64,000 nt of DNA, from positions 1-64,000 of the forward strand of contig JACPAL010000009.1 of the NCBI GenBank assembly GCA_016180855.1, given 5' to 3'. The notes beneath the pieces were generated by a model that saw nothing but the letters and a program-made list of their open reading frames with translations, was not told the DNA's origin and made no database searches. This DNA comes from Deltaproteobacteria bacterium (lineage in GTDB: Bacteria > UBA10199 > JACPAL01). How positions within the stretch are numbered: position 1 is the first letter of the stretch; every line of letters starts with the position of its first letter. A program made the translations under genes and the position numbers. Positions 1 to 64,000 of this stretch are shown one piece after another.

Positions 1-319
1 AAATATCCCCGCCGTCTGCCGATGAGGAGGCATACATACCGGCTGTTTCACAGTGTCCTAAAGGGTCTTCATAAAATTCAGTTCTACTTATAACGGCGTC
101 CTTGAGAACCCCTTCGATCACCTCATTCTCTACGGGAGTGAATCTTGCCTTTCCCTGAGTTAGCCGAATATAATCTTTCACAATCGATGTTGCAGAGGGG
201 TGGCATTCTTTTCCTTCACACGGTTCCTCAGGCCTTCCTTGCAGCGGAACTAGTTTTCGTTGACAAGCCCCGAGGCCAACGGCCAGTGAACCAAAAATCA
301 AGAGATTTGATAGACGCAT
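1..319 (-). CDS. N-terminal part of a putative lipoprotein, cut by the window edge
   Basis: The frame is open from an ATG to the left edge, giving 106 residues with no stop. The start is preceded by a good AGGAGG ribosome site. The N-terminus is a short signal peptide ending in a lipobox (VGLGAC), so the mature protein should be lipid-anchored, probably facing the periplasm. Two more cysteines follow soon after (EPCEGKEC). I do not recognise the family. It is divergent from the FAD oxidase gene, with about 90 bases between them. Confidence 0.7.
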   Translation of the reverse strand, partial: MRLSNLLIFGSLAVGLGACQRKLVPLQGRPEEPCEGKECHPSATSIVKDYIRLTQGKARFTPVENEVIEGVLKDAVISRTEFYEDPLGHCETAGMYASSSADGGDI

Positions 320-407
320 AGGTAAGCCCTCCTTCTTGCAAGGCGTAATCGGAGAGACCGTGTTTCTGTTGCTTGATATTTGTATTTCTCAGAAATAGAA
401 CAATGAT

Positions 408-1847
408 GTGGCAAAAATTCCTTTCTCTTCAGACATGATTCCCCGAGGGGACGACCGGATTACACCGTACACCACCGATGTTCTTTATCATGGAGAGCCG
501 GACTGGGTTTATCGGGCCAGAGACTTTAAGGACCTTCAGGAGATCTTGAGATATTGCGATCAAGAGAAGATTCCGGTCACCGTCAGTGGAAGCCGGACTG
601 CCTTAACGGGTGCAGGGATCGCTGAGGAAGGAATTCTTGTTGCGATGGAGAAGAAAAACCGGCTTTTGGAGATTGGCCTTGATCCCGTTACAAAGGTTCC
701 ATCCGCCACGGCCGAACCGGGGATTCTTTTGGGAGAATTTCAGCGACAGATTCGTGAGGCCGGCTATTTTTATCCCCCCGATCCGACGAGTCGTAACGAT
801 GCCCAGCTGGGCGGGACGATCGGGACCAACGCGACAGGGGAGGATGCGCTCCTCTATGGCCCGACACGCAAGTATGTCCGGCGCCTGAAAATACTCAAGG
901 CAAACGGAGAGGAAATCATTCTGGAGAGAAAACAGCCGTACCGGGGTTCGGTCAAAAACAGGGCCGGTTATTTTCTGGGGGGAGACCTCATTGATCTTTT
1001 TGTCGGATCAGAAGGAACCTTGGGGATTGTCACTGAGGTCACGGTTGATCTTCTTCCGGCTGAAAGGCCTTTCTTTGCGGGCTGGGCCTTTTTCCCGGAT
1101 CTTCATTCCGGTCTTGAATTTGTGGTGGCGGCCTTGAACAGCTCTTCGATTAAGCCAAGGGCATTGGAGTTAATTGACAACGAATCACTCCGCATTGTCG
1201 CCACAAAAGAGAGGGCCCCCTCCGCCTGCCAAACGGCCGATTGTGCGATCACCTTTAAACAGGAATACTCGGATGAGCAGGAGATGGGGCATCGGATGGA
1301 GGGATGGCTTCATTTGTTGGAAGGGATTCTTAACAAACGGAATGCCGCACACCTGGTCAATGAGATCGCGATCGCGATGGATGAGCCGGCCCAACAAAAT
1401 TTTCGTCTGCTCCGTCATGCGATCCCCGCCTCGGCGAATGAAGAGGGGAGGCGATATCAGGTAAACGGGGGCGGAAAGATAGCGACCGATTGGTGGGTTC
1501 CTGTGGAAAAGATTCAGGAGATGATGGGGCTCGTGGAACAAGAGAGTCGCGAATCAGGCATTCGCTATCTCGCCTATGCCCATATTGGCGATGGCCATCC
1601 ACATCTCAATTATATAACCAAAAATGCCGATGAGAAGAGACGGGCCAATGGGCTGTTGATCCGTCAGTGTGAAAGGGCCGTGAAACTGGGCGGTGGCGTT
1701 GCCGGAGAGCATGGCGTCGGAAAGCTCTTTAGGAATCTGCTCCCGATCCAATATCGATCAACGGTTGTTCAAGAGATGAAGAAGATCAAGCTTTCCTACG
1801 ATCCCCATCAAATCCTTGGAAGGGGAAATTTGTGGAGCCTTGATTAG
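408..1847 (+). CDS. FAD-linked oxidase, glycolate oxidase GlcD / D-lactate dehydrogenase type
   Basis: This is a 479-residue flavoprotein of the GlcD/D-lactate dehydrogenase group, which oxidises 2-hydroxy acids. The N-terminal FAD-binding (PCMH) domain covers roughly residues 38-215, with SGSRTALTG near residue 60, PPDPTSRNDAQLGGTIGTNA near 122 and GSEGTLGIVTEV near 200. The C-terminal FAD-oxidase domain carries HIGDGHPHLNY near 393 and GEHGVGK near 434. The start is GTG; an ATG five bases upstream is out of frame. No GlcE/GlcF partner is adjacent, so the substrate and electron acceptor are unknown. A D-2-hydroxyacid dehydrogenase lies two genes away. The 3' end overlaps the convergent neighbour by 4 bases. 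Confidence 0.85.
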   Translation: MAKIPFSSDMIPRGDDRITPYTTDVLYHGEPDWVYRARDFKDLQEILRYCDQEKIPVTVSGSRTALTGAGIAEEGILVAMEKKNRLLEIGLDPVTKVPSATAEPGILLGEFQRQIREAGYFYPPDPTSRNDAQLGGTIGTNATGEDALLYGPTRKYVRRLKILKANGEEIILERKQPYRGSVKNRAGYFLGGDLIDLFVGSEGTLGIVTEVTVDLLPAERPFFAGWAFFPDLHSGLEFVVAALNSSSIKPRALELIDNESLRIVATKERAPSACQTADCAITFKQEYSDEQEMGHRMEGWLHLLEGILNKRNAAHLVNEIAIAMDEPAQQNFRLLRHAIPASANEEGRRYQVNGGGKIATDWWVPVEKIQEMMGLVEQESRESGIRYLAYAHIGDGHPHLNYITKNADEKRRANGLLIRQCERAVKLGGGVAGEHGVGKLFRNLLPIQYRSTVVQEMKKIKLSYDPHQILGRGNLWSLD

Positions 1848-3625
1848 GAGGTCGCCCAGTCCCAGATCTCCTCAAAGTGACCACGCTCATGGCCGACAGA
1901 CGCCTTCTCTGCATTCTTTCTCCAGGCCTCTTTCTTCTGGGCTTCGACATCAACATCGATTTCATGGTTGATCCATTGATCTTCCCCATCTCTTCGAGAG
2001 GCGATTTGGGATTCAATCGCTAACAATGATCCATGGATCGAACCAAACTGGCCACGGGCACGGCTCGCCTCATTGATGGTGCCCATATTGTTAAAGATAC
2101 CAAAAAGGGGAGGGAGGAACCAATCCCAGACAGGATCATGTCCGTCGCTCACTATCTTGCTCGTGACCCCCTTCGGGACAAGGGCCTGAAGTCCTTCTTC
2201 GGAGATAATAGCATTTGCGTAGAGCTGTGCAACGAGGGGACGCAGGCTCTCAAGCCCTGTCTTTGCAGCCTGGGCACACCTTTGGGCGGCTGAGGCCTCT
2301 GTGGAGGCGAGCGCTCTGTACATGAAGCTGTTATCCTTCGTCTCTGTGTGACACGACGAGTTACCGTCAGAGTCTGTATCACAGACTCTCACAATATCAT
2401 TCCTGTGCGCCTCGGCCATGACAAGATAGATATTCTCTTGATTGCGGTGCTGAATCGCCTCATCAAGATTTCTGTCGATGTTTCTCGCAATGTCGGCCGT
2501 CGGTTTTACGAGGGAGTCAAACGTATTTTTGAGCCGCGTGTGATGATCAAAGTGGGTCTTGTAATCTTCGCGCGATGCATAAAATTTTCCACTGATCCTC
2601 TGCCGCATCCGGCCGTTGTAAGTCGCCCTTACTTGAATTTCCTGGTCAATCTCTGCCGTTTTGAACTCCTTGAGTTCGGTCCGGGCCGTTTCTGCCTGAT
2701 ACTTCATGAGACCACCAAAGAAGGAAGGGGCTATCTTTTCGTAATCCTCAATATTCTTTTCGAGTTTCTTGTACGCAAACAGCTGTTGACTTGAGGCGGT
2801 TCCCATTTCGTCCAGGAGCATCGCCATAAAACCTTCAAAACCGTCTTTTGCTGCCTTCGCTTCCGTCTCTTGAGAGCGCTGCTGCCAGGTAGAGAGGAGC
2901 TCCCCTCCGACTCGGGAGGTCGGATCCGTCGAATATCTGTTTTCATTGAGGTCGGCACGTGTATAGGTCATTCGGTCAAACACCTCATATTTTTTGGCCA
3001 GGTCGATCGGATCTTTTGTGCGGTTCTCAACCCTTTTAGCCGCACGCGCGACGGCATTCTCAATATGCTTTTTGATACGTCCATGTCGCTCCCGCGCCTT
3101 TTTGCCTATCTCATCGAGCTCCTCGGCATCCCCCTTTTTGGCGGCCGCCTCGACCTCGGTCATGTTGTTGGCGCTCTTTGATTTGGACCAGACCTCGTTT
3201 TCATGTTGGGCATGGAGGTAGATGGCAAGAACGGTAATACCGGCCACCAGGGCGATACCACCACCAATAAACCACCCCTTATGGATAGGGGGTCGATGAA
3301 GTCCAAATTGCCCGGTTCCATCAGAACCCCAATCACCATAACCAGCCATTCCCAAGAGCAGGGTTGTCCCAATGACCTCAAGAAATCGATTCTCCCGCGA
3401 TCTGGCGATCTGAAAGGTCTCTTCCGGATCGGACCGACGTTGAGAGGGTCCGCCAATTTTCTGAAATAATTCAAACCTGTCTGATACAGGGGGGGGCGTA
3501 GGGTTGTAGTTCCCAAAGGTTGCTGGTTCGTAACCGATACCGTTGTCTCTTAAAGAAGCAGGGTGAATCATAAAGCTGTAGGTATTGTCGTTTTGAGTCC
3601 CAGGAAGGTTGCTTGAAAACTTCAA
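1844..3625 (-). CDS. Unknown protein with one membrane segment and a long charged helical region
   Basis: I do not recognise this protein of up to 593 residues. Residues 1-110 are polar and Pro/Gly-rich. One hydrophobic segment (GWFIGGGIALVAGITVLAIY, about 116-135) probably spans the membrane. A long Lys/Glu/Ala/Arg-rich stretch that looks helical or coiled-coil follows (about 150-420). A short Cys pair lies in CDTDSDGNSSC. The longest frame begins with TTG overlapping the stop of the upstream dehydrogenase. No clear ribosome site is visible, and an ATG 18 codons in (MIHPASLRDNG) is an alternative. It is probably transcribed with the dehydrogenase gene; no function can be assigned. Confidence 0.65.
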   Translation of the reverse strand: MKFSSNLPGTQNDNTYSFMIHPASLRDNGIGYEPATFGNYNPTPPPVSDRFELFQKIGGPSQRRSDPEETFQIARSRENRFLEVIGTTLLLGMAGYGDWGSDGTGQFGLHRPPIHKGWFIGGGIALVAGITVLAIYLHAQHENEVWSKSKSANNMTEVEAAAKKGDAEELDEIGKKARERHGRIKKHIENAVARAAKRVENRTKDPIDLAKKYEVFDRMTYTRADLNENRYSTDPTSRVGGELLSTWQQRSQETEAKAAKDGFEGFMAMLLDEMGTASSQQLFAYKKLEKNIEDYEKIAPSFFGGLMKYQAETARTELKEFKTAEIDQEIQVRATYNGRMRQRISGKFYASREDYKTHFDHHTRLKNTFDSLVKPTADIARNIDRNLDEAIQHRNQENIYLVMAEAHRNDIVRVCDTDSDGNSSCHTETKDNSFMYRALASTEASAAQRCAQAAKTGLESLRPLVAQLYANAIISEEGLQALVPKGVTSKIVSDGHDPVWDWFLPPLFGIFNNMGTINEASRARGQFGSIHGSLLAIESQIASRRDGEDQWINHEIDVDVEAQKKEAWRKNAEKASVGHERGHFEEIWDWATS

Positions 3626-4590
3626 ACCAACCGGTTTCGGTGGCGGCCTTTGAGAAACGCCTCGATATTTTTACCAACCTCATCAATGACCCGCTGTCGT
3701 GACTCACGGCTTGCCCAGGCGACGTGGGGGGAGAGCAGGACCTTTTTGCGAACTGATTTTTGGAGGAGTGGATGATTTCGGGGCGGTGGTTCCTCTGAGA
3801 GGACATCGGTGGCATAACCGGCGAGTTGGCCTTTTTTTAGTGCATAAGCCAAATCTCTTTCGTGAACTACTGCTCCGCGCGCCACATTAATGAGATAAGC
3901 AGATCGTTTCATGAGCCGCAGATTTTTCTTATCAATAAGATGGCGGGTTTGGTCCGAGAGGGCTGTATGGATGCAGACAAAATCAGACTGTCTTAAAAGG
4001 GAGGGGAGTGAAAGACGCCTCGGTTTTCCGCCGTATTTCCGACGGGGCAGTTTAGCAATCAAGATCGTCATTCCAAGACCCTTCGCCAGTCTGGCAACAC
4101 GTTTTCCAATCGCCCCATAACCGATAATCCCCAACCTTTTGCCGGCAAGATCCTGGAACGCATAATCCAGGATATTATAGAAAGGCGAGCGACTCCATTC
4201 TCCGGAGACGGCTGATTCGTGGTGTTCCAAAAGGCGGTGGCCCAATGCCAAGATAAACATGAGTGCATGTTCGGCGACTGTTGGTGTGGAGTAGCCGGCG
4301 ACATTGGTGATCGCAATGCCCCGTCGTTTGGCGGCCTTCAAATCAATGTTATTAACGCCGGTTGCCGTGACGCAAATCAGTTTAAGTCGGGGGAGTTTGG
4401 AGAACTCTTTCTCGCCGATCTCTTCCTTGTTGGTAATAATAATATCGGCCCGCCTGGCTCGGAGGAGAATTTGAGAAGAATGGTGGAGGACATTGTAATG
4501 TCGGTATTTTCCAAGTTGTGAAATTGGTTTTATATCAAGGTCGCCAATATTCACGGTTGCTTCATCCAGGAAAACAATAGTTGGCTTCAT
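3622..4590 (-). CDS. D-2-hydroxyacid dehydrogenase, NAD(P)-dependent
   Basis: This protein reduces 2-keto acids to D-2-hydroxyacids, or the reverse. From MKPTIVFLDEATVN it has about 322 residues, normal for the family. The Rossmann motif is GIIGYGAIGKRVA. The catalytic Arg lies in NVARGAVV, the Glu in DVLSEEPP and the His in SPHVAWAS. The longer frame beginning 14 codons upstream (MFDAFRQ) adds residues unlike the family and overlaps the start of the divergent radical SAM gene, so the internal ATG is preferred. An ATG two codons earlier is also possible. Glycerate, lactate or phosphoglycerate-like substrates cannot be told apart here. Confidence 0.87.
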   Translation of the reverse strand: MKPTIVFLDEATVNIGDLDIKPISQLGKYRHYNVLHHSSQILLRARRADIIITNKEEIGEKEFSKLPRLKLICVTATGVNNIDLKAAKRRGIAITNVAGYSTPTVAEHALMFILALGHRLLEHHESAVSGEWSRSPFYNILDYAFQDLAGKRLGIIGYGAIGKRVARLAKGLGMTILIAKLPRRKYGGKPRRLSLPSLLRQSDFVCIHTALSDQTRHLIDKKNLRLMKRSAYLINVARGAVVHERDLAYALKKGQLAGYATDVLSEEPPPRNHPLLQKSVRKKVLLSPHVAWASRESRQRVIDEVGKNIEAFLKGRHRNRLV

Positions 4591-4630
4591 TTCCATTCCG
4601 CTGTAACAAAGCTGTCGAAAGGCGTCAAAC

Positions 4631-5635
4631 ATGCCCTCAGCCCCCTTTTGTCCGAGCCGAATCTATGTGGATCGTGCCGTTCTCGATCAACCATTGACCC
4701 AAAAGATCCTGAGGCGGTTTCAACAAGTTCCTACTTCTATTATTGATGACCCTAAACAGCTCAAGAAACCGGCTGAGATGACCTGGGCGAAGAAGGGATT
4801 ACTTCTGACATGGCTTAAACCCGATCCGATCAAGGAATTCAAGGCGATGAGCCAGAGTGTGGGCCATTCGTATTATTCAGCGGACCTCGTTTCGAACTGT
4901 CACCTGGAGTGCACCTACTGTATCCTGCAGAGTTATCTGGGGAATAATCCGCTCATGACCGTTTATACGAATCAGGATGAAATTTTTGAGAGGATGAAAA
5001 GACAGTTGATGCAGTTGCCGTTAGGGGCGGTGGTCGGTACAGGCAAGATTGCCGATTCTCTGGCTATTGAGGAGATCACGGGCTACGCGGCCGCTCTTGT
5101 GAGGCTCTTTGCAAATCAGTCCAGAGCCCTGTTGGAGCTTAAGACGAAGAGCAATCGGATTGAGCCTTTGGTTGGTTTGGAACATCGGGGCGAGACGGTG
5201 ATCTCCTGGTCCCTCAATCCGCCGGCCTTAATTCAGGCAGAGGAGTACAAGACGGCCTCTTTTGAAGAGAGAATTCTGGCGGCCAAAACGGTCTCAGAGA
5301 GAGGCTATCCGGTCGGATTTCACCTCGATCCAATAATTGCCCATGCGGATTGGAAGAAAAATTATCAGGAGGTTTTCAAAACAGTTTTTTCCTGCCTTGA
5401 AGAGAGACAGATTGCCTGGCTGAGCTTAGGCACCCTCCGTTTTCCGATGAGACAAGCGCGCCTCATGAGAAAGAGGTTCCCTAAGAATCGGTCGGTTCTG
5501 GAACGGTTGGTTTCCACAAACCGCAAGACCGTTCATTATCCCGAGGAGCTCAAAGAAGAGATGCTTGATTGGTTTCAGGACCGCCTCGGCCAATATCTCC
5601 CTTCGAACAAGATCTATCGATGCATGGATTTTTAA
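4631..5635 (+). CDS. Spore-photoproduct-lyase-family radical SAM protein
   Basis: A 334-residue radical SAM enzyme. The 4Fe-4S motif is CX3CX2C (CHLECTYC, residues 90-97), almost the same position as Cys91/95/98 of Bacillus subtilis SPL. The flanking sequence (SADLVSNC before; TGKIADSLAIEEITGY about 45 residues later) matches the broad SPL family found in non-sporulating bacteria. In my hand alignment the H-donor Cys141 of true SPL falls on Lys139, with no Cys in that stretch, so classic thymine-dimer repair is doubtful. The frame ends YRCMDF. Its start codon is about 40 bases from the divergent dehydrogenase start. Confidence 0.82.
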   Translation: MPSAPFCPSRIYVDRAVLDQPLTQKILRRFQQVPTSIIDDPKQLKKPAEMTWAKKGLLLTWLKPDPIKEFKAMSQSVGHSYYSADLVSNCHLECTYCILQSYLGNNPLMTVYTNQDEIFERMKRQLMQLPLGAVVGTGKIADSLAIEEITGYAAALVRLFANQSRALLELKTKSNRIEPLVGLEHRGETVISWSLNPPALIQAEEYKTASFEERILAAKTVSERGYPVGFHLDPIIAHADWKKNYQEVFKTVFSCLEERQIAWLSLGTLRFPMRQARLMRKRFPKNRSVLERLVSTNRKTVHYPEELKEEMLDWFQDRLGQYLPSNKIYRCMDF

Positions 5636-6546
5636 AGAGCCTCCCCTAAGATATCTTCCAGGGCATTCTTCAATGTGGGATAGGCAAACTGATATCCCGC
5701 TTCAATAAGTTTTTTGGGATACGCCCTTTGGCCCTCCAGAAGGACATCGGACATCTCTCCTAAGAGCAGGCGAAGGATGAAGGCAGGGACAGGTATCCAC
5801 GAGGGGCGGTGAAGGGTCTGCCCTAATATTTTACAGAACTCTTTGAGACAAACTCCTCCGGGAGCGGCGAGGTTAACAGGGCCCCGGATCTTTTCATTAG
5901 TGAGAGCAAAAAGGATTGCATCTCTTTCATCTTTCCAGTGAATCCAGGGAAACCATTGAAGGCCTGACCCCAACGGTCCTCCAACAAAAAACCGGAAAGG
6001 GGGCAGCATCATTTTAAGGGCTCCTCCGTTTTTGCTTAGAACGATTCCTGTTCGAAGAAGAATCACGCGAACGCCGAAAGTTTCTGCCTCCCTGGCAACC
6101 GCCTCCCAGTCGCGGCAAAGCTCTGAAAGGAACCCTTTGCCGTTTGGGGACTCTTCCGTAACCTCTCCTTCGGGGACATTGCCATAATATCCGACTGCCG
6201 AGGCATTGATGAGGATGTGAGGCTTCATGAAGCCGTCTTCAATGGTGGTGACAAGAAGCTCTGTTGATTCAATGCGGCTGTCACGCAGGTCTTGTTTCAC
6301 AGAGTTTGACCAGCGATTTTTCACAAGCGGCTCGCCTGCGAGATTAATGACAGCTTCTATATTTTCAACTTGGTGAACCCACTCTCCTTGAGTCTTGCCA
6401 TTCCAGAAGACAGTTTTTGTTCCTGGGGCAACGTTGATCGGATTCGCTTGTCGAGATAAAAGGATCACCTCATGCCTTGCTTCAAGCAAGGCCTTGAGAA
6501 GAGGTCTGCCAATAAAACCGGTTCCCCCTGTGAGCAGAATCTTCAT
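5632..6546 (-). CDS. TIGR01777-family NAD-dependent epimerase-like protein
   Basis: A 304-residue extended short-chain dehydrogenase/epimerase of the YfcH/TIGR01777 group. The nucleotide-binding motif GGTGFIG is at residues 7-13. The family pattern INLAGEPLVKNRW follows, then SAVGYYGNVPEGEVTEES with the Tyr of the active site, and WFPWIHWKDERDAI. The C-terminal part (GEMSDVLLEGQRAYPKKL) is the usual DUF1731 segment. Its substrate is not known for the family. The stop overlaps the convergent radical SAM gene by 4 bases. The start has no visible Shine-Dalgarno sequence. It follows the deoxyhypusine-synthase-like gene with about 47 bases between them. Confidence 0.88.
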   Translation of the reverse strand: MKILLTGGTGFIGRPLLKALLEARHEVILLSRQANPINVAPGTKTVFWNGKTQGEWVHQVENIEAVINLAGEPLVKNRWSNSVKQDLRDSRIESTELLVTTIEDGFMKPHILINASAVGYYGNVPEGEVTEESPNGKGFLSELCRDWEAVAREAETFGVRVILLRTGIVLSKNGGALKMMLPPFRFFVGGPLGSGLQWFPWIHWKDERDAILFALTNEKIRGPVNLAAPGGVCLKEFCKILGQTLHRPSWIPVPAFILRLLLGEMSDVLLEGQRAYPKKLIEAGYQFAYPTLKNALEDILGEAL

Positions 6547-6593
6547 AAGTAGGAGGGATTTTACACTTTCTCCCCTTGGGGGGCGAGTCGATT

Positions 6594-7571
6594 TTACCAG
6601 CCAAGGATCATTGCAAAAATGAGGGGTGCAACGATTGTTGCGTCCGATTCAATAACGAACTTCGGGGTATCGGTCCCCAGTTTTCCCCAGGTGATCTTTT
6701 CGTTCGGAACGGCACCCGAATAGGAACCATAGCTTGTTGTTGAATCGCTGATCTGGCAGAAATAACCCCACAAAGGGGCATTCCTGATCTTTAAATCAAA
6801 ATGAAGCATCGGTACAACACAGATCGGAAAATCACCGGCAATGCCGCCACCAACCTGAAAGAAACCGATCGAGTGATGTTTGGAGGTCTCCAGGTACCAC
6901 ACCGCCAGCGACTTCATATATTCAAGACCTGTCTTCATGACAGAGAGATCCTTGAGCTGCCCTCTCATATGATAGCCGACAAAGCCGTTTCCCAGCGTTG
7001 AATCTTCCCAACCCGGGACGAAAAGGGGGATGTTTTTATCGGCAGCAGCGATCATCCAGCTGTCCTTCGGTTCAATCTGGTATGACTTTTCAAGTCGGCC
7101 CTCTTTAAGGATCTTGTAGAACAACTCATGGGGGAAATATCTTTTCCCCTGCTCTTCGGCGTTTTTCCACTCCTCATGCATCAGTTTTTCAATCTTGAGC
7201 ATCGCCTGTTGCTCCGGGATACAGGTGTCCGTGACACGATTGTACCTCTCGTCATAGAGCTGCTTTTCCTCTTTAGGCGTTAAATCACGATAGTTGGGAA
7301 GGCGCTTGTAGTGGTCATGGGCCACCAGATTGTAGATATCCTCTTCCAGATTCGCACCGGTGCAGGAGATCGCATGAACCTTCTCCTGACGGATCATCTC
7401 GGCGAGTGAGATGCCAAGCTCGGCGGTACTCATGGCGCCGGCCAGCGTGACGAACATCTTACCACCGTTTTCGAGGTGCTTTTGGTACGCTTCCGCCGCG
7501 TCAACAACCGTTGCCGCATTGAAGTGCCGGAAGTGCCTTTTGATGAATTTGCTGATCGGTTTCTCAGTCAT
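6594..7571 (-). CDS. Deoxyhypusine synthase family protein
   Basis: A 325-residue homologue of deoxyhypusine synthase, the NAD-dependent enzyme that moves an aminobutyl group from spermidine to a lysine of eIF5A. Bacterial members are more often polyamine-forming (homospermidine-type) enzymes. Visible family features are AGAMSTAELG near residue 45, SCTGANLEED near 69, and the C-terminal block SGAVPNEKITWGK. That block keeps the active-site Lys (297, matching human Lys329) and the Glu six residues before it. The sequence lacks the long N-terminal helix of the human enzyme. No eIF5A substrate is in the window; a bacterial EF-P gene lies 50 kb away. Polyamine synthesis is the more likely role. 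Confidence 0.85.
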   Translation of the reverse strand: MTEKPISKFIKRHFRHFNAATVVDAAEAYQKHLENGGKMFVTLAGAMSTAELGISLAEMIRQEKVHAISCTGANLEEDIYNLVAHDHYKRLPNYRDLTPKEEKQLYDERYNRVTDTCIPEQQAMLKIEKLMHEEWKNAEEQGKRYFPHELFYKILKEGRLEKSYQIEPKDSWMIAAADKNIPLFVPGWEDSTLGNGFVGYHMRGQLKDLSVMKTGLEYMKSLAVWYLETSKHHSIGFFQVGGGIAGDFPICVVPMLHFDLKIRNAPLWGYFCQISDSTTSYGSYSGAVPNEKITWGKLGTDTPKFVIESDATIVAPLIFAMILGW

Positions 7572-7766
7572 GACGTCTATTTCCTATTTTTATTTCAAAA
7601 AAACTTTTTTGACAACAACCTTTTTGATTTTAAAAGATTTTTCGTCCCTTTTATCATTTTTTCTTCAAATTATTTTCTGGGTTACATTTTTTAAGCCAAG
7701 GACAAGGATATTCCAAGAAACATTTAATCCTTAAAGCCGATGATAACTATACAGGGAGGTAGTGCT

Positions 7767-8195
7767 ATGCTTACTTTAGATTATTATCGGGCGGTGAGGG
7801 CGGGTATTAGGGAATTAGCGAGGTATGAAGCAGCAACTCATGGTGTAACTCCTATAACCAGTGGATTATTAGAACAGGCAGAACATTTAGCCGCTATTGG
7901 CGTTATGCCTAAGGCGTTAGGCGATGTGAATGAGTTCGCTTTGGCGTGTGATGCTTTGGAGGGCTTTTATTTGGCAGTAAAAAGGTGGATGCTGGTTCGA
8001 GAACTGCCGCGAGAAGAATTATCGGCGTTGAGGAATGCTTACTTAAGTGCAGGATCCCCAGCGAACCCTAATCCTATGTCTGCCATGGTAGAACTTTCAT
8101 GCAGGCTGGACCATGTGAGACGAATGGCGGCCGGTGCCTTCAATCTTGTCTTTGAAGGGGTTGATACAGTTCATATAGTAAGCGCTGGTTGTTAA
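7767..8195 (+). CDS. Unknown 142-residue protein
   Basis: A small soluble-looking, mostly helical protein with no family I recognise. The internal ATG is chosen because it follows a good ribosome site (GGGAGG, about 8 bases upstream). The longer frame adds nine residues read from the ribosome site itself. Many A/T-ending codons (TTA, GCT, CCT) differ from the GC-ending style of dnaE and other neighbours, which may indicate recent transfer or relaxed codon selection. The upstream 195 bases are AT-rich and shared with the divergent deoxyhypusine-synthase-like gene. Confidence 0.65.
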   Translation: MLTLDYYRAVRAGIRELARYEAATHGVTPITSGLLEQAEHLAAIGVMPKALGDVNEFALACDALEGFYLAVKRWMLVRELPREELSALRNAYLSAGSPANPNPMSAMVELSCRLDHVRRMAAGAFNLVFEGVDTVHIVSAGC

Positions 8196-8227
8196 TATTT
8201 TCCGCAACGACGGTTAAGGGGGTGTCG

Positions 8228-8245
8228 ATGGTTTTGTGTAACCAT
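8228..8245. promoter_or_regulatory. Small hairpin upstream of the unknown membrane-protein gene
   Basis: ATGGTT and AACCAT form a perfect 6-bp stem around a 6-base loop, seven bases before the next start codon. It could affect translation of the downstream gene, or be chance. Confidence 0.2.
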
Positions 8246-8252
8246 AGCAGAG

Positions 8253-9218
8253 ATGAGCACCTTAAACCCACTTCGATCCTGTTCTAACAATCTTGGGTCG
8301 GCGTACGTCGCCGATGAAATCGGTTCCTGTAAAAAATCTGAAAATGAGGAGAAAGGGAGACGGTACCTAAGGCAGGGTGGGGCACTTGCCTTTCTTGGAT
8401 TTCAGACATGGGCTTTTTATATTGCCCCGAAGTATTGGGCTGGAAAGGCTAAGTGGATTTCCAAGCTGGATCACCGCACGCCGTTCGACCTTTTGATGAA
8501 TATTGCAATCTGTGGTGGGCTGGAACTGCTATTCAACCAGTCATCTCATGGTGAGCCCGGAGACCGGACCTGGGTTTTTTGGCCGAGTCAGTGGGAGAAG
8601 ATCCCTGAGACGGTTATGAAGTGGGATCTCCTGCCCGCGGCCACGCTTATCCTGGACGGTTTCTCAGGGGGGGTCCTGCCTAAATTTGGAGCGGAAGGCC
8701 GACGGTTTGGACAATATCAACGTATGATGACGCTGGGAGGGAGACTGAAGAGCCGTGAATACATTTGTGGAGACCCGATTGGGCTCCTCAAGCCCGGTTC
8801 GAGGCTTGCCCAAGCGGTTGACTGGTTCTCCTCCAAGATGACCAAAATTCCGGGCAAAACCTTGTCGGCAAATCGTCTGGCTCGTTGGCCAGGCTCCTTT
8901 GGCGGATCGATGGGCCGTTTTGGTGTTTTCTTGGCGGATATGATCGTCATGAATGTTATCTATTCGCTGGTCTGGATCCCGACGCTTACCCTCTATATCT
9001 GGTCACTCGATGCCCCGTTGGAGGATAAATTTGACTACGCCCTGAAAGGATTTATCGCGAATGTTACCTTAGGTTCGCTCAGAAGGACCATTCTCTGGAG
9101 AATTTTTCCGGAGAAGGCGATGGGGAGTGGAGCTTACTATTTGTGTAACACTGGTGGATATGTGCTCGTTCAGGGGGCTATTATGATGACCAACGGCTCC
9201 GAACGTTCAAATGGCTAG
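8253..9218 (+). CDS. Unknown membrane protein, first of a tandem paralogous pair
   Basis: A 321-residue protein with hydrophobic stretches near residues 43-60, 85-95 and 226-252, and further weaker ones near the C-terminus. It is related to the protein encoded two hundred bases downstream. Both contain N-[IV]-A-I-x-x-G-[LI]-E-L, then a Gly-rich turn, a Trp-rich W-x-x-[SE]-x-[QK]-W element, and K/E-W-D-L-L-P-A. Both also share a C-terminal block with MN, then W, then R-H/R-x-I near the end. No catalytic motif is visible. The ribosome site is weak. I do not recognise the family, and the function is unknown. Confidence 0.65.
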   Translation: MSTLNPLRSCSNNLGSAYVADEIGSCKKSENEEKGRRYLRQGGALAFLGFQTWAFYIAPKYWAGKAKWISKLDHRTPFDLLMNIAICGGLELLFNQSSHGEPGDRTWVFWPSQWEKIPETVMKWDLLPAATLILDGFSGGVLPKFGAEGRRFGQYQRMMTLGGRLKSREYICGDPIGLLKPGSRLAQAVDWFSSKMTKIPGKTLSANRLARWPGSFGGSMGRFGVFLADMIVMNVIYSLVWIPTLTLYIWSLDAPLEDKFDYALKGFIANVTLGSLRRTILWRIFPEKAMGSGAYYLCNTGGYVLVQGAIMMTNGSERSNG

Positions 9219-9221
9219 AGC

Positions 9222-9340
9222 TCATTTCAAAACCGGCGATCTGCGGCGTTGTCCATCCTTGCGACTCCTCGACGTACAGGCAAGTACGCCTGCGTCGCGC
9301 TCGGACGGCCTGCCTTGCATCTCATCCGGTTTTGAAATGA
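9222..9340. repeat. 119-bp palindromic repeat element with 15-bp perfect terminal inverted repeats
   Basis: The ends TCATTTCAAAACCGG and CCGGTTTTGAAATGA are perfect inverted copies. The centre contains CGTAC-AGGCAA-GTACG and several GC-rich short palindromes, so the whole element can fold into a long hairpin. It begins a few bases after the stop of the first paralogous membrane gene and ends about 80 bases before the second. No open frame or transposase lies inside. The layout resembles REP/MITE-type non-autonomous repeats. No second copy is present in this window. Confidence 0.75.
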
Positions 9341-9418
9341 CTTTTAATATCCCTAAATTAAGAAACAGTTTTCTTGGTGAACCGATAATCAAGGCATGAA
9401 TCATTGGAGTAAAATTTT

Positions 9419-10333
9419 ATGATATCGATTCTGGCTACTTCTGCCGCCCCGCGGGTTGAAACAGAGAGGCGTGAGGAGAGTCCGATCCTTAAGTATAGTG
9501 CGCCTCTTGCCGTTGTACTGGGACAAGTTTTGCTGTTTCGCGGACTCCCTTCCTTCTTCGGGGGGCACTTTAAATCGCTCAAACAGTTTCAATGGTACCG
9601 CACCTTTTTGGCTCGTCATCCTGAACTGTCGGTCAGGAGATTGACGAAGGCGCAGATCAAGGCGGGAGAGTCCTTTATCCCCAAAAACGTTTTGGAACGG
9701 ATCGACCACGACTGGGAAGGGATTTTTGCCAACGTCGCGATTTCAACCGGTATTGAGCTGGCTCACCAGTCCTGGCGTGGAGGAGAAGAGGGGTTTGTCT
9801 GGGAGCCGGAGAAGTGGGATCTGCTGCCGGCCAGCTATTTTATCCTCAACAACTTTGCCTTTGGTGCCGGCACCAAATTTTTTAGCAATTCGAGACTTTA
9901 CAGCTGGGTTGTCAACGGATTTAGGAGGGGCGGACCGATCCAGACAATCAATTATGGAAAGGACCTCAATTTCATCGGCCTTGGACCGACGACGGGTAGT
10001 GGTGTTGGAGGATTTCTGAGCAGAAAGGTTTATTGTCATCCAAAGAACGGGCTTTGGCATTTGTGGAAATGCGTCGCGATGAACGGTCTGGTGAGTATCG
10101 GCTGGGCCGTCTCGCTGATTCCGGTTGCGTGGACCACCCAGTCTTCGGATGAGAAGTCGTGGGATTACATCCTCTGGACGGCCGGAGTTTATGCGATGAC
10201 GGGGGGATTCCGCCATGCGATCACGCACCGATTTTCGCCGGCCCCCGGCACATGGGGAAATTATCTCTTAAGCGATGTGACTTATACGGTCCAGCAGTTG
10301 GGGGTTATTATCTACAAAGGTGCCTACGCCTAA
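9419..10333 (+). CDS. Unknown membrane protein, second of a tandem paralogous pair
   Basis: A 304-residue protein related to the gene just upstream. The matching blocks are NVAISTGIELAHQS, VWEPEKWDLLPASYFILNN, and a C-terminal region with MNGLVSIGWAVSLIP and GGFRHAITHRFSPAPG. Hydrophobic stretches lie near residues 25-45, 130-150 and 215-235. A GGAG about 10 bases before the ATG may serve as ribosome site. The pair probably arose by duplication and has diverged strongly, so both copies seem to be maintained. No enzymatic motif is visible and I assign no function. The next gene, dnaE, starts 45 bases after the stop. Confidence 0.65.
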   Translation: MISILATSAAPRVETERREESPILKYSAPLAVVLGQVLLFRGLPSFFGGHFKSLKQFQWYRTFLARHPELSVRRLTKAQIKAGESFIPKNVLERIDHDWEGIFANVAISTGIELAHQSWRGGEEGFVWEPEKWDLLPASYFILNNFAFGAGTKFFSNSRLYSWVVNGFRRGGPIQTINYGKDLNFIGLGPTTGSGVGGFLSRKVYCHPKNGLWHLWKCVAMNGLVSIGWAVSLIPVAWTTQSSDEKSWDYILWTAGVYAMTGGFRHAITHRFSPAPGTWGNYLLSDVTYTVQQLGVIIYKGAYA

Positions 10334-10378
10334 CAGGTATTGACTTCCAGCGCGCAATGTCTTTAGCCTTTTGTTTCA

Positions 10379-13300
10379 ATGGCTGATTTCGTTCACCTCC
10401 ATCTTCATACCCAATACAGTCTCCTCGATGGTGCGATCACCATTTCGGAACTTTGCAAGAGGGCCAAAGAGTTTGACATGCCGGCGGTTGCGATGACGGA
10501 TCATGGCAACCTCTTCGGAGCGATCGAGTTTTTCAAGAAGGCGGCCGAAGTGGGAGTCAAACCGATTGTTGGTTGTGAGGTTTACATCGAATCGCACGGA
10601 AGCCGGTTTGATAAAAAAGTCAAAAAAGGGTTTGAGCCGTACCACCACTTGACCGTTCTTGCGATGAACCAGGCCGGCTATCATAATCTCTGTCGCCTCG
10701 TAACGGGGGCCCACCTGGAGGGGTTTTATTACAAGCCGCGCATTGACAAACAGCTCCTTGAACAGTTTCACGAGGGGTTGATCGTTCTCTCCGGTTGTCT
10801 TTCGGGGGAATTGGCGGAAGCGGCCCTTCAGGGTGGAATCACCCAGACAATCCCGATTGCCGATTATTTCAGGAAACTATTGGGCGACCGATTCTATCTT
10901 GAAGTTCAGGAAAACGGTCTGGCGAGTCAAATGAAGTTTAACGGGGTTCTCAAGGAGCTTTCTCAAAAGCTTTCGATTCCGCTCGTGGCAACAAACGACT
11001 GTCACTACCTTTTGGAGAAGGATGCGGCGGCCCATGAGGCGCTCCTTTGCATTCAGACCGGCAAGACCCTCCAGGATGCTGACCGGATGCGTTTTGAGAC
11101 GCCGGCCTTTTACATGAGGTCTTCGGAGGAGATGAAGGCCCTCTTTACGGATCTGCCGGAGGCGCTTCAGGCGACGGTTGAGATCGCCTCACGGTGTGAG
11201 ATTGACCTCAAATTCAAATCGTATCACTTCCCGAAATTTGAGGCGCCGGAAGGAAAGGATCTTTTTGGCTACCTGAAGGAGAGGACCTGGCTTGGGTTTG
11301 AGGAACGCTGGAAAAAGATTATGCCGCGTTTTTCCAGCCCGGATGAGGAAAGAAAAAAATATGAGGAGCGGCTTGAGCAGGAACTCCAGATGATTCAGAA
11401 GACCGGCTTTGCCGGTTACTTTCTGATTGTGGCCGATTTTATTGAATATGCCAAAAAGAACGGGATTCCGGTCGGTCCGGGACGCGGTTCTGCCGCAGGA
11501 AGTCTCGTTGTCTATTCCCTGAATATCACGGATCTCGATCCGATGCCGTATCATCTCCTTTTTGAGCGTTTCATCAATCCCGAACGTGTCAGTATGCCGG
11601 ATATGGACATCGATTTCTGTATGGACCGACGGGACGAGGTGATCCACTACGTCCAGAAGAAATATGGAAATGTGGCCCAGATTATCACCTTTGGAAAGAT
11701 GAAGGCCAAGGCGGTGGTCCGGGATGTCGCCCGTGTCATGAACATCCCGTATGCCGAGGCGGACCGGATTGCGAAAATGATTCCGAATGCGCTGAACATC
11801 ACGCTGGAGGAATCGATCCGGATAGAGCCCCGCCTCCAGGAGCTGATCGACAAGGAAGAGCCAATAAAAAAACTGATCTCGATTGCCCAGTCTCTTGAAG
11901 GGTTGAACCGCCATGCATCGACTCATGCTGCCGGGGTGGTGATCTCGGATCGCCCCTTGGTTGATTTTCTTCCGCTCGCACGAGGTCAAAAGGGGGAAGT
12001 GATCACCCAGTACGACATGAAGGCGATTGAGGAGGTCGGGCTCATCAAGTTTGATTTTCTAGGGTTGAAAACGCTGACGGTCTTGAATCAGACCCGCAAA
12101 ATCATCCGACGGACAAGGAATCTTGAGGTTGATCCCTCCAACATTCCCTTGGACGATCCGGCCGTCTACGAGAATCTCTCTCATGGAAACACGACAGCGG
12201 TCTTCCAGCTTGAGTCATCCGGGATGCGGGAATTGATCATCAAGTTGAAGCCGTCGGTCTTTCCCGATCTGATTGCCCTCGTGGCCCTCTATCGGCCGGG
12301 TCCTCTCGGAAGCGGGATGGTGGATGACTTTATTAACAGAAAGCATGGGAAGGTACAGGTCCATTACGAGATTCCGGAGCTTGAACCGGTCTTGAGTGAG
12401 ACTTACGGTGTCATTGTCTATCAGGAACAGGTGATGCAGGCCGCCTCACGCCTCGCCAGTTTTTCACTGGGGGATGCCGATCTTCTTCGCCGGGCGATGG
12501 GAAAGAAGAAGCCGGCCGAGATGGCCCAGCAGAAAGACAAGTTTGTCAAAGGGGGCGTCACGAACGGATTCACGGCGAAAAAGATGGAGAAGATATTTAA
12601 TCTCATGGCCAAGTTTGCGGAATACGGCTTTAACAAGAGTCACAGTGCGGCGTATGCCCTGATTTCCTACCAAACGGCCTATTTCAAGACACACTACCTC
12701 GTGGAATATATGGCGGCGGTTCTGACCCATGAAATGGGGAATACCGACAAGATCATGCTCTACATCGCCGACTGCCGGGAGCAGGGGATCTCGATCCTGC
12801 CGCCTGATATCAACGAGAGCTTTACCTATTTTTCGGTCGTTGGTCCTCGGGAAATCCGTTTCGGTCTCGCGGCGGTCAAGAATGTCGGTACTGCAGCGGT
12901 GGAGGCGATGTTGGAGGCGAGGAAAAAGGAGGGGCGCTTTAATTCTTTCGATCATTTTTGTGAGTCAGTCGATCTTCGACGGGTCAACCGGCGCGTTTTT
13001 GAGGGTTTAATCAAGGCGGGGGCGTTTGACTCCCTTGCGATTAAGCGGGCCCAGGCGATGGCGCTCCTGGACCAGGCGCTTGAAAGGGGAAGCAGTATTC
13101 AAAAAGAGAAGGCAACGGGACAGGGGGCATTATTTGGTGGTGGGGCTGCCCATCCCTCTCTTCCCTCTCCCGACATTCCCGAATGGTCGTCGATGGAGAA
13201 ATTGCAGGGGGAGAAAGAGACACTCGGATTTTACATCACCGGTCATCCTCTCGATTCTTACCTGGATCAGTTGGAAGTGTCCGGTTGCCGTACAACGGAT

Positions 13301-13825
13301 AAGATCAAGGAAGAGGGCCGTGATGGAGAAGAGGTCCTTTTGGGTGGCATTGTGAACTCTCTTCGAGAGGTGGTGACCAAGAAGAACGATCGAATGGGCT
13401 TTGTCGGGCTGGAAGATCTCAGGGGGACCCTCCCGGTGATTGTCTTCTCCGAACTTTACCGGCGATCCCTCCCGTTTTTAAACGGGGAAAAACCGATCGT
13501 TGTTCGTGGAACGGTTGATGCGACCGAGGAGGGGATCAAGATCATTGCACGCGAGATTTCTCTGCTTCAGGGGGGGCTCCTGGAACGGCCACGAGAGGTC
13601 CATTTTTACTTGTCATCAAGGTCGGTCAACCGTCTTCAGCTCGAACGACTTAAGGAGTTGCTGGCGCGGCACCGTGGAAGGGCCGCTGCATTTATCCACT
13701 TGAAGGGAGAGGAAAAGGGTGAGACAATTCTCTCGTTGCCGGAGGATCTGACCGTTAACCCGTCTCCGGAACTCAGAATGGAGGTTGATTCACTTTTTGG
13801 AGCACCCGTTACCACCGTTCAGTAA
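10379..13825 (+). CDS. dnaE: DNA polymerase III alpha subunit
   Basis: The replicative polymerase catalytic subunit, 1148 residues, the normal DnaE length. The N-terminal PHP domain starts with VHLHLHTQYSLLDGAI and keeps the DHGNLFG and GCEVY motifs. The polymerase core has GPGRGSAAGSLV near residue 366 and the catalytic aspartates in PDMDIDF near residues 407-413. Tandem HhH and OB-fold (VLLGGIVNSLREVVTKKNDRM) regions follow. No intein or frameshift is visible. The start lacks a strong Shine-Dalgarno sequence. The 3' end overlaps the longest hflX frame by 41 bases. Confidence 0.97.
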   Translation: MADFVHLHLHTQYSLLDGAITISELCKRAKEFDMPAVAMTDHGNLFGAIEFFKKAAEVGVKPIVGCEVYIESHGSRFDKKVKKGFEPYHHLTVLAMNQAGYHNLCRLVTGAHLEGFYYKPRIDKQLLEQFHEGLIVLSGCLSGELAEAALQGGITQTIPIADYFRKLLGDRFYLEVQENGLASQMKFNGVLKELSQKLSIPLVATNDCHYLLEKDAAAHEALLCIQTGKTLQDADRMRFETPAFYMRSSEEMKALFTDLPEALQATVEIASRCEIDLKFKSYHFPKFEAPEGKDLFGYLKERTWLGFEERWKKIMPRFSSPDEERKKYEERLEQELQMIQKTGFAGYFLIVADFIEYAKKNGIPVGPGRGSAAGSLVVYSLNITDLDPMPYHLLFERFINPERVSMPDMDIDFCMDRRDEVIHYVQKKYGNVAQIITFGKMKAKAVVRDVARVMNIPYAEADRIAKMIPNALNITLEESIRIEPRLQELIDKEEPIKKLISIAQSLEGLNRHASTHAAGVVISDRPLVDFLPLARGQKGEVITQYDMKAIEEVGLIKFDFLGLKTLTVLNQTRKIIRRTRNLEVDPSNIPLDDPAVYENLSHGNTTAVFQLESSGMRELIIKLKPSVFPDLIALVALYRPGPLGSGMVDDFINRKHGKVQVHYEIPELEPVLSETYGVIVYQEQVMQAASRLASFSLGDADLLRRAMGKKKPAEMAQQKDKFVKGGVTNGFTAKKMEKIFNLMAKFAEYGFNKSHSAAYALISYQTAYFKTHYLVEYMAAVLTHEMGNTDKIMLYIADCREQGISILPPDINESFTYFSVVGPREIRFGLAAVKNVGTAAVEAMLEARKKEGRFNSFDHFCESVDLRRVNRRVFEGLIKAGAFDSLAIKRAQAMALLDQALERGSSIQKEKATGQGALFGGGAAHPSLPSPDIPEWSSMEKLQGEKETLGFYITGHPLDSYLDQLEVSGCRTTDKIKEEGRDGEEVLLGGIVNSLREVVTKKNDRMGFVGLEDLRGTLPVIVFSELYRRSLPFLNGEKPIVVRGTVDATEEGIKIIAREISLLQGGLLERPREVHFYLSSRSVNRLQLERLKELLARHRGRAAAFIHLKGEEKGETILSLPEDLTVNPSPELRMEVDSLFGAPVTTVQ

Positions 13826-15077
13826 GACCATTGAACGCGCACTTACTTTTGGATTCTACCGGAGTCGCCGGGAAAAAGAGGAACAAACAATTTCTTTGGA
13901 GGAAGTGAGGCAACTGGTCTCCACAGCGGGGGCTGAGGTTGTAGGAGAGCTCTTCTTCGAGCTTCGGGAAATTCATCCAGCAACATTGATCGGGCACGGA
14001 AAGGCGGAGGAGATTCGTGACCAGGTTCGTTCTCTGGGTGTCGACATTGTTGTGGTGGATGAAGATCTCTCTCCAACCCAGAACAGGAACCTGGAAGATA
14101 TTTTTGCAACAAAAGTGGTTGATCGCACAGGGATCATTCTGGATATTTTTGCCTCACGGGCCCGTTCACGCGAAGGAAAAATTCAGGTAGAACTGGCGCA
14201 GCTCAAATACCTTCTCCCACGCCTCAGCGGTCATGGGCGGGAATTTTCCCGTCTGGGGGGTGGTATTGGGACCCGAGGCCCCGGTGAAACACAGTTAGAG
14301 GCGGATCAACGAAAGGTTCGTGACAAGATTTCTGTCCTTACGGATGATTTGTTGGGGATCCGTGCCCACCGGCAACTCCATCGTCGGAAACGGGAGGGGG
14401 TTCCTTTACCGACGGTTTCACTGGTCGGTTATACGAACGCCGGCAAATCAACCCTTATGAACTGCCTGACAGGGGCCGGGGTCCCTGTGGAAGACAAGCT
14501 GTTCGTGACGCTCGATCCGACGGTCAGACGCCTGAAACTCCCTTCGGGTCGTGAGATCCTGCTGGCGGATACGGTCGGTTTTGTCCGCAAGCTACCTCAC
14601 GAGCTTATTGAGGCGTTTCAGGCTACATTTGAAGAGGCCCTTTCTTCGGATCTTCTGCTTCATGTGATTGATATGGTCCGCCCCCATGGGGCAGGAAGGA
14701 TCCAGATCGTTGAGAAGGTTTTCAAGGAGTTGGGGATGGATGAAAAACCGGTTATTCGTGTTTTTAACAAGGTTGATAAGGACTCGGGCTTTTTTCCGGA
14801 AGGGGTCGATCGATTTCCTGACGATCTCGTTATTTCCGCCTTAAGAGGAGATGGGCGTGAGGAACTGCTGAAGAAAATCGATCAGAAGCTCGCGGAGTCG
14901 TTTCGTCAAATCATGCTCATGATCCCCCATGCGTCCGGCTCAGAACTCTCGCTTCTTTATGCCACCTCGCGTATTCTGGAAAGAGAGGACCGGAGAGAGG
15001 GGGTGCTTCTTCAAGCGGAGGTCTCAGAAAAGTACTTCAATAAATTCCAAAAGTTTCGTACAAGCCGGGGGAAATGA
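13785..15077 (+). CDS. hflX: GTPase HflX
   Basis: A ribosome-associated GTPase linked to splitting of stalled ribosomes. The N-terminal HflX domain includes LIGHGKAEEI and VVDEDLSPTQNRNLE. The glycine-rich linker GGGIGTRGPGETQLE comes before the GTPase domain. G motifs are GYTNAGKST (G1), DTVGF (G3) and NKVD (G4). The longest frame begins with TTG inside the end of dnaE and sits too close to a GGAGG. Homology is convincing from about ERALTFGFYRS onward, so the exact start is uncertain. It is probably co-transcribed with dnaE and the downstream pgsA-like gene, which it overlaps by 4 bases. Confidence 0.93.
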   Translation: MIHFLEHPLPPFSKTIERALTFGFYRSRREKEEQTISLEEVRQLVSTAGAEVVGELFFELREIHPATLIGHGKAEEIRDQVRSLGVDIVVVDEDLSPTQNRNLEDIFATKVVDRTGIILDIFASRARSREGKIQVELAQLKYLLPRLSGHGREFSRLGGGIGTRGPGETQLEADQRKVRDKISVLTDDLLGIRAHRQLHRRKREGVPLPTVSLVGYTNAGKSTLMNCLTGAGVPVEDKLFVTLDPTVRRLKLPSGREILLADTVGFVRKLPHELIEAFQATFEEALSSDLLLHVIDMVRPHGAGRIQIVEKVFKELGMDEKPVIRVFNKVDKDSGFFPEGVDRFPDDLVISALRGDGREELLKKIDQKLAESFRQIMLMIPHASGSELSLLYATSRILEREDRREGVLLQAEVSEKYFNKFQKFRTSRGK

Positions 15078-15619
15078 GTTTTTTGAATCTCCCCAATCTG
15101 ATCACCCTGGGCCGGTTGTTTCTCATACCGGTCTTTCTTTATTTTGCGTTGTGGCGGCAATGGAGGGAGGCGTTCTGGATCTTTTTTATAGCGGGGGGGA
15201 GTGATCTGGTCGATGGGGCCTTGGCCCGGCTTTTGAAACAGAAAACCCGGTTAGGCGCCTTTCTTGATCCGATGGCCGACAAACTCCTTATGACAGCCGG
15301 TTTTATGACACTCACCGTTCATGGTCGGATGGACCTTTGGTTGACACTCCTTGTTTTCTCAAGAGACCTGATGATCAGTAGCGGAGTCATTTTTTTAAAG
15401 ACGAAAAAGATTTTTATTGAATACCGTCCTACCTTCTTGTCAAAGGGGACAACTTTTTTTCAACTGGTCACTTTGGTGACCGCCTTGCTGTCGGTCAGTT
15501 ACGGTGTTGAAACCCCCTGGAACGATTATGACCGCCTTGTCACGGCGGTTATGACCGTGCTCTCATGGATTCACTATCTCGTGAAGGGGATCAAGATTCT
15601 TCGGAGAGGGCATGCTTAA
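15074..15619 (+). CDS. CDP-alcohol phosphatidyltransferase, PgsA-like
   Basis: An integral membrane enzyme of phospholipid synthesis, 181 residues. The signature DX2DGX2ARX8GX3DX3D is intact as SDLVDGALARLL, then GAFLDPMADK. About four to five hydrophobic segments surround it. The likely reaction is glycerol-3-phosphate phosphatidyl transfer from CDP-diacylglycerol (PgsA), but head-group specificity cannot be read from the motif, so the symbol is left blank. The start is the ATGA overlap with hflX. The stop overlaps the following metallophosphoesterase by 8 bases, so the genes are probably translationally coupled. Confidence 0.85.
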   Translation: MSFLNLPNLITLGRLFLIPVFLYFALWRQWREAFWIFFIAGGSDLVDGALARLLKQKTRLGAFLDPMADKLLMTAGFMTLTVHGRMDLWLTLLVFSRDLMISSGVIFLKTKKIFIEYRPTFLSKGTTFFQLVTLVTALLSVSYGVETPWNDYDRLVTAVMTVLSWIHYLVKGIKILRRGHA

Positions 15620-16688
15620 ATTCAAGATTGTTGTAAGCGATTTTCACATCGGCCGCGGACGTTGGCTTCCCAACGGGACCCGCAATTATCTTGAAGATTT
15701 TTTTTACGATGACAAATTTATCGAGTTCCTTCGCTACTATCGTGAAGGGATCTACGCTGATGCGGATGTGGAGCTTATTTGCAACGGAGATTTTTTCAAC
15801 CATCTGCAACTTGATATCTGGGAGAGGGACCCCGATGTCATTTCAGAAAAAGTGGCTTTGCGTCGTACGGAAGAAATTTTAAAAGGTCATCCCGAGGTTT
15901 TTGAGGAGATGAGGCGGTTTGCCGAAGCGCCCAAACACAGGATTACCTTTATTCTGGGGAACCACGATCCGGGACTTCTTTTTCCATCGGTCTGCAATCG
16001 CTTGCGTGAGGTGCTTGGGATGCATACTGCCTTCCAGATGGATGTGTACCGTTTTGATGGGGTTCATATAGAGCACGGGCACCAATTTTTTGCCGACAAC
16101 GCCTACAACTCCCACCGGTATTTTCTGACCAAGGATTTGCCTGAACCGATCGTCAATCTCCCCTGGGGGAGTTTTTTTGTCATTCATTTTTTAAACCGCG
16201 TTCGGCAGGAACGCCCCTATTTTTCAAAGATCTACCCCTTCAAATACTACCTCCGGTGGGCCCTGATTCATGACACACAATTTGCCATCAAGTCGGTCTT
16301 AAGAATTCTCTTCTATTTTATTTGGCTCCGCCTCCGTAAGGACCCGCATCGCCGATCCTCCATTTTGAGAACATTCCAGATTATCAAGGAGGTCGGGATT
16401 GCCCCGAATCTGAATGAGGAGGCCAAAAAGATTCTGCTCACCGAGAGGAATACCCGGATTGTTATCTTCAGTCACACCCATCATGCCGGTTCGAGGAAAA
16501 TTGCCCCTGACAAAACATATTTAAACACCGGCCTCTGGAATGAACAGATCTCGCTCGAGATCTCGAATCCGGGACGTTTGGTCGATTTGACCTATGCCCT
16601 TTTGGAATACGATGAAAAAGGCATTCCCCAGGTGTCGCTCAAGAAGTGGAAGGGAGTTTCGCATCCGATCGAGGAGGTTTATGATTGA
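15612..16688 (+). CDS. Calcineurin-like metallophosphoesterase
   Basis: A 358-residue metallophosphoesterase with the full metal-binding set: DFH near residue 9, GD in CNGDFF near 58, GNHD near 116, HGH near 154 and SHTHH near 294. A hydrophobic and aromatic stretch (VLRILFYFIWLRL, about 230-245) suggests membrane association, as in lipid-phosphate or UDP-diacylglucosamine pyrophosphatases. It lies between a CDP-alcohol phosphatidyltransferase and lipB, so a lipid phosphatase role is possible, but this is inference. It overlaps lipB by 8 bases. Confidence 0.8.
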   Translation: MLKFKIVVSDFHIGRGRWLPNGTRNYLEDFFYDDKFIEFLRYYREGIYADADVELICNGDFFNHLQLDIWERDPDVISEKVALRRTEEILKGHPEVFEEMRRFAEAPKHRITFILGNHDPGLLFPSVCNRLREVLGMHTAFQMDVYRFDGVHIEHGHQFFADNAYNSHRYFLTKDLPEPIVNLPWGSFFVIHFLNRVRQERPYFSKIYPFKYYLRWALIHDTQFAIKSVLRILFYFIWLRLRKDPHRRSSILRTFQIIKEVGIAPNLNEEAKKILLTERNTRIVIFSHTHHAGSRKIAPDKTYLNTGLWNEQISLEISNPGRLVDLTYALLEYDEKGIPQVSLKKWKGVSHPIEEVYD

Positions 16689-17307
16689 GATCCGTGATCT
16701 TGGGAGGGTTCGATTTCAGGAAACCGAGATTCTTCAGCGTGAGTTGGTAGCCAAGCGAATGAGCGAGGGGATCCCCGATACCCTTCTTCTATTGGAGCAT
16801 TTTCCTGTTATTACCATGGGGCGGCGTGAGTCGGCGGAAGACCTGCTTGTTCCCAAAGAATCGTTGCAAGAGCAGGGGATTGACTTTGTGGAGACAGACC
16901 GGGGAGGGCGTCTCACCTATCATGCCCCGGGGCAATTGGTTGGCTATTTCATATTTAAATTAGGCAAGAAGACGATCCCACAATTTGTGAGTGCCGTTGA
17001 GGAGTCTCTCATCCGGTTACTCCACCAGTATACTCTTAAGGGATCAAAGGACTGTCACTATCCGGGGGTCTGGATTGGGCAAAAAAAAATTGCAGCCCTC
17101 GGACTTCATTTTGAAAAAGGGGTCTCACGACACGGATTTGCCTTGAACGTCGATTGTGATCTTCGTCCCTATCAGTTGATGTACCCTTGTGGCATTCGTG
17201 AAAGAGGGGTGACCTCGATCTTAAACGAGACCGGCATAAAACCAATGATGAGTGAGGTAAAGAAGCAGATCCAGAATGAAGTCAGTCTCGTGCCCACTCG
17301 ACCCTAA
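16681..17307 (+). CDS. lipB: Lipoyl(octanoyl) transferase LipB
   Basis: Transfers octanoate from acyl carrier protein to lipoate-dependent enzymes, the first step of lipoic acid synthesis. Family motifs are GRRESAEDLL, DRGGRLTYHAPGQLVGYFI, KIAALGLHFEKGVSRHGFAL (catalytic Lys) and YPCGIRERGVTSI (nucleophile Cys). The ATG inside the end of the preceding gene gives 208 residues, the normal size. The longer frame upstream adds residues out of family. The 3' end overlaps the convergent zinc-ribbon gene by 26 bases. No lipA is adjacent. Confidence 0.93.
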   Translation: MIEIRDLGRVRFQETEILQRELVAKRMSEGIPDTLLLLEHFPVITMGRRESAEDLLVPKESLQEQGIDFVETDRGGRLTYHAPGQLVGYFIFKLGKKTIPQFVSAVEESLIRLLHQYTLKGSKDCHYPGVWIGQKKIAALGLHFEKGVSRHGFALNVDCDLRPYQLMYPCGIRERGVTSILNETGIKPMMSEVKKQIQNEVSLVPTRP

Positions 17308-17794
17308 TAAAGTGCTCATTATTGGACCAGTGATAGTGGACTTCCCCTTTGTGGGCCCGTTGCAGGCGATTGCCAATCCTTTGCGCCAGCTTTTCCGATG
17401 TGGTCTCTATCTTAAGTCCATCGGCTGTTTCATGGATTGACATGATTCTTTCAAGCGGGTTGAAGCCTCGGGCCCGCGTCTCTTCGTTCCGGATCAGATT
17501 GATAATGTCTGTACGATGGAGTTTGAGATAGGCCCCTTTGAGTTGAATCACGCCGGAGGGGAAACGGTCTCCAATTTTCTGACAGGCAGGGCAAAGAACC
17601 ATCGGGCCATTTTCAGGTCCTTTGTGGCGGAGCTTCCCATTTCCCCCGATTGTCAATGTCCAGTGTCTGTTATGATAAACGGCATGACATCCACGGCAGA
17701 CCGCACGGTCTTCTGGAGGTCTTCTGCTCAGATAGGGATCCAGGTTTTGCCCGCTGCTTCGCTTCCTGATCGAAGAAGGAGTGAATTCCTTCAT
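17282..17794 (-). CDS. Zinc-ribbon protein, BCAM0308/NMD3-like
   Basis: A 170-residue protein with two CXXC pairs (CRGC near residue 33, CPAC near 68) and the local pattern AVYHNRHW, which recalls the BCAM0308-type family of small bacterial zinc-ribbon proteins. The C-terminal part (EHFIRVEW) also fits that family. The precise biochemical role is unknown. The family name is from memory of the pattern, not a search. It is convergent with lipB and lies downstream of the diadenylate cyclase genes on the same strand, about 40 bases after the small protein. Confidence 0.65.
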   Translation of the reverse strand: MKEFTPSSIRKRSSGQNLDPYLSRRPPEDRAVCRGCHAVYHNRHWTLTIGGNGKLRHKGPENGPMVLCPACQKIGDRFPSGVIQLKGAYLKLHRTDIINLIRNEETRARGFNPLERIMSIHETADGLKIETTSEKLAQRIGNRLQRAHKGEVHYHWSNNEHFIRVEWARD

Positions 17795-17833
17795 AGGGAG
17801 GCCCCATGGTAGCAGATTCAGTGGGGGTTGTCT

Positions 17834-18019
17834 TTAAGAAAAGCCTTTGGCTTCCTCTTCCTTGAAGACAAGCAGCTGATCCGACTTCTCGGCTTCATCG
17901 GGCAAGGAAGAAACCAATTTCTGGCACTCCTTCTGATTCGTCAGATGTCTTTTAAGGCGATTTTCAATAACCCGTTTGTCGAGATGTATGAAATTGAATT
18001 TGTCTTCCGTTTCCTTCAT
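17834..18019 (-). CDS. Small charged protein next to the diadenylate cyclase
   Basis: A 61-residue Lys/Glu-rich frame with an ATG start 3 bases after the cyclase stop. The tight spacing suggests co-translation. It has no cysteines, no membrane segment and no recognisable motif. A basic middle part (DKRVIENRLKRHL) is probably helical. The gene is plausible because of its position, but coding evidence is limited to its length and spacing. Confidence 0.45.
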   Translation of the reverse strand: MKETEDKFNFIHLDKRVIENRLKRHLTNQKECQKLVSSLPDEAEKSDQLLVFKEEEAKGFS

Positions 18020-18022
18020 CAG

Positions 18023-18913
18023 TTATCTCCTTGTTGGTTTTTCAATCTCCATGATAACCTTGCCGTTCTTAAAGATGCGCAGGTCGCCGGTTGACTCTGA
18101 TATCACAAGGGCGATCGCCTTCGTCAAGGCCGTTATACCGGCGGCGGCGATATGTCGGGAACCGAGGCCCTGGGGCGTCGCATCAACATCACCGACGGCG
18201 CCCAGGTAACGGCCTGCCGACAGGACGAGGCCATCCGAGCTGATCACAAAGGCGCCATCGAGAGCAGAAAATTCGATGATCGTCTCACGGAGTGAGGGGC
18301 TCAAAATGCCCTTCTCTTCGTCGGAATATCCCTTGAACGGATTGATAATCATCTGTTTAGACAGTTGCAGGACCTTTTCCTCGTCCCCAACGACAAAAAT
18401 GGTACCGACCGGTTTCCCTTCGCGCCCATGGCTGGCGAGCTCCAGCGCGATGCTGAACAGGTGTTGAAAGACATCGGGTCGGACCTCTCCCGTTAATTCC
18501 TGAAGACCATCTGTTGTGATGATCTCCTGCTCCTTGGCGGTATCGATAAAGACGACACTGTCCAGAAATTCTCCTTCCTGATGGCCCGTAAGGAAAACAA
18601 TCTTATCCCCCAGGCGGATGAGTGATTTTGACAGGGCGAGAACGACCGCCATCTTGATTTGCCCCATCCGGGTCATATTGACTGACGGGAGATGAATGAC
18701 CGGCTCCGTGTGATCGGTTAGATAGGTCTCCATGTCGGTCGGCGGGCGGCAGGTGACATAAATCAGGTGGCATCCCTTCGGGGGAGCCTCCGAGGGGGGA
18801 TCTTTGAGGGGGTCAAGGAAGATGAGGAGTGCAGAGGAGCGTGTTGTTGCGGCCAGTTGAAAGGCGGCGCTGATCAGCGTCTTGTCGATCTCCTTTAATC
18901 TCTTTTTGACCAT
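18023..18913 (-). CDS. Diadenylate cyclase (DisA_N domain protein)
   Basis: Likely makes cyclic di-AMP from two ATP. The DAC domain occupies about residues 165-290 and contains DGA at 219-221 and SRH at 252-254. The usual RHR reads RHI here, as in some non-DisA cyclases. An N-terminal domain of about 160 residues resembles neither the CdaA membrane region nor the DisA helix-hairpin-helix; the sequence looks soluble. The protein is divergent from dsbD by about 60 bases. Activity is inferred from the family, and the altered second motif is a point for testing. Confidence 0.8.
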   Translation of the reverse strand: MVKKRLKEIDKTLISAAFQLAATTRSSALLIFLDPLKDPPSEAPPKGCHLIYVTCRPPTDMETYLTDHTEPVIHLPSVNMTRMGQIKMAVVLALSKSLIRLGDKIVFLTGHQEGEFLDSVVFIDTAKEQEIITTDGLQELTGEVRPDVFQHLFSIALELASHGREGKPVGTIFVVGDEEKVLQLSKQMIINPFKGYSDEEKGILSPSLRETIIEFSALDGAFVISSDGLVLSAGRYLGAVGDVDATPQGLGSRHIAAAGITALTKAIALVISESTGDLRIFKNGKVIMEIEKPTRR

Positions 18914-18975
18914 AATCAGTTTGTCTCCGAATTCCTTGCCAAATTCAAGGTTCTTTTCATAAGATAGGTCGATTC

Positions 18976-20520
18976 ATGAAAAGATCTCTTTTAAGTTTGG
19001 CATTCCTTCTCATGGCCCTGCCCTCCTTCTCTTTTCAGGACCCCTTTCAATGGGAATACAAAATGGCGCCGCAAGAACTCACTCCGGGTGGTACTGTTGC
19101 AGTTTCGATCAATTTTCTGATCCCTGAAGGGTACTACCTCTATCGTGACAAAACCGGTCTGACCCTGCTGGAGGGGGAGGGGGCTTCCCTCAGTCATGTC
19201 ACCTATTCCCCGTCTCACAAGAAGACGGATCCGTTCTTTGGTAAGGAGATGGATGTCTTTGAGGATGTTGCCACGATTCATGCCGATCTTCAGAGGAGTG
19301 AAAAGATACCGTCTGAAAATGGAAAGATCCTTCTCCTTCTCACCTATCAAGGCTGTTCCCAGAGCCTTTGCTACCGGCAAATGCGACACGAGATATCGGT
19401 TCCGATCAAGGGGACTTTAGGGAAATCTCTTGAGGAATCTCCTCCAGTCGATTCTTCAGCGATCGGTACCGGAAAAAGGATGATTCAGAAAAGTTTTTTT
19501 TGGACACTACTGGCGGCCTTTATAGGAGGGATCTTGACCGATCTGACCCCCTGCGTCCTGCCGATCATTCCGCTGACGCTCGCCTTCATCGGGGTTAGAA
19601 GGGGGCAAAGACGCTCCAGAAATTTTCTTCTCTCCACGGTACTTATTCTGGTGATGGCGATCAGCTATGCCTTGCTCGGTTTGATCGGGACGGTACTCGG
19701 CAAAAGCCTTGGATTTCTCTTTCAGGGGATTCCGTTTCTTGTAGCGCTCTCTCTCCTCTATCTCTTTTTTGCAATCGTTCTGATGGGGTGGATTCCGTTT
19801 CATTTGCCCGTTTCACTGCAGACCCGGATATCGAGGTGGGGAGGAGAGGGATTCTTGGGGGCCGTGTTGGCGGGGATGACCGTTGGTATCCTGGCGGCCC
19901 CTTGTGTTGGCCCGGTCCTGGGCTCTCTGCTTCTCTATGTCTCTCAGTCAGGCAGTCTGGTTGCCGGATTCACACTTCTTTTCGCGTTTGGATTGGGGAT
20001 GGGCTCTCTTTTTCTTGTTGCCGCCATTTTTTATCATTCTCTCGCGGGGCAGAGTTGGGGGGCCTCTTTAACGCTCTGGTCCAAACGGCTATTGGCGCTT
20101 TTGATGATTCTCCTGGCCGGCTACTACGCCCTGACGGCGCACCGACAGATAGGGAAGAATGGGTTACGTGAATCGTCCTCTTCCTTCTGGATGACCGATC
20201 CGGAGACCGCTTTTTTGGAGGCGGCGAAGCAAGACCGGCCGATCTTTGTCGACTTCTTTGCAGAGTGGTGTCTCCCCTGTCTCGAGATGGAGAGGAGGAC
20301 CTTCAACCAGGAGACGTTTCAGGAATTTCTTAAAACTGATTTTGTCCCCTTGAAGATTGACTGTACGGTCGAGACCCCCACCTGTAAAAGAATGGTTGAA
20401 AGGTACCAGGTGTTTGGTTGGCCAACCTATTTGATCCTTGACAGGGAGGGGAGGGTGCTTCAGAGGTTCGTCGGTGAGGTGATGGGGCCGGAAGAATTAA
20501 CGAAGAGGTTGCAGCGATGA
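18976..20520 (+). CDS. dsbD: Thiol:disulfide interchange protein DsbD
   Basis: Moves reducing power from cytoplasmic thioredoxin to the periplasm; 514 residues. The order is: signal peptide (MKRSLLSLAFLLMALPSFSF), periplasmic N-domain with its Cys pair in YQGCSQSLCYRQ, a membrane core of about eight segments with the two conserved Cys in TPCVLPIIPL and AAPCVGPVLG, and a C-terminal thioredoxin-like domain with CLPC in FFAEWCLPC. All three Cys pairs are present, so electron relay should be intact. The stop overlaps folE by 4 bases. It fits with the c-type cytochrome-like proteins seen near 54-55 kb, which need reduced periplasmic cysteines. Confidence 0.93.
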   Translation: MKRSLLSLAFLLMALPSFSFQDPFQWEYKMAPQELTPGGTVAVSINFLIPEGYYLYRDKTGLTLLEGEGASLSHVTYSPSHKKTDPFFGKEMDVFEDVATIHADLQRSEKIPSENGKILLLLTYQGCSQSLCYRQMRHEISVPIKGTLGKSLEESPPVDSSAIGTGKRMIQKSFFWTLLAAFIGGILTDLTPCVLPIIPLTLAFIGVRRGQRRSRNFLLSTVLILVMAISYALLGLIGTVLGKSLGFLFQGIPFLVALSLLYLFFAIVLMGWIPFHLPVSLQTRISRWGGEGFLGAVLAGMTVGILAAPCVGPVLGSLLLYVSQSGSLVAGFTLLFAFGLGMGSLFLVAAIFYHSLAGQSWGASLTLWSKRLLALLMILLAGYYALTAHRQIGKNGLRESSSSFWMTDPETAFLEAAKQDRPIFVDFFAEWCLPCLEMERRTFNQETFQEFLKTDFVPLKIDCTVETPTCKRMVERYQVFGWPTYLILDREGRVLQRFVGEVMGPEELTKRLQR

Positions 20521-21119
20521 AAAACAGGGTTTCAAATCCCGTTGTTTCGATCACCGTCCGGAACGAGGAAGATCCGTTGGCGGGATTGTTTCGTGATCTT
20601 CTTTTGGCGCTCGGAGAGGATCCAGTCCGGGAGGGTCTTCAAAGGACGCCGGTTCGGATGGCGCGGTCGCTTCGAATGCTGACCTCCGGTTATAATCAAA
20701 ATGTTGATCAGGTGTTGAACGGGGCGCTCTTTGCCGAAAACTACGACGAGATGGTCACCGTCAAAGATATCTCTTTCTATTCGCTCTGCGAGCATCATCT
20801 TCTGCCATTTTTTGGACGGTGTCACGTTGGTTATGTCCCCAAAGATCGGATTGTCGGATTAAGCAAGATTGCCCGAATGGTAGAAATTTTTGCAAAACGC
20901 CTTCAGGTGCAAGAGAGATTCACCAAACAGATTGCCGAGACGATCCAAAAAGCGTTGGACCCCAAAGGGGTTGCGGTTGTGGTGGAGGCGGAGCATCTTT
21001 GCATGCAGATGCGCGGGGTTCAGAAGCCGGGGTCCAAGGTTGTGACCTCTTCGATGCTCGGTGTCTTCCGGCGACGTCAGGAGACGCGTGAAGAGTTCAT
21101 GAATTTAATCAGGGGATGA
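20517..21119 (+). CDS. folE: GTP cyclohydrolase I
   Basis: Converts GTP to 7,8-dihydroneopterin triphosphate for folate and queuosine synthesis. The 200 residues include LTSGYNQNVDQVLNGALF, the zinc-binding SLCEHHLLPFFGRCHVGYVP, and AEHLCMQMRGVQKPGS. The Cys/His zinc ligands and catalytic His are visible. It is translationally coupled to dsbD (ATGA), although the functions are unrelated. queF, a later enzyme of the queuosine branch, is about 3 kb downstream on the other strand. Confidence 0.95.
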   Translation: MKNRVSNPVVSITVRNEEDPLAGLFRDLLLALGEDPVREGLQRTPVRMARSLRMLTSGYNQNVDQVLNGALFAENYDEMVTVKDISFYSLCEHHLLPFFGRCHVGYVPKDRIVGLSKIARMVEIFAKRLQVQERFTKQIAETIQKALDPKGVAVVVEAEHLCMQMRGVQKPGSKVVTSSMLGVFRRRQETREEFMNLIRG

Positions 21120-21122
21120 GTT

Positions 21123-22742
21123 TTAGTTGATTCCCTGGAAAAAAATACGAAGACCCTGTCCCTGAACCTCTGGTAGACTCCAATGCCTAAGCAATCCAAG
21201 GGTGGGGGCGATATCAAGCAGATTCATATTTGGCACAACAACCCCTCTCTTGACCCCTCGTCCTGCAACAACAAAAATAGTTTTCATGTCAGGAAGCTCC
21301 GGAGAGTATCCATGGTTCCCTTTGGCCAAAAAGGCCTCCTTGACAAGGGGGGTCTTCATCGCGGGACTGAATGAATATCCCGGCAATGCCTCAACAACAA
21401 GATCGGCTTTGGGGAACCCGCCTCGTCTAGCCATCTCATTTTTTTCATAGATCCTGGCGATCCCATTCTCTGGATTTTGCATCAGATTATTCAACAACTG
21501 ACGAACCGTTGCTAATGTTGTCTCATCCTTTGGATCCTTCAGGACGATTCCGACCATCGCCCCTTCCCCATGAATGGCTGCCTTCCAGTCAGTTATCTCT
21601 CCACTCGCATCCAGTTTTATAAGACCATGATCCCTTAGGACGGGATTCAGGCGAATCCTTTTTTGACAAGGTGTGAATCCGTGATCTGAGACAATCGCAA
21701 AGGCCGTCTGTTCATAAGTCCCGGCACTCCTCGTTGCCCGCAGGATCTCTCCTATCCAACGATCGATCTTTTCAAGTTCTCCATACGCCTCCGGGCTGAA
21801 AGGGCCATATCGATGTTGGGCGTCGTCCAGACCGACAAAATGACCCAGAACAAGATCTGGTTTTTCTCGGGCAACAAGATATTTCAACGCTTGTGCCGTG
21901 AGAGGGTCCGGAAGACCATGAGAGACCCTCCTTTTATACCTTTTCCAGTCGATCCGACTAAAATAAGTATCTTCTATCGTCGTAACGAGACCTTTCGGTG
22001 TTGAGTGCCTTCGGAGCCACGGAAGCGTTCTCTCCAGACCATCGGCATCCCAATATTCAGGGATATTGAAATTCATACGGGCGTCAACGGTGACAGGCCA
22101 GTTGACACTGGCGGTCTTCCCTCCGTTCTCACTTTCGGCCTGCCAGATTGTTTTGGCTCGTATGCTTCTCGAGTCCCAATAATACTTTTCTGCTATTGGG
22201 TCTTTTGGATCGAACATGAGATTCTGATCCACACCATGTTTTGCCGGGGTGACTCCTGTTACAATCGTTGTGTGGGCCGGATAGGTAACAGAAGGATAAA
22301 CGCTCTCTACGGACGCGGCGTAAGAGCCTGTTGCCATAAGGGCAGCGAGAGTAGGGATCTCCAGACCCAATTGGTCTTGTTGCAGCAGATATTCCCGCTT
22401 TAGGCCATCAATGGAAATAATGATGAGATGATCGGGATGGCCTGGAAGAGGTTCTGCCGGTGGTATCGGAAAAGGGCGGATGTTAAGACTCGCATGACAA
22501 GCCAACCCCCCCATTAGAAAGACGGTGAGAGAGATCCCGGAAAGGATTGCCCCGGAGGCCAGACCGAATCTTGTCCCTGATTGCCAAACTCCAGCCGTTC
22601 GTGGAAAATGGAGCCCTGCCAGCATATTTCTTGAAGGGGCCCTTGTTAAAGAGTTTGGAATAGTCCCGATCTCGCGAGCGGCTCCCGTCAAAGAGGTGCC
22701 GACAAAGGTGGTTGTTTGGCCAATAGAGCGTCGAATCTCCAT
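21123..22742 (-). CDS. Type I phosphodiesterase / nucleotide pyrophosphatase family protein
   Basis: A phosphodiesterase of the alkaline-phosphatase superfamily, probably exported. Metal and nucleophile motifs are IISIDGLK near residue 108, PSVTYPAHTTIVTG near 145 (nucleophile Thr), GLDDAQHRYGP near 296, VSDHGF near 345 and GNHGY near 475. Before the catalytic domain lies a hydrophobic stretch (GAILSGISLTVFLMGGLAC, about 65-83) that is either a membrane anchor or an unusual lipoprotein signal. The first 60 residues before it are atypically long, so the true start may be an internal ATG such as MLAGLHF. The substrate is unknown. Confidence 0.8.
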   Translation of the reverse strand: MEIRRSIGQTTTFVGTSLTGAAREIGTIPNSLTRAPSRNMLAGLHFPRTAGVWQSGTRFGLASGAILSGISLTVFLMGGLACHASLNIRPFPIPPAEPLPGHPDHLIIISIDGLKREYLLQQDQLGLEIPTLAALMATGSYAASVESVYPSVTYPAHTTIVTGVTPAKHGVDQNLMFDPKDPIAEKYYWDSRSIRAKTIWQAESENGGKTASVNWPVTVDARMNFNIPEYWDADGLERTLPWLRRHSTPKGLVTTIEDTYFSRIDWKRYKRRVSHGLPDPLTAQALKYLVAREKPDLVLGHFVGLDDAQHRYGPFSPEAYGELEKIDRWIGEILRATRSAGTYEQTAFAIVSDHGFTPCQKRIRLNPVLRDHGLIKLDASGEITDWKAAIHGEGAMVGIVLKDPKDETTLATVRQLLNNLMQNPENGIARIYEKNEMARRGGFPKADLVVEALPGYSFSPAMKTPLVKEAFLAKGNHGYSPELPDMKTIFVVAGRGVKRGVVVPNMNLLDIAPTLGLLRHWSLPEVQGQGLRIFFQGIN

Positions 22743-22862
22743 GCCTGAATATTATCGTCTCCCGGCAACCGGAGTTGTGGTTTGTCTATTTTATCCGCCT
22801 CCGCCAGAAAACCCTGCCGTCTTGCGGCGGGGAGCTTCATCGGCGACTTTGTAGCCAAGATT

Positions 22863-22877
22863 ATGTTTGACAAACAT
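22863..22877. promoter_or_regulatory. 15-bp perfect palindrome upstream of the ATPase gene
   Basis: ATGTTTGACAAACAT is a perfect inverted repeat with one central base. It includes a TTGACA-like element and is followed at once by a second weaker inverted repeat (ATGATG with CATCAT). It sits about 30 bases before the ATPase start in the 163-base gap to the divergent phosphodiesterase. An operator is possible. The rest of this gap shows nothing clear. Confidence 0.35.
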
Positions 22878-22905
22878 GATGTTTATTTGGCATCATTTTG
22901 TCTTA

Positions 22906-24189
22906 ATGGAGTTCTGGAACCGAAAACAAGAGCTGCTTCAAATCAAAAAACAGATTGGGAAACGATCTCTTGGTTATGTCACCGGCCGGCGGCGCGTTGG
23001 AAAAACGGCTCTTCTTGTTAAGGCGTGTGAGGAGCTTGGCGGATTTTATCACCAGGCGGTCGAGGGGACCGCCCAACAACAACTTCTCCATTTGGCGGAG
23101 GAGATCGGACAAGCGCTTCCTCTGTTTCGTGAGATTGTTCCGAAAAGTTGGGGTGAGTTTTTTGCGCTTCTTTCTCGCGAGGCCCTTCCCTCACTGATTG
23201 TTTTTGATGAATTTCCTTATTGGGTGCAAGGAGATTCCACCCTGCCAAGCCTTCTTCAAAAATGGGTCGATCATGAACTTCCCAAGAAGAAGAGCTCCCT
23301 TTTTGTTTCAGGATCTTCTCAATCGATGCTGTTTTCGCATTTTTTGCGTCAAAATGTTCCTCTTTATGGTCGGGCACAAATCCATTTGTCTCTGGAACCG
23401 ATGAGCTACGAATGGTTTTGCAGGGTCATGAAATATCCTGTTGATGATCCGGATTCTTTTCTTCGTTTTTCGCTGGTTGGCGGGATTCCACATTACTGGA
23501 AGTTAATGCCTTCGGGGGATGTTATCGAGCAGGCAGACCTTCTTTATTTTGCTCCCGGGGCTCTTCTCTCTGAGGAACCTGTTCAGATGTTGCGCGACGA
23601 AGGCGTGACGGGATCCATTTCAAAGGCGATTCTTGATCTGGTAGGACGGGGTGTTTCGAAACCGAGTGAATTAGCCTCACGTTTGGGAATTCCTCATGGT
23701 AATCTTTCGCGTCCCTTGGCTCTTCTTCTGGAGCTCTCTTTTCTCAAGAGAGAATTTCCATTCGGCGAGTCGGCTCGCACGACGAAGAAGATTCTTTACC
23801 GGGTCGAAGATCCTGTTCTCTCATTTTATTATGGTACTTTTCTTCCTTTCAGAGCCCAGTGGCCGGGTATGAATAAAGAGGAGAAACGTACCTTATTAAA
23901 ACAGCATGCCTGCCGCCAATGGGAGATCTTTTGTCGGCGATGCCTGCCGGGATCCGGGCGGTATTGGGAAAAGGAGGTTGAAATCGATCTTGTAACTCGT
24001 CAAGGTCAGGAAGGTTACCTTATTGCGGAGTGTAAATGGGCAAATCTAGACAAAAAAGAGGAGTCAAGACTTGTTGAAAACCTGAAGAGAAAATTTGAAC
24101 AAGCGGCCTTGAGTCAAAAGATGAAAGGGAAGAAGGTTAGTTTCCGGATCTTTTCTCACCGGGATCTAACTTCCCTCGCTGCAATGTAA
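22906..24189 (+). CDS. AAA ATPase with C-terminal DUF234 nuclease-like domain
   Basis: A member of the ATPase family often called archaeal-type ATPase (DUF234). The internal ATG (MEFWNRKQEL) fits the family start better than the frame beginning 13 codons upstream. Walker A is GRRRVGKTALL near residues 27-37 and Walker B is LIVFDEFPYW near 98. A winged-helix region near 240-290 (KPSELASRLGIPHGNLSRPL) follows. The C-terminal DUF234 part contains EKEVEIDLVTRQGQEGYLIA then ECKW, a PD-(D/E)XK-like pattern. Members are often mobile or stress-related, but the role is unknown. It may be horizontally acquired. Confidence 0.8.
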   Translation: MEFWNRKQELLQIKKQIGKRSLGYVTGRRRVGKTALLVKACEELGGFYHQAVEGTAQQQLLHLAEEIGQALPLFREIVPKSWGEFFALLSREALPSLIVFDEFPYWVQGDSTLPSLLQKWVDHELPKKKSSLFVSGSSQSMLFSHFLRQNVPLYGRAQIHLSLEPMSYEWFCRVMKYPVDDPDSFLRFSLVGGIPHYWKLMPSGDVIEQADLLYFAPGALLSEEPVQMLRDEGVTGSISKAILDLVGRGVSKPSELASRLGIPHGNLSRPLALLLELSFLKREFPFGESARTTKKILYRVEDPVLSFYYGTFLPFRAQWPGMNKEEKRTLLKQHACRQWEIFCRRCLPGSGRYWEKEVEIDLVTRQGQEGYLIAECKWANLDKKEESRLVENLKRKFEQAALSQKMKGKKVSFRIFSHRDLTSLAAM

Positions 24190-24194
24190 CCGAC

Positions 24195-24548
24195 TTACCT
24201 GAGATAAGTCGCCTTGATCGTCGAACTGATTCCACCACGCACAGTGAATTCTCCCATAACCTCCATAAATCGAGGTTGGCAGGCGGCGACGAGGTCATCC
24301 AGAATCTGATTCACAACCCGTTCGTAGAAGACCCCTTCGTTCCGGTAGGACCAGAGGTAGAGTTTGAGTGATTTGAGCTCAATACAGAGTTCATGAGGGA
24401 TGTACCGGATAACAATCTTTCCAAAATCAGGCTGACCGGTTTTTGGACAGACACTCGTGAATTCGGGACAGTCCATGCGAATTTCATAGTCCCGTTCCGG
24501 TTTCGGGTTGGGAAAGGTCTCAAGGTTCCTGGATGGTTTTGTCGACAT
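24195..24548 (-). CDS. queF: 7-cyano-7-deazaguanine reductase QueF
   Basis: NADPH-dependent reductase turning preQ0 into preQ1 in queuosine tRNA modification. The start chosen ([12 protein letters not shown]) follows an AGGAG ribosome site and gives 117 residues, the short unimodular YkvM-type size. The longer frame runs into trmB. The catalytic Cys is in [13 protein letters not shown] and the conserved segment [16 protein letters not shown] is the substrate site. It is the last gene of an aldolase-trmB-queF run on the minus strand. Confidence 0.93.
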
Positions 24549-24582
24549 CGACTCCTGCCCTATCTGCTTCCCAAGGGTGATT

Positions 24583-25092
24583 TCAAGCCTTTTTATACGC
24601 CATCGCCTGCAAGGAACGGCCTTCTCGACTCCACTTTTCCGCATAGAAGGTCGGAAAGAGTGAGGCATCGGCCGTTTTTAAGAGAAATTCCGGTAGCTCC
24701 GCAAAGACCTCCTGAATCTGGTTTTTGTATTGAGAGTCATCCGTTGCGACAAACACAGAACCGCCGGCCTTGAGAGAGCGATGGAGGTCTTTCAAGAACG
24801 GTGTTTGAAACAGTCTGTGTTTCGCATGGCGGCGTTTGGGCCAGGGATCGGAATAAAGGATGTAAACCTCATCGAAGACCTCTTCCTGAAATTTTTCTGG
24901 AACGACGATTCGCGCATCACCAAACAAAACAGAAACGTTGGGATAAGGTTCCAGGCGTCTCAAGAGTTTTTCAAACCGCTTCCGTTTGTATTCGATGGCG
25001 GCAATCTGCTTTAAGGGATTGTTTTGGGCGAGTGAGATCAGAAAGTCACCGCGGCCAGGGCCAATCTCCAGAATAGAGGGATTTGTGGACAC
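24583..25092 (-). CDS. trmB: tRNA (guanine-N7-)-methyltransferase TrmB
   Basis: Methylates guanine 46 of tRNA using S-adenosylmethionine. The motif I region is [16 protein letters not shown]. The substrate-binding signature [17 protein letters not shown] and the ATDD motif of the C-terminal half are present. With the GTG start it has 169 residues, shorter than usual because the N-terminal segment before motif I is nearly missing. The same frame is open upstream for about 20 codons inside the aldolase gene without an ATG, so a non-standard earlier start is possible. It begins 11 bases after the aldolase stop. Confidence 0.88.
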
Positions 25093-25103
25093 GGTACCGG
25101 AAG

Positions 25104-26135
25104 TTAGCGAGATCTTGCCTCGACCTTCCCCCGTCCACCGAATTTTTCATGCCAGGGATAAGCCCCCTTTTCCAGAACGGCATTCAACGCCTTAATGTTT
25201 TGGACGCCGCGGTCCGAGAGCCAGCGCTCCAGTGCGGCAACGCCCGACTTGGCATAAACAGGGATTCCCTCCTTCCAGGTGGCACGGCCACAGAGGACTC
25301 CATTAAAATGGACCCCGGCCTGGAGTGCGAGTTCAAGGCTTTCCCGGAATTCCTCATCACTGACACCGGCTGAAAGATAGATAAACGGTTTTTGAGTGAC
25401 CGCCGCTGCCTTCCGGAAGAGTTCCTTCGCCTCATCCCGCGTATAAGCAGATTCTCCCTTACAGGTCTCCGCCCCCTTGACGAACTTCATGTTGATCGGC
25501 ACTTCGACCTTGAGGACATCGACGTGATAGCGATCTTTTGAGAACTCCTCCATGCTATGAGTGACAATCTCCGGCTTCTTACGCGCGTATTCGATCCCTT
25601 TCTCATCCTCTCCGCCCGTTGCATAGCCGACAAACTCGAGGAAATAGGGGATGTCATTTTCAACACACTCCCGGCCGATTTTTTCCACCCAGTCATGCTT
25701 TCGTTTGTTGATCTCCTTTTGCTCAAAGGGGGAGTAGTAGAGGAGGATCTTGACCGCATTCGCCCCTGCCGCAATCGATTTTTTGACATTCCAACCTGGA
25801 ATGAGTTGGGGAAATCGTCCGGGTGATGTCTGGTCATAGCCGGTTGATTCATAGGAGAGGAGAAGGCCAGCGTTTGAGGCCCTCTGGCGGGCCGCTTCCA
25901 GACCGAATTCCGGATCCAGCAGAACGGCCGTGGCATGTGGCGTCAGTACTTTTGTAACGGCCGTTTTGAACTCCGACATCATTTGAGCCGTTATCTCTTT
26001 AGGATCACATCCTTTCTCCTTGGCAATCGCCTTTTGCAGCGAACCTCTCTGGTCCATCGCCGCCGCGGCAATGACCCCTTTTTTGTTGGCCAGTTTCTCG
26101 AGATTTTTCAGTTTGCCCGGTGTCAGTGTTGTCAT
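25104..26135 (-). CDS. Class I aldolase, tagatose 1,6-diphosphate aldolase (LacD) type
   Basis: A 343-residue LacD-like class I aldolase. It likely cleaves fructose or tagatose bisphosphate through a Schiff base. The start with AGGAGG just upstream (MTTLTPGKLKNLEKL) is preferred over the longer frame. Family features are AAAAMDQRGSLQ, DPEFGLEA, KILLYYSP, and VLKVEVPINMKFV with the Schiff-base Lys. ELALQAGVHFNGVLCGRATW is also present. Which hexose bisphosphate is used cannot be told. It is followed by trmB and queF, probably in one transcript. Confidence 0.88.
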   Translation of the reverse strand: MTTLTPGKLKNLEKLANKKGVIAAAAMDQRGSLQKAIAKEKGCDPKEITAQMMSEFKTAVTKVLTPHATAVLLDPEFGLEAARQRASNAGLLLSYESTGYDQTSPGRFPQLIPGWNVKKSIAAGANAVKILLYYSPFEQKEINKRKHDWVEKIGRECVENDIPYFLEFVGYATGGEDEKGIEYARKKPEIVTHSMEEFSKDRYHVDVLKVEVPINMKFVKGAETCKGESAYTRDEAKELFRKAAAVTQKPFIYLSAGVSDEEFRESLELALQAGVHFNGVLCGRATWKEGIPVYAKSGVAALERWLSDRGVQNIKALNAVLEKGAYPWHEKFGGRGKVEARSR

Positions 26136-26207
26136 CGTCCCCCTCCTTTTTGGTTTCACAATGCAAGGTTCTTTATGAAAAACAGGATTCTTTATCAACC
26201 CTATCTA

Positions 26208-27404
26208 TTAAATCAGTTCTTCGAATGCCTTCTCGATCCTCTCCAGCCCCTTTTGAATCTTCTCCATCGAGGTTGCGTACGAGAGCCGGATATAGCCCTC
26301 CGCCCCGAATCCGGTACCGGGTACGACGGCAACCCGCGATTTTATAAGGAGGTATTCCGCAAGGTCGTCCGAACCGCGAATCGCTTTGTCGTCGTACCGT
26401 TTTCCAAAATAGGCAGAGATATTCGGGAAGACATAGAACGCCCCCTGCGGATTGAAGCAGGAGATGCCGGGGATTTTATTGAAGAAGCTTACCATATAGT
26501 CCCGCCGCTTTTTAAATTCACCGACCCATTCCCGGAGAAAATCCTGTGGGCCGTTCAAGGCGGCAACACAGGCCCACTGGGTTGCCGAGTTGATATTCGT
26601 GGTAACCTGCCCCTGAAATTTGGTCATCGCCTGGATGATATCCTTAGGGCCGGCGGCATACCCCATCCGCCAACCGGTCATTGAATAAACCTTGGAGGCT
26701 CCATTCACAGTGATTGTAAGCCCTTTCATCTTCTCGTGAAGCGATGCGATGCTCACAAATTGAAAACCATCATAAACAATTTTTTCGTAGATCTCGTCGG
26801 AGAGACAGAGAATTTCATGCTGGGTGAGCACTTCTGCAATCTCTTCAAGTTTTTTTCGGGGGTAGGCGCCGCCGGTCGGATTCGAGGGGCTGTTCAAGAC
26901 AAAGATTCGGGTCTTTTTTGTGATCGCCTTTTCCAGCACTTCCGGCCTAAGGCAGAAGCTGTCCCTCTCCTCCGTTGGCAGCATGACCGGTGTGCCGTCG
27001 CAGAGCAGCACCTGATCCGGATAACTGACCCAGTAAGGGGAGGGGATGATCACCTCGTCGCTTGGGTTCAGGAGGGCCTGAAAGGCGTTGTAGAGGGAAT
27101 GCTTGCCGCCGACGGAGACAAGAACTTCGTCACGGCTGTACGACAGGCCGTTGTCTCTCTTGAATTTGGCGATGATCGCATCTTTGAGCTCATTGATTCC
27201 ACCGACGGCGGTGTATTTCGTCTTGCCAGCCTTGAGTGCTTGAACCGCTGCCTCCTTGATCGGGTCCGGGGTGTCAAAATCCGGTTCACCGGCGCCGAAA
27301 CTGATCACATCAATCCCATCGGCGATCATCTGTTTTGCCTTGGTGTCAATGGCAATCGTGGATGACGGCTTGATCCGTTTTATTCGATCGGAGAGTAAGG
27401 TCAT
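26208..27404 (-). CDS. PLP-dependent aminotransferase, aspartate type (AspB family)
   Basis: A fold-type I aminotransferase of 398 residues. The N-terminal pattern FGAGEPDFDTPD and KTKYTAVGGI are typical of the AspB/prephenate aminotransferase group. NSPSNPTGG is near residue 170 and the PLP lysine lies in NGASKVYSMTGWRMGY. The C-terminal FGAEGYIRLSYA holds the carboxylate-binding Arg. It may use aspartate, prephenate or both. It overlaps coaD by 4 bases, and rsmD-coaD-aminotransferase looks like one operon. Confidence 0.9.
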   Translation of the reverse strand: MTLLSDRIKRIKPSSTIAIDTKAKQMIADGIDVISFGAGEPDFDTPDPIKEAAVQALKAGKTKYTAVGGINELKDAIIAKFKRDNGLSYSRDEVLVSVGGKHSLYNAFQALLNPSDEVIIPSPYWVSYPDQVLLCDGTPVMLPTEERDSFCLRPEVLEKAITKKTRIFVLNSPSNPTGGAYPRKKLEEIAEVLTQHEILCLSDEIYEKIVYDGFQFVSIASLHEKMKGLTITVNGASKVYSMTGWRMGYAAGPKDIIQAMTKFQGQVTTNINSATQWACVAALNGPQDFLREWVGEFKKRRDYMVSFFNKIPGISCFNPQGAFYVFPNISAYFGKRYDDKAIRGSDDLAEYLLIKSRVAVVPGTGFGAEGYIRLSYATSMEKIQKGLERIEKAFEELI

Positions 27405-27898
27405 TTTTTCCTCTCCCTTTTTTTGTTCAGTTTTTTCTGAACGGCGTTGGGGACCATGCCACTGACAGAACCGCCCAGCCGGGCTACCTCTCGGATCAAC
27501 GTTGAACTGACGTGGGCGTACTGTGGCTCCGTCATCATGAAGACCGTCTCAATAGCAGGGGCCAGTTTTTTATTGGTGAGAGCCATCTGAAACTCATATT
27601 CATAGTCTTGAAGTGTCCTGAGTCCCCTCAGAATGGCAGTGGCCTTTCGGGATTGGGCGTATTTGACAAGAAGTTCGTCTTTAAACGAATCGACTTCCAC
27701 AGCCGGAAATTTTTTAAAGATCTCCCGAAGCAATTGGACCCTCTCTTCAACCGTCAGAAGCCTGTTTTTGGAAGAATTGACTGCAACAACAACGATAATT
27801 TTGTCGAAAAGATTTAAACCCCTTTCGATGATATTCAGGTGTCCCTCGGTGGGGGGATCAAACGACCCAGGATAAACAGCGATCTTCATAAATTTCAT
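27401..27898 (-). CDS. coaD: Phosphopantetheine adenylyltransferase
   Basis: Makes dephospho-CoA from 4'-phosphopantetheine and ATP, the penultimate step of CoA synthesis. At 165 residues it has the normal length. The nucleotidyl-transferase motif is YPGSFDPPTEGHLNIIERG, the second is ILRGLRTLQDYEYEFQMA, and the third is HVSSTLIREV. The ATGA overlap with rsmD suggests coupling. An ATG three codons in is an equally good start. Confidence 0.95.
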   Translation of the reverse strand: MKFMKIAVYPGSFDPPTEGHLNIIERGLNLFDKIIVVVAVNSSKNRLLTVEERVQLLREIFKKFPAVEVDSFKDELLVKYAQSRKATAILRGLRTLQDYEYEFQMALTNKKLAPAIETVFMMTEPQYAHVSSTLIREVARLGGSVSGMVPNAVQKKLNKKRERKK

Positions 27899-28440
27899 CT
27901 CTTCAAAAAACTGATCAATGTCTGGCCGTACTTCCGCTGATCAACCAGCCTCAGGCCTGTTTCTTTTTTGATCGGTTCCCTTGGGCTGTGCTCTACGACG
28001 ACGATTCCATCCGGGGCAAGGAGATTTTCCCGTGCAATTTCGAGCAGTGTGGGGTTTACCAGATTATTGTCATAGGGGGGGTCGACAAAAATTAAAGCAA
28101 ATCCCTCCTCCGCTTCCCCCTTGATCCGTGGGGAGATAGGGGGGATTTTGAATTTGAAAATTTTGGCATACATTTCCAAGCCGCATTTCTCTAAATTTTT
28201 TTTGACTAGATTGAGTGCCTCTCGAGATAAATCGACAAAGGTACAGTGGGCCGCCCCCCTTGAAATGGCCTCAATCCCGATCGATCCGGTTCCGGCAAAG
28301 AGATCCAACACCGTTTTCCCTTGAATCTCCCAAAGGATATTAAAAATCGCCTGCTTGACCTTGTCTAAGGCAGGACGGATACGGTCGCTTTTCGGACCGG
28401 TTAAGATTCTTCCCTTGGCTGATCCACTGATGACACGCAT
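27895..28440 (-). CDS. rsmD: 16S rRNA (guanine(966)-N(2))-methyltransferase RsmD
   Basis: SAM-dependent methyltransferase acting on 16S rRNA G966; 181 residues. The N-terminus MRVISGSAKGR and IRPALDKVKQAIFNIL are typical. Motif I is DLFAGTGSIGIEAISRGA, and the catalytic FVDPPYD motif IV is present. It is divergent from rsmE by about 57 bases and overlaps coaD by 4. Confidence 0.94.
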   Translation of the reverse strand: MRVISGSAKGRILTGPKSDRIRPALDKVKQAIFNILWEIQGKTVLDLFAGTGSIGIEAISRGAAHCTFVDLSREALNLVKKNLEKCGLEMYAKIFKFKIPPISPRIKGEAEEGFALIFVDPPYDNNLVNPTLLEIARENLLAPDGIVVVEHSPREPIKKETGLRLVDQRKYGQTLISFLKR

Positions 28441-28497
28441 CGTTGTTCCGCTACCATGAATCTTTACTTCGTTTAAAGAAGAGATTAGGGGCCTATA

Positions 28498-29199
28498 ATG
28501 CCCCAGTTTCCTATCCCTCCGGGCCAGAACCCGGGTACGATTGTCACCCTGTCGCGGGAAGACTCAAAACATCTTGTCCGGGTCCTCCGCGCCTCTGTGG
28601 GGGAACGAATCGGCCTTTTTGACGGTGCCTGCCGGTTTGAGGGGGAGATCGTCGTCCTCTCTCCTGTCGGAACCGAGGTCCGGCTGCTCAAAAGCGTCCC
28701 AATAAAACCGGTTCAAGGAGAGGTCGTTTTGTGCCAATCTCTGTTGAAGGGGGAGAAGATGGAGTGGGTAATCCAGAAGGCGGTTGAGTTGGGGGCATCT
28801 GCCGTTATTTCATTTAAGTCCGAGCGGTCAATCCCCACCTCTTTCAAACAGGAGAAGATCGGTCGGTGGCAAAAAATCGCCGACGAGGCGCTTAAACAAT
28901 CCGGCCGTGTCAATCCGATGAGGGTTCATTGGGAAGAGGATTTTTCAAGCCTTGTACGAAAAACAGCTATTGGCTCGAAAATTATTTTTTCGGAAAAGGG
29001 AAAGACCCTTCCTGTGGACTCTCACAAGAGGAACTATTCTCTCTTTGTTGGTCCCGAAGGGGGATTTTCCGATCAGGAAATTTCACTTGCAAAGGAGGAG
29101 GGGTGCGAGGTTGTCTCGCTCGGTTCCCGGACCCTGCGAGCGGAAACCGCCTCCCTCGTCTCTTTAACTCTTGTTCAACATGAACTGGGAAACATCTAA
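28498..29199 (+). CDS. rsmE: 16S rRNA (uracil(1498)-N(3))-methyltransferase RsmE
   Basis: SPOUT-class methyltransferase of 16S rRNA U1498. At 233 residues it has normal length. Features are the PUA-like N-terminus (LSREDSKHLVRVLRASVGER), LLKGEKMEWVIQKAVELGA, and the C-terminal knot with FVGPEGGFSDQEI and LGSRTLRAETA. The start is the ATG after a short gap from the divergent rsmD. The 3' end overlaps the glycerophosphodiesterase gene by about 20 bases. Confidence 0.95.
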   Translation: MPQFPIPPGQNPGTIVTLSREDSKHLVRVLRASVGERIGLFDGACRFEGEIVVLSPVGTEVRLLKSVPIKPVQGEVVLCQSLLKGEKMEWVIQKAVELGASAVISFKSERSIPTSFKQEKIGRWQKIADEALKQSGRVNPMRVHWEEDFSSLVRKTAIGSKIIFSEKGKTLPVDSHKRNYSLFVGPEGGFSDQEISLAKEEGCEVVSLGSRTLRAETASLVSLTLVQHELGNI

Positions 29200-29908
29200 A
29201 AAGCCCCTGATTCTGGCCCATCGTGGTTTTGCAGAGCGTTACGTTGAGAACAGTCTTGAGGCGATTGAGGCGGCGATGAAACTGGGGGTCGATGGAGTTG
29301 AGGTCGACTTGCGTATGACGGCCGACAACGAGCTCATTATTTTTCATGACAAGACGCTTAAACGGTTGGCCGATCGGGACGATAATATAGAGGAATTAAC
29401 CTCTTCCTCGATACGACAGATTGACTTGCAGGGTTCCCATCTTCCAACACTGGAGGAACTGCTTGACCTCGTTCAAGACAAACTCCTCCTCAATCTTGAA
29501 ATCAAGACGGTTCGGTACCGATCCTCTGTTGTGGAGAAAAAACTTCTTGCAACACTTCGTGCCTTTGGGCTGGGATCTTCTATTCTCGTCTCTGCCTTTC
29601 ACCCACTTCCGCTTTATCGGCTGTCCCATTTGGCTCCTGAACTCAAGCGAGGCTATCTCTGCTGGAACCGCTACCTCCGTACCCGCCACCGCCTGTTGGT
29701 CGAAAAGAAGGTAGGGCCATCCTCTTTGAACATTGCCCTCGAAGATGCGACGCAGAAGACTGTTCGTTCAGGACAGGCGCGGGGCAGACGGATTTTTGTT
29801 TGGACTGTTAACGAACCGGATGATATGAATAGAATGGTCTCTTGGGGGGTTGACGGTGTTTTCAGTGACCGGCCGGATCGGTTGCTTTCCCTCAGGACCA
29901 ACGGATGA
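29180..29908 (+). CDS. Glycerophosphodiester phosphodiesterase
   Basis: Hydrolyses glycerophosphodiesters to glycerol-3-phosphate and an alcohol. From the internal ATG (MNWETSKK) it has 242 residues; the frame can be extended three codons to a TTG. The active site HRGFAERYVENSLEA and the metal ligands in VEVDLRMTADNELIIFHD are intact. The C-terminal WTVNEPDDM and FSDRPD motifs are typical. There is no signal peptide, so it is cytoplasmic. It overlaps both neighbours. Confidence 0.92.
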   Translation: MNWETSKKPLILAHRGFAERYVENSLEAIEAAMKLGVDGVEVDLRMTADNELIIFHDKTLKRLADRDDNIEELTSSSIRQIDLQGSHLPTLEELLDLVQDKLLLNLEIKTVRYRSSVVEKKLLATLRAFGLGSSILVSAFHPLPLYRLSHLAPELKRGYLCWNRYLRTRHRLLVEKKVGPSSLNIALEDATQKTVRSGQARGRRIFVWTVNEPDDMNRMVSWGVDGVFSDRPDRLLSLRTNG

Positions 29909-31359
29909 CAACTCACGAGAGCGACAGCGAAGTTAGCGCCACCGTGCTTGACCACGCAGAGTCGAGCGGACCCCATGCCCCGCGCTATCTCTATCGGACC
30001 GCCAGCCTTCAGGAGCGGTTTGCCTGCTTCTTTGTCGATCTTCTGCTGAGTACCTATCTTCTGGGTGGTTGGGCTCTCCTTCTGGGCCGTTTTTTTCACA
30101 AGGACCCGTTTGAATTCCAGGGGAGCACGGAGATCATCTGGATCTCATCTTCGGTCGCCTTTTATCTTCTTTATCACCTCTTCTTTGAGGGGGTTTTCAC
30201 GGCAACGCCCGGCAAGATGCTCGGAAGGCTTATCATTCACAAGAAAGGAGGGGGAACCCCCTCTCTCTTCGCCATCTTGCTCCGTACCCTGTTTCGTCTG
30301 GTCGATTATCCGCTCTTCTTTTTGACCGGTCTGGGGATGATGGAATCAACGAGGCGATGCCGGCGGCTTGGGGATCTCGTCGCGGGAACCGTTGTCTTGA
30401 AGAAACTTCCGTTTCAAGGGAACGCACAAAGGAGAGAAGAGATGGTTTCCGCAGGGGCGACACTTAGAACCTACGCCTTCGGGGTCGATTTTGTCTTATC
30501 CGTCCTTTTTCTTTATGGAATTCTTCTCTCTATTCCGGCCGATCGTCCCCGACTTTCCTTTATCCTTCTGAATCTCGTACCATTGATACTCTTGCTCTAC
30601 TTGGCCTTGGCCGAGACGATTTTTCAGTCGACGTTTGGAAAGGTTATTTTTGGGCTCAAGGTGGTTCAGGAGGATGGTTCGCGTCCCTCCTTCTCGCTCA
30701 TCCTGGTCAGGAATTTTTTTCGGATAGTTGATATGAATCCGCTCGGTTATCTCTGTGCCTTGCTCTCTTCCAGAAAGCAGAGACCGGGGGATATTGCCGC
30801 TGGAACACGTGTGATCCATGCCCCTCGTAATTGGCGGGGATGGATGGTTGTCCCTTATATGCTTCTTCTCACAACCGGAGCGGTTGTGGGAGGCTGGTTC
30901 CAACCGGGCAGTTTTTATCGGCAGGGGTATCATTTGCGTGTGGGAGGTCAGACGTTTGAATTGGTCCCTCATTTTTTCTTGAGTGAAACAGGAGAGTCGC
31001 TTCGAATAGAACAACTTGTGTTGCAGCTCAATGAGGGAGAATCAAGCGGGGGAGCCCCATTTCATGCCGGAGATCTGATCGCCGTGAGCTTCCGGCTCGC
31101 CGGATTTGAACCAAAAAGTGACAGGGCCTGGGTCCAGGTTGATCTCCTCGTGCGTGATCCGCGGCGAAACGTCATCCTGAGCAAGGCAAACATCATCAAT
31201 TCAGGAATTGAACTCCGGGGGAAAAAGGATGCAGATCTCTCGTCTCGCTTTGCCCTTCACCCGGAGGCCGCTCATGGCCGATATGAACTGGAGCTGACGG
31301 TTCGGGACCGGTTGGCGAAGACGACGTTGTTTCATCGTGTTGAATTTCAGGTCGAGTAA
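29905..31359 (+). CDS. Protein with two RDD membrane domains and a C-terminal beta-rich domain
   Basis: The N-terminal 150 residues form one RDD domain (FACFFVDLLLS, then TPGKMLGRLIIHKK and RRLGDLVAGTVV). A second follows (TFGKVIFGLKVVQEDGSRPS, then QRPGDIAAGTRVI). Each has several membrane helices, about six in all. The C-terminal 150 residues after a last membrane segment near 305-325 look beta-rich and probably lie in the periplasm (FRLAGFEPKSDRAWVQVDLL). A double RDD layout is less common than a single one. RDD proteins are often linked to ion transport or sporulation, but no clear role is assigned here. It overlaps the preceding gene by 4 bases. Confidence 0.8.
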   Translation: MTTHESDSEVSATVLDHAESSGPHAPRYLYRTASLQERFACFFVDLLLSTYLLGGWALLLGRFFHKDPFEFQGSTEIIWISSSVAFYLLYHLFFEGVFTATPGKMLGRLIIHKKGGGTPSLFAILLRTLFRLVDYPLFFLTGLGMMESTRRCRRLGDLVAGTVVLKKLPFQGNAQRREEMVSAGATLRTYAFGVDFVLSVLFLYGILLSIPADRPRLSFILLNLVPLILLLYLALAETIFQSTFGKVIFGLKVVQEDGSRPSFSLILVRNFFRIVDMNPLGYLCALLSSRKQRPGDIAAGTRVIHAPRNWRGWMVVPYMLLLTTGAVVGGWFQPGSFYRQGYHLRVGGQTFELVPHFFLSETGESLRIEQLVLQLNEGESSGGAPFHAGDLIAVSFRLAGFEPKSDRAWVQVDLLVRDPRRNVILSKANIINSGIELRGKKDADLSSRFALHPEAAHGRYELELTVRDRLAKTTLFHRVEFQVE

Positions 31360-31373
31360 ACCTTCACGGACCT

Positions 31374-32669
31374 TTAAGGGAATAATCCCCTTGAGAGCAT
31401 CGCGGTCGTGATTTTTTCAATGGCGATACGCATGGCGGACTCACGGAGGCTGATCTTTTCCTTCTGGGCCCTTTCGTAGACGGCCAGGAACGCCCTTCGC
31501 ATGATTTCAAAGAGTCGTTCGTTGATCTCTTTCTCTGACCAGAAGAAGTTCTGAAGCCCCTGGACCCATTCAAAATAGGAAACCGTCACGCCGCCTGCAT
31601 TCGCGAGGATATCCGGGAGTACGAGGATCTCATTTTGGTCTTCAAGCAGCTTGATCGCCTCGCTGTCGGTCGGTCCATTCGCGCCCTCAGCAATCATACG
31701 ACATTTGAGCTTTTTGACATTCTTGGCAGTAATGACGCCACCAGCGGCGGCCGGGATGAGAATGTCACAGGGCAGCGTAAGCAGCTCATCGTTCGGGATC
31801 AGTGTCCCTTCGGGATAACCGGCCAGAAAGCGATTTTTATCGACGTACTTCTTCAGAGACTCGTAAGAGAAGCCCCGTTCATTATAGTAGGAGGCGGTGT
31901 GGTCGCCAACCCCGACGATTTGACAACCAATCTTCGTAATCTTCCTCGCCGCCGCGCCACCGACCTGTCCGAACCCTTGAATGACAACCCGCACGTTTTG
32001 ATCGAGCTTCCAGTTCATCTGCTGGGCCGCCTCCATGATGCAGTAGACAACGCCGCGTCCCGGTGCCTCTTCACGCCCGAGCGAGCCTCCAATAGCAATC
32101 GGTTTGCCCGTGACGACACCGGGGACTGAAAAGCCTTTCAGTGAGCTGTAGGTGTCCATCATCCAGGCCATGACTTGAGCCGAGGTTCCCATGTCGGGTG
32201 CGGGGATGTCCCGGTCCGGACCGATAAAATTGATGATCTCGGCTGTGTAACGGCGTGTGAGACGCTGGCACTCCTGGCGGGAGAGCAGCGTGGCGTCGAT
32301 CTTGACTCCCCCCTTGGCACCTCCCAAGGGAAGACCAACCAGTGCGGTTTTCCAGGTCATCAGCATTGCGAGTGCTGAGACCTCACCCAGATTGACGCTT
32401 TCGTGATAACGGATACCCCCCTTGCAGGGACCGAGCGTGTCATTATGTTGGACCCGATAACCGGGGACGACGCGGACCAATCCATTGTCCATCCGGAAGG
32501 GGACCGACACAATCAGTACACGGTCCGGGACCCGGAGCCGGTTGAAGGCGTTTTCATCGAGCGAAATTTTTTTGGCGACATTTTCGAACTGGATCTGGGT
32601 GTCTCTAAAGAGGGGAGAATCCCATTCGGCCGATTCCGGATAGTTCATCTCTTTTTTTGAGGGTGTCAT
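31374..32669 (-). CDS. Glu/Leu/Phe/Val dehydrogenase, glutamate dehydrogenase type
   Basis: Oxidative deamination of an amino acid, most likely glutamate; 431 residues. The catalytic region is LPLGGAKGGVKID near residue 113, with YRVQHNDTLGPCKGGIRYH before it. The Rossmann domain has VVIQGFGQVGGAAARKI near 234. The C-terminal motifs GANGPTDSEA and NAGGVTVSYFEWVQ are present. The cofactor cannot be fixed from the sequence. AAAGGAGATG lies about 14 bases before the ATG; an ATG seven codons in is also possible. Confidence 0.92.
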   Translation of the reverse strand: MTPSKKEMNYPESAEWDSPLFRDTQIQFENVAKKISLDENAFNRLRVPDRVLIVSVPFRMDNGLVRVVPGYRVQHNDTLGPCKGGIRYHESVNLGEVSALAMLMTWKTALVGLPLGGAKGGVKIDATLLSRQECQRLTRRYTAEIINFIGPDRDIPAPDMGTSAQVMAWMMDTYSSLKGFSVPGVVTGKPIAIGGSLGREEAPGRGVVYCIMEAAQQMNWKLDQNVRVVIQGFGQVGGAAARKITKIGCQIVGVGDHTASYYNERGFSYESLKKYVDKNRFLAGYPEGTLIPNDELLTLPCDILIPAAAGGVITAKNVKKLKCRMIAEGANGPTDSEAIKLLEDQNEILVLPDILANAGGVTVSYFEWVQGLQNFFWSEKEINERLFEIMRRAFLAVYERAQKEKISLRESAMRIAIEKITTAMLSRGLFP

Positions 32670-32678
32670 ACGAGTGAT

Positions 32679-33878
32679 TCATCTCCTTTCATTGTTGGGT
32701 GTGAGGCCCTTCCTGGAAATACCCCACAGACCTATAAGATTCTCCTTCGACATCATAAGCCAGAAGAGAGAGAGGGCGATGTAGACAAAGGCGTAGGCAT
32801 GTCGGGCCTCTTTGGAGGTGAAGAAGAGCTGGGTTACAAAGAGAACAAAGATGAGTAATGCCTCCCAGAGCGTGAAGCGGAGGTTGGCAATCACGACAAA
32901 GGCAAAGATTGACTGGGCCGAGGTGAGGAAGATCTCCTCAACCTGCCGGGCGTCCATTGGCATCGGCATCAAGTGGCCCGCGGAGATGTTATAGACAAGG
33001 GGGAGCATGCCGATCAGAAGCGTCCACTGGTTTACCTTTGAGGAGAGAAGCGTCCCGATACTCGAGGCTGCCTTGGCACGGAGGGCAAAGAGGATCGCAA
33101 CGATAAACTCCGGTGATTCTGAGGCGAGCGGTGCCAGCCATTGAACCAGGATAAACTCCTCAATCCCCAGGTGTCGTCCCGTCTCCAGTAACCCCTCGGC
33201 AAAAGGTTCGGCAGAAAGGAAAATGGTGGCACCTGAAACGAGAAAGAAGAAGAGCGTCGCCAGAAGTTTTGAGTTTCGTGTCCACTTGGCGATAAACTCG
33301 ATCGGCCCTTCGATCTCAGGTTCTTCGTGGTGACTCCGCGTTGCCTGGTAAATGTAGCGGCAAAAGATCGCCAGGAAGAACAGGGAATCAACCCAGGAGA
33401 GATTGTGGAACATCGGGATCACGAAGGAATAGAGGGTTGCCAGGCCCAGGGCGAACAGTTCAACGCGGTTTTCAGGTTCCAGCTGTATCTCTTTTTTCTT
33501 TGTTCGAAAAAAGTAGGCGAACACAACCGTGGCCCAGCCAAGACCGATCAGAAGGCGGTTGGAACCGGTCATGTTGGCGGTGGCGTAGTGGATATACTGG
33601 GGATCCTTGCCGGCCTGCCAGGCAAAGTACATATCGACGGCGTACTCGGGCAGGACGGCAATCAACGCGAGAAAGGCAATCGCGAGAGACTGGGGGATAA
33701 AAAACTGCGCCAGCTCGGCCCCCCAAGAGAGCAGAAAGGCGGCTCCGAAGATCGCCAGGCCCGGGAGGATTGCATTCCAGGGGGCGGGGAGAGAAACGCC
33801 TGAAAATCTGATGAGAGACCACTGAAAACAGAGGAGCACAACAAGCCCGATGAGCAGCGTCGATCGGAGATTTTTCAT
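32679..33878 (-). CDS. Sodium/calcium exchanger family membrane protein
   Basis: Cation antiporter of the CaCA superfamily, about ten membrane segments, 399 residues from MKNLRSTL. This start is chosen because AAAGGA lies 6 bases upstream; the longer frame adds five residues. The two inverted alpha repeats carry ALIAVLPEYAVDM near residue 75 and LAPLASESPEFIVAI near 250, each with an acidic residue of the ion-binding site. The substrate ion is inferred from the family. It is divergent from the large metallophosphoesterase and separated by about 90 bases. Confidence 0.85.
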   Translation of the reverse strand: MKNLRSTLLIGLVVLLCFQWSLIRFSGVSLPAPWNAILPGLAIFGAAFLLSWGAELAQFFIPQSLAIAFLALIAVLPEYAVDMYFAWQAGKDPQYIHYATANMTGSNRLLIGLGWATVVFAYFFRTKKKEIQLEPENRVELFALGLATLYSFVIPMFHNLSWVDSLFFLAIFCRYIYQATRSHHEEPEIEGPIEFIAKWTRNSKLLATLFFFLVSGATIFLSAEPFAEGLLETGRHLGIEEFILVQWLAPLASESPEFIVAILFALRAKAASSIGTLLSSKVNQWTLLIGMLPLVYNISAGHLMPMPMDARQVEEIFLTSAQSIFAFVVIANLRFTLWEALLIFVLFVTQLFFTSKEARHAYAFVYIALSLFWLMMSKENLIGLWGISRKGLTPNNERR

Positions 33879-33971
33879 GCCATATCCTTTCAAGCCCCTT
33901 TGTCAACAGACGGCTAGTCCTTTTTTGTTTTGACCGCAACTTTTTTAAAACGATTCCGAGGAGTCCGACAC

Positions 33972-36900
33972 ATGGCCTCCGATCCTCCGCGTGGTGCGGG
34001 TAACCGTCCTGCATTGCGTCATCAACACCATCAGGATTATCATCGGCACACCAAATATTCTTTTGGGACGGGGTTTCATCCGGAGAAAGAGTCGTCGGAA
34101 GCACCTCTTGTCACGGCCTACGACAAGAGCCATTTTCAGTGCGTCGATCGACCCCGTTTTTTCTCTTTCACCTCAGATCCCCAGCATGAGACCGTTTGGC
34201 AGCGGGTCCTTTTCTTCGGTTCCGCGACGGCCCTGACCGTTGGTCCTGGGAGGCGGATCCCATCGGCGGTTTTGGGGATCTCCAAGACGCATGAACACCT
34301 GGAGGAAAATGCCGCTTTGGAGCAGAATCTCGGTTGCTACCTGGGATACTATACGTTGGGGGATGATTCACAGATCGGTGATACCTACGAGTTTTATAAA
34401 AACGAAAAGGTTCTACAACGGGTCAAACAGTTTCATCCCAACCACCGGTATCGCGGCGGGGCGATCGGTAATCACGATACCGACCCGCTCGGTCTGTCTC
34501 AGGATGAAGACGCCTATCTGATTGTTCCCAGGATCCTGCTGAACCTGCAGGGAAAAAAGAGCGTCCCCAATGATGTCCATCTTGTGGCGGTCGGTCATCC
34601 GGACAGGCGTTTGGATCATCAAAAAAGGATCTTTCTGGAGAGGCGTCATTACTATGGAGATGTCGGGCGTCTTGATCCGAACGCGCTCAAGAGAAACAAA
34701 CTCACTCTTGCTGATATTGTTGATTATGCCGCCCTCGCCCAGGCAGGTCTTGCCCCTGGGGATCTCTTCTCCTCGAAAAAAGTGCATGAGCAGAATTTCG
34801 ACCCGGTGGCCTTTTTGAATATGGAAGAGCTTAAAAGGCGGGGCGTCCATCCGGATACGCTGATTGACCAGATCGACCTGATCCAGCCGGTTCGCCTTAA
34901 AGAGGTCGATTATCGTTCCGATAGCTATATCTTGGAGGATGGCCGTTTTGGTTCATTTTCAGAGACCGATGAGGTGGTCGAACGTTTTTGGGGGCCGCCG
35001 GAGGTTGACGGGAGTCGTCATTCCACCGTCTTTTTTGATGGGGGAGGAGATTCCATTAACCACAAATGGTTTCGTGCCTCGATCAGTCAGACCGACCGGA
35101 TTCGAACGATCCATGGAGAGAGTGGTCTTTATACGATCAACATGGACCACATGGATTTTGGGAACCAAAGTATCCTGGGTGGGGCAATGAATGCCCATGT
35201 CTCCAGAAATCAGGTTCGGGTCCTCGAGGCGATCATTGCGGAAACCCAAAGGAATGACCCGGGGGCCCGGTTTATCCTGACGGGGCATTATGCACTTCAC
35301 AGGATCAAAAATTTTCATGAGGCTGGACTTCATCGCATCTTCAATAATGAGGCGGTGATTGCGTTTGTTGGGGGACATTCCCATATCCGCTACATTGATA
35401 AGGATGTCTCTCAGGGGGAGTGGGCGGAAAAGAACGGGATCAAGCGGAAAAATCCGCTTCCCTCCGTGATTGTCCCCTCGATGATCGACGACCCTAACGA
35501 AATAGCCGTTGTAAAGATCGATGACACCGATCCCTCGAAGACGGTTGTTGAGCTGACCTTTCAAGGAGTTGATTCCTCAAAGGTTCCCGGTGTGACGGAT
35601 CGGGTTTATGAGGAGCTCCGTCAGATGCTCCCTCACTTCAACACCTATGCAGAAGGGATCCGCCGGATTAATGATCCCGAGGTTCGGGAACTTGCAACTC
35701 CAGGGATTCCACTGAAACGGAAGATCTATCTCTTCAAGAAGATTCTTTTAAATGGCGGACATGATCGCATCATCAAGGAGGATGTCATTCCGGCGATGGT
35801 GGCGGATGCCCGACTCCATATCCGTCTGTTTTCAAAGATTCTCGACCTCTCGCTGCGCGAGGCTGATTTTGGTCAAGAGGCGGACGACTTTAACAAGGGG
35901 CTCTCCGCCTATCTGACCTCCCTCGATAGCTATTATAACCGTGTCTCTTCTGCTGACTACGTTCCGAGCGTCGATTCTCATGAAGAGGATGACCGGCTCA
36001 TTCAACTGGAGGGGGAGCTCGATCACGCCCGTGACAATCTGCTCGATTCCATCAAGGTGTTGGTCGACTTGGGCCTCGTGGAGGGCGAGGAGAAGGAGCT
36101 GCTCACGCTCTCTCATCACATGGCCTCTAGTCTGACCGCCTACCTGAACGATTATCAGAACTGGCTTGAGGATTATGAGGATCTGGTCCGGATCAAGCGG
36201 CCTGAGGATGCAAGTGACTGGATTGCACGTACGAATCTGTTTGGAAAGGGGAGCTTCCAGTCGCTTTTCAGGCATCTTGAGGATCTGCCGGAGGGGAGTG
36301 AGTCCTGGGCCTTCCTGACACTCGCAACGCCACTCGCCGCGATTATCGGCGATAAGATGTATGAGGAGAGGCGTAACGTGGATAGGACTGTCCCGGATCG
36401 CCTTACGCTGGCCTTGGAGCACCGCCCCTTCCTGTCTCGTAAGGAATCGGTCAATTATGTCCAGACCTCCAACCTGGATCCGTCTGAAAAATCTCCGGAG
36501 GATCCACGCTGGACAAGATTAAAGGAGCAGGCGCTTGAACAGGCAGAGAGGGATCGGGCGTCGTTGATGGAGCTGATTCCGCCACCGCCTCCCTGGCGGC
36601 CTGAGGTTAAGTTTTCCTTCCCCTTTGGGGTGATGCTTGGAACGGGGTCAACAGAGAGGCTGTTTGGAACCCCGGAGTCGGCCCATGATGTCAATCTGAA
36701 CCTTTCCGTTGGGGCCGGGGCGCTTTGGCATATTTATGATTGGGACGGTTGGCCAGATTTGAACCTCAGGCTTTGGGAGTCTGCTGATTATGTTTCCAAC
36801 CATCGATTCCGCGATGTGGAGCAGTTTGGCCGTGTTGATCTGGTGGCGCATAATCTCGATTTTACGACACGGTCGGTCTTCTCCGTCGGTTATCTGGATC

Positions 36901-37127
36901 TGTTGGAGGTCGGCGCGGGTCCGCTGGGAGGGTATTCCTTGAGAAACCTCCAACACAACATGACGGGAAGATCCTTTAAGGGATGGAATGCCCAGCTAAC
37001 GCTCTTTGGGGCACTTTCCATCCATGTGGAACAGAAGTTTTACCAGGACGGGTCCCGGAGTATGCCGGTTGGGCTGATGTTGGATGTGCCTCAAGCAGTT
37101 GAATGGTACAGGACGTTTTTTAAATAA
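33972..37127 (+). CDS. Large metallophosphoesterase-domain protein with beta-rich C-terminus
   Basis: A 1051-residue protein of unknown role. The ATG is preferred over an upstream TTG because GAGGAG lies at proper distance. An N-terminal His-rich stretch (RHQHHQDYHRHTKYSFGTG) has no signal peptide. The metallophosphoesterase motifs are spread over a large domain: GDDSQIGD near residue 129, GNHD near 165 and GGHSH near 466. A helical middle (about 500-870) follows. The last 170 residues, rich in aromatics and alternating hydrophobics and ending VEWYRTFFK, look like an outer-membrane or beta-barrel-like part. It is followed at once by a PAP2 phosphatase. Confidence 0.75.
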   Translation: MASDPPRGAGNRPALRHQHHQDYHRHTKYSFGTGFHPEKESSEAPLVTAYDKSHFQCVDRPRFFSFTSDPQHETVWQRVLFFGSATALTVGPGRRIPSAVLGISKTHEHLEENAALEQNLGCYLGYYTLGDDSQIGDTYEFYKNEKVLQRVKQFHPNHRYRGGAIGNHDTDPLGLSQDEDAYLIVPRILLNLQGKKSVPNDVHLVAVGHPDRRLDHQKRIFLERRHYYGDVGRLDPNALKRNKLTLADIVDYAALAQAGLAPGDLFSSKKVHEQNFDPVAFLNMEELKRRGVHPDTLIDQIDLIQPVRLKEVDYRSDSYILEDGRFGSFSETDEVVERFWGPPEVDGSRHSTVFFDGGGDSINHKWFRASISQTDRIRTIHGESGLYTINMDHMDFGNQSILGGAMNAHVSRNQVRVLEAIIAETQRNDPGARFILTGHYALHRIKNFHEAGLHRIFNNEAVIAFVGGHSHIRYIDKDVSQGEWAEKNGIKRKNPLPSVIVPSMIDDPNEIAVVKIDDTDPSKTVVELTFQGVDSSKVPGVTDRVYEELRQMLPHFNTYAEGIRRINDPEVRELATPGIPLKRKIYLFKKILLNGGHDRIIKEDVIPAMVADARLHIRLFSKILDLSLREADFGQEADDFNKGLSAYLTSLDSYYNRVSSADYVPSVDSHEEDDRLIQLEGELDHARDNLLDSIKVLVDLGLVEGEEKELLTLSHHMASSLTAYLNDYQNWLEDYEDLVRIKRPEDASDWIARTNLFGKGSFQSLFRHLEDLPEGSESWAFLTLATPLAAIIGDKMYEERRNVDRTVPDRLTLALEHRPFLSRKESVNYVQTSNLDPSEKSPEDPRWTRLKEQALEQAERDRASLMELIPPPPPWRPEVKFSFPFGVMLGTGSTERLFGTPESAHDVNLNLSVGAGALWHIYDWDGWPDLNLRLWESADYVSNHRFRDVEQFGRVDLVAHNLDFTTRSVFSVGYLDLLEVGAGPLGGYSLRNLQHNMTGRSFKGWNAQLTLFGALSIHVEQKFYQDGSRSMPVGLMLDVPQAVEWYRTFFK

Positions 37128-37149
37128 GGAATTTACAGGAGTCAATTTC

Positions 37150-37947
37150 ATGAGCGAAATAGCAACACGAGACGATGCCCAATTTATCCTGCTTGGATTT
37201 GGGACTGTCGGGGCGCTTGCAGGATTGTCCGTTTCAAATATTAAACCATCAACCTCCTGGGAGAGTCGGGGGGCGACATTACTTGCCGGTAAGGGGCTCC
37301 CGGTTTCAGCATGGAAGTCTCTTTCGGATTACGGATTCGGGGCAGTCAATATGGGTGCTGCCGGTTATTACGTTGGGCAGGTTAACGATGATCCCGAACA
37401 TCAGCTCAGTCGCCTTGCGGGATATGGGACTGCGATGATGCTGACGTTTGGCACAGTCCAGGTGACGAAGATAGCTGTAGGAAGAGAGCGACCGGACCGA
37501 TCTGACAACAAGGGTTTTTTCTCAGGCCACACCGCCTTTTCGTTTGTCTCATCCGTCTATCTATCGACCGATTTAATACACACTTATGGCAGCGATTATC
37601 CAGGGACGGTAGCCCCTGTTGTTGCCCTTTCACTCGGGAGTGCGGCACTTGTAGGACTTGCCCGCAATGGTGCCAACAAACACTACTGGGAAGATATTGT
37701 AACGGGGGCCGCGGTTGGGAGTGGTCTTGCACTGGCGAGCTACTATACCTTTGTAATGCCGGAAGAGCGCCATGATACGGAACACCGTCCTTCCGGCAGG
37801 AGGGGTGCCATTACGGGTGGACTAGGGATTGCCGGTGGAGTGGTGGCCAGTTGGATCGGTGAGACTCTTTTCTCCGACAAATCGGTTGCTGTACTGCCCT
37901 CCGGCTCTGCTGAGACAGCGGGTCTCACCGTGGCAGGGCAGTTCTAA
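37150..37947 (+). CDS. PAP2-family phosphatase
   Basis: A 265-residue PAP2 (lipid phosphate phosphatase-type) membrane protein. The three signature blocks are KIAVGRERPD near residue 105, SGHTAFSF near 125, and ARNGANKHYWEDIVTG near 170. The catalytic His residues and Asp are kept. Hydrophobic segments surround them. The start has AGGAG upstream. It lies 22 bases after the giant metallophosphoesterase. Its stop codon is inside the first copy of the inverted repeat. Confidence 0.85.
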   Translation: MSEIATRDDAQFILLGFGTVGALAGLSVSNIKPSTSWESRGATLLAGKGLPVSAWKSLSDYGFGAVNMGAAGYYVGQVNDDPEHQLSRLAGYGTAMMLTFGTVQVTKIAVGRERPDRSDNKGFFSGHTAFSFVSSVYLSTDLIHTYGSDYPGTVAPVVALSLGSAALVGLARNGANKHYWEDIVTGAAVGSGLALASYYTFVMPEERHDTEHRPSGRRGAITGGLGIAGGVVASWIGETLFSDKSVAVLPSGSAETAGLTVAGQF

Positions 37948-38040
37948 GTACTTCGACTCGTAATTACCATGACGTATCTGAAAAGCCAAAAAAATCAGTG
38001 AAATTACTCGCTCAGCACTAGTCCTGAGTGAATAAATTCG
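37944..38040. repeat. Inverted repeat element, copy 1
   Basis: Contains CTAAGTACTTCGACTCGTAA followed, after a spacer, by a 22-bp block (38001-38022) beginning AAATTACTCGC. Both blocks recur, perfectly and in reverse orientation, at about 43.15-43.20 kb. This copy has a spacer about 29 bp longer than copy 2, and its right side continues as an imperfect mirror (TCCTGAGTGAATAAATT). It contains the stop codons of the PAP2 gene and of the convergent unknown gene. Confidence 0.85.
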
Positions 38041-38707
38041 TCACCTCGGCGAGCTCTTTGTTTGGTGGAAGCCGGAACGACTTGATCTGGCGTGCCAGTT
38101 CCATCCCCCTTTCCCGGCCGAACCTTCTCTGTAAAAAAACCTCAAACCGGCCAAGCAGGGCGACTGTCCTCTCGCGTCCACCAGCCTCCATGGCGGGGGG
38201 TGGGCGGGAATCGGTCTCCTTGTTGATCCATCCCGGCGGGAGGTAGTGTTCGAGTGCAGTAATGCCGTCCGGGAACCCCTCCATATGTTTCTTGTCCTGG
38301 ACCGCATGGGCGAGACAGGCGAGCAGAAAGAGGCTCTTTCCGACTGTTTCATCCGTCAGTAGTGTTTCAGGGGGTGATTGACGGATGAGGCGATCGATTT
38401 GACCGAATGTGATCTTCTCACCGGCGGTATACGCCTCATCGGGGGTGCACTGACGGCTCTCTTTTCTTTTCCCCAAAATTTTTCTGACATAATCACAATC
38501 TTCCGCATGCATCCCGAACGTCTGCCGGATGTAGTGCATCCAATAGAGCGAACTCCTCTTGAATCCGACCACCTGCTTGTCAGCCGGGTATTGGACTTCG
38601 CAAGCGAGTCGGACAGAATCAGCAGAATACCCTTGTGTGGGGAGTGTCGCCTCGAGGATCCGGCAGTGGACAGAAATATCAAATGTGACAAGGGCATTGT
38701 AAATCAT
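38018..38707 (-). CDS. Unknown 229-residue protein
   Basis: I do not recognise this protein. Sequence features are a Cys near the N-terminus, a helix-rich middle, and the segment HAVQDKKHMEG then EHYLPPGW, which faintly recalls His/Asp metal sites of zinc-dependent phospholipase-like proteins. No signal peptide is seen. No good ribosome site is visible at the ATG. The last residues (FTQD) and stop codon are encoded by the repeat element. It is divergent from purB and may be unrelated to purine synthesis. Confidence 0.6.
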   Translation of the reverse strand: MIYNALVTFDISVHCRILEATLPTQGYSADSVRLACEVQYPADKQVVGFKRSSLYWMHYIRQTFGMHAEDCDYVRKILGKRKESRQCTPDEAYTAGEKITFGQIDRLIRQSPPETLLTDETVGKSLFLLACLAHAVQDKKHMEGFPDGITALEHYLPPGWINKETDSRPPPAMEAGGRERTVALLGRFEVFLQRRFGRERGMELARQIKSFRLPPNKELAEVTNLFTQD

Positions 38708-38778
38708 TTTCTAACTCGCCATCGGGTCTGTTGATGAAAGGTTGCTATTTTTGGGGCAGTTGATAAAAGCGTTGGGCG

Positions 38779-40071
38779 ATGATCCCCCGTTACAGTCGAG
38801 ACGAAATGGCCCATATTTGGGAGCCGGAGAACCGTTTCAAAATCTGGCTCAAAATTGAACTCTTGGCCTGTGAGGGATGGGAGCGCCTGGGGCGGGTTCC
38901 CAAGGGGACGGTGAGCTCGATCCAAAAGAAGGCAAGATTTGACGTGAGAAGGATTGATGAGATTGAAAAAGAGGTCAAGCACGATGTCATCGCCTTTCTC
39001 ACCAATATTGCGGAATCGGTCGGCCCGGAATCGCGATGGCTGCATCTGGGGCTTACCTCCTCCGATATTCTGGATACCTGTTTTTCGGTCCAGCTTTCAC
39101 AAGCACTGGAACTGATTCTTAAAGAGGTTGATCATCTCCTTCTGGCGCTGAAGCGCCGTGCAATGGAACACAAGATGACCCCGATGATCGGTCGTTCACA
39201 CGGCATTCATGCGGAGCCGATCACGTTTGGACTCAAGGTCGCCTCCTGGTATGCCGAGATAAAAAGGCATCAACAGAGGTTGAAATTGGCGCGGGCTGAT
39301 CTGGCGGTTGGCAAGATTTCGGGTGCGGTTGGTACCTTTGCCCATCTGGAGCCCGAGGTAGAGAAGCTTGTCTGTGAGAAGTTGGGATTAAGGCCGGATG
39401 AGGTCTCGACACAGGTCATTTCAAGGGATCGGTATGCTGCTTTCTTTGCCGCATTGGGCCTGCTCGCCTCTTCGATTGAAAGGATCGCGACCGAGATCCG
39501 GCATCTGCAACGGACCGAGGTTCTTGAGGTGGAGGAGTTTTTTTCAAAGGGCCAAAAAGGTTCTTCGGCAATGCCGCACAAGAGAAATCCGGTCCTGTCC
39601 GAAAACCTCTGTGGTCTCGCACGACTTGTTCGGTCGACGGTAACACCGGCTCTCGAGAATGTAGCGCTCTGGCATGAACGGGATATCAGTCACTCCTCTG
39701 TCGAGCGGGTCATTGCCCCCGAGGCGACGATTTTAACCGACTTCCTGCTGGCGCGCCTGACGGGACTAATCGAAAAACTGATCGTTTATCCCGACACGAT
39801 GAAGAGAAACCTGGAGAAGATGGGAAAACTTGTCTACTCCGAGGGGGTTCTGGTCAGGCTTGTCGAGTCAGGACTCACACGTGAAGAGGGTTACCGTTTG
39901 GTGCAGAGGCAGGCGATGCAGACGTGGGAGAGGGGGGCGGATTTTGAGGCCGGTATTCGAAAGGACCCGGAGATCGCGAAGCGGCTCAAGAAGAAAGATT
40001 TTGAAGGGCTCTTTGATTTAAAAAAAAGCTTGAGGCATGTGGAGACGATATTTAAGAGGGTGTTTGTTTAG
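38779..40071 (+). CDS. purB: Adenylosuccinate lyase
   Basis: Cleaves SAICAR and adenylosuccinate in purine synthesis; 430 residues. The N-terminus RYSRDEMAHIWEPENRFKIW, the TSSDILDT block near residue 95 and the signature SSAMPHKRNP near 262 are all present, as is the GRSHGIHAEPITFG block with its catalytic His. It is first of the purB-S-Q-L-F run. The gap to purS is 24 bases. Confidence 0.95.
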   Translation: MIPRYSRDEMAHIWEPENRFKIWLKIELLACEGWERLGRVPKGTVSSIQKKARFDVRRIDEIEKEVKHDVIAFLTNIAESVGPESRWLHLGLTSSDILDTCFSVQLSQALELILKEVDHLLLALKRRAMEHKMTPMIGRSHGIHAEPITFGLKVASWYAEIKRHQQRLKLARADLAVGKISGAVGTFAHLEPEVEKLVCEKLGLRPDEVSTQVISRDRYAAFFAALGLLASSIERIATEIRHLQRTEVLEVEEFFSKGQKGSSAMPHKRNPVLSENLCGLARLVRSTVTPALENVALWHERDISHSSVERVIAPEATILTDFLLARLTGLIEKLIVYPDTMKRNLEKMGKLVYSEGVLVRLVESGLTREEGYRLVQRQAMQTWERGADFEAGIRKDPEIAKRLKKKDFEGLFDLKKSLRHVETIFKRVFV

Positions 40072-40095
40072 GGTAGAGTATGGGAGGGTAAGGGA

Positions 40096-40326
40096 GTGAA
40101 GGCCAAAATCTACATCACCTTAAAGTCGGGAGTGCTTGACCCACAGGGCAAGGCGGTTGAACAAGCGCTCTCAAGTCTGGGCTTCAGGGAGGTCAAAGAC
40201 GTTCGTATTGGAAAGTATGTGGAACTCACATTGGAGAAAAATTCAGAAGAGAGAATCCGGCAGATGTGCGAGAAGTTATTGGCGAACACAGTCATTGAAA
40301 GTTACCAGTTTGAGATTTCAAAATGA
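40096..40326 (+). CDS. purS: Phosphoribosylformylglycinamidine synthase subunit PurS
   Basis: Small structural subunit that links PurQ and PurL in the FGAM synthase complex; 76 residues, normal size. The opening KAKIYITLKSGVLDPQGKAV is typical. The start is GTG after a GGGAGG-AAGGGA stretch. It overlaps purQ by 4 bases, so PurS and PurQ are made in step. Confidence 0.93.
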   Translation: MKAKIYITLKSGVLDPQGKAVEQALSSLGFREVKDVRIGKYVELTLEKNSEERIRQMCEKLLANTVIESYQFEISK

Positions 40327-40979
40327 ACTTTGGCATCGTTCTCTTCCCCGGCACCAACTGTGACCGTGACACCTTTCATGTCCTGAAAAATATCTTAAGA
40401 CAAAAGGTTCGTTATCTTTGGCACAAGGAGACGGATTTATCAGGGGTCGACTGTATCATCCTGCCGGGCGGCTTCTCCTATGGGGATTACCTTCGAACCG
40501 GGGCGATTGCACGGTTTTCACCGATCATGAAAGAGGTGGTGCGGCATGCGAGGGGAGGAGGCCTGGTGCTCGGGATTTGCAATGGCTTTCAGATTCTTTG
40601 TGAGGTGGAACTTCTGCCGGGCGTTTTAATGCGCAATGCCAATCTCCAGTTTATCTGCGAAACGGTTTCTTTAAAGGTTGAGAATACCAATGCCCGATTC
40701 ACCCAATCCTATCTTCCAGGCTCTATTGTCTGGATGCCGATTGCGCATGGCGACGGAAATTATTTTGCCGATGAAGAGTCGCTTCAGAGGTTGGAAGGGG
40801 AGGGAAGGGTCTTGCTACGCTATGCTCCAATCAATCCAAATGGTGCCATGCATGACATCGCCGGAATTATGAATGAACAGGGTAACGTGATGGGGCTTAT
40901 GCCGCATCCGGAGCGATGTTCCGAAGGTTTGTTAGGAAATGAGGATGGGAGGAGGTTGTTTGAATCAATCATTAATTGA
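40323..40979 (+). CDS. purQ: Phosphoribosylformylglycinamidine synthase subunit PurQ
   Basis: Glutaminase subunit of FGAM synthase; 218 residues. The opening [16 protein letters not shown] and the nucleophile elbow [10 protein letters not shown] (Cys) are present. The His/Glu pair is in MPHPERCSE near the C-terminus. All catalytic residues are in place. It overlaps the true purL start by about 20 bases. Its product would need an intact PurL, which is broken in this sequence. Confidence 0.95.
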
Positions 40980-41172
40980 ACAACACGGCCTCACTCCAAA
41001 AGAGTACAAGAAAATCGTCAAGATGATGGGACGAGAGCCAAATCTTGTCGAGCTCGGCATCTTTTCTGTGATGTGGAGCGAACACTGCTCCTATAAAAGC
41101 TCCAAGATTTACTTAAAAAAACTGCCCACGAAGGGGAAGCAGGTCATTTGCGGTCCCGGGGAGAACATATAG
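40960..41172 (+). pseudogene. purL: PurL, N-terminal fragment ending at a premature stop
   Basis: The first about 70 residues of Pur[19 protein letters not shown], then [15 protein letters not shown] with its catalytic His, then VICGPGEN followed by Ile and a stop. A TTG codon with GGGAGGAGG just upstream is the best start; a longer ATG frame exists. In homologues GPGEN is followed by about 24 residues including the KIESHNHPS segment before [10 protein letters not shown]. That stretch is absent and the frame is lost. The remainder of PurL continues in another frame. Confidence 0.85.
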
Positions 41173-43166
41173 AACCGTATCAAGGGGCGGCGACCGGTGT
41201 TGGTGGAATCCTCAGGGATATTTTTACGATGGGGGCCCGGCCGATTGCCCTTCTGAATTCGCTCCGATTTGGTTCGCCGGATCATCCCAAAACAAAATCA
41301 CTCGTTCGCGGTGTTGTTGCTGGCATCGGAGGGTATGGTAATTGTATGGGGATCCCGACGGTTGGAGGTGAGGTTTATTTTGACGAATGCTACAATGGCA
41401 ACATCCTCGTGAATGCGATGTGTGTCGGATTGATCCAGAAGAAAAACATTTTTTATGCCAAGGCCGGAGGAATCGGGAATCCGGTGATTTACGTCGGTTC
41501 CAAGACCGGTCGTGATGGAATTCATGGGGCGACGATGGCCTCCGATGTCTTTGATGAAACATCAGAGGAAAGAAGGCCGACGGTTCAGGTAGGCGATCCT
41601 TTTACTGAAAAAAAACTGATGGAGGCGTGTCTCGAACTCATGGAGTCTGCCAGGGGTCGGAAGTCGATCTACGGGATTCAGGATATGGGGGCGGCGGGAC
41701 TCACCTGCTCCTCCGTTGAAATGTCGGGCAAGGGGCGAGTCGGAATGGATTTACAACTGGACAAGGTTCCACGTCGTGAAACTGAAATGACCCCCTACGA
41801 GCTCATGCTGTCCGAGTCCCAGGAGAGGATGTTTCTCGTTGCAAAAGGGGGACATGAAGATGAAGTCCTCAAGACCTTTCAGAAGTGGGACCTCGATGCA
41901 GTCGTGGTTGGAGCGGTGACAAAAGGGCATGATGTGGTGATCCGTTCTGATGGAACGATTGCCGGTGTTGTCCCCAATCTCCCGATTAGTGAGGAGGCGC
42001 CGGTCTATCGAAGGTTGGTGAGGAAGCCGAGATATTTGAGGAATGGGATAAAAGGGGTTGTTGTAGGGGCGCCGCTTGCTGTGTCCGTACAGGGAAATAA
42101 CAACGATGTTTTGAAGAAGCTTCTTTCGTCCCCCAACCTGGCCAGTAAACGCTGGGTCTATCGTCAATACGATCACACCGTTGGAACCGATACGATCGTT
42201 CTTCCGGGTTCCGATGCTGCGGTCGTTCGCATTAAAGGGACGTCGAAGGCCCTCGCCATTACCACCGATTGCAACAGTCGTTATGTTTATCTGGACCCCA
42301 GGGAGGGAGCGAAGAGAGCGGTTGCCGAGGCGGCGAGAAATATTGTTTGTTCCGGTGGGACGCCGCTTGCGGTGACGAATTGTCTTAACTTTGGAAGCCC
42401 TGAAAATCCCGAGGTGATGTGGCAATTTCGTGAGGCGCTTCAGGGAATGTCGGACGCCTGCCGTTTTTTCAAGACACCGATTGTTTCGGGGAATGTCAGT
42501 TTTTACAACGAATCCCAGAATGGTGCGATCTATCCCACTCCGACCATAGGGATGATCGGCCTTTTAAAGGATCTGAAACGGCATTGTACGCAGTGGTTTA
42601 AAGAAGAGGGAGATGTTGTTGTGCTGGTCGGTGGGCAATCTGGAGAAATCACCTCCGGCTCCCTGGCTGGTTCCGAATACCAGAAGCTCATTCATGGTCT
42701 CGTTACGGGAAGGCTCCCCGGAATTGATCTTAAATTAGAGAAGAAGGTGCAAGAGGTTGTTTTAAACGGGATCCAAAAGGGATTGATTCGTTCGGCCCAT
42801 GATTGTGCAGAAGGAGGATTGGCGGTTGCTCTGGCGGAATGTTGTATTTCGGGGCCACGGAGAGTTGGTATGATCGTTGAGGGGTGCCAAGGGGTAGCCG
42901 ACCAAGCGATCTCAGCCTTGTTTGGCGAAACCCAATCCCGTATTCTTGTGACGTTACAAGAACGGAATTTGCAACAATTTTTGAGGTCGGCTAAAGTGAA
43001 AAACTGTCCGACGATGATTTTAGGCAGAGTGGGGGGGGGTCGGTTAAGAATTGAGGATCTCCTTGATTGCACGGTCGAGGAACTTTATAATGCCTGGTCA
43101 ACAGGATTTGAAAAAGGGGTATTTGGTAACGATTCGCTAAGCCCTAAACTAGTGCTGAGCGAGTAA
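41148..43166 (+). pseudogene. purL: PurL, main body after a frame-breaking deletion
   Basis: The large synthetase subunit of FGAM synthase. Homology resumes at [20 protein letters not shown] (about 41169), in a different frame from the N-terminal fragment; the TTG opening this frame is an artefact. The rest is intact: [15 protein letters not shown], the phosphate-binding segment [16 protein letters not shown] and the second half with [19 protein letters not shown]. Restoring about 70 bases would give roughly 758 residues, a normal PurL. The last residues (KLVLSE) and the stop are read from the repeat element. The loss may be a real mutation or an assembly error. Confidence 0.88.
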
Positions 43167-43198
43167 TTTTGTTGATTTTTACGAGTCGAAGTACTTAG
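43148..43198. repeat. Inverted repeat element, copy 2
   Basis: The reverse complement of copy 1 near 38.0 kb, with a 13-bp shorter-type spacer: a 22-bp block (43148-43169), TTGTTGATT-like spacer, then a 20-bp block (43179-43198), each perfectly matching copy 1. It overlaps the end of purL and stops 10 bases before purF. The two copies enclose purB, S, Q, L and one unknown gene. Confidence 0.85.
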
Positions 43199-43208
43199 GC
43201 CCTATTTT

Positions 43209-44624
43209 ATGTGTGGCATTATCGGTATTTATAATCACCCCGAGGCGGCCAATTTGGCTTATCTTGGCCTTTATGCCCTGCAGCATCGGGGGCAGGAATC
43301 GGCGGGCATCGTCTCGTCCAATGGGGAACGACTCTTTAGTCGGCAGGGAATGGGGCATGTCGCAGATATCTTCACAGAAGAGGTCTTGAAGGCACTGCCC
43401 GGCTCCGGTGCAGTCGGCCATACACGCTATTCCACCGCCGGCGAGAGTACTCTCATCAATTGCCAGCCGATTTTAATCCAGTACCACCATGGCTGGCTTG
43501 CCTCGGCCCATAACGGAAATCTTGTCAATATCCAGAAGATCCGGAAGGATCTTGAATCGGAGGGCTCCATCTTTCAATCGACGATGGATACGGAGGTTGT
43601 TGTCCACCTGATCGCCCACTCCAGGAAAAATTCGACGGTTGATCGGATCATCGATGCCCTTCTTCAGATTAAGGGGGCTTACTCGATGGTTTTTCTGACC
43701 GAGACGCGGATGGTTGCGGCTCGAGACCCGTTTGGCTGGAGGCCGCTTGTGATTGGGCAGAAGAAACCGGTTCAGGAGGGAGGACAGCCGACATGGGTTG
43801 TAGCGAGTGAGACCTGTGCCTTGGATCTCCTGGAGGCCGATTTTGTACGGGAGGTGGAACCGGGAGAGATTGTGCTGTTTGACTCCGATGGAATGCAGTC
43901 GTTTCGTCCTTTCCCAATCCCGCGCAAGAAGGCGATGTGCATTTTTGAATTTATCTACTTCTCGCGACCCGACAGCCATATCTTTGGAAGGGATGTCTAT
44001 GAGATGCGAAAAGGGTTTGGAAAACAACTTGCCCGTGAACATGCTGTGGATGCGGATGTCGTAATTCCGATCCCGGACAGCGGTGTTCCGGCGGCGCTGG
44101 GGTATGCGGAGGAATCGGGGATCTCTTTTCAGTTTGGTTTGATGCGGAACCACTATGTCGGCAGGACTTTTATTGAGCCCCAGGAATCGATCCGTCATTT
44201 TGGGGTGAAGATCAAGCTAAACCCGGTTCGGGACGTGTTAAGGGGGAAGCGTGTTATTGTGGTCGATGATTCTATCGTTCGTGGAACAACCTCTCGCAAG
44301 ATTGTGAAGATGATTCGGGATGCCGGGGCGAAGGAGGTTCATATGAGGATCTCTTCCCCCCCGATCACCGATCCCTGTTTTTACGGGATTGATACACCAA
44401 CCAAAGAAGAGCTGATTGCCTCTTCTCATGGCGTTGATGAGATACGAAAATTTATCGGGGCCGATTCGCTCGGCTATCTTTCGACAGAAGGTCTCTACTG
44501 GTTTGAGAAAAACCACGGCGAATGGTTCTGTGATGCCTGTTTTACGGGCGACTACCCGGTGGCCGTTGAAGACGCCTCGGCCAAACTTAAGCTGACTACT
44601 TCCCTGAAATCTCAACTAAAATAA
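43209..44624 (+). CDS. purF: Amidophosphoribosyltransferase
   Basis: Commits PRPP to purine synthesis; 471 residues. The start MCGIIGIY places the catalytic N-terminal Cys directly after Met, with no propeptide. The glutaminase domain has [11 protein letters not shown] and AHNGNL. The PRPP-binding motif [17 protein letters not shown] is near residue 350. C-terminal cysteines (CDACF) resemble the iron-sulfur-type group. The gene is just beyond the second repeat copy, so regulation may differ from purB-S-Q-L. Confidence 0.95.
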
Positions 44625-44664
44625 GACCCATTTGACTTGAGAGGGGTCAAGAGATAAGCCCCCT

Positions 44665-45837
44665 TTGGTGGACTTCTACCAATTCCACTGTGCTACGCGT
44701 GTTGTCTTTAATAATGGTCTTTCAAAAGACTTTGCAGCAGAGCTGGCCCTTTACAATCCACCGAGCCTTTTTGTGATTACGGACAAGGTTCTCTTTGATC
44801 TCAAAATTGTTGATCCGATCTTGCAGGGAGTCAAAAACGCCGGAATCGAGATCGCCGGTGTTTTTTCAGAGGTTCCTTCCAATTCCGAGCTTCGCGTTGT
44901 GAAGAGCTGTGCTGAGAAGGCGATAGCAACGGGTGCCGATGGTATTCTCGCGATCGGCGGTGGTAGTGTGATCGACACCGCTAAGGCGGTCAATATCCTT
45001 CTCACGCATGGGGGAGACCTGGTCGGGGATTATTCCGGGGCCCAGACGATTCCCAATCCTCTCAAGACACTCATTGCGATTCCGACAACGGCCGGGACTG
45101 GAAGTGAGGTCAGCACGGCCGCCGTCATTTTGGATGAATCGACGCACACCAAGCTCTCTTTTGTTGATCGATATCTGGCTCCTCACTTGGCGATTCTCGA
45201 TCCGGAAATCACGACTTCGATGCCTCCCAAGCTGACGGCGGCGACGGCGATGGATGCCCTGACCCATGCGATCGAGTCTTACACGAGTCCGCAGGCAAGT
45301 CCGGTGTCGCGTAGTTTCTCGGCGGCCGCGATTCCTCTGATTCGGGAGAATCTTTTAAAGGCAATTCTTCATGGAGATGACCTGGAGGCACGGGGGGCAT
45401 TGCTCACGGCGGCCACGATGGCCGGCATTGCCTTTGACCATGCGATGGTGGGGGTTGTGCATGGTATGGCGCATGCAACGGGAGGATTGGCGAACGTTCA
45501 TCATGGGACCGCCAACAGCATCTTTCTCCCCTGGGGGATGGAGTACAACCTCGAGTTTTGTTATCCGCGATATGCGGAGATTGCGGAATTTCTGGGTGTC
45601 CGGCGTCCCAAGATGGGTGAGAGAGAAGCAGCCCGGGCGGCGATTGAGGCGATCAAACGCTTCCGTCTGGAACTCCATCAGGCCTGTGGCCTTCCCTCCT
45701 GTTTGAAAGAGGTCGGTGTGGAAGAGGGTTTGCTGGAAAAGATTGCCGAAGGGGCGGTTAATGACGGGACGAGTTTTTACAATCCGAGAGAGGTTATCAA
45801 GGAAGAGGTTTTGGAGTTTATAAAGAAGGCTTATTAA
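44665..45837 (+). CDS. Iron-containing alcohol dehydrogenase
   Basis: A group III, metal-dependent NAD(P) alcohol dehydrogenase, 390 residues. The nucleotide motif GGGSVIDTAKAVN is near residue 98 and TAGTGSEVSTAAV is near 140. The metal ligands lie in DALTHAIESYTS and VHGMAHATGG to HHGTANSI. The start is a TTG; a GTG one codon later is also possible, and no clear ribosome site is present. Its substrate is unknown. It is followed 12 bases later by an SCP2 protein, likely in one operon. Confidence 0.9.
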   Translation: MVDFYQFHCATRVVFNNGLSKDFAAELALYNPPSLFVITDKVLFDLKIVDPILQGVKNAGIEIAGVFSEVPSNSELRVVKSCAEKAIATGADGILAIGGGSVIDTAKAVNILLTHGGDLVGDYSGAQTIPNPLKTLIAIPTTAGTGSEVSTAAVILDESTHTKLSFVDRYLAPHLAILDPEITTSMPPKLTAATAMDALTHAIESYTSPQASPVSRSFSAAAIPLIRENLLKAILHGDDLEARGALLTAATMAGIAFDHAMVGVVHGMAHATGGLANVHHGTANSIFLPWGMEYNLEFCYPRYAEIAEFLGVRRPKMGEREAARAAIEAIKRFRLELHQACGLPSCLKEVGVEEGLLEKIAEGAVNDGTSFYNPREVIKEEVLEFIKKAY

Positions 45838-45849
45838 GGAGGAGACACG

Positions 45850-46260
45850 ATGCCCACCTTTGAAAACAGCGACAAGCTTCAGCAGGTCCTTGGCGGTTTT
45901 TTTCAGTTCATTCTTGCCGATCCTGGTATGGGGCCAAGGCTGAAAGAGTCACGATTGATCTTGAAGTTTAACTATATGGAGCCTGATCTATCAATCACTG
46001 TCGATCTTTCTCGTCAGGATCCGGAGATCAGTTTTAATGACTCCACCAAATCGCCGGATGTGGAGATGAGGATGAAGGCCGACGTCGCGCATCGGTTCTG
46101 GTTTGGGAAGGTGAATCTCATGATTGCGCTTGCCCGTCGTGAAATGGTCGCCAAGGGACCGATTCCGAAGATCCTGCGTCTCCTTCCAGCGATAAAACCT
46201 GCTTACGATCTGTACCCCAAGTACTTGAGAGAGAAGGGGTTTTCGGCCTACTGCCTCTAG
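45850..46260 (+). CDS. SCP2 sterol-transfer-domain protein
   Basis: A 136-residue small protein with the SCP2 sterol/lipid-binding pattern (DLSITVDLSRQDPEISFND, then DVEMRMKADVAHRFWFGK), forming a hydrophobic pocket in related proteins. No signal peptide. A strong AAGGAGG site lies before the ATG. Linked to an iron-alcohol dehydrogenase, it may bind a hydrophobic substrate or acyl intermediate, but this is inference. Confidence 0.8.
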   Translation: MPTFENSDKLQQVLGGFFQFILADPGMGPRLKESRLILKFNYMEPDLSITVDLSRQDPEISFNDSTKSPDVEMRMKADVAHRFWFGKVNLMIALARREMVAKGPIPKILRLLPAIKPAYDLYPKYLREKGFSAYCL

Positions 46261-46294
46261 CAACGTTTTGCGATTCCAGCCGATATTATAGGTG

Positions 46295-47392
46295 ATGATA
46301 AAACGGGGTGCCTTGTGGGCTTTTCTTTTTATTCTCTCTGCCTGTGCAGAGGATCAGGTGAGCGGGGTCTCTGAGTACGTTTTTCAGAGCACCGTCTGTG
46401 TCACAAACTCGCAGCCGATTCCATTCGTGAATGACACGGAGGAAGAGATGGTTATCGAAGGGGTTGCTGTGGCAGCCGGTACCGATCCTTATGGAAATTT
46501 CTCGCTCCAGGATGTGGTCGTTGCGGACACCTCCCTTTCAGCCGAAGGGGCGAGTTTTTCAAACATCAGGATTCCTGCCGGTGAAGAATATCAGTTTCAG
46601 GTCAGTTACACACCTAAGACAAGCGGCGGGCATTCCGCGGTGATCGATGTTGTTTATCGCGCCCCGTTAACGGGTGTTCGCCAACTTCATTTAACCGGAA
46701 CGGCTGACGGAACAGGTCCCGTCGGCTGTATCGTTGCCGATGAAGGAGCCCAGGTTGACATATCGGGGGAGGCGGCATTCACGATCACAAAGCTCGTTGC
46801 GGCGACCTCAAAAATCTCTCAACCGTTAAGCTCCGAAGATGGGGTCCGTCCGCTCGATCCGGTGTCGATTGAAATGACTTTGGATGCCACGGCCGGGACA
46901 GCAATGATGGAGCAGATTAAAGAAGGATCCTTTATCTTGCCGCGTCCGAGGGAGAACGTCGAAATTCTCGGGGGGAATATACTGCAAGATACCATGCTCT
47001 CTACCTCTGGAGATGCCCGTGGAACCTATGATGACTCGAAGGGGAGTCTCAAGATTGATAATCTCGTTGTTACGCTGAATGGGGATTTCAACACAACAAT
47101 CACAACGACACTTACAACGGATGAGGTTTCTTTGAAAACACTTTCAACACCTCTTGTTGCAGAGGCAATCGCTTCTTTCGGGAGCCGGCACTACGATTCG
47201 GTCGGTAAACGGATCTTTGGTAAACGGATCGATCCACTGACGGGTGCCGTGGTGTTGGTTGGAACCACAACGATTCAGTCCTCTACGCTTGATCCGGGTG
47301 CCAACAGCATGTTCGATGATATGAGTGGGACGACGATGGCGATCCTCATCGAGGGGACAATCGTCAAGAAGGGCTCAGATAGTACCCCATAA
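46295..47392 (+). CDS. Putative lipoprotein with an ASH/immunoglobulin-like domain
   Basis: A 365-residue exported protein; a GTG one codon upstream is an alternative start. The signal peptide ends in a perfect lipobox LSAC near residue 16-18. The N-terminal half contains a beta-rich domain with IRIPAGEEYQFQVSYTPKTS and LHLTGTA, like the ASPM-SPD-2-Hydin type immunoglobulin folds. The C-terminal half is low in motifs and rich in Thr and Asp. It is expected to be anchored in the outer or inner membrane, facing the periplasm. Function is unknown. Confidence 0.75.
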   Translation: MIKRGALWAFLFILSACAEDQVSGVSEYVFQSTVCVTNSQPIPFVNDTEEEMVIEGVAVAAGTDPYGNFSLQDVVVADTSLSAEGASFSNIRIPAGEEYQFQVSYTPKTSGGHSAVIDVVYRAPLTGVRQLHLTGTADGTGPVGCIVADEGAQVDISGEAAFTITKLVAATSKISQPLSSEDGVRPLDPVSIEMTLDATAGTAMMEQIKEGSFILPRPRENVEILGGNILQDTMLSTSGDARGTYDDSKGSLKIDNLVVTLNGDFNTTITTTLTTDEVSLKTLSTPLVAEAIASFGSRHYDSVGKRIFGKRIDPLTGAVVLVGTTTIQSSTLDPGANSMFDDMSGTTMAILIEGTIVKKGSDSTP

Positions 47393-47487
47393 GGGGGGAG
47401 AGAACTCGCCATGCTAACCCGCGTTATCTTTTTCTAAAAACAAAATCCAAAGAAATAAGTCAATTAATTCAATCCGTTAGATTATAC

Positions 47488-47501
47488 AGACCTTTTGGTC
47501 T
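47488..47501. promoter_or_regulatory. Small hairpin in the gap before the large lipoprotein
   Basis: AGACC-TTTT-GGTCT is a perfect 5-bp stem-loop in the otherwise AT-rich 164-base gap. A TTATAC sequence just before it could be a -10 box, but no matching -35 is evident. No T-run follows, so a terminator is unlikely. The rest of the gap shows nothing clear. Confidence 0.25.
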
Positions 47502-47556
47502 TAATTGGCGTCCCGATTGCAAAAGCTTGTTGTGAGAGGATTCTATCAACGCCTTT

Positions 47557-50130
47557 ATGACCAAATTATCATTAAGCTCCCTTGCCATCGTTCTCATTTT
47601 GTCCCTTCAGTTCGGATTTACTGGTTGCTCCCATGATCTAGATGAGGAGGCGGGAGTGGGAAACGAAGAGCAGGCAGCGGGTGGTGATAATGGGACCGAT
47701 CAGAATTCAGAGAATCGTACACCGCCGCAATTTGATGGGGGGAATTCACAGACCGTTGTGAATCGCGCACCTGATTTTGAACCGGACCCGCCTGTTGTTA
47801 TCGGTTGCGAAGGGGATGACGCCTGTCCGACAGGAGAGATTTGCGACAATAACCATTGCCGGCCTCTCACATGCCCCGATGAGATTGATTGTGAGGAGCA
47901 GGAGCTTATTTGCAATACGACGACCGGTCAGTGCGAAGCACCTCCTCCTCCCTGTGAAGAGGATTCGGAGTGCTCCGCAGATAAGGTCTGCAATAGAGAG
48001 ACGGGAGAATGCGAGGTCCCGCACGGTTGTGGCGAGGTGGAGTTTAAGGTCGATTTCAATGAGAATAAGGCACCGTTTTTTGGTTTGACGAGCAATCTGA
48101 CCTCCGATGATCCAACCCCGGATCTGCTCGCCGTTCGGGTTGCCAACTTGAGTGAAAGGGTCTCTTTTTCGAAGCTTTCCATTATTGGACTTATTGCAGG
48201 AGAGAATGTGGAGGTTAACGGGGAGGATCTCTGGCGCTTCAAAATATACGATCAGGAGCATGAAAGAATTGAGGCGCAGGTAACCAGTTGTGATCCCGAG
48301 GCGGGTGAGGGAGATGAGGGATACTGCCAGGGCCTTGCCGAGTTAGAGATGGATCGACCGGCCCTTAAAAATTACTTTGTTCGGTACGACCTGCCGGTGA
48401 CAGGAGATCTCCATGAACTCCATGAGTTTCTTGCGGCCCCGTTGTTTCACGAGAGCTATTTCTGGCCTGTTTATCAATGTGGTGACTACGCCCCGACGGT
48501 TGGCGAGCCTGTTGAGATGACAGCGGCCGATGTTGAGTTGTCAGAGACCGATGGTTGTGTGGTCGAGTTTGATCCGGAGCGGCCCAAGGTAAAGGTGACA
48601 ATGAATGTCTCGAACGCCGTGAGGGCCCATGTGTCTGTCTATGCCGGTAGTAGTCAATCAGAGAGCTACAACTTCCCGATTGAGGAGTACGGCCGTATCG
48701 CCCCGAGCGAGAGAACGCATGAATTTGATATACCGAATGACGGCTTCACCGTTACCTGTGGTGCGAGCGGCTTTGATCCAGGGGCGAACAACCTGTATCG
48801 TGATTATACTGTTGATTTTCATGATTCGGAGCTCCATCTCACGAACAAACTGCTCACGGGTGAGAACGCCTGCCCCTTCTATCTCGGGGAGCGTCCGACC
48901 TCGAGTGAGGATGCCGACATGGATGACGACATGGAGGATTGGTGCAAGGTCGGTCTTGAGATGAGTTTTACGCAGAAGGTGACAGTTGTCCCTCTCTTTG
49001 GTCCCTCGGCAGGAGCGGCCAACAAGAGAAAAACAAGCGGAGGGAAAAAGACCAAGGGGGGCAAGACCACGAAATCGTTACCGGCGAACCGAGAACGGGA
49101 ATTCAGCGTCAATTACGCCAAAAAATTGGAGCTCGTGGCAGTCAGGACAAATGGTCAGCAGAATCTTGAAGATCAGGGGCTCGTCCACTTTGAGGGGTGT
49201 GGCCCCATTTGGAGCCTCGAGGCGGTCAGCGATCGGCCCACGGGGGTCAAAAAGACGACAAAGGATCTGAAAGGGACGAAGAAGAAGGTCTCCGATGAAG
49301 AGAAGGCACCCGCCACTATTGCGGAGGTGAGTCCATTCTACACAGACCATACCTTTATTCACGAGAAACGACACAACCGATGCAACAAGTTTGAGCTCAG
49401 GATGTGGAATTTTGGTGATGAACTGATCGAGGTACCGGTCGAAAAGGAGACCCTTGATGCCGGTTATCTGTCAGAACTGAAGCTGCCATCAGGATGGTAT
49501 GATGCAGAGTGCTATACAGGCGGTTGCAACTTCACTATCAAATGGAAGGGACAACACCTGATTGGCAATCCCCATGTTGAGATCCAGGTCTGGGCACACA
49601 ACGAATCGACAGGGCTCGAACGATGGATTGATACAACGGAACTCGGAAATCACCCGTATCTTACCGAGAGAAGATTGGGGGACACCGAAGAGGATCGTTG
49701 CCGTGTCACGGATCAATTCAATTATGATAGCCGCTACATGGATGAACCGTGGATTCCCAGAGGCACCGATTTTAGCAAGACGGGTGGTGGCTCCTATAAC
49801 GTGGATACCTACCAGATGCAGGGAGATCAGGAGGATGAGGTGACCTCAATTCGTATCGAGAGCCCGTTCTACGACCACGCCTTACGAATCTGGCAGTATG
49901 GCTACGACGGCAAGAAGAGGGAGTTTGTTTGGACTCCATTTCTTACAATGGATTCCCCCGTTTGTGTCTCACCCGATCATTGCTTTCAGCCAATTACGCA
50001 CCTGACCCCCTATGGCCTCCCCTGTTCAGCCAGTTGTTGGAGTGATTCTGACTGCGTTGTTGGACAGTTCTGCACGATGAATGAGGATCTTGGTCGTAGT
50101 ACCTGCCGTGGCTTGAATCCCTACTTCTAA
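47557..50130 (+). CDS. Large Cys-rich lipoprotein
   Basis: An 857-residue secreted lipoprotein. The signal peptide ends with lipobox FTGC near residue 24. Residues 80-160 contain three Cys-rich units of the DACPTGEICDNNHC type, resembling the short EGF/Dickkopf-like repeats of myxobacterial proteins. A low-complexity Lys/Gly/Thr segment (KRKTSGGKKTKGGKTTKS) lies near 489-506. The C-terminal end has another Cys-rich unit (SCWSDSDCVVGQFC). The core looks beta-rich. I recognise no enzyme. It may be a surface or adhesion protein. The stop overlaps the convergent AsmA gene by 4 bases. Confidence 0.75.
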   Translation: MTKLSLSSLAIVLILSLQFGFTGCSHDLDEEAGVGNEEQAAGGDNGTDQNSENRTPPQFDGGNSQTVVNRAPDFEPDPPVVIGCEGDDACPTGEICDNNHCRPLTCPDEIDCEEQELICNTTTGQCEAPPPPCEEDSECSADKVCNRETGECEVPHGCGEVEFKVDFNENKAPFFGLTSNLTSDDPTPDLLAVRVANLSERVSFSKLSIIGLIAGENVEVNGEDLWRFKIYDQEHERIEAQVTSCDPEAGEGDEGYCQGLAELEMDRPALKNYFVRYDLPVTGDLHELHEFLAAPLFHESYFWPVYQCGDYAPTVGEPVEMTAADVELSETDGCVVEFDPERPKVKVTMNVSNAVRAHVSVYAGSSQSESYNFPIEEYGRIAPSERTHEFDIPNDGFTVTCGASGFDPGANNLYRDYTVDFHDSELHLTNKLLTGENACPFYLGERPTSSEDADMDDDMEDWCKVGLEMSFTQKVTVVPLFGPSAGAANKRKTSGGKKTKGGKTTKSLPANREREFSVNYAKKLELVAVRTNGQQNLEDQGLVHFEGCGPIWSLEAVSDRPTGVKKTTKDLKGTKKKVSDEEKAPATIAEVSPFYTDHTFIHEKRHNRCNKFELRMWNFGDELIEVPVEKETLDAGYLSELKLPSGWYDAECYTGGCNFTIKWKGQHLIGNPHVEIQVWAHNESTGLERWIDTTELGNHPYLTERRLGDTEEDRCRVTDQFNYDSRYMDEPWIPRGTDFSKTGGGSYNVDTYQMQGDQEDEVTSIRIESPFYDHALRIWQYGYDGKKREFVWTPFLTMDSPVCVSPDHCFQPITHLTPYGLPCSASCWSDSDCVVGQFCTMNEDLGRSTCRGLNPYF

Positions 50131-52412
50131 AACAGTTTTTTAAGCTTCTCACCAATATCGGCCGGCTTGATCTGTTCGATTACCTCTTTCGCCTTCTCTT
50201 CAACGACCGGCTTGGCCTGTTCTAACGCCTTCTGTTTCGCCTGTTCCGCCAATTTCTTCGCCTCGGCCTCTGCCTTTCCTTTAAGCTCTTCCTTGACATA
50301 GGCCGTGAGGGCGTTCTTCATGATCTCGGTCAGATAGTCGCCGTCCGGTCCGACAGATGGGTTCTTAAGGTCACCTGTGATTGCAAACGGGACGATGAAC
50401 CGCCCCTCCTTGTCGGTCAGATGCCTGCGCATCTTCTCGTTCCCGATCCAACCGTCCGTTGCCGCCTTGGAGAGATAGTATTTCCCTTTCAGATCGAGTT
50501 TAAGATCCAGATTAACAGTCCCCCCCATCTCAATGGAACTCTCAGAATGGGCGAGGCTTATGTTGGGGAATTGGATCAGGCCGTTTTCGATCTTCGCGTT
50601 CCCCTTGAGTTCATGGTACGGTGTGCCTTTGAGTCCCTGCACAAATCCTGGTGTTGCGAGTTTCAACCCCCCAACGCTCAGATTAGGAAACTTCTCGGCG
50701 ACGAGATTCATTCCCCCGAGCATCGTCTCCGAAAAAATACCAGGGGCGATGTTGATCGCCTTGATCTCGCCGTCTCGGAGCGCAATATCGATTGTGCCGG
50801 ACAACGATTGTTTGATGTCGGGAGGTGTCGTGCCGGTTCCTTTTAGTGTGAGGGCCAAATTTCCTTTCCCCGTGAGTGTATCTTTCTGGTCCGCGAATTG
50901 GGTGAGGGCGGTGTCAATGTTAATCCCGTCAACAGTCAACGCAAAATCCCAAACCGGTTTTTGAGGATTTAGGTCAACGGATCCGGTTCCGGAGAAGAGC
51001 CCTTCAAACAGCGTGAATTTGAGTTCGTTAAGGTGAGCCACCTTTTTTTCATAGGAGAAGGCGCTGGTAAGCCCCGTGAGGGCATAGGTGGTGTAACGAA
51101 TGCTTTCGGAGGAGAGGCTTCCCGCAAGATTCATCTCATCCGGTTTAAGTGGCGATCCGGCCGCCTTGAAGGTCAATTGTAAGGAGCCCTCTACATCCAT
51201 CTCCTTGTTTCTAGGTGAGAGGGTTAGCAGCTCTTTGAGGTTGAGCGGGTTGGTTTGAAGATCGAGTTTCAGATCCTGGCCACCGGACATTGCAAGACTT
51301 CCACTGCCGGTGATCGCCCCCGAAAGGATATGAAAGGCAAACTGGCTGATGTTGACGCCACTCGTCGCATAATTCCCCTCAATCGAGAGATCGAGCGTTG
51401 CCCCGGCCGGTTTGACAAAGGTGTCGCCATACTTGATGTTGGCCTGTTTCAGATCGAGACTTGTCTTGAGGGCGATCGCCTCGGGAGTTCCGTTGGCAGA
51501 GAGACTTAGTGCGAGTGACCCCTCAAGCGACGAGTCGGGCGGAAGCGACTTTTTAGACTGGGGGAGGAGTGAATAAACGGAGTTCATCTGAAAGGCAGGG
51601 GCCGAAAGCGTTGCATCGACCTTCCTGGTTTTTTCGTAATCCTCCACGGAGACGTTGAAGAGGATTGGTGAACCGGCGATCACGAGCTTGGCATCCTTCA
51701 CGGTCGCATTTTTCTTCGCCTGATCAACGGCGACATCCGCCTTGAAACTTAAATTTTCATTCGCCGCGTCGAAGAGATGCATCCCGAGGTCAATGCCGAT
51801 CGGTTTGGTCGTGTCGGTCAGGACGGCATTCGTGACCTCAAGCCGGAATCCCCCTACCGCAAGCGGGGCGTCAGGGTTGGTTTGATCATCGTAAACAAGA
51901 TGGCCCTCTTCAATTTTTATCTTTTCAATACGGACCTCCTCAATCCACGGTGGCATCGGTTTTGCTGCCTCCGGCTTTTTCTCTTCGGCAGCAGGAGGTT
52001 CTGCGGGGGCCGCCACTTTCTTCTTGATCAAAAGGTCGACATTGGAACCGGCCGCGGTCTTGATGAACTGGATCTCGGGGGCCTTCAGGAGAAGACTTGC
52101 AACAACCTTTTTCTGCAAAAGAGGCATCAGATGGAGTCGAAAATCAAAGGTGCCAAGTTTAAGGAGCGGCGTCTCACCAAAAGGGGAATCGGGAAGATTC
52201 CTCACGGCGAGATTTTCGAGCCGAAGTCCGATAAACGGAAACAGTTTAAGGCCGATCCGGTCAAGGGCCACCTTTCCATTAATATTCTCCTCGACCTTTT
52301 GGATGATCGGATCCTTGAACCGGTTGACATCGATCACGAACGGCAAGACGACGATCGCAGCGATGAGCAAAAAGAGCACCGCCCCGATCCCGAGCAGGAT
52401 TTTTTTGATCAT
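50127..52412 (-). CDS. AsmA family protein
   Basis: A 761-residue protein of the AsmA/TamB-like group that is tied to outer-membrane lipid homeostasis. One N-terminal membrane anchor (MIKKILLGIGAVLFLLIAAI) is followed by the family block IDVNRFKDPIIQKVEENING. The long middle is repetitive beta structure, as in lipid-groove proteins, with a Pro/Ala/Glu-rich linker near 135-150. The last 60 residues are a Lys/Ala/Glu-rich helix (KAEAEAKKLAEQAKQKALEQ). It acts in the periplasm, anchored to the inner membrane. Confidence 0.85.
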   Translation of the reverse strand: MIKKILLGIGAVLFLLIAAIVVLPFVIDVNRFKDPIIQKVEENINGKVALDRIGLKLFPFIGLRLENLAVRNLPDSPFGETPLLKLGTFDFRLHLMPLLQKKVVASLLLKAPEIQFIKTAAGSNVDLLIKKKVAAPAEPPAAEEKKPEAAKPMPPWIEEVRIEKIKIEEGHLVYDDQTNPDAPLAVGGFRLEVTNAVLTDTTKPIGIDLGMHLFDAANENLSFKADVAVDQAKKNATVKDAKLVIAGSPILFNVSVEDYEKTRKVDATLSAPAFQMNSVYSLLPQSKKSLPPDSSLEGSLALSLSANGTPEAIALKTSLDLKQANIKYGDTFVKPAGATLDLSIEGNYATSGVNISQFAFHILSGAITGSGSLAMSGGQDLKLDLQTNPLNLKELLTLSPRNKEMDVEGSLQLTFKAAGSPLKPDEMNLAGSLSSESIRYTTYALTGLTSAFSYEKKVAHLNELKFTLFEGLFSGTGSVDLNPQKPVWDFALTVDGINIDTALTQFADQKDTLTGKGNLALTLKGTGTTPPDIKQSLSGTIDIALRDGEIKAINIAPGIFSETMLGGMNLVAEKFPNLSVGGLKLATPGFVQGLKGTPYHELKGNAKIENGLIQFPNISLAHSESSIEMGGTVNLDLKLDLKGKYYLSKAATDGWIGNEKMRRHLTDKEGRFIVPFAITGDLKNPSVGPDGDYLTEIMKNALTAYVKEELKGKAEAEAKKLAEQAKQKALEQAKPVVEEKAKEVIEQIKPADIGEKLKKLF

Positions 52413-52427
52413 GGAGCCCCCTCTACC

Positions 52428-52448
52428 CTGTACCTCTATGAGGTACAG
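52428..52448. promoter_or_regulatory. 21-bp palindrome between asmA and the unknown pair
   Basis: A perfect 9-bp stem, CTGTACCTC and GAGGTACAG, around TAT. It sits 15 bases upstream of the asmA start and about 88 before the divergent gene, so it could be an operator or regulate translation. A similar CTGTACC-N7-GGTAC sequence lies in front of murA. Confidence 0.45.
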
Positions 52449-52535
52449 TTCACTAAAAATATTAAGAAACTACCTTATAACCGTTCCGATGACGGGACGC
52501 AAAGGGAATTGTGAGAGGTTTTCAAGGAGGTCCTC

Positions 52536-53078
52536 ATGACAGAGATCAAGGCGGCCGCATTTTCATTGGGTCTTAAAAGCCAGTTGTTTCCGATTGGGGA
52601 GACCGATTCGTCGTCTCCCCCGGCGGAGGCGAGTGCAGGGAAAAGCGATTTTGCCGTCTGGGGGGCGTCCTTGAATGGTGGTGTTGCCTTGCTCGATGGA
52701 GCGGTTTTTGATCAGTTTCATGGTGTTGAGCTAACGGTTCCCATCGGCATAACCCGCCGTGAATTGAGTGATGTCAATTTTGGTGCAGGGTATCTTGGAA
52801 AATTCAGGATTGCCTCAGGTCTCGCCCTTGTGATGGAGGCTGGATACGCCCATGCGGGGGAAGAGGACCGGCATTTGGCGTTTGCTTCAGTCGCACCCGA
52901 AATTTCAAGGGCCTACCTGAATCGGGGGATTCGCGAGGGGCAGACCTATCTGGCGATGTTATTTGGACCGATCTTTGCTTACTCTCCCGGTACGGATGAG
53001 TCGATGGTCGGGATCGCCATGAAGGTATCGATTAATGGATTTAAGGCCCATAAAGGAGGAGACGATGGGAGCCGGTGA
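52536..53078 (+). CDS. Unknown protein, first of a coupled pair
   Basis: A 180-residue protein without recognisable family. AAGGAGG precedes the ATG. It has no signal peptide and a beta-looking, Gly-rich pattern (ASLNGGVALLDGAVF, GKFRIASGLALVMEAGYA). It overlaps the next gene by 14 bases, so the two are probably made together. A barrel, lectin-like or phage-tail-like beta fold could each fit; nothing decides. Confidence 0.6.
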   Translation: MTEIKAAAFSLGLKSQLFPIGETDSSSPPAEASAGKSDFAVWGASLNGGVALLDGAVFDQFHGVELTVPIGITRRELSDVNFGAGYLGKFRIASGLALVMEAGYAHAGEEDRHLAFASVAPEISRAYLNRGIREGQTYLAMLFGPIFAYSPGTDESMVGIAMKVSINGFKAHKGGDDGSR

Positions 53079-53658
53079 AATTCAGGGGGTACAGTTAAAT
53101 ATCGGTGCTGGCATCAGTACGATTCGCCTTGATGAGGCGAAAGTAGATACGTTTGGTCACGCTGTCAGAGAGGCAGCGCCTGATGATGGAGACCCAACGA
53201 ATGACCCATCGGGAAGGGTTGGAATCACAGGAGGTCTGACGCTCGGTTTGGGCGGGGAGACGCTCGATGAGTTCAATAATATTAATGTAATGGCTATCCC
53301 GCTCAACCTGCATCTTGAGAAGGTTGGGTCTGGGATCTGGGCTGTTGGGGGGGATGCGGCATTGAGGGGCACATATGATATGGCGGTTTTGGATGTTGGG
53401 GTAAAAACATCGCTTTTGGCAGGAGAGGATGACAAGGCTCTTGGTGTGACTCTCTTTAGTCGAATTGGTGGGCCTTGTGATGTTGCCAATGTGGAATTTG
53501 GCAAGATGGTCTATGAGGAACATGATGCCATATCAACCGCAGGATTTTACATGATGATTTCGATGAATCTGGCAATGATGATGATGTATGGGGGCAGCTA
53601 TTTTAGTTTCAGAGAGCATTTCCCTAGTGCAGAGAGAAAAAAAGAAAGGTCTTATTAA
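53065..53658 (+). CDS. Unknown protein, second of a coupled pair
   Basis: A 197-residue protein of unknown family. The start is the ATG behind AAAGGAGGAG inside the end of the previous gene; the longer frame lacks a ribosome site. It is also Gly-rich and beta-like (GRVGITGGLTLGLGGETL, NLHLEKVGSGIWAVGGDA), with a hydrophobic Met-rich stretch near the end (MNLAMMMMYGG). No signal peptide. Layout similar to the preceding protein suggests a related role, though clear homology between them is not obvious. It ends 4 bases over the convergent lipoprotein stop. Confidence 0.6.
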   Translation: MGAGEIQGVQLNIGAGISTIRLDEAKVDTFGHAVREAAPDDGDPTNDPSGRVGITGGLTLGLGGETLDEFNNINVMAIPLNLHLEKVGSGIWAVGGDAALRGTYDMAVLDVGVKTSLLAGEDDKALGVTLFSRIGGPCDVANVEFGKMVYEEHDAISTAGFYMMISMNLAMMMMYGGSYFSFREHFPSAERKKERSY

Positions 53659-54092
53659 TTGTTTTGGGCCCCGGCATTAATCCAGTCCTTGATGCTCTGA
53701 ATCTGTGCGCTCGTAAGGGCGGAGGAACCTTTCGGCATCTGAACTCCTGAGCCACCAGCCGAGCTTTGTGTCCCCTCGAGTTTGTTAATGAGATAGCTAT
53801 TCGAGGCGTTTCGGGGTTCAACGCGCTGTAAGTTTGTTGCCTCGGTACTGGCCACATCAACTAAATTTTTAAAAGAACTTCCGAGAGAGAGGTCCAATCC
53901 TCCCGAGGCACTGCTCGAAGAATGACAACCTGACTTGGCACAGTTCGGTGTAAAAATGTTGGTCTGAATACTCGAGAGGGTCGAGGTGAGCTCTTCCTCA
54001 TCGGCGTCCTCTTCCGAACCGGTGCAGGCAAGGCCCGAGAGGAGGATGAGCAGGCAAAAAAGGGTCTTTAGTGCTATTCTAAAAAAAGCCAT
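53655..54092 (-). CDS. Lipoprotein-like protein with a CX4CH haem-like motif
   Basis: A 145-residue exported protein starting MAFFRIALKTLFCLLILL. The signal ends in SGLAC, a lipobox-like site. After an Asp/Glu-rich linker, IFTPNCAKSGCHSSSSASGG contains Cys-X4-Cys-His, the variant seen in a class of cytochrome-c-domain proteins common in myxobacteria-like genomes. The following GLDLS and the PKGSSALTSAQIQSIKDWIN ending (a Met/Pro then C-terminal helix) match that cytochrome fold. It probably binds one haem, if the long spacing permits. It overlaps the porin gene by 14 bases. The start upstream of 54092 would be within that gene and is unlikely. Confidence 0.75.
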   Translation of the reverse strand: MAFFRIALKTLFCLLILLSGLACTGSEEDADEEELTSTLSSIQTNIFTPNCAKSGCHSSSSASGGLDLSLGSSFKNLVDVASTEATNLQRVEPRNASNSYLINKLEGTQSSAGGSGVQMPKGSSALTSAQIQSIKDWINAGAQNN

Positions 54093-55161
54093 GCAGTTGT
54101 CCCACAATCTGATCATCTCCCAACGTCCCATTCCCGATTTGCATTCGGTAGAGCAGATTGACCTCCATGAACGGAATCGGAAAAAATTCGACTCCTCCAC
54201 CGATCCGGTGGTGAAGGCCGGAGGGAGCGAGATTGTCGTCCTCGACATCGTAAATCCCCCTGCAGTAAAGCCCCTGGATCGGTGCATAGTTGATCTCTCC
54301 ATAGCCGAGCGTGATTGTTCGATCGGTATCGTTTGTCTTATTCCTTACCTCTGCGCGGTCGACCTCACCCAGCAATGCGACCTTTCCCAGATGCAAGCCG
54401 GAATGGGCTCCCCCGGTGAGGAGTCGGGTTGTCTGGGCATCATTGAAATGAACGGAGCCACCGAACCGGAGAATTGACTTGCGCCATTCGGAAAACCAGG
54501 TGATCGCCTTGGCCTGGTTGTCATCCCCCGCCCCTCCCCCAACGCCGTTTGTGAGAGCCAATGCAAGCGTCAGAGGGCCTGGCTCGGCACCGATTTCAAC
54601 TCCGAGGTCCTGGTTTGCAAAGGTAAACCCGAGATCGCTTCGAATGAAGGAGGTGGGATCGGGGACTCGGAGTCCGTACGGTTGATTCAGCCGGCCAAAT
54701 TTGAACCAACTGTTTCCGGGGAGATGATGCACCATTCCATAAGCCTCGCGACTCGTGGTGTTGGCAAGATCGGTATCGGTATAAATGGTGAGATGTTTGT
54801 GGGGATCTGCAGCAAGATAAAGACTCCCCCACAGAATCGTAAATGAGTTATTCGTAGGTGATTCAATCGTGGAGAGATTTTGCAATCGGACATCCCCGCC
54901 GATGCCAAAATACTGACCGACTCTCCCTTTGAATTCTGGAGGGAAAAGGGGTGAGCTCTTTTTGAGCGAAAATTCACTATAGAGATTGACCCCATGGCTG
55001 CTCCGCATCCCACCCCCCGTCGGATTGACATGACAGTGGCTGCAGGAGGTGTTGGCATAAACGGCAAAGTGAGGGGTGGCATGGGCGGTTTGTGAGACTA
55101 AAAGGGGAAGGAGAATAAGGCTGCTTGCCAAAAGGCAGAATTTCCCGCTAATTCTCTTCAT
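54079..55161 (-). CDS. Porin-like outer-membrane protein with N-terminal CXXCH motif
   Basis: A 360-residue exported protein from the ATG MKRISGKF; a signal peptide (FCLLASSLILLPLLVSQTAHA) is clear. Just after it, ANTSCSHCHVNPTGGGMR has a c-type haem motif, CSHCH. The remaining 300 residues alternate hydrophobic and polar residues and end in GQLHGFF, as in an outer-membrane beta-barrel. The design suggests a monohaem cytochrome-porin fusion or a haem-tagged barrel. It is between mtgA and the CX4CH lipoprotein, overlapping each by 14 bases. Confidence 0.78.
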   Translation of the reverse strand: MKRISGKFCLLASSLILLPLLVSQTAHATPHFAVYANTSCSHCHVNPTGGGMRSSHGVNLYSEFSLKKSSPLFPPEFKGRVGQYFGIGGDVRLQNLSTIESPTNNSFTILWGSLYLAADPHKHLTIYTDTDLANTTSREAYGMVHHLPGNSWFKFGRLNQPYGLRVPDPTSFIRSDLGFTFANQDLGVEIGAEPGPLTLALALTNGVGGGAGDDNQAKAITWFSEWRKSILRFGGSVHFNDAQTTRLLTGGAHSGLHLGKVALLGEVDRAEVRNKTNDTDRTITLGYGEINYAPIQGLYCRGIYDVEDDNLAPSGLHHRIGGGVEFFPIPFMEVNLLYRMQIGNGTLGDDQIVGQLHGFF

Positions 55162-56017
55162 CGGGATTTGAGGTATCAACTTCCTCACCATTTGTCACTT
55201 CTTCTAATTCCTCCAGTATCTCCGGGGTCGATTTTCCGGGCGCCTGCGACCCCTCCTCAGGGATCTCGTTGATTAGCTCCTCAGGCTCTTCCACCGGTTC
55301 GCCATGGATCCGACGGAGGATCATCGCCTTGCGGCGACCTATGTATCGGGCATAGCCCGGGCTGGAATATCTCTTGGGGTTCGGAATGATGGCTGCGAGC
55401 CAGGCGGCCTCTTCGGCCGTCAGGATCGAGGCGGGTTTCCGAAAATAGTGTCTTGCCGCCGCCTCGGCGCCGTAAATCCCCTTTCCCCACTCAATGAGGT
55501 TCAAGTAAAGCTCCAGGATCCTCCTCTTTGTCAGTGAGTGTTCGAGCCGGAACGCAATCACAACTTCAATGATTTTCCGGATGACGGTTTTATTTTTTGA
55601 GAGGTAGAGATTTTTGGCGAGCTGCATTGTAATCGTCGACCCCCCGCGTGCCCAGCGTTTCTTCTTCCAGTTCTTCTTCATCGATTCTCTCATCTCGTGG
55701 AGGTCGATGCCGGGGTGATTATAGAAGTCAAGATCCTCCGCCGCGAGCACCGCCTTTTGGAGCCACGGCGATATCTGTGAAAGGGAGACCGATTGCTGGG
55801 AAGTCCTCCCCCCCTCTGCCGCCATCAGAGCGGTCCCTCGGGGATTGTGGGAGCGAAGGTATAGGGTGTGGGGGATCATGCCGATGTAAAGAAGGCCTAA
55901 GAGGAGGGTGCAAAGGAGAAATGAATAGATCGCAATTTTTATCAAAAAACGTCCCAAGTACATTTGGGGGCAGAGTAAGTTTTGGGAGGAACAGTTAGCA
56001 ACCATTTTTTCATCCAA
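55148..56017 (-). CDS. mtgA: Monofunctional peptidoglycan transglycosylase
   Basis: Polymerises lipid II into glycan strands. GT51 motifs are all present: AAEDLDFYNHPGID, GGSTITMQLAKNLYLS, RKIIEVVIAFRLEHSLTK and NLIEWGKGIYGAEAAARHYF. One membrane anchor is near residues 26-48. No transpeptidase domain is present. A C-terminal acidic tail of about 60 residues (Glu/Pro-rich) is unusual for MtgA. The precise start is uncertain; ATGs at the first and fifth codons are candidates. Confidence 0.88.
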   Translation of the reverse strand: MDEKMVANCSSQNLLCPQMYLGRFLIKIAIYSFLLCTLLLGLLYIGMIPHTLYLRSHNPRGTALMAAEGGRTSQQSVSLSQISPWLQKAVLAAEDLDFYNHPGIDLHEMRESMKKNWKKKRWARGGSTITMQLAKNLYLSKNKTVIRKIIEVVIAFRLEHSLTKRRILELYLNLIEWGKGIYGAEAAARHYFRKPASILTAEEAAWLAAIIPNPKRYSSPGYARYIGRRKAMILRRIHGEPVEEPEELINEIPEEGSQAPGKSTPEILEELEEVTNGEEVDTSNPDEEN

Positions 56018-56080
56018 ACGATCGAGTCAGCTGTCTGTAGGGGCCTGGTGAATTGTTAACGTTGAGACAAGGAGGATTGT

Positions 56081-56584
56081 ATGGGGATGAGTATTGGATT
56101 GCTTGGGGTCAGAGAGGCTGATGCGCAAGCTCTAGTGCAGGAGCTAATCCGTTTCTTGAAGGCCCAAAATAGCGACAGGGGGCTCAATGCGGCGATGCGT
56201 GCCGATCCGGCGATGCTCGAAGTGATCGGTTCCGTTGGTACCTACTTTACTCCTGGCCCACGAGGTTCAGACGGTGTTGAGTATGCGGCTCTTTTAAGAG
56301 GTAAATTGAATGCCACATTAGAGGCCGCCTTGGGTACAGCCAATGGTCGTAATGGAAAGATCGTTGCCCGGTGGAGAGATGGAGCGTTTGCCTGGGCTGA
56401 AAAGGCCGTAAAAGATTTGCTTGATGGGAGTAGGTTCAAAGTGGGGGAGTTTTTGTATTCGGCCACAGAAGGCGGCTGGACAGCCAATGTGACGCGGGTG
56501 GGTCTAGCCCTCTTGATCGGCGTCCCGATCGGCAAAATACTGCTTGAAAATCGTGATCAAACTGTTCATGAGTCCGTAGGATGA
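56081..56584 (+). CDS. Unknown small protein with a C-terminal hydrophobic segment, next to efp
   Basis: A 167-residue protein of no recognised family. AAGGAGG precedes the ATG. The C-terminus has a hydrophobic stretch (TRVGLALLIGVPIGKILL) that may be a membrane or tail anchor. No signal peptide or motif. The stop overlaps the efp start by 4 bases, which suggests translational coupling, but functional connection is unknown. Confidence 0.6.
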   Translation: MGMSIGLLGVREADAQALVQELIRFLKAQNSDRGLNAAMRADPAMLEVIGSVGTYFTPGPRGSDGVEYAALLRGKLNATLEAALGTANGRNGKIVARWRDGAFAWAEKAVKDLLDGSRFKVGEFLYSATEGGWTANVTRVGLALLIGVPIGKILLENRDQTVHESVG

Positions 56585-57141
56585 TTCAGGCGACACAGAT
56601 TCGGGTTGGGATGATTCTGCTGCATGAGGGGGATCTTTATCGTGTTTTGGCGATCCAGCATGTCACCCCCGGCAACAAGCGGGGGAAGATGCAGGTCGAG
56701 ATGCGGCGGCTTAAAGACGGGACGAAGATCGATTATCGGTTTCGCTCTGAGGACTCGGTTGAAAGGGCAACCTTGGAACAGCGAGACATGGAGTACCTCT
56801 ATCAGGAGGGGGATCATTACTGCTTCATGGATAGTACAACGTACGAACAGGTTCATCTCTCAACCGATCTCTTGGGGAACGCCACCCATTATCTCCAGCC
56901 AAACACCAAGGTCGTGGTCGATCTGTATGACGAGAAGCCGGTGGGAGTTGAGATCCCCGGCACAATGAATCTAAAGGTCGTTGAGACCGAGCCGGTCTTC
57001 AAGGCCGCAACGGCAGCCTCCTCCTATAAACCGGCCAAGCTTGAAAATGGAATTACCGTCAAGGTCCCCCCGTTTGTGAAAGAGGGGGATCTGGTGAAAG
57101 TCGATACCTCCAGCGATGAATATTTGGAAAGAGTTTCTTAA
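56581..57141 (+). CDS. efp: Elongation factor P
   Basis: Relieves ribosome stalling at proline stretches; 186 residues, normal length. The domain-I tip loop reads TPGNKRGKMQ. With no gap in the alignment to E. coli (PGKGQAF), the position of modified Lys34 is Asn32 here, followed by Lys33 and Arg34. The remaining domains are typical, with EIPGTMNLKVVETEP and a C-terminal SDEYLERVS. No epmA/epmB or earP is in the window. It is followed 16 bases later by a DnaJ-family gene. Confidence 0.95.
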   Translation: MIQATQIRVGMILLHEGDLYRVLAIQHVTPGNKRGKMQVEMRRLKDGTKIDYRFRSEDSVERATLEQRDMEYLYQEGDHYCFMDSTTYEQVHLSTDLLGNATHYLQPNTKVVVDLYDEKPVGVEIPGTMNLKVVETEPVFKAATAASSYKPAKLENGITVKVPPFVKEGDLVKVDTSSDEYLERVS

Positions 57142-57157
57142 ATCCTTAAAATAACCG

Positions 57158-58081
57158 ATGCCTCGTGATTACTACGAAATCTTAGGGGTCTCCCGTTCCT
57201 CCTCGCCCGAGGAGATTAAAAAATCGTATCGACGGCTGGCCAAGAAATATCATCCCGATGTGAACAAGGGGGACAAGTCGGCAGAGGAAAAGTTTAAGGA
57301 GATCTCACAGGCCTATGACGTCATCGGGGATGCCGATAAGAAGAAAAAGTACGACCAGTTTGGTCATTTTGCGGAGAGCAGCGGTTTTGATCCGGGGCAG
57401 GCCTACAGGACATGGAGTTGGACTGGTGGTCCGGGTGGGGGAGGGAGGGCTGGATTTGACGATTTTCAAAGACAATCCGGTTTTGACTTAAATGATCTGT
57501 TTGAAAATTTCATGGGGGGGGTCGGAAGGAGCGGTCGTGAAGGGCGTGCCCGACGACGGGGGCCAGAACCGAAGGATCTTCATGCCTCGATCGAAATCGA
57601 TTTTGAGGAGGCGATTCATGGAACAGAGAGGTCGATCAAGATTGCACGTGAGGGAGGTCGGGAACAGCTCAAGGTAAAAATTCCAGCAGGCATAAGGAAT
57701 GGCGGAAAGATCCGGTTGGTCGGAAAGGGGGAGCAGGGGGGGGATCTCTATATTCGGATCAATGTTTTGCCGCACCCCGATTTTTGGCGGGAGGATGATG
57801 ACCTGTATCTGGAGTTGCCGATTTCAATCTCCGAGGCAGGATTGGGCGCGACGATCAAGGTCAGTCCCTTGGACGGGGCGGTGAATCTCAAGATCCCGGC
57901 TGGCACCTCTTCCGGTCAGAAATTCCGCATTCCCGGCAAGGGGGCTCCCCATCTGGGAAAGAGCGGAACCGGGGATCTTTATGTTTTGATCAAGGTTGTT
58001 GTACCTAAACATCTGGATGAGGAATCTCAAGAACTCTTGAGAAAGTTTGGTGAGAGGAATGCCGAGAAGCTAAGGGACTAG
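57158..58081 (+). CDS. DnaJ-family co-chaperone (CbpA-like)
   Basis: A J-domain protein, 307 residues. The J-domain (residues 1-66) has the HPD motif at 32-34 ([11 protein letters not shown]) needed to stimulate DnaK. A Gly/Phe-rich segment follows at about 75-110. Two C-terminal peptide-binding domains cover 140-295. The CXXCXGXG zinc finger is absent, which defines a type II, CbpA-like protein. No dnaK or grpE is adjacent. It lies downstream of efp on the same strand. Confidence 0.9.
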
Positions 58082-58090
58082 CATGTGATC

Positions 58091-58717
58091 CTAGGAGATC
58101 GGCGTTGAAGATTTTCCTTCCGCAAATGCCTTGATAATCTTAAGCCCCGTTGTCTGGCTCTTTTCCGGATGAAATTGGCAGGCAAAGAGATTGTCCCGCG
58201 CCACGGAGGAGCAGAAGTCCTTGATATAGTCGGTTTCCGTAATCACAATCGACTCCTCTTTGGGAATGACATAGTAAGAGTGAACAAAGTAGAAGTAGGA
58301 GCCGTCCGGCACATTGCCTAACAGGGGGATTCGTTTCAGTTTTTTGATCCGGTTCCAGCCCATATGAGGGACCTTGTGTTTGGACGTTGGCTGCAAGGCC
58401 GCCACTCTTCCCTTAAGAACCCCCAATCCTTTGTGGTGTCCGAATTCCTCGCTCTCTTCAAAAAGGATTTGGAAGCCAAGACAGATGCCGAGAAACGGCT
58501 TTTTATCCTCAATCGCCTTTAGAATCGGATCGATCAATTTGAGTTTTTTCAGGTTTTTCATGCCTTCGCCGAACGCGCCAACTCCCGGCAGAACGACCTT
58601 GGAGGCCTCCACAATTTTCTTGGGATCGGAGGTGATCAGGGCTCGCGTTCCCGCCTTTTCAAACGCCTTTTGCACAGACCTCAAATTGCCCATCTCAGGA
58701 TCGATAATCGTGATCAC
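58091..58717 (-). CDS. hisH: Imidazole glycerol phosphate synthase subunit HisH
   Basis: Glutaminase subunit that feeds ammonia to HisF in histidine synthesis; 208 residues. The nucleophile elbow is LGICLGFQILFEES (Cys) and the His/Glu pair is FHPEKSQTTGLKI. The start is GTG overlapping the hisB stop. hisF is not in the window. It is convergent with the DnaJ-type gene. Confidence 0.95.
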   Translation of the reverse strand: MITIIDPEMGNLRSVQKAFEKAGTRALITSDPKKIVEASKVVLPGVGAFGEGMKNLKKLKLIDPILKAIEDKKPFLGICLGFQILFEESEEFGHHKGLGVLKGRVAALQPTSKHKVPHMGWNRIKKLKRIPLLGNVPDGSYFYFVHSYYVIPKEESIVITETDYIKDFCSSVARDNLFACQFHPEKSQTTGLKIIKAFAEGKSSTPIS

Positions 58718-59307
58718 AGAACTCCTTTGGTTGATGGAACGCCCTTAACCCTTGGGTCGATCTGGGTTGCCATGTCAATGGCACGGGCAAACGCCTTGAA
58801 GACCGACTCGACAATGTGATGTTTGATTTTTCCATAATGCACAAGGATATGGAGATTAATCTTGGCGGCATGGACAAAACTTTCAAAAAAGTGTTCCACG
58901 AGCTCCAGGTCAAAATTCTTGATGCGGCCTGTTTTAATCGGTGTCTGATAGGCAAAAGAGGGACGACCACAAAAATCGATCGCTACGGTCGTTAGCACCT
59001 CATCCATCGGGAGTGTAAAAAACCCATAACGACGGATCCCCTCCTTCTTTTGGAGGAGCTGATCAAACGCCTCACCCAGGCAGATCCCAATATCTTCAAC
59101 CAGGTGATGATCATCGACCTCGGTGTCGCCCAAGGCGCTCAAGGAGAGATCAAAAAGCCCATGCTTGGAGAAAAGCTCCAGCATATGGTTTAAAAAAGGG
59201 ATCGGCGTCTTGATTCGATAGGCTCCCTTGCCATCCAGCCCGATTTCGAGAACGATGGAGGTCTCTTTGGTCTTACGGACAACTTTTATCTTACGTTTTG
59301 CCGACAT
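58714..59307 (-). CDS. hisB: Imidazoleglycerol-phosphate dehydratase
   Basis: Removes water from imidazole-glycerol phosphate in histidine synthesis; 197 residues, the monofunctional type. Metal-binding patterns are FLNHMLELFSKHG and DHHLVEDIGICLGEA, with a second HH-like site in the C-terminal half (EHFFESFVHAAKINLHI). The start overlaps hisD by 17 bases. Confidence 0.95.
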   Translation of the reverse strand: MSAKRKIKVVRKTKETSIVLEIGLDGKGAYRIKTPIPFLNHMLELFSKHGLFDLSLSALGDTEVDDHHLVEDIGICLGEAFDQLLQKKEGIRRYGFFTLPMDEVLTTVAIDFCGRPSFAYQTPIKTGRIKNFDLELVEHFFESFVHAAKINLHILVHYGKIKHHIVESVFKAFARAIDMATQIDPRVKGVPSTKGVL

Positions 59308-60508
59308 TTTTCCTTACACAAACAGATTCTGCATGGGCCGTCAATCCTTCTGAGAGTGCCAATTCTCGTGTGATGAGTGACAGACGACGCCAACCGGCCT
59401 TTGAGACCTGAACGACAGAAGAGGCGTGAATAAAATCGTAGACGCCGAGTGGCGAGGAAAATCGGGCGGTGGCGCTGGTTGGCAGGACATGATTGGGGCC
59501 TGCCGCATAATCGCCAAGGGCAGTGGGGGAGTAGGGGCCAAGGAAAATGGCGCCCGCATGCCTGATTTTTGGGAGGAGCTTTCTCGGTTTTTTCACATGA
59601 ATCTCCAGGTGTTCTGGGGCGATCCTGTTGGAGAGCTCGCAGGCCTTCTCGAGGCTGGTGACATGGATCGCGTCACCATGCTTCATGAAGGAGGCATGGA
59701 TAATCTCCTTGCGGTCCATTCGAGAAATCCTCTTTTCAACCTCCTGTCGGACCTTTTTCAAGAGGGATCGGGAAGGAGAGAGAACAAGCGGACGGGCCTC
59801 TGGATCATGCTCTGCCTGGGCGATGAGGTCGGCGGCAATCCAGGCAGGATTGGCCGAAGGATCGGCAATGATGACAATCTCTGTCGGTCCAGCGACCATA
59901 TCAATTCCGACGGTTCCAAAGAGCTGTCGTTTGGCCTCGGCCACATAAACATTTCCGGGACCAACGATCTTGTCGACGCTTGGAATGCCTTTGGTTCCGT
60001 AGGCCAGCGCGCCAATTGCCTGTGCCCCACCGATCTTGAAGATTCGGTCGACTCCAGCCAAATCGGCAGCAACCAAAAGCGCCGGGTTTCCTTTCCCTGA
60101 CGGAAAAGGGGTTGTCATGATGATTGTAGAGACGCCGGCGACCTTGGCCGGGATTGCATTCATGAGCACGCTCGAAGGATAAGAGGCGCGTCCCCCCGGC
60201 ACATAAATCCCGACACGTTCAATAGGAGACCACCGAAGCCCCGTCCGAACCCCTTTTTCACGGAGTTCCCACGATTTAATCTGTTGCCGCTCATGGAAAC
60301 GATGAATCCTTGAGGCCGCCATCCGGAGTGCACGGATCAGTTCGGGAGAGACTTTCTTCCAGGCCGCCTTTCTTTCGGAACGGGTCACCTCCATTTTTTT
60401 TGCACGGAGAGAGTGATGATCAAATTGCTTCGTATATTTTAAAACGGCACGATCACCATTTTGGCGGACCTCTTTGAGGATTTTTTTAACCGTCTGTTCA
60501 ACGTCCAT
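59291..60508 (-). CDS. hisD: Histidinol dehydrogenase
   Basis: Performs the last two oxidations of histidine synthesis; 405 residues. Typical blocks are GIYVPGGRASYPSSVLMNAI, VYVAEAKRQLFGTVGIDM, DLIAQAEHDPEA with zinc/catalytic His, and CELSNRIAPEHLEIH. The ATG is 10 bases after the murA stop. hisG, often located between murA and hisD in related genomes, is not here. Confidence 0.95.
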   Translation of the reverse strand: MDVEQTVKKILKEVRQNGDRAVLKYTKQFDHHSLRAKKMEVTRSERKAAWKKVSPELIRALRMAASRIHRFHERQQIKSWELREKGVRTGLRWSPIERVGIYVPGGRASYPSSVLMNAIPAKVAGVSTIIMTTPFPSGKGNPALLVAADLAGVDRIFKIGGAQAIGALAYGTKGIPSVDKIVGPGNVYVAEAKRQLFGTVGIDMVAGPTEIVIIADPSANPAWIAADLIAQAEHDPEARPLVLSPSRSLLKKVRQEVEKRISRMDRKEIIHASFMKHGDAIHVTSLEKACELSNRIAPEHLEIHVKKPRKLLPKIRHAGAIFLGPYSPTALGDYAAGPNHVLPTSATARFSSPLGVYDFIHASSVVQVSKAGWRRLSLITRELALSEGLTAHAESVCVRKNVGKT

Positions 60509-60518
60509 AGCTTTGTTC

Positions 60519-61787
60519 CTAATATTTCAGCTTCACTCTTTTAATTCTTGCGCCGAGCCCTCTCAGCTTTTTCTCAATCTGTTCATAACCCCGATCGATA
60601 TGATAGACACGATGGATCTCGGTGATTCCTTTCGCGGCGAGTCCCGCCAGGATTAGGGCGGCCGAGGCCCGGAGATCCGAGGCCATCAAGGGGGCGCCGG
60701 AGAGTCTCTTGACTCCCTGAATCACCGCCGAATGTCCTTCAATCTTTATATGGGCCCCCATCCGGAGGAGCTCCTGGGCATGGAGAAAACGGTTTTCAAA
60801 GATCGTTTCCGTCATGACACTGGTTCCATCGGCAATCGTCATTAAGGCCATAAACTGGGCCTGAAAATCGGTTGCAAAACCGGGGTAGGGGGCTGTGGTG
60901 ACATCAACACTTCGGAGGGTGTGGGGGCCGATGACCCGGATTCCGTTTGCCTCGAGCCGGACCTCTGTCCCGGCCTCACGCAATTTAAGTGACAACGCCT
61001 CAACAAAGATCGGATCAATGCCGGAGACGACGAGATTCCCTGCGGTGATTGCGGAGGCGATCATAAAGGTTCCTGCCTCAATCCGATCGGCAATGATGTG
61101 GTGTTGGCAACCGTGCAACTGTTTAACCCCGCTGATGGTGAGGGTGGTCGTCCCGGCGCCGGAGATCCTTCCTCCCATCTTGATCAGGACCTCCGCCAAA
61201 TCGGCAATCTCCGGTTCCTGGGCGGCGTTTTCAATGATCGTTTCACCCTCGGCCAGCACGGCAGCCATCATGACGTTTTCTGTGCCTGTCACGCTGACCG
61301 TGTCAAAATGAATCCGCGCCCCATGGAGTTTTTTAGCTCGGGCGACGACGTACCCCTCCTGGATATCAATCTTGGCCCCCATCTGTTCGAACGCCTTGAG
61401 GTGGAGATTGATCGGCCGTGCCCCGATTGCACAGCCGCCGGGGAGGGAGACCTTCGCCTTCTTGAACCGTGCGAGCAATGGCCCCATGACGAGAACGGAG
61501 GCGCGCATCGTTCGGACCAGGTCATAGGTGGCGGTGTAGCTCTTCATTCCGTTTGAAGAGATTCGGAAAGAGGCCCCTTTTTTTTCAGGGAGGAGGACCG
61601 AGAGACCCAATTTTTCAAGGAGACGGCAGGTTGTGAGGATATCCCGAAGCGCCGGGATATTTTCAAACTGGTTCCAGCCCTCTGCCAAGATGGATGAGAA
61701 AAGAACCGGCAGGGCGGAATTTTTCGCCCCGCTGATTTCAACCTTTCCTTTAAGCCGTCGCCCCCCCTGAATAACGATTTTGTCCAT
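60519..61787 (-). CDS. murA: UDP-N-acetylglucosamine 1-carboxyvinyltransferase
   Basis: First committed step of peptidoglycan synthesis; 422 residues, normal. The catalytic Cys is in LPGGCAIGARPINLHLKAF near residue 117, so the enzyme should be fosfomycin-sensitive if entry allows. The N-terminal IQGGRRLKGKVEISGAKNS is typical. It heads the murA-hisD-hisB-hisH run. A palindrome lies about 20 bases upstream of its start. Confidence 0.95.
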   Translation of the reverse strand: MDKIVIQGGRRLKGKVEISGAKNSALPVLFSSILAEGWNQFENIPALRDILTTCRLLEKLGLSVLLPEKKGASFRISSNGMKSYTATYDLVRTMRASVLVMGPLLARFKKAKVSLPGGCAIGARPINLHLKAFEQMGAKIDIQEGYVVARAKKLHGARIHFDTVSVTGTENVMMAAVLAEGETIIENAAQEPEIADLAEVLIKMGGRISGAGTTTLTISGVKQLHGCQHHIIADRIEAGTFMIASAITAGNLVVSGIDPIFVEALSLKLREAGTEVRLEANGIRVIGPHTLRSVDVTTAPYPGFATDFQAQFMALMTIADGTSVMTETIFENRFLHAQELLRMGAHIKIEGHSAVIQGVKRLSGAPLMASDLRASAALILAGLAAKGITEIHRVYHIDRGYEQIEKKLRGLGARIKRVKLKY

Positions 61788-61803
61788 GCAACCTCTTAAA
61801 GCT

Positions 61804-61820
61804 GTACCCTCTCAGGGTAC
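61804..61820. promoter_or_regulatory. 17-bp palindrome between murA and the DUF4215 lipoprotein
   Basis: GTACCC and GGGTAC form a perfect 6-bp stem around TCTCA, 16 bases upstream of the murA start. With two flanking bases it matches CTGTACC-N7-GGTAC, the same layout as the palindrome near asmA. The rest of the 130-base divergent gap shows no clear promoter. Confidence 0.4.
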
Positions 61821-61917
61821 GAATTTTATAGATTTTCTACTGTATTTCCGAAACGAGCCTTCTGATCAAGCGATAATTCCTATAGGACATCGTTTCTTAA
61901 GTAAAAGGAGCCACACG

Positions 61918-63546
61918 ATGAAGACAACTTACATTTTATTCATCATCATGATGGGGGTCATTATGGCTTGCACATCGACGAATGAGCAGGAAAATCCCTC
62001 GGGGTCAGAAAGTTCTTCGCAGCAAGGGGATTCTTCTTCTCCAACCCCTGAGTCTTCATCCGAGACACCCTCCTCTTGTTCTACCGATTGCTCTTCTTCG
62101 TCCTCTTCTTCAGAAGAAGTATCTGAAGAGGTACCGTCTGAGAACCCTCCACTTCCTTCATGCGGCGATGGTCTTCAGCAGGGGCAAGAAGACTGCGATG
62201 ATGGCAACGGTGATGATAATGACAGTTGTCGAAACGATTGTACCCTAAGGAGTCATCGAGGATTATGTGGCAATGGTCTCGTTCAGAATCTGGAGATTTG
62301 TGATGATGGAAATGAGGTCGATAACGATTCTTGTAAGAATGATTGTAATCCGTCACCCAATCGTTGTGGAAACGGTCTCCAAGAACGGGGTGAAGAGTGT
62401 GACGATGGCGATCGCAACAATTCGGATAATTGTCTGAACAACTGTCAAATGTCGGCCTGTGGTGATGGCGTTGTTTTTGAAGGGGTGGAACCGTGTGATG
62501 ATGGCAACCAGAATGACCTTGATTCCTGCCGCAATGATTGTCGTTTTCCTATCCTCATCGGTTGTGGAAACGGTATTGTTGAAGAGGGAGAGGAATGTGA
62601 TGATGGTAATACCAACCAGACCGATTCCTGTTATGATGATTGTACGATTCCTACTTGTGGCGATTTAATTCTCTCCCAAGGTGAGGAATGCGATGATGGC
62701 AATTTAGATGATTTTGATACCTGTCTTAACGATTGCCGATGGGCTTACTGTGGAGATGGTACCGTCCACTTTTTTACTCGCAATGAGACCTGTGATGATG
62801 GCAATCGAGTCGATGGAGATGATTGCCCCAGCGATTGTCATGAAGGGGAGGGTTCTTCTAGCTATTGTGGGGATGGGGTGGTCGAAGGTCAGGAACAATG
62901 TGATGATGCCAATGAAGAGATGGGGGATAGCTGTATCATTTGTCAAATGGCTGAGTGTGGAGATGGGTTTGTCTGGCTGGAGATGGAAGAATGCGATGAT
63001 GGAAATCAAAATGATCAGGATCTCTGTCGTAATGATTGTACCGTTACTTTGAATCGCTGTGGTAATGCCATCACAGAGGGAGATGAGGAATGTGACGATG
63101 GAAATGGTTTGGAGGAAGACAGTTGCCTTAACAATTGTCAGATCGCTGTTTGTGGCGATGGGGTCCGTCGATCTGTCGAACAATGTGATGACGGAAACAG
63201 GAATAATGATGATGGCTGCCGGAATGATTGTACAGAAGGATGGAATATTCCGGATGTCTGCGGCAATGGGGTCGTTGAAGCAGGCGAGCAATGTGATGAC
63301 GGCAATTTTCAAGATGGAGATGAGTGCCCTACGAGCTGCCTTTTAGCGGTTTGCGGAGACGGATTTCTCTACGGAGGTGTTGAAGGGTGCGATGATGGCA
63401 ATGCCGATGACAGCGATGCTTGTTTAAGCAGTTGTGTCAGTGCCGTTTGTGGAGACGGTTTTGTTCAGTTAGGGGTAGAGGAATGTGATGATGGCAACCA
63501 AATCAGTGAGGATGGGTGTGATTTTAACTGCCTTAAACCAAAGTAA
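61918..63546 (+). CDS. Secreted lipoprotein with 14 Cys-rich DUF4215 repeats
   Basis: A 542-residue exported protein. The ATG follows AAAAGGAG. The signal peptide (FIIMMGVIMAC) ends in a lipobox-like site. A Ser-rich linker of about 55 residues precedes 14 repeats of about 31-37 residues, each like CGDG, a few residues, then EECDDGN, about 6 residues, C and a final C. One repeat has CDDAN and one CGNA. DUF4215 domains are known from many Cys-rich surface proteins in myxobacteria-like genomes; disulfides and calcium-like Asp clusters are likely. It overlaps prmC by 14 bases at its 3' end. The longer upstream frame starts within the murA start and is not real. Confidence 0.85.
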   Translation: MKTTYILFIIMMGVIMACTSTNEQENPSGSESSSQQGDSSSPTPESSSETPSSCSTDCSSSSSSSEEVSEEVPSENPPLPSCGDGLQQGQEDCDDGNGDDNDSCRNDCTLRSHRGLCGNGLVQNLEICDDGNEVDNDSCKNDCNPSPNRCGNGLQERGEECDDGDRNNSDNCLNNCQMSACGDGVVFEGVEPCDDGNQNDLDSCRNDCRFPILIGCGNGIVEEGEECDDGNTNQTDSCYDDCTIPTCGDLILSQGEECDDGNLDDFDTCLNDCRWAYCGDGTVHFFTRNETCDDGNRVDGDDCPSDCHEGEGSSSYCGDGVVEGQEQCDDANEEMGDSCIICQMAECGDGFVWLEMEECDDGNQNDQDLCRNDCTVTLNRCGNAITEGDEECDDGNGLEEDSCLNNCQIAVCGDGVRRSVEQCDDGNRNNDDGCRNDCTEGWNIPDVCGNGVVEAGEQCDDGNFQDGDECPTSCLLAVCGDGFLYGGVEGCDDGNADDSDACLSSCVSAVCGDGFVQLGVEECDDGNQISEDGCDFNCLKPK

Positions 63547-64000
63547 CCCTTTTTTGAGTGATCACGACTCGATCCCTCCCACTTAAATCTTTTTTAATTT
63601 CCATGAGTGATAGGCAAGGGATCTCTTTGATCAATCTTGCTACCTCTTTCCCCTGATCTTCTCCTATCTCAAGGAGTAGAATTCCTTCCTCTTTAAGAGA
63701 GGGAGGAGCCTCTTGGATGATCTTCTGAATTTGTGTAAGACCGAATGGACCTCCGTTTAGCGCCTGGCGGGGCTCAAAATTTTTGATCTCAGGTTCGAGT
63801 CGATCAATCTCCTCCTCCGCAATATAAGGGGGGTTGGAGAGGATTAAGTCAAATTGCCGATTTTCTGCCTCGAATGTTCTCCACGGAGCGATGTTGGAGA
63901 GTATAAAATCGATTTGGGTCTGGGCCTTGTTTTGGATCACATTGCCCTGCGCGATTTCGAGTGCGGCATCGGAAATATCTGTCGCTGTGATCCGTGCATG
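63533..64000 (-). CDS. prmC: Peptide chain release factor glutamine methyltransferase PrmC, C-terminal part
   Basis: Methylates the GGQ glutamine of release factors. The frame stays open to the window edge: RITATDISDAALEIAQGNV reads as the SAM-binding motif II region. The hallmark LSNPPYI is near the centre, and the C-terminal GRDRVVITQ is typical. About 156 residues are seen, so about 120 N-terminal residues should lie beyond the right edge. It converges on the DUF4215 lipoprotein gene. Confidence 0.93.
   Translation of the reverse strand, partial: HARITATDISDAALEIAQGNVIQNKAQTQIDFILSNIAPWRTFEAENRQFDLILSNPPYIAEEEIDRLEPEIKNFEPRQALNGGPFGLTQIQKIIQEAPPSLKEEGILLLEIGEDQGKEVARLIKEIPCLSLMEIKKDLSGRDRVVITQKRVTLV

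Follow-up and report, generated by a model that had tools for sequence, protein, structure and literature searches.

Outer-membrane electron transfer by a porin with its own haem is known from Cyc2, which is defined by a single CXXCH motif with AXPXFAR[Q/K][T/Y] upstream and PXL downstream, in a 16-stranded porin modelled on the solved porins OprP and OprO (PMC8406198). Cyc2 serves as a genetic marker of neutrophilic iron oxidation, and its motifs are a requirement of published screens. Conduits of the Mtr type (MtrCAB, MtoAB/PioAB, Pcc) also combine a porin with a c-type cytochrome, with a 26-stranded barrel enclosing a decahaem wire (PMC8406198). Among small cytochromes, the relevant comparisons are FoxE, the dihaem cytochrome c acting as Fe(II) oxidase in Rhodobacter, and the class-I-type cytochromes c of the PSCyt1 family (PF07635).

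The window analysed here, a 64,000-nucleotide stretch of a deltaproteobacterial genome, carries on its minus strand, in 5' to 3' order, genes for a peptidoglycan transglycosylase (mtgA), a cytochrome-porin and a cytochrome lipoprotein (Table 1). Longer open reading frames are listed for the porin (from 55191) and the lipoprotein (from 54302); the shorter starts, ATG 55161 and ATG 54092, were preferred because of the signal peptide of the former and the lipobox of the latter. With these starts the genes overlap by exactly 14 bases at each junction, mtgA with the porin at 55148-55161 and the porin with the lipoprotein at 54079-54092, as had been described for this locus. Scans returned five promoter-like sites versus 2.0 expected and one terminator-like site versus 4.3 expected, numbers that carry no information on transcription here.

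Table 1. Features of the cytochrome-porin locus (positions in the window).
Feature	Position	Strand	Basis
mtgA, monofunctional biosynthetic peptidoglycan transglycosylase, upstream neighbour	55148..56017	-	PF00912, TIGR02070, neighbourhood comparison
Cytochrome-porin, 360 aa: signal peptide, N-terminal monohaem segment, predicted 16-stranded beta-barrel	54079..55161	-	sequence, AlphaFold2, Foldseek
Porin CXXCH haem motif, CSHCH, residues 40-44, opening the signature CxxCHxNPTGGGMR	55030..55044	-	invariant in 71 aligned relatives
Predicted beta-barrel of the porin, residues 85-359	54085..54909	-	AlphaFold2 secondary structure
Porin His357, fourth residue from the C-terminus, proposed distal haem ligand	54091..54093	-	conservation, strand alternation
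Outer-membrane-type lipoprotein, 145 aa, one class-I-type cytochrome c domain	53655..54092	-	sequence, FoxE profile match, model
Lipobox Cys23 (SGLAC-TGS), residue +2 Thr, not Asp	54024..54026	-	sequence
Lipoprotein CX4CH haem motif, CAKSGCH, residues 51-57	53922..53942	-	sequence, 32 homologues
Lipoprotein Met119, presumed distal haem ligand	53736..53738	-	invariant in 32 homologues

The overlaps make co-translation of the three genes likely in this organism, and according to the original prediction they could form one system in which MtgA would open the cell wall or anchor to it for an electron route. The comparative evidence makes this highly improbable. MtgA matches PF00912 (E=1.8e-56) and, with 204.4 bits for TIGR02070 against a curated cut-off of 182.65, is an ordinary member of its family. 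All nine genomes searched contain the gene, which in the other porin-bearing genomes lies apart from the porin: in G001 the porin is on contig C3 and the best mtgA on C4, while in G003 they are placed at C8:1083305 and C8:539254, respectively. In G001, which belongs to the same family, the porin keeps the EF-P neighbour that it has in the window, with no mtgA between them. A phmmer search detected no MtgA relative beside the porin in any of 84 fetched porin loci. The enzyme was consequently rejected as a functional part; it is a housekeeping transglycosylase and a chance neighbour outside the module. The order mtgA-porin-lipoprotein was encountered only on this contig in everything searched, and what recurs in other genomes is the porin-lipoprotein pair.

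Relatives of the porin comprised four from other whole genomes (27-64% identity) and 80 loci that a scan of public genomes brought up; 71 of the proteins were aligned. The scan loci belong to Pseudomonadota, Nitrospirota, Myxococcota, Ignavibacteriota, Chlorobiota and Bacteroidota, as well as Gemmatimonadota, Zixiibacteriota, Eiseniibacteriota, Krumholzibacteriota and Neomarinimicrobiota/Fidelibacterota, so that the family extends over at least 10 phyla. No plasmid relatives of the window porin were found, and no paper on the family was found among open-access PMC papers. The window porin has no Pfam or NCBIfam match and the family has no model of its own in either collection; weak matches among the 71 sequences are to Porin_O_P (6), Porin_4 (5) and the LbtU porin (12). 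Each of the 71 carries exactly one CXXCH, directly after the signal peptide as had been noted for the window protein, within the family signature A-x-P-x-[FL]-A-x-x-x-G-x-x-C-x-x-C-H-x-N-P-[ST]-G-G-G-[MKQ]-R. As some of this signature was contained in the scan pattern, the invariance of CXXCH among the scan loci is partly a product of selection, and to rest the conservation on loci collected in this way alone would be circular. An unselected sample was therefore added by a full-length profile search in one other phylum, that of G052, where 25 of 39 genomes match. All 22 full-length proteins of this one-phylum sample contain CXXCH, and in 11 of its loci the 1.5 kb flanks include an open reading frame with a cytochrome domain. 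Judged from these alignments, the conservation of the motif is more than chance would produce.

The AlphaFold2 model of the porin, built with 71 sequences, has 16 strands (pLDDT 89, pTM 0.84). A comparison of the porin sequence with solved structures gave no convincing direct match, and Foldseek relates the model to the 16-stranded porins VhChiP (5.4e-12) and OprP (4.7e-11), and also to OmpT and OprO. The N-terminal segment (residues 30-64) is well predicted, with the haem motif flanked by two short helices. Since AlphaFold2 models no haem, we infer the position of this segment as a plug. By the alternation of residues in the C-terminal strand, His357 would point into the lumen close to the periplasmic end and is thus a candidate for the distal haem ligand; it is kept in 67 of the 71 aligned porins and in 20 of the 22 proteins of the unselected sample.

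The lipoprotein is expected to reside in the outer membrane, as the Lol rule of E. coli assigns this location to lipoproteins whose +2 residue is other than Asp. Its model is all-helical (pLDDT 80), and residues 128-139 form the C-terminal helix typical of cytochromes c, preceded by Met-Pro at positions 119-120; the fold search with this model gave no solved relative and nothing usable. The CX4CH motif reported earlier for this protein is indeed present. In the family of 32 homologues CX2CH, CX3CH and CX4CH interchange while C51, C56, H57 and M119 are invariant, which makes CX4CH a spacing variant rather than a special feature. Each of the two FoxE domains is matched by the family profile (E=1.2e-16 over the whole sequence). 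Unlike FoxE, the window lipoprotein has one domain with one haem motif, a lipid anchor, CX4CH instead of CX2CH, and a porin rather than foxYZ as its neighbour. PSCyt1 is matched by 18 of the 32 homologues, with which the protein shares a CXnCH motif, a distal Met and the C-terminal helix, although the window lipoprotein itself has no Pfam match. In five gammaproteobacterial loci (L017, L051, L054, L064 and L077) the partner is much larger, 527-654 aa, with CHRD or CHRD-like repeats preceding the cytochrome domain.

Haem binding by the two proteins is predicted from sequence, and the motifs might in principle form disulfides or have arisen by chance. This is very unlikely, given that both families keep the two Cys and the His of the motif without exception and in conserved surroundings, that CXXCH is retained throughout the unselected full-length porins, and that the lipoprotein motif changes its spacing while keeping His and the distal Met. 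The ccm genes, whose search had been proposed together with the original prediction, are all present at G000:C2:63657-69074 (ccmA, B, C, E, F, G-like and H), which likewise speaks for haem binding; by its gene content the organism can make c-type cytochromes.

In 43 of the 84 loci a profile search identified a homologous class-I-type monohaem cytochrome, usually a lipoprotein, immediately next to the porin and in the same orientation, 31 times upstream and 12 times downstream, with only 10 matches elsewhere in the fetched loci. In about half of the related loci no recognised cytochrome adjoins the porin, some of the contigs ending there. On the tree of 71 porins, well-supported branches show no fewer than three changes of side by the cytochrome, and the link between the two genes has thus been kept through rearrangement. 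Among 13 genomes searched in the class of the window, the cytochrome occurs in three, all of which have the porin, and it always adjoins the porin; nine genomes without the porin also lack the cytochrome, and G002 has the porin alone. As judged from this co-occurrence, porin and lipoprotein constitute a real, widespread and unnamed two-gene module.

Where the cytochrome domain is missing, other redox proteins were observed beside the porin, in G002, L015 and L012. In the G002 locus (L004, contig C38, porin at 1468-2544) a gene for a plastocyanin-family lipoprotein (PF00127) stands head to head with the porin, as though the place of the cytochrome had been taken by a cupredoxin. Dihaem cytochromes c adjoin the porin in L015, and in the Nitrospiraceae loci L012 and L013 the product of the upstream gene is a lipoprotein that combines cytochrome P460 domains with three CXXCH motifs.

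The overall build of the pair is that of Cyc2: a signal peptide, a single CXXCH in a homologous N-terminal segment, a 16-stranded barrel like those of OprO and OprP, and an adjoining gene for a c-type cytochrome. For comparison, five Cyc2-like genes were collected from plasmids with a query peptide written from the published motif, and each of them is followed by a c-type cytochrome gene. The statement that no system with such a set has been described was therefore too strong, as Cyc2 followed by a c-type cytochrome gene represents the same kind of arrangement (PMC8406198). The profile-profile match between the porin and the Cyc2-like proteins is 97.1% over the N-terminus with the signal included. 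For the mature haem segment alone, hhalign against the five-sequence set gave 97.35% with a score of 52.6, versus 63.8% and 27.8 for an unrelated cytochrome as control. The barrels, at 0.6% in hhalign with the same five sequences, are not alignable. Between the known groups of Cyc2, homology is likewise reported to be confined to the N-terminus (PMC5566968).

The motifs, however, set the two families apart. PxFAR[QK][TY] occurs in none of the 71 porins (the window porin has ATPHFAVYA), although the strict pattern AXPXFAR[Q/K][T/Y] fits only two of the five fetched Cyc2-like proteins. PXL four residues after CXXCH is found in 0/71 porins versus 5/5 of the Cyc2-like set, whereas CxxCHxxP[ST]GxG is present in 71/71. 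The C-terminal, lumen-side His is absent from the five Cyc2-like proteins, and the partner in the window family is a lipoprotein. With the Cyc2 motifs missing throughout, its own signature invariant and only the haem segments matching, the family is Cyc2-like by build and not Cyc2 by definition. No Cyc2 came up when 10 genomes that carry related loci were searched by DNA pattern. At 360 aa the window porin also falls below the 365-aa minimum of the FeGenie Cyc2 screen, while many of its relatives are longer. Near the L018 porin, a second protein (L018:7431-8984) carries AIPAFARREQMPCHRCHDSWPRLNKFG, which is nearer the Cyc2 motif, and two kinds of cytochrome-porin may thus adjoin.

With MtrCAB, MtoAB/PioAB and Pcc the pair would share the use of a porin with a c-type cytochrome as an outer-membrane electron conduit. 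The window pair differs from these systems by its single haems and 16-stranded barrel; each product carries at most one haem motif, as opposed to the multihaem cytochrome that characterises Mtr, Mto and Pcc.

It is also conceivable that the porin is a channel for substrate uptake or sensing, with a haem that is structural, gating or redox-sensing and a lipoprotein that acts as a redox switch rather than a carrier. The weak similarity of some members to substrate porins, namely Porin_O_P and the siderophore porin LbtU, and the Arg and Glu residues conserved across the barrel are consistent with such a function. The alternative partners, however, are redox carriers and the haem segment is Cyc2-like, and we regard this explanation as improbable.

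At the protein level, the porin and its lipoprotein partner probably form a module of two components for electron transfer at the outer membrane, comparable to Cyc2 with its periplasmic cytochrome. The electron route across the outer membrane that had been suggested for the two haem proteins is supported by the conservation of the pair in many phyla and by the homology of the porin haem segment to that of Cyc2. The ccm genes and two haem-copper oxidases of the genome, the FoxE match of the lipoprotein domain, the redox carriers that stand in for a missing cytochrome and the cytochrome genes that follow the Cyc2-like genes point the same way. In the proposed mechanism, the predicted 16-stranded barrel would hold the short monohaem segment within the periplasmic opening of the pore or next to it, where a small soluble redox partner entering from outside could exchange an electron with the porin haem. 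The lipoprotein, presumably anchored in the outer membrane on its periplasmic side, would contact the porin and relay electrons between its haem and the periplasmic respiratory chain. The most likely course would lead from an external donor through the pore to the porin haem, then to the lipoprotein haem and the respiratory chain. Cyc2 and FoxE, as analogues, point to Fe(II) as the foremost candidate for the external partner; inward flow with Fe(II) as the donor is proposed tentatively and may well not hold.

Electrons could instead flow outward, from the periplasm to the lipoprotein and on to the porin haem, which would reduce a soluble external acceptor such as an Fe(III) chelate or humic quinone. 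Relatives of the porin in Ignavibacteriota and Shewanella, and also in Nitrospirota and other Gammaproteobacteria, agree with this direction, and porin-cytochrome conduits have been viewed as able to work either way (PMC10734462). The same genome encodes a 23-haem lipoprotein beside a predicted outer-membrane protein (C5:25509-29244), which also speaks for outward flow. On the other side, both the haem segment of the porin and the domain of the lipoprotein are homologous to those of oxidases, Cyc2 and FoxE, respectively, and terminal oxidases are encoded in the genome. The presence of two haem-copper oxidases of the COX1 family suggests that the organism probably respires oxygen. Outward transfer thus appears rather unlikely, and inward flow is retained as the preferred direction.

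A broader proposal, plausible but held with some reserve, is that the family represents a second, unnamed clade of fused monohaem cytochrome-porins in at least 10 phyla, in which a haem segment of shared ancestry with Cyc2 is joined to a different barrel, takes a His of the last strand as its ligand and has its own outer-membrane cytochrome lipoprotein, or else a different redox carrier, as partner. Lacking the Cyc2 motifs, such a clade would escape Cyc2 screens, and many bacteria without known extracellular electron transfer would then carry such a porin. With a sister family of the same build and a conserved cytochrome partner distributed from Nitrospirota to Ignavibacteriota and Shewanella, more bacteria would come into question for electron exchange over the outer membrane. 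As a clear, small two-protein system, the pair is amenable to testing in E. coli.

Two further loci of the genome deserve mention. At G000:C5:24660-29244 (L141:4661-9245) the 23-haem lipoprotein (827 aa), the predicted outer-membrane protein (412 aa) and a small dihaem lipoprotein are encoded in a row and probably form a multihaem porin-cytochrome conduit. In the window itself, positions 47557-50130 encode a large Cys-rich lipoprotein-like protein of 857 aa without a clear family.
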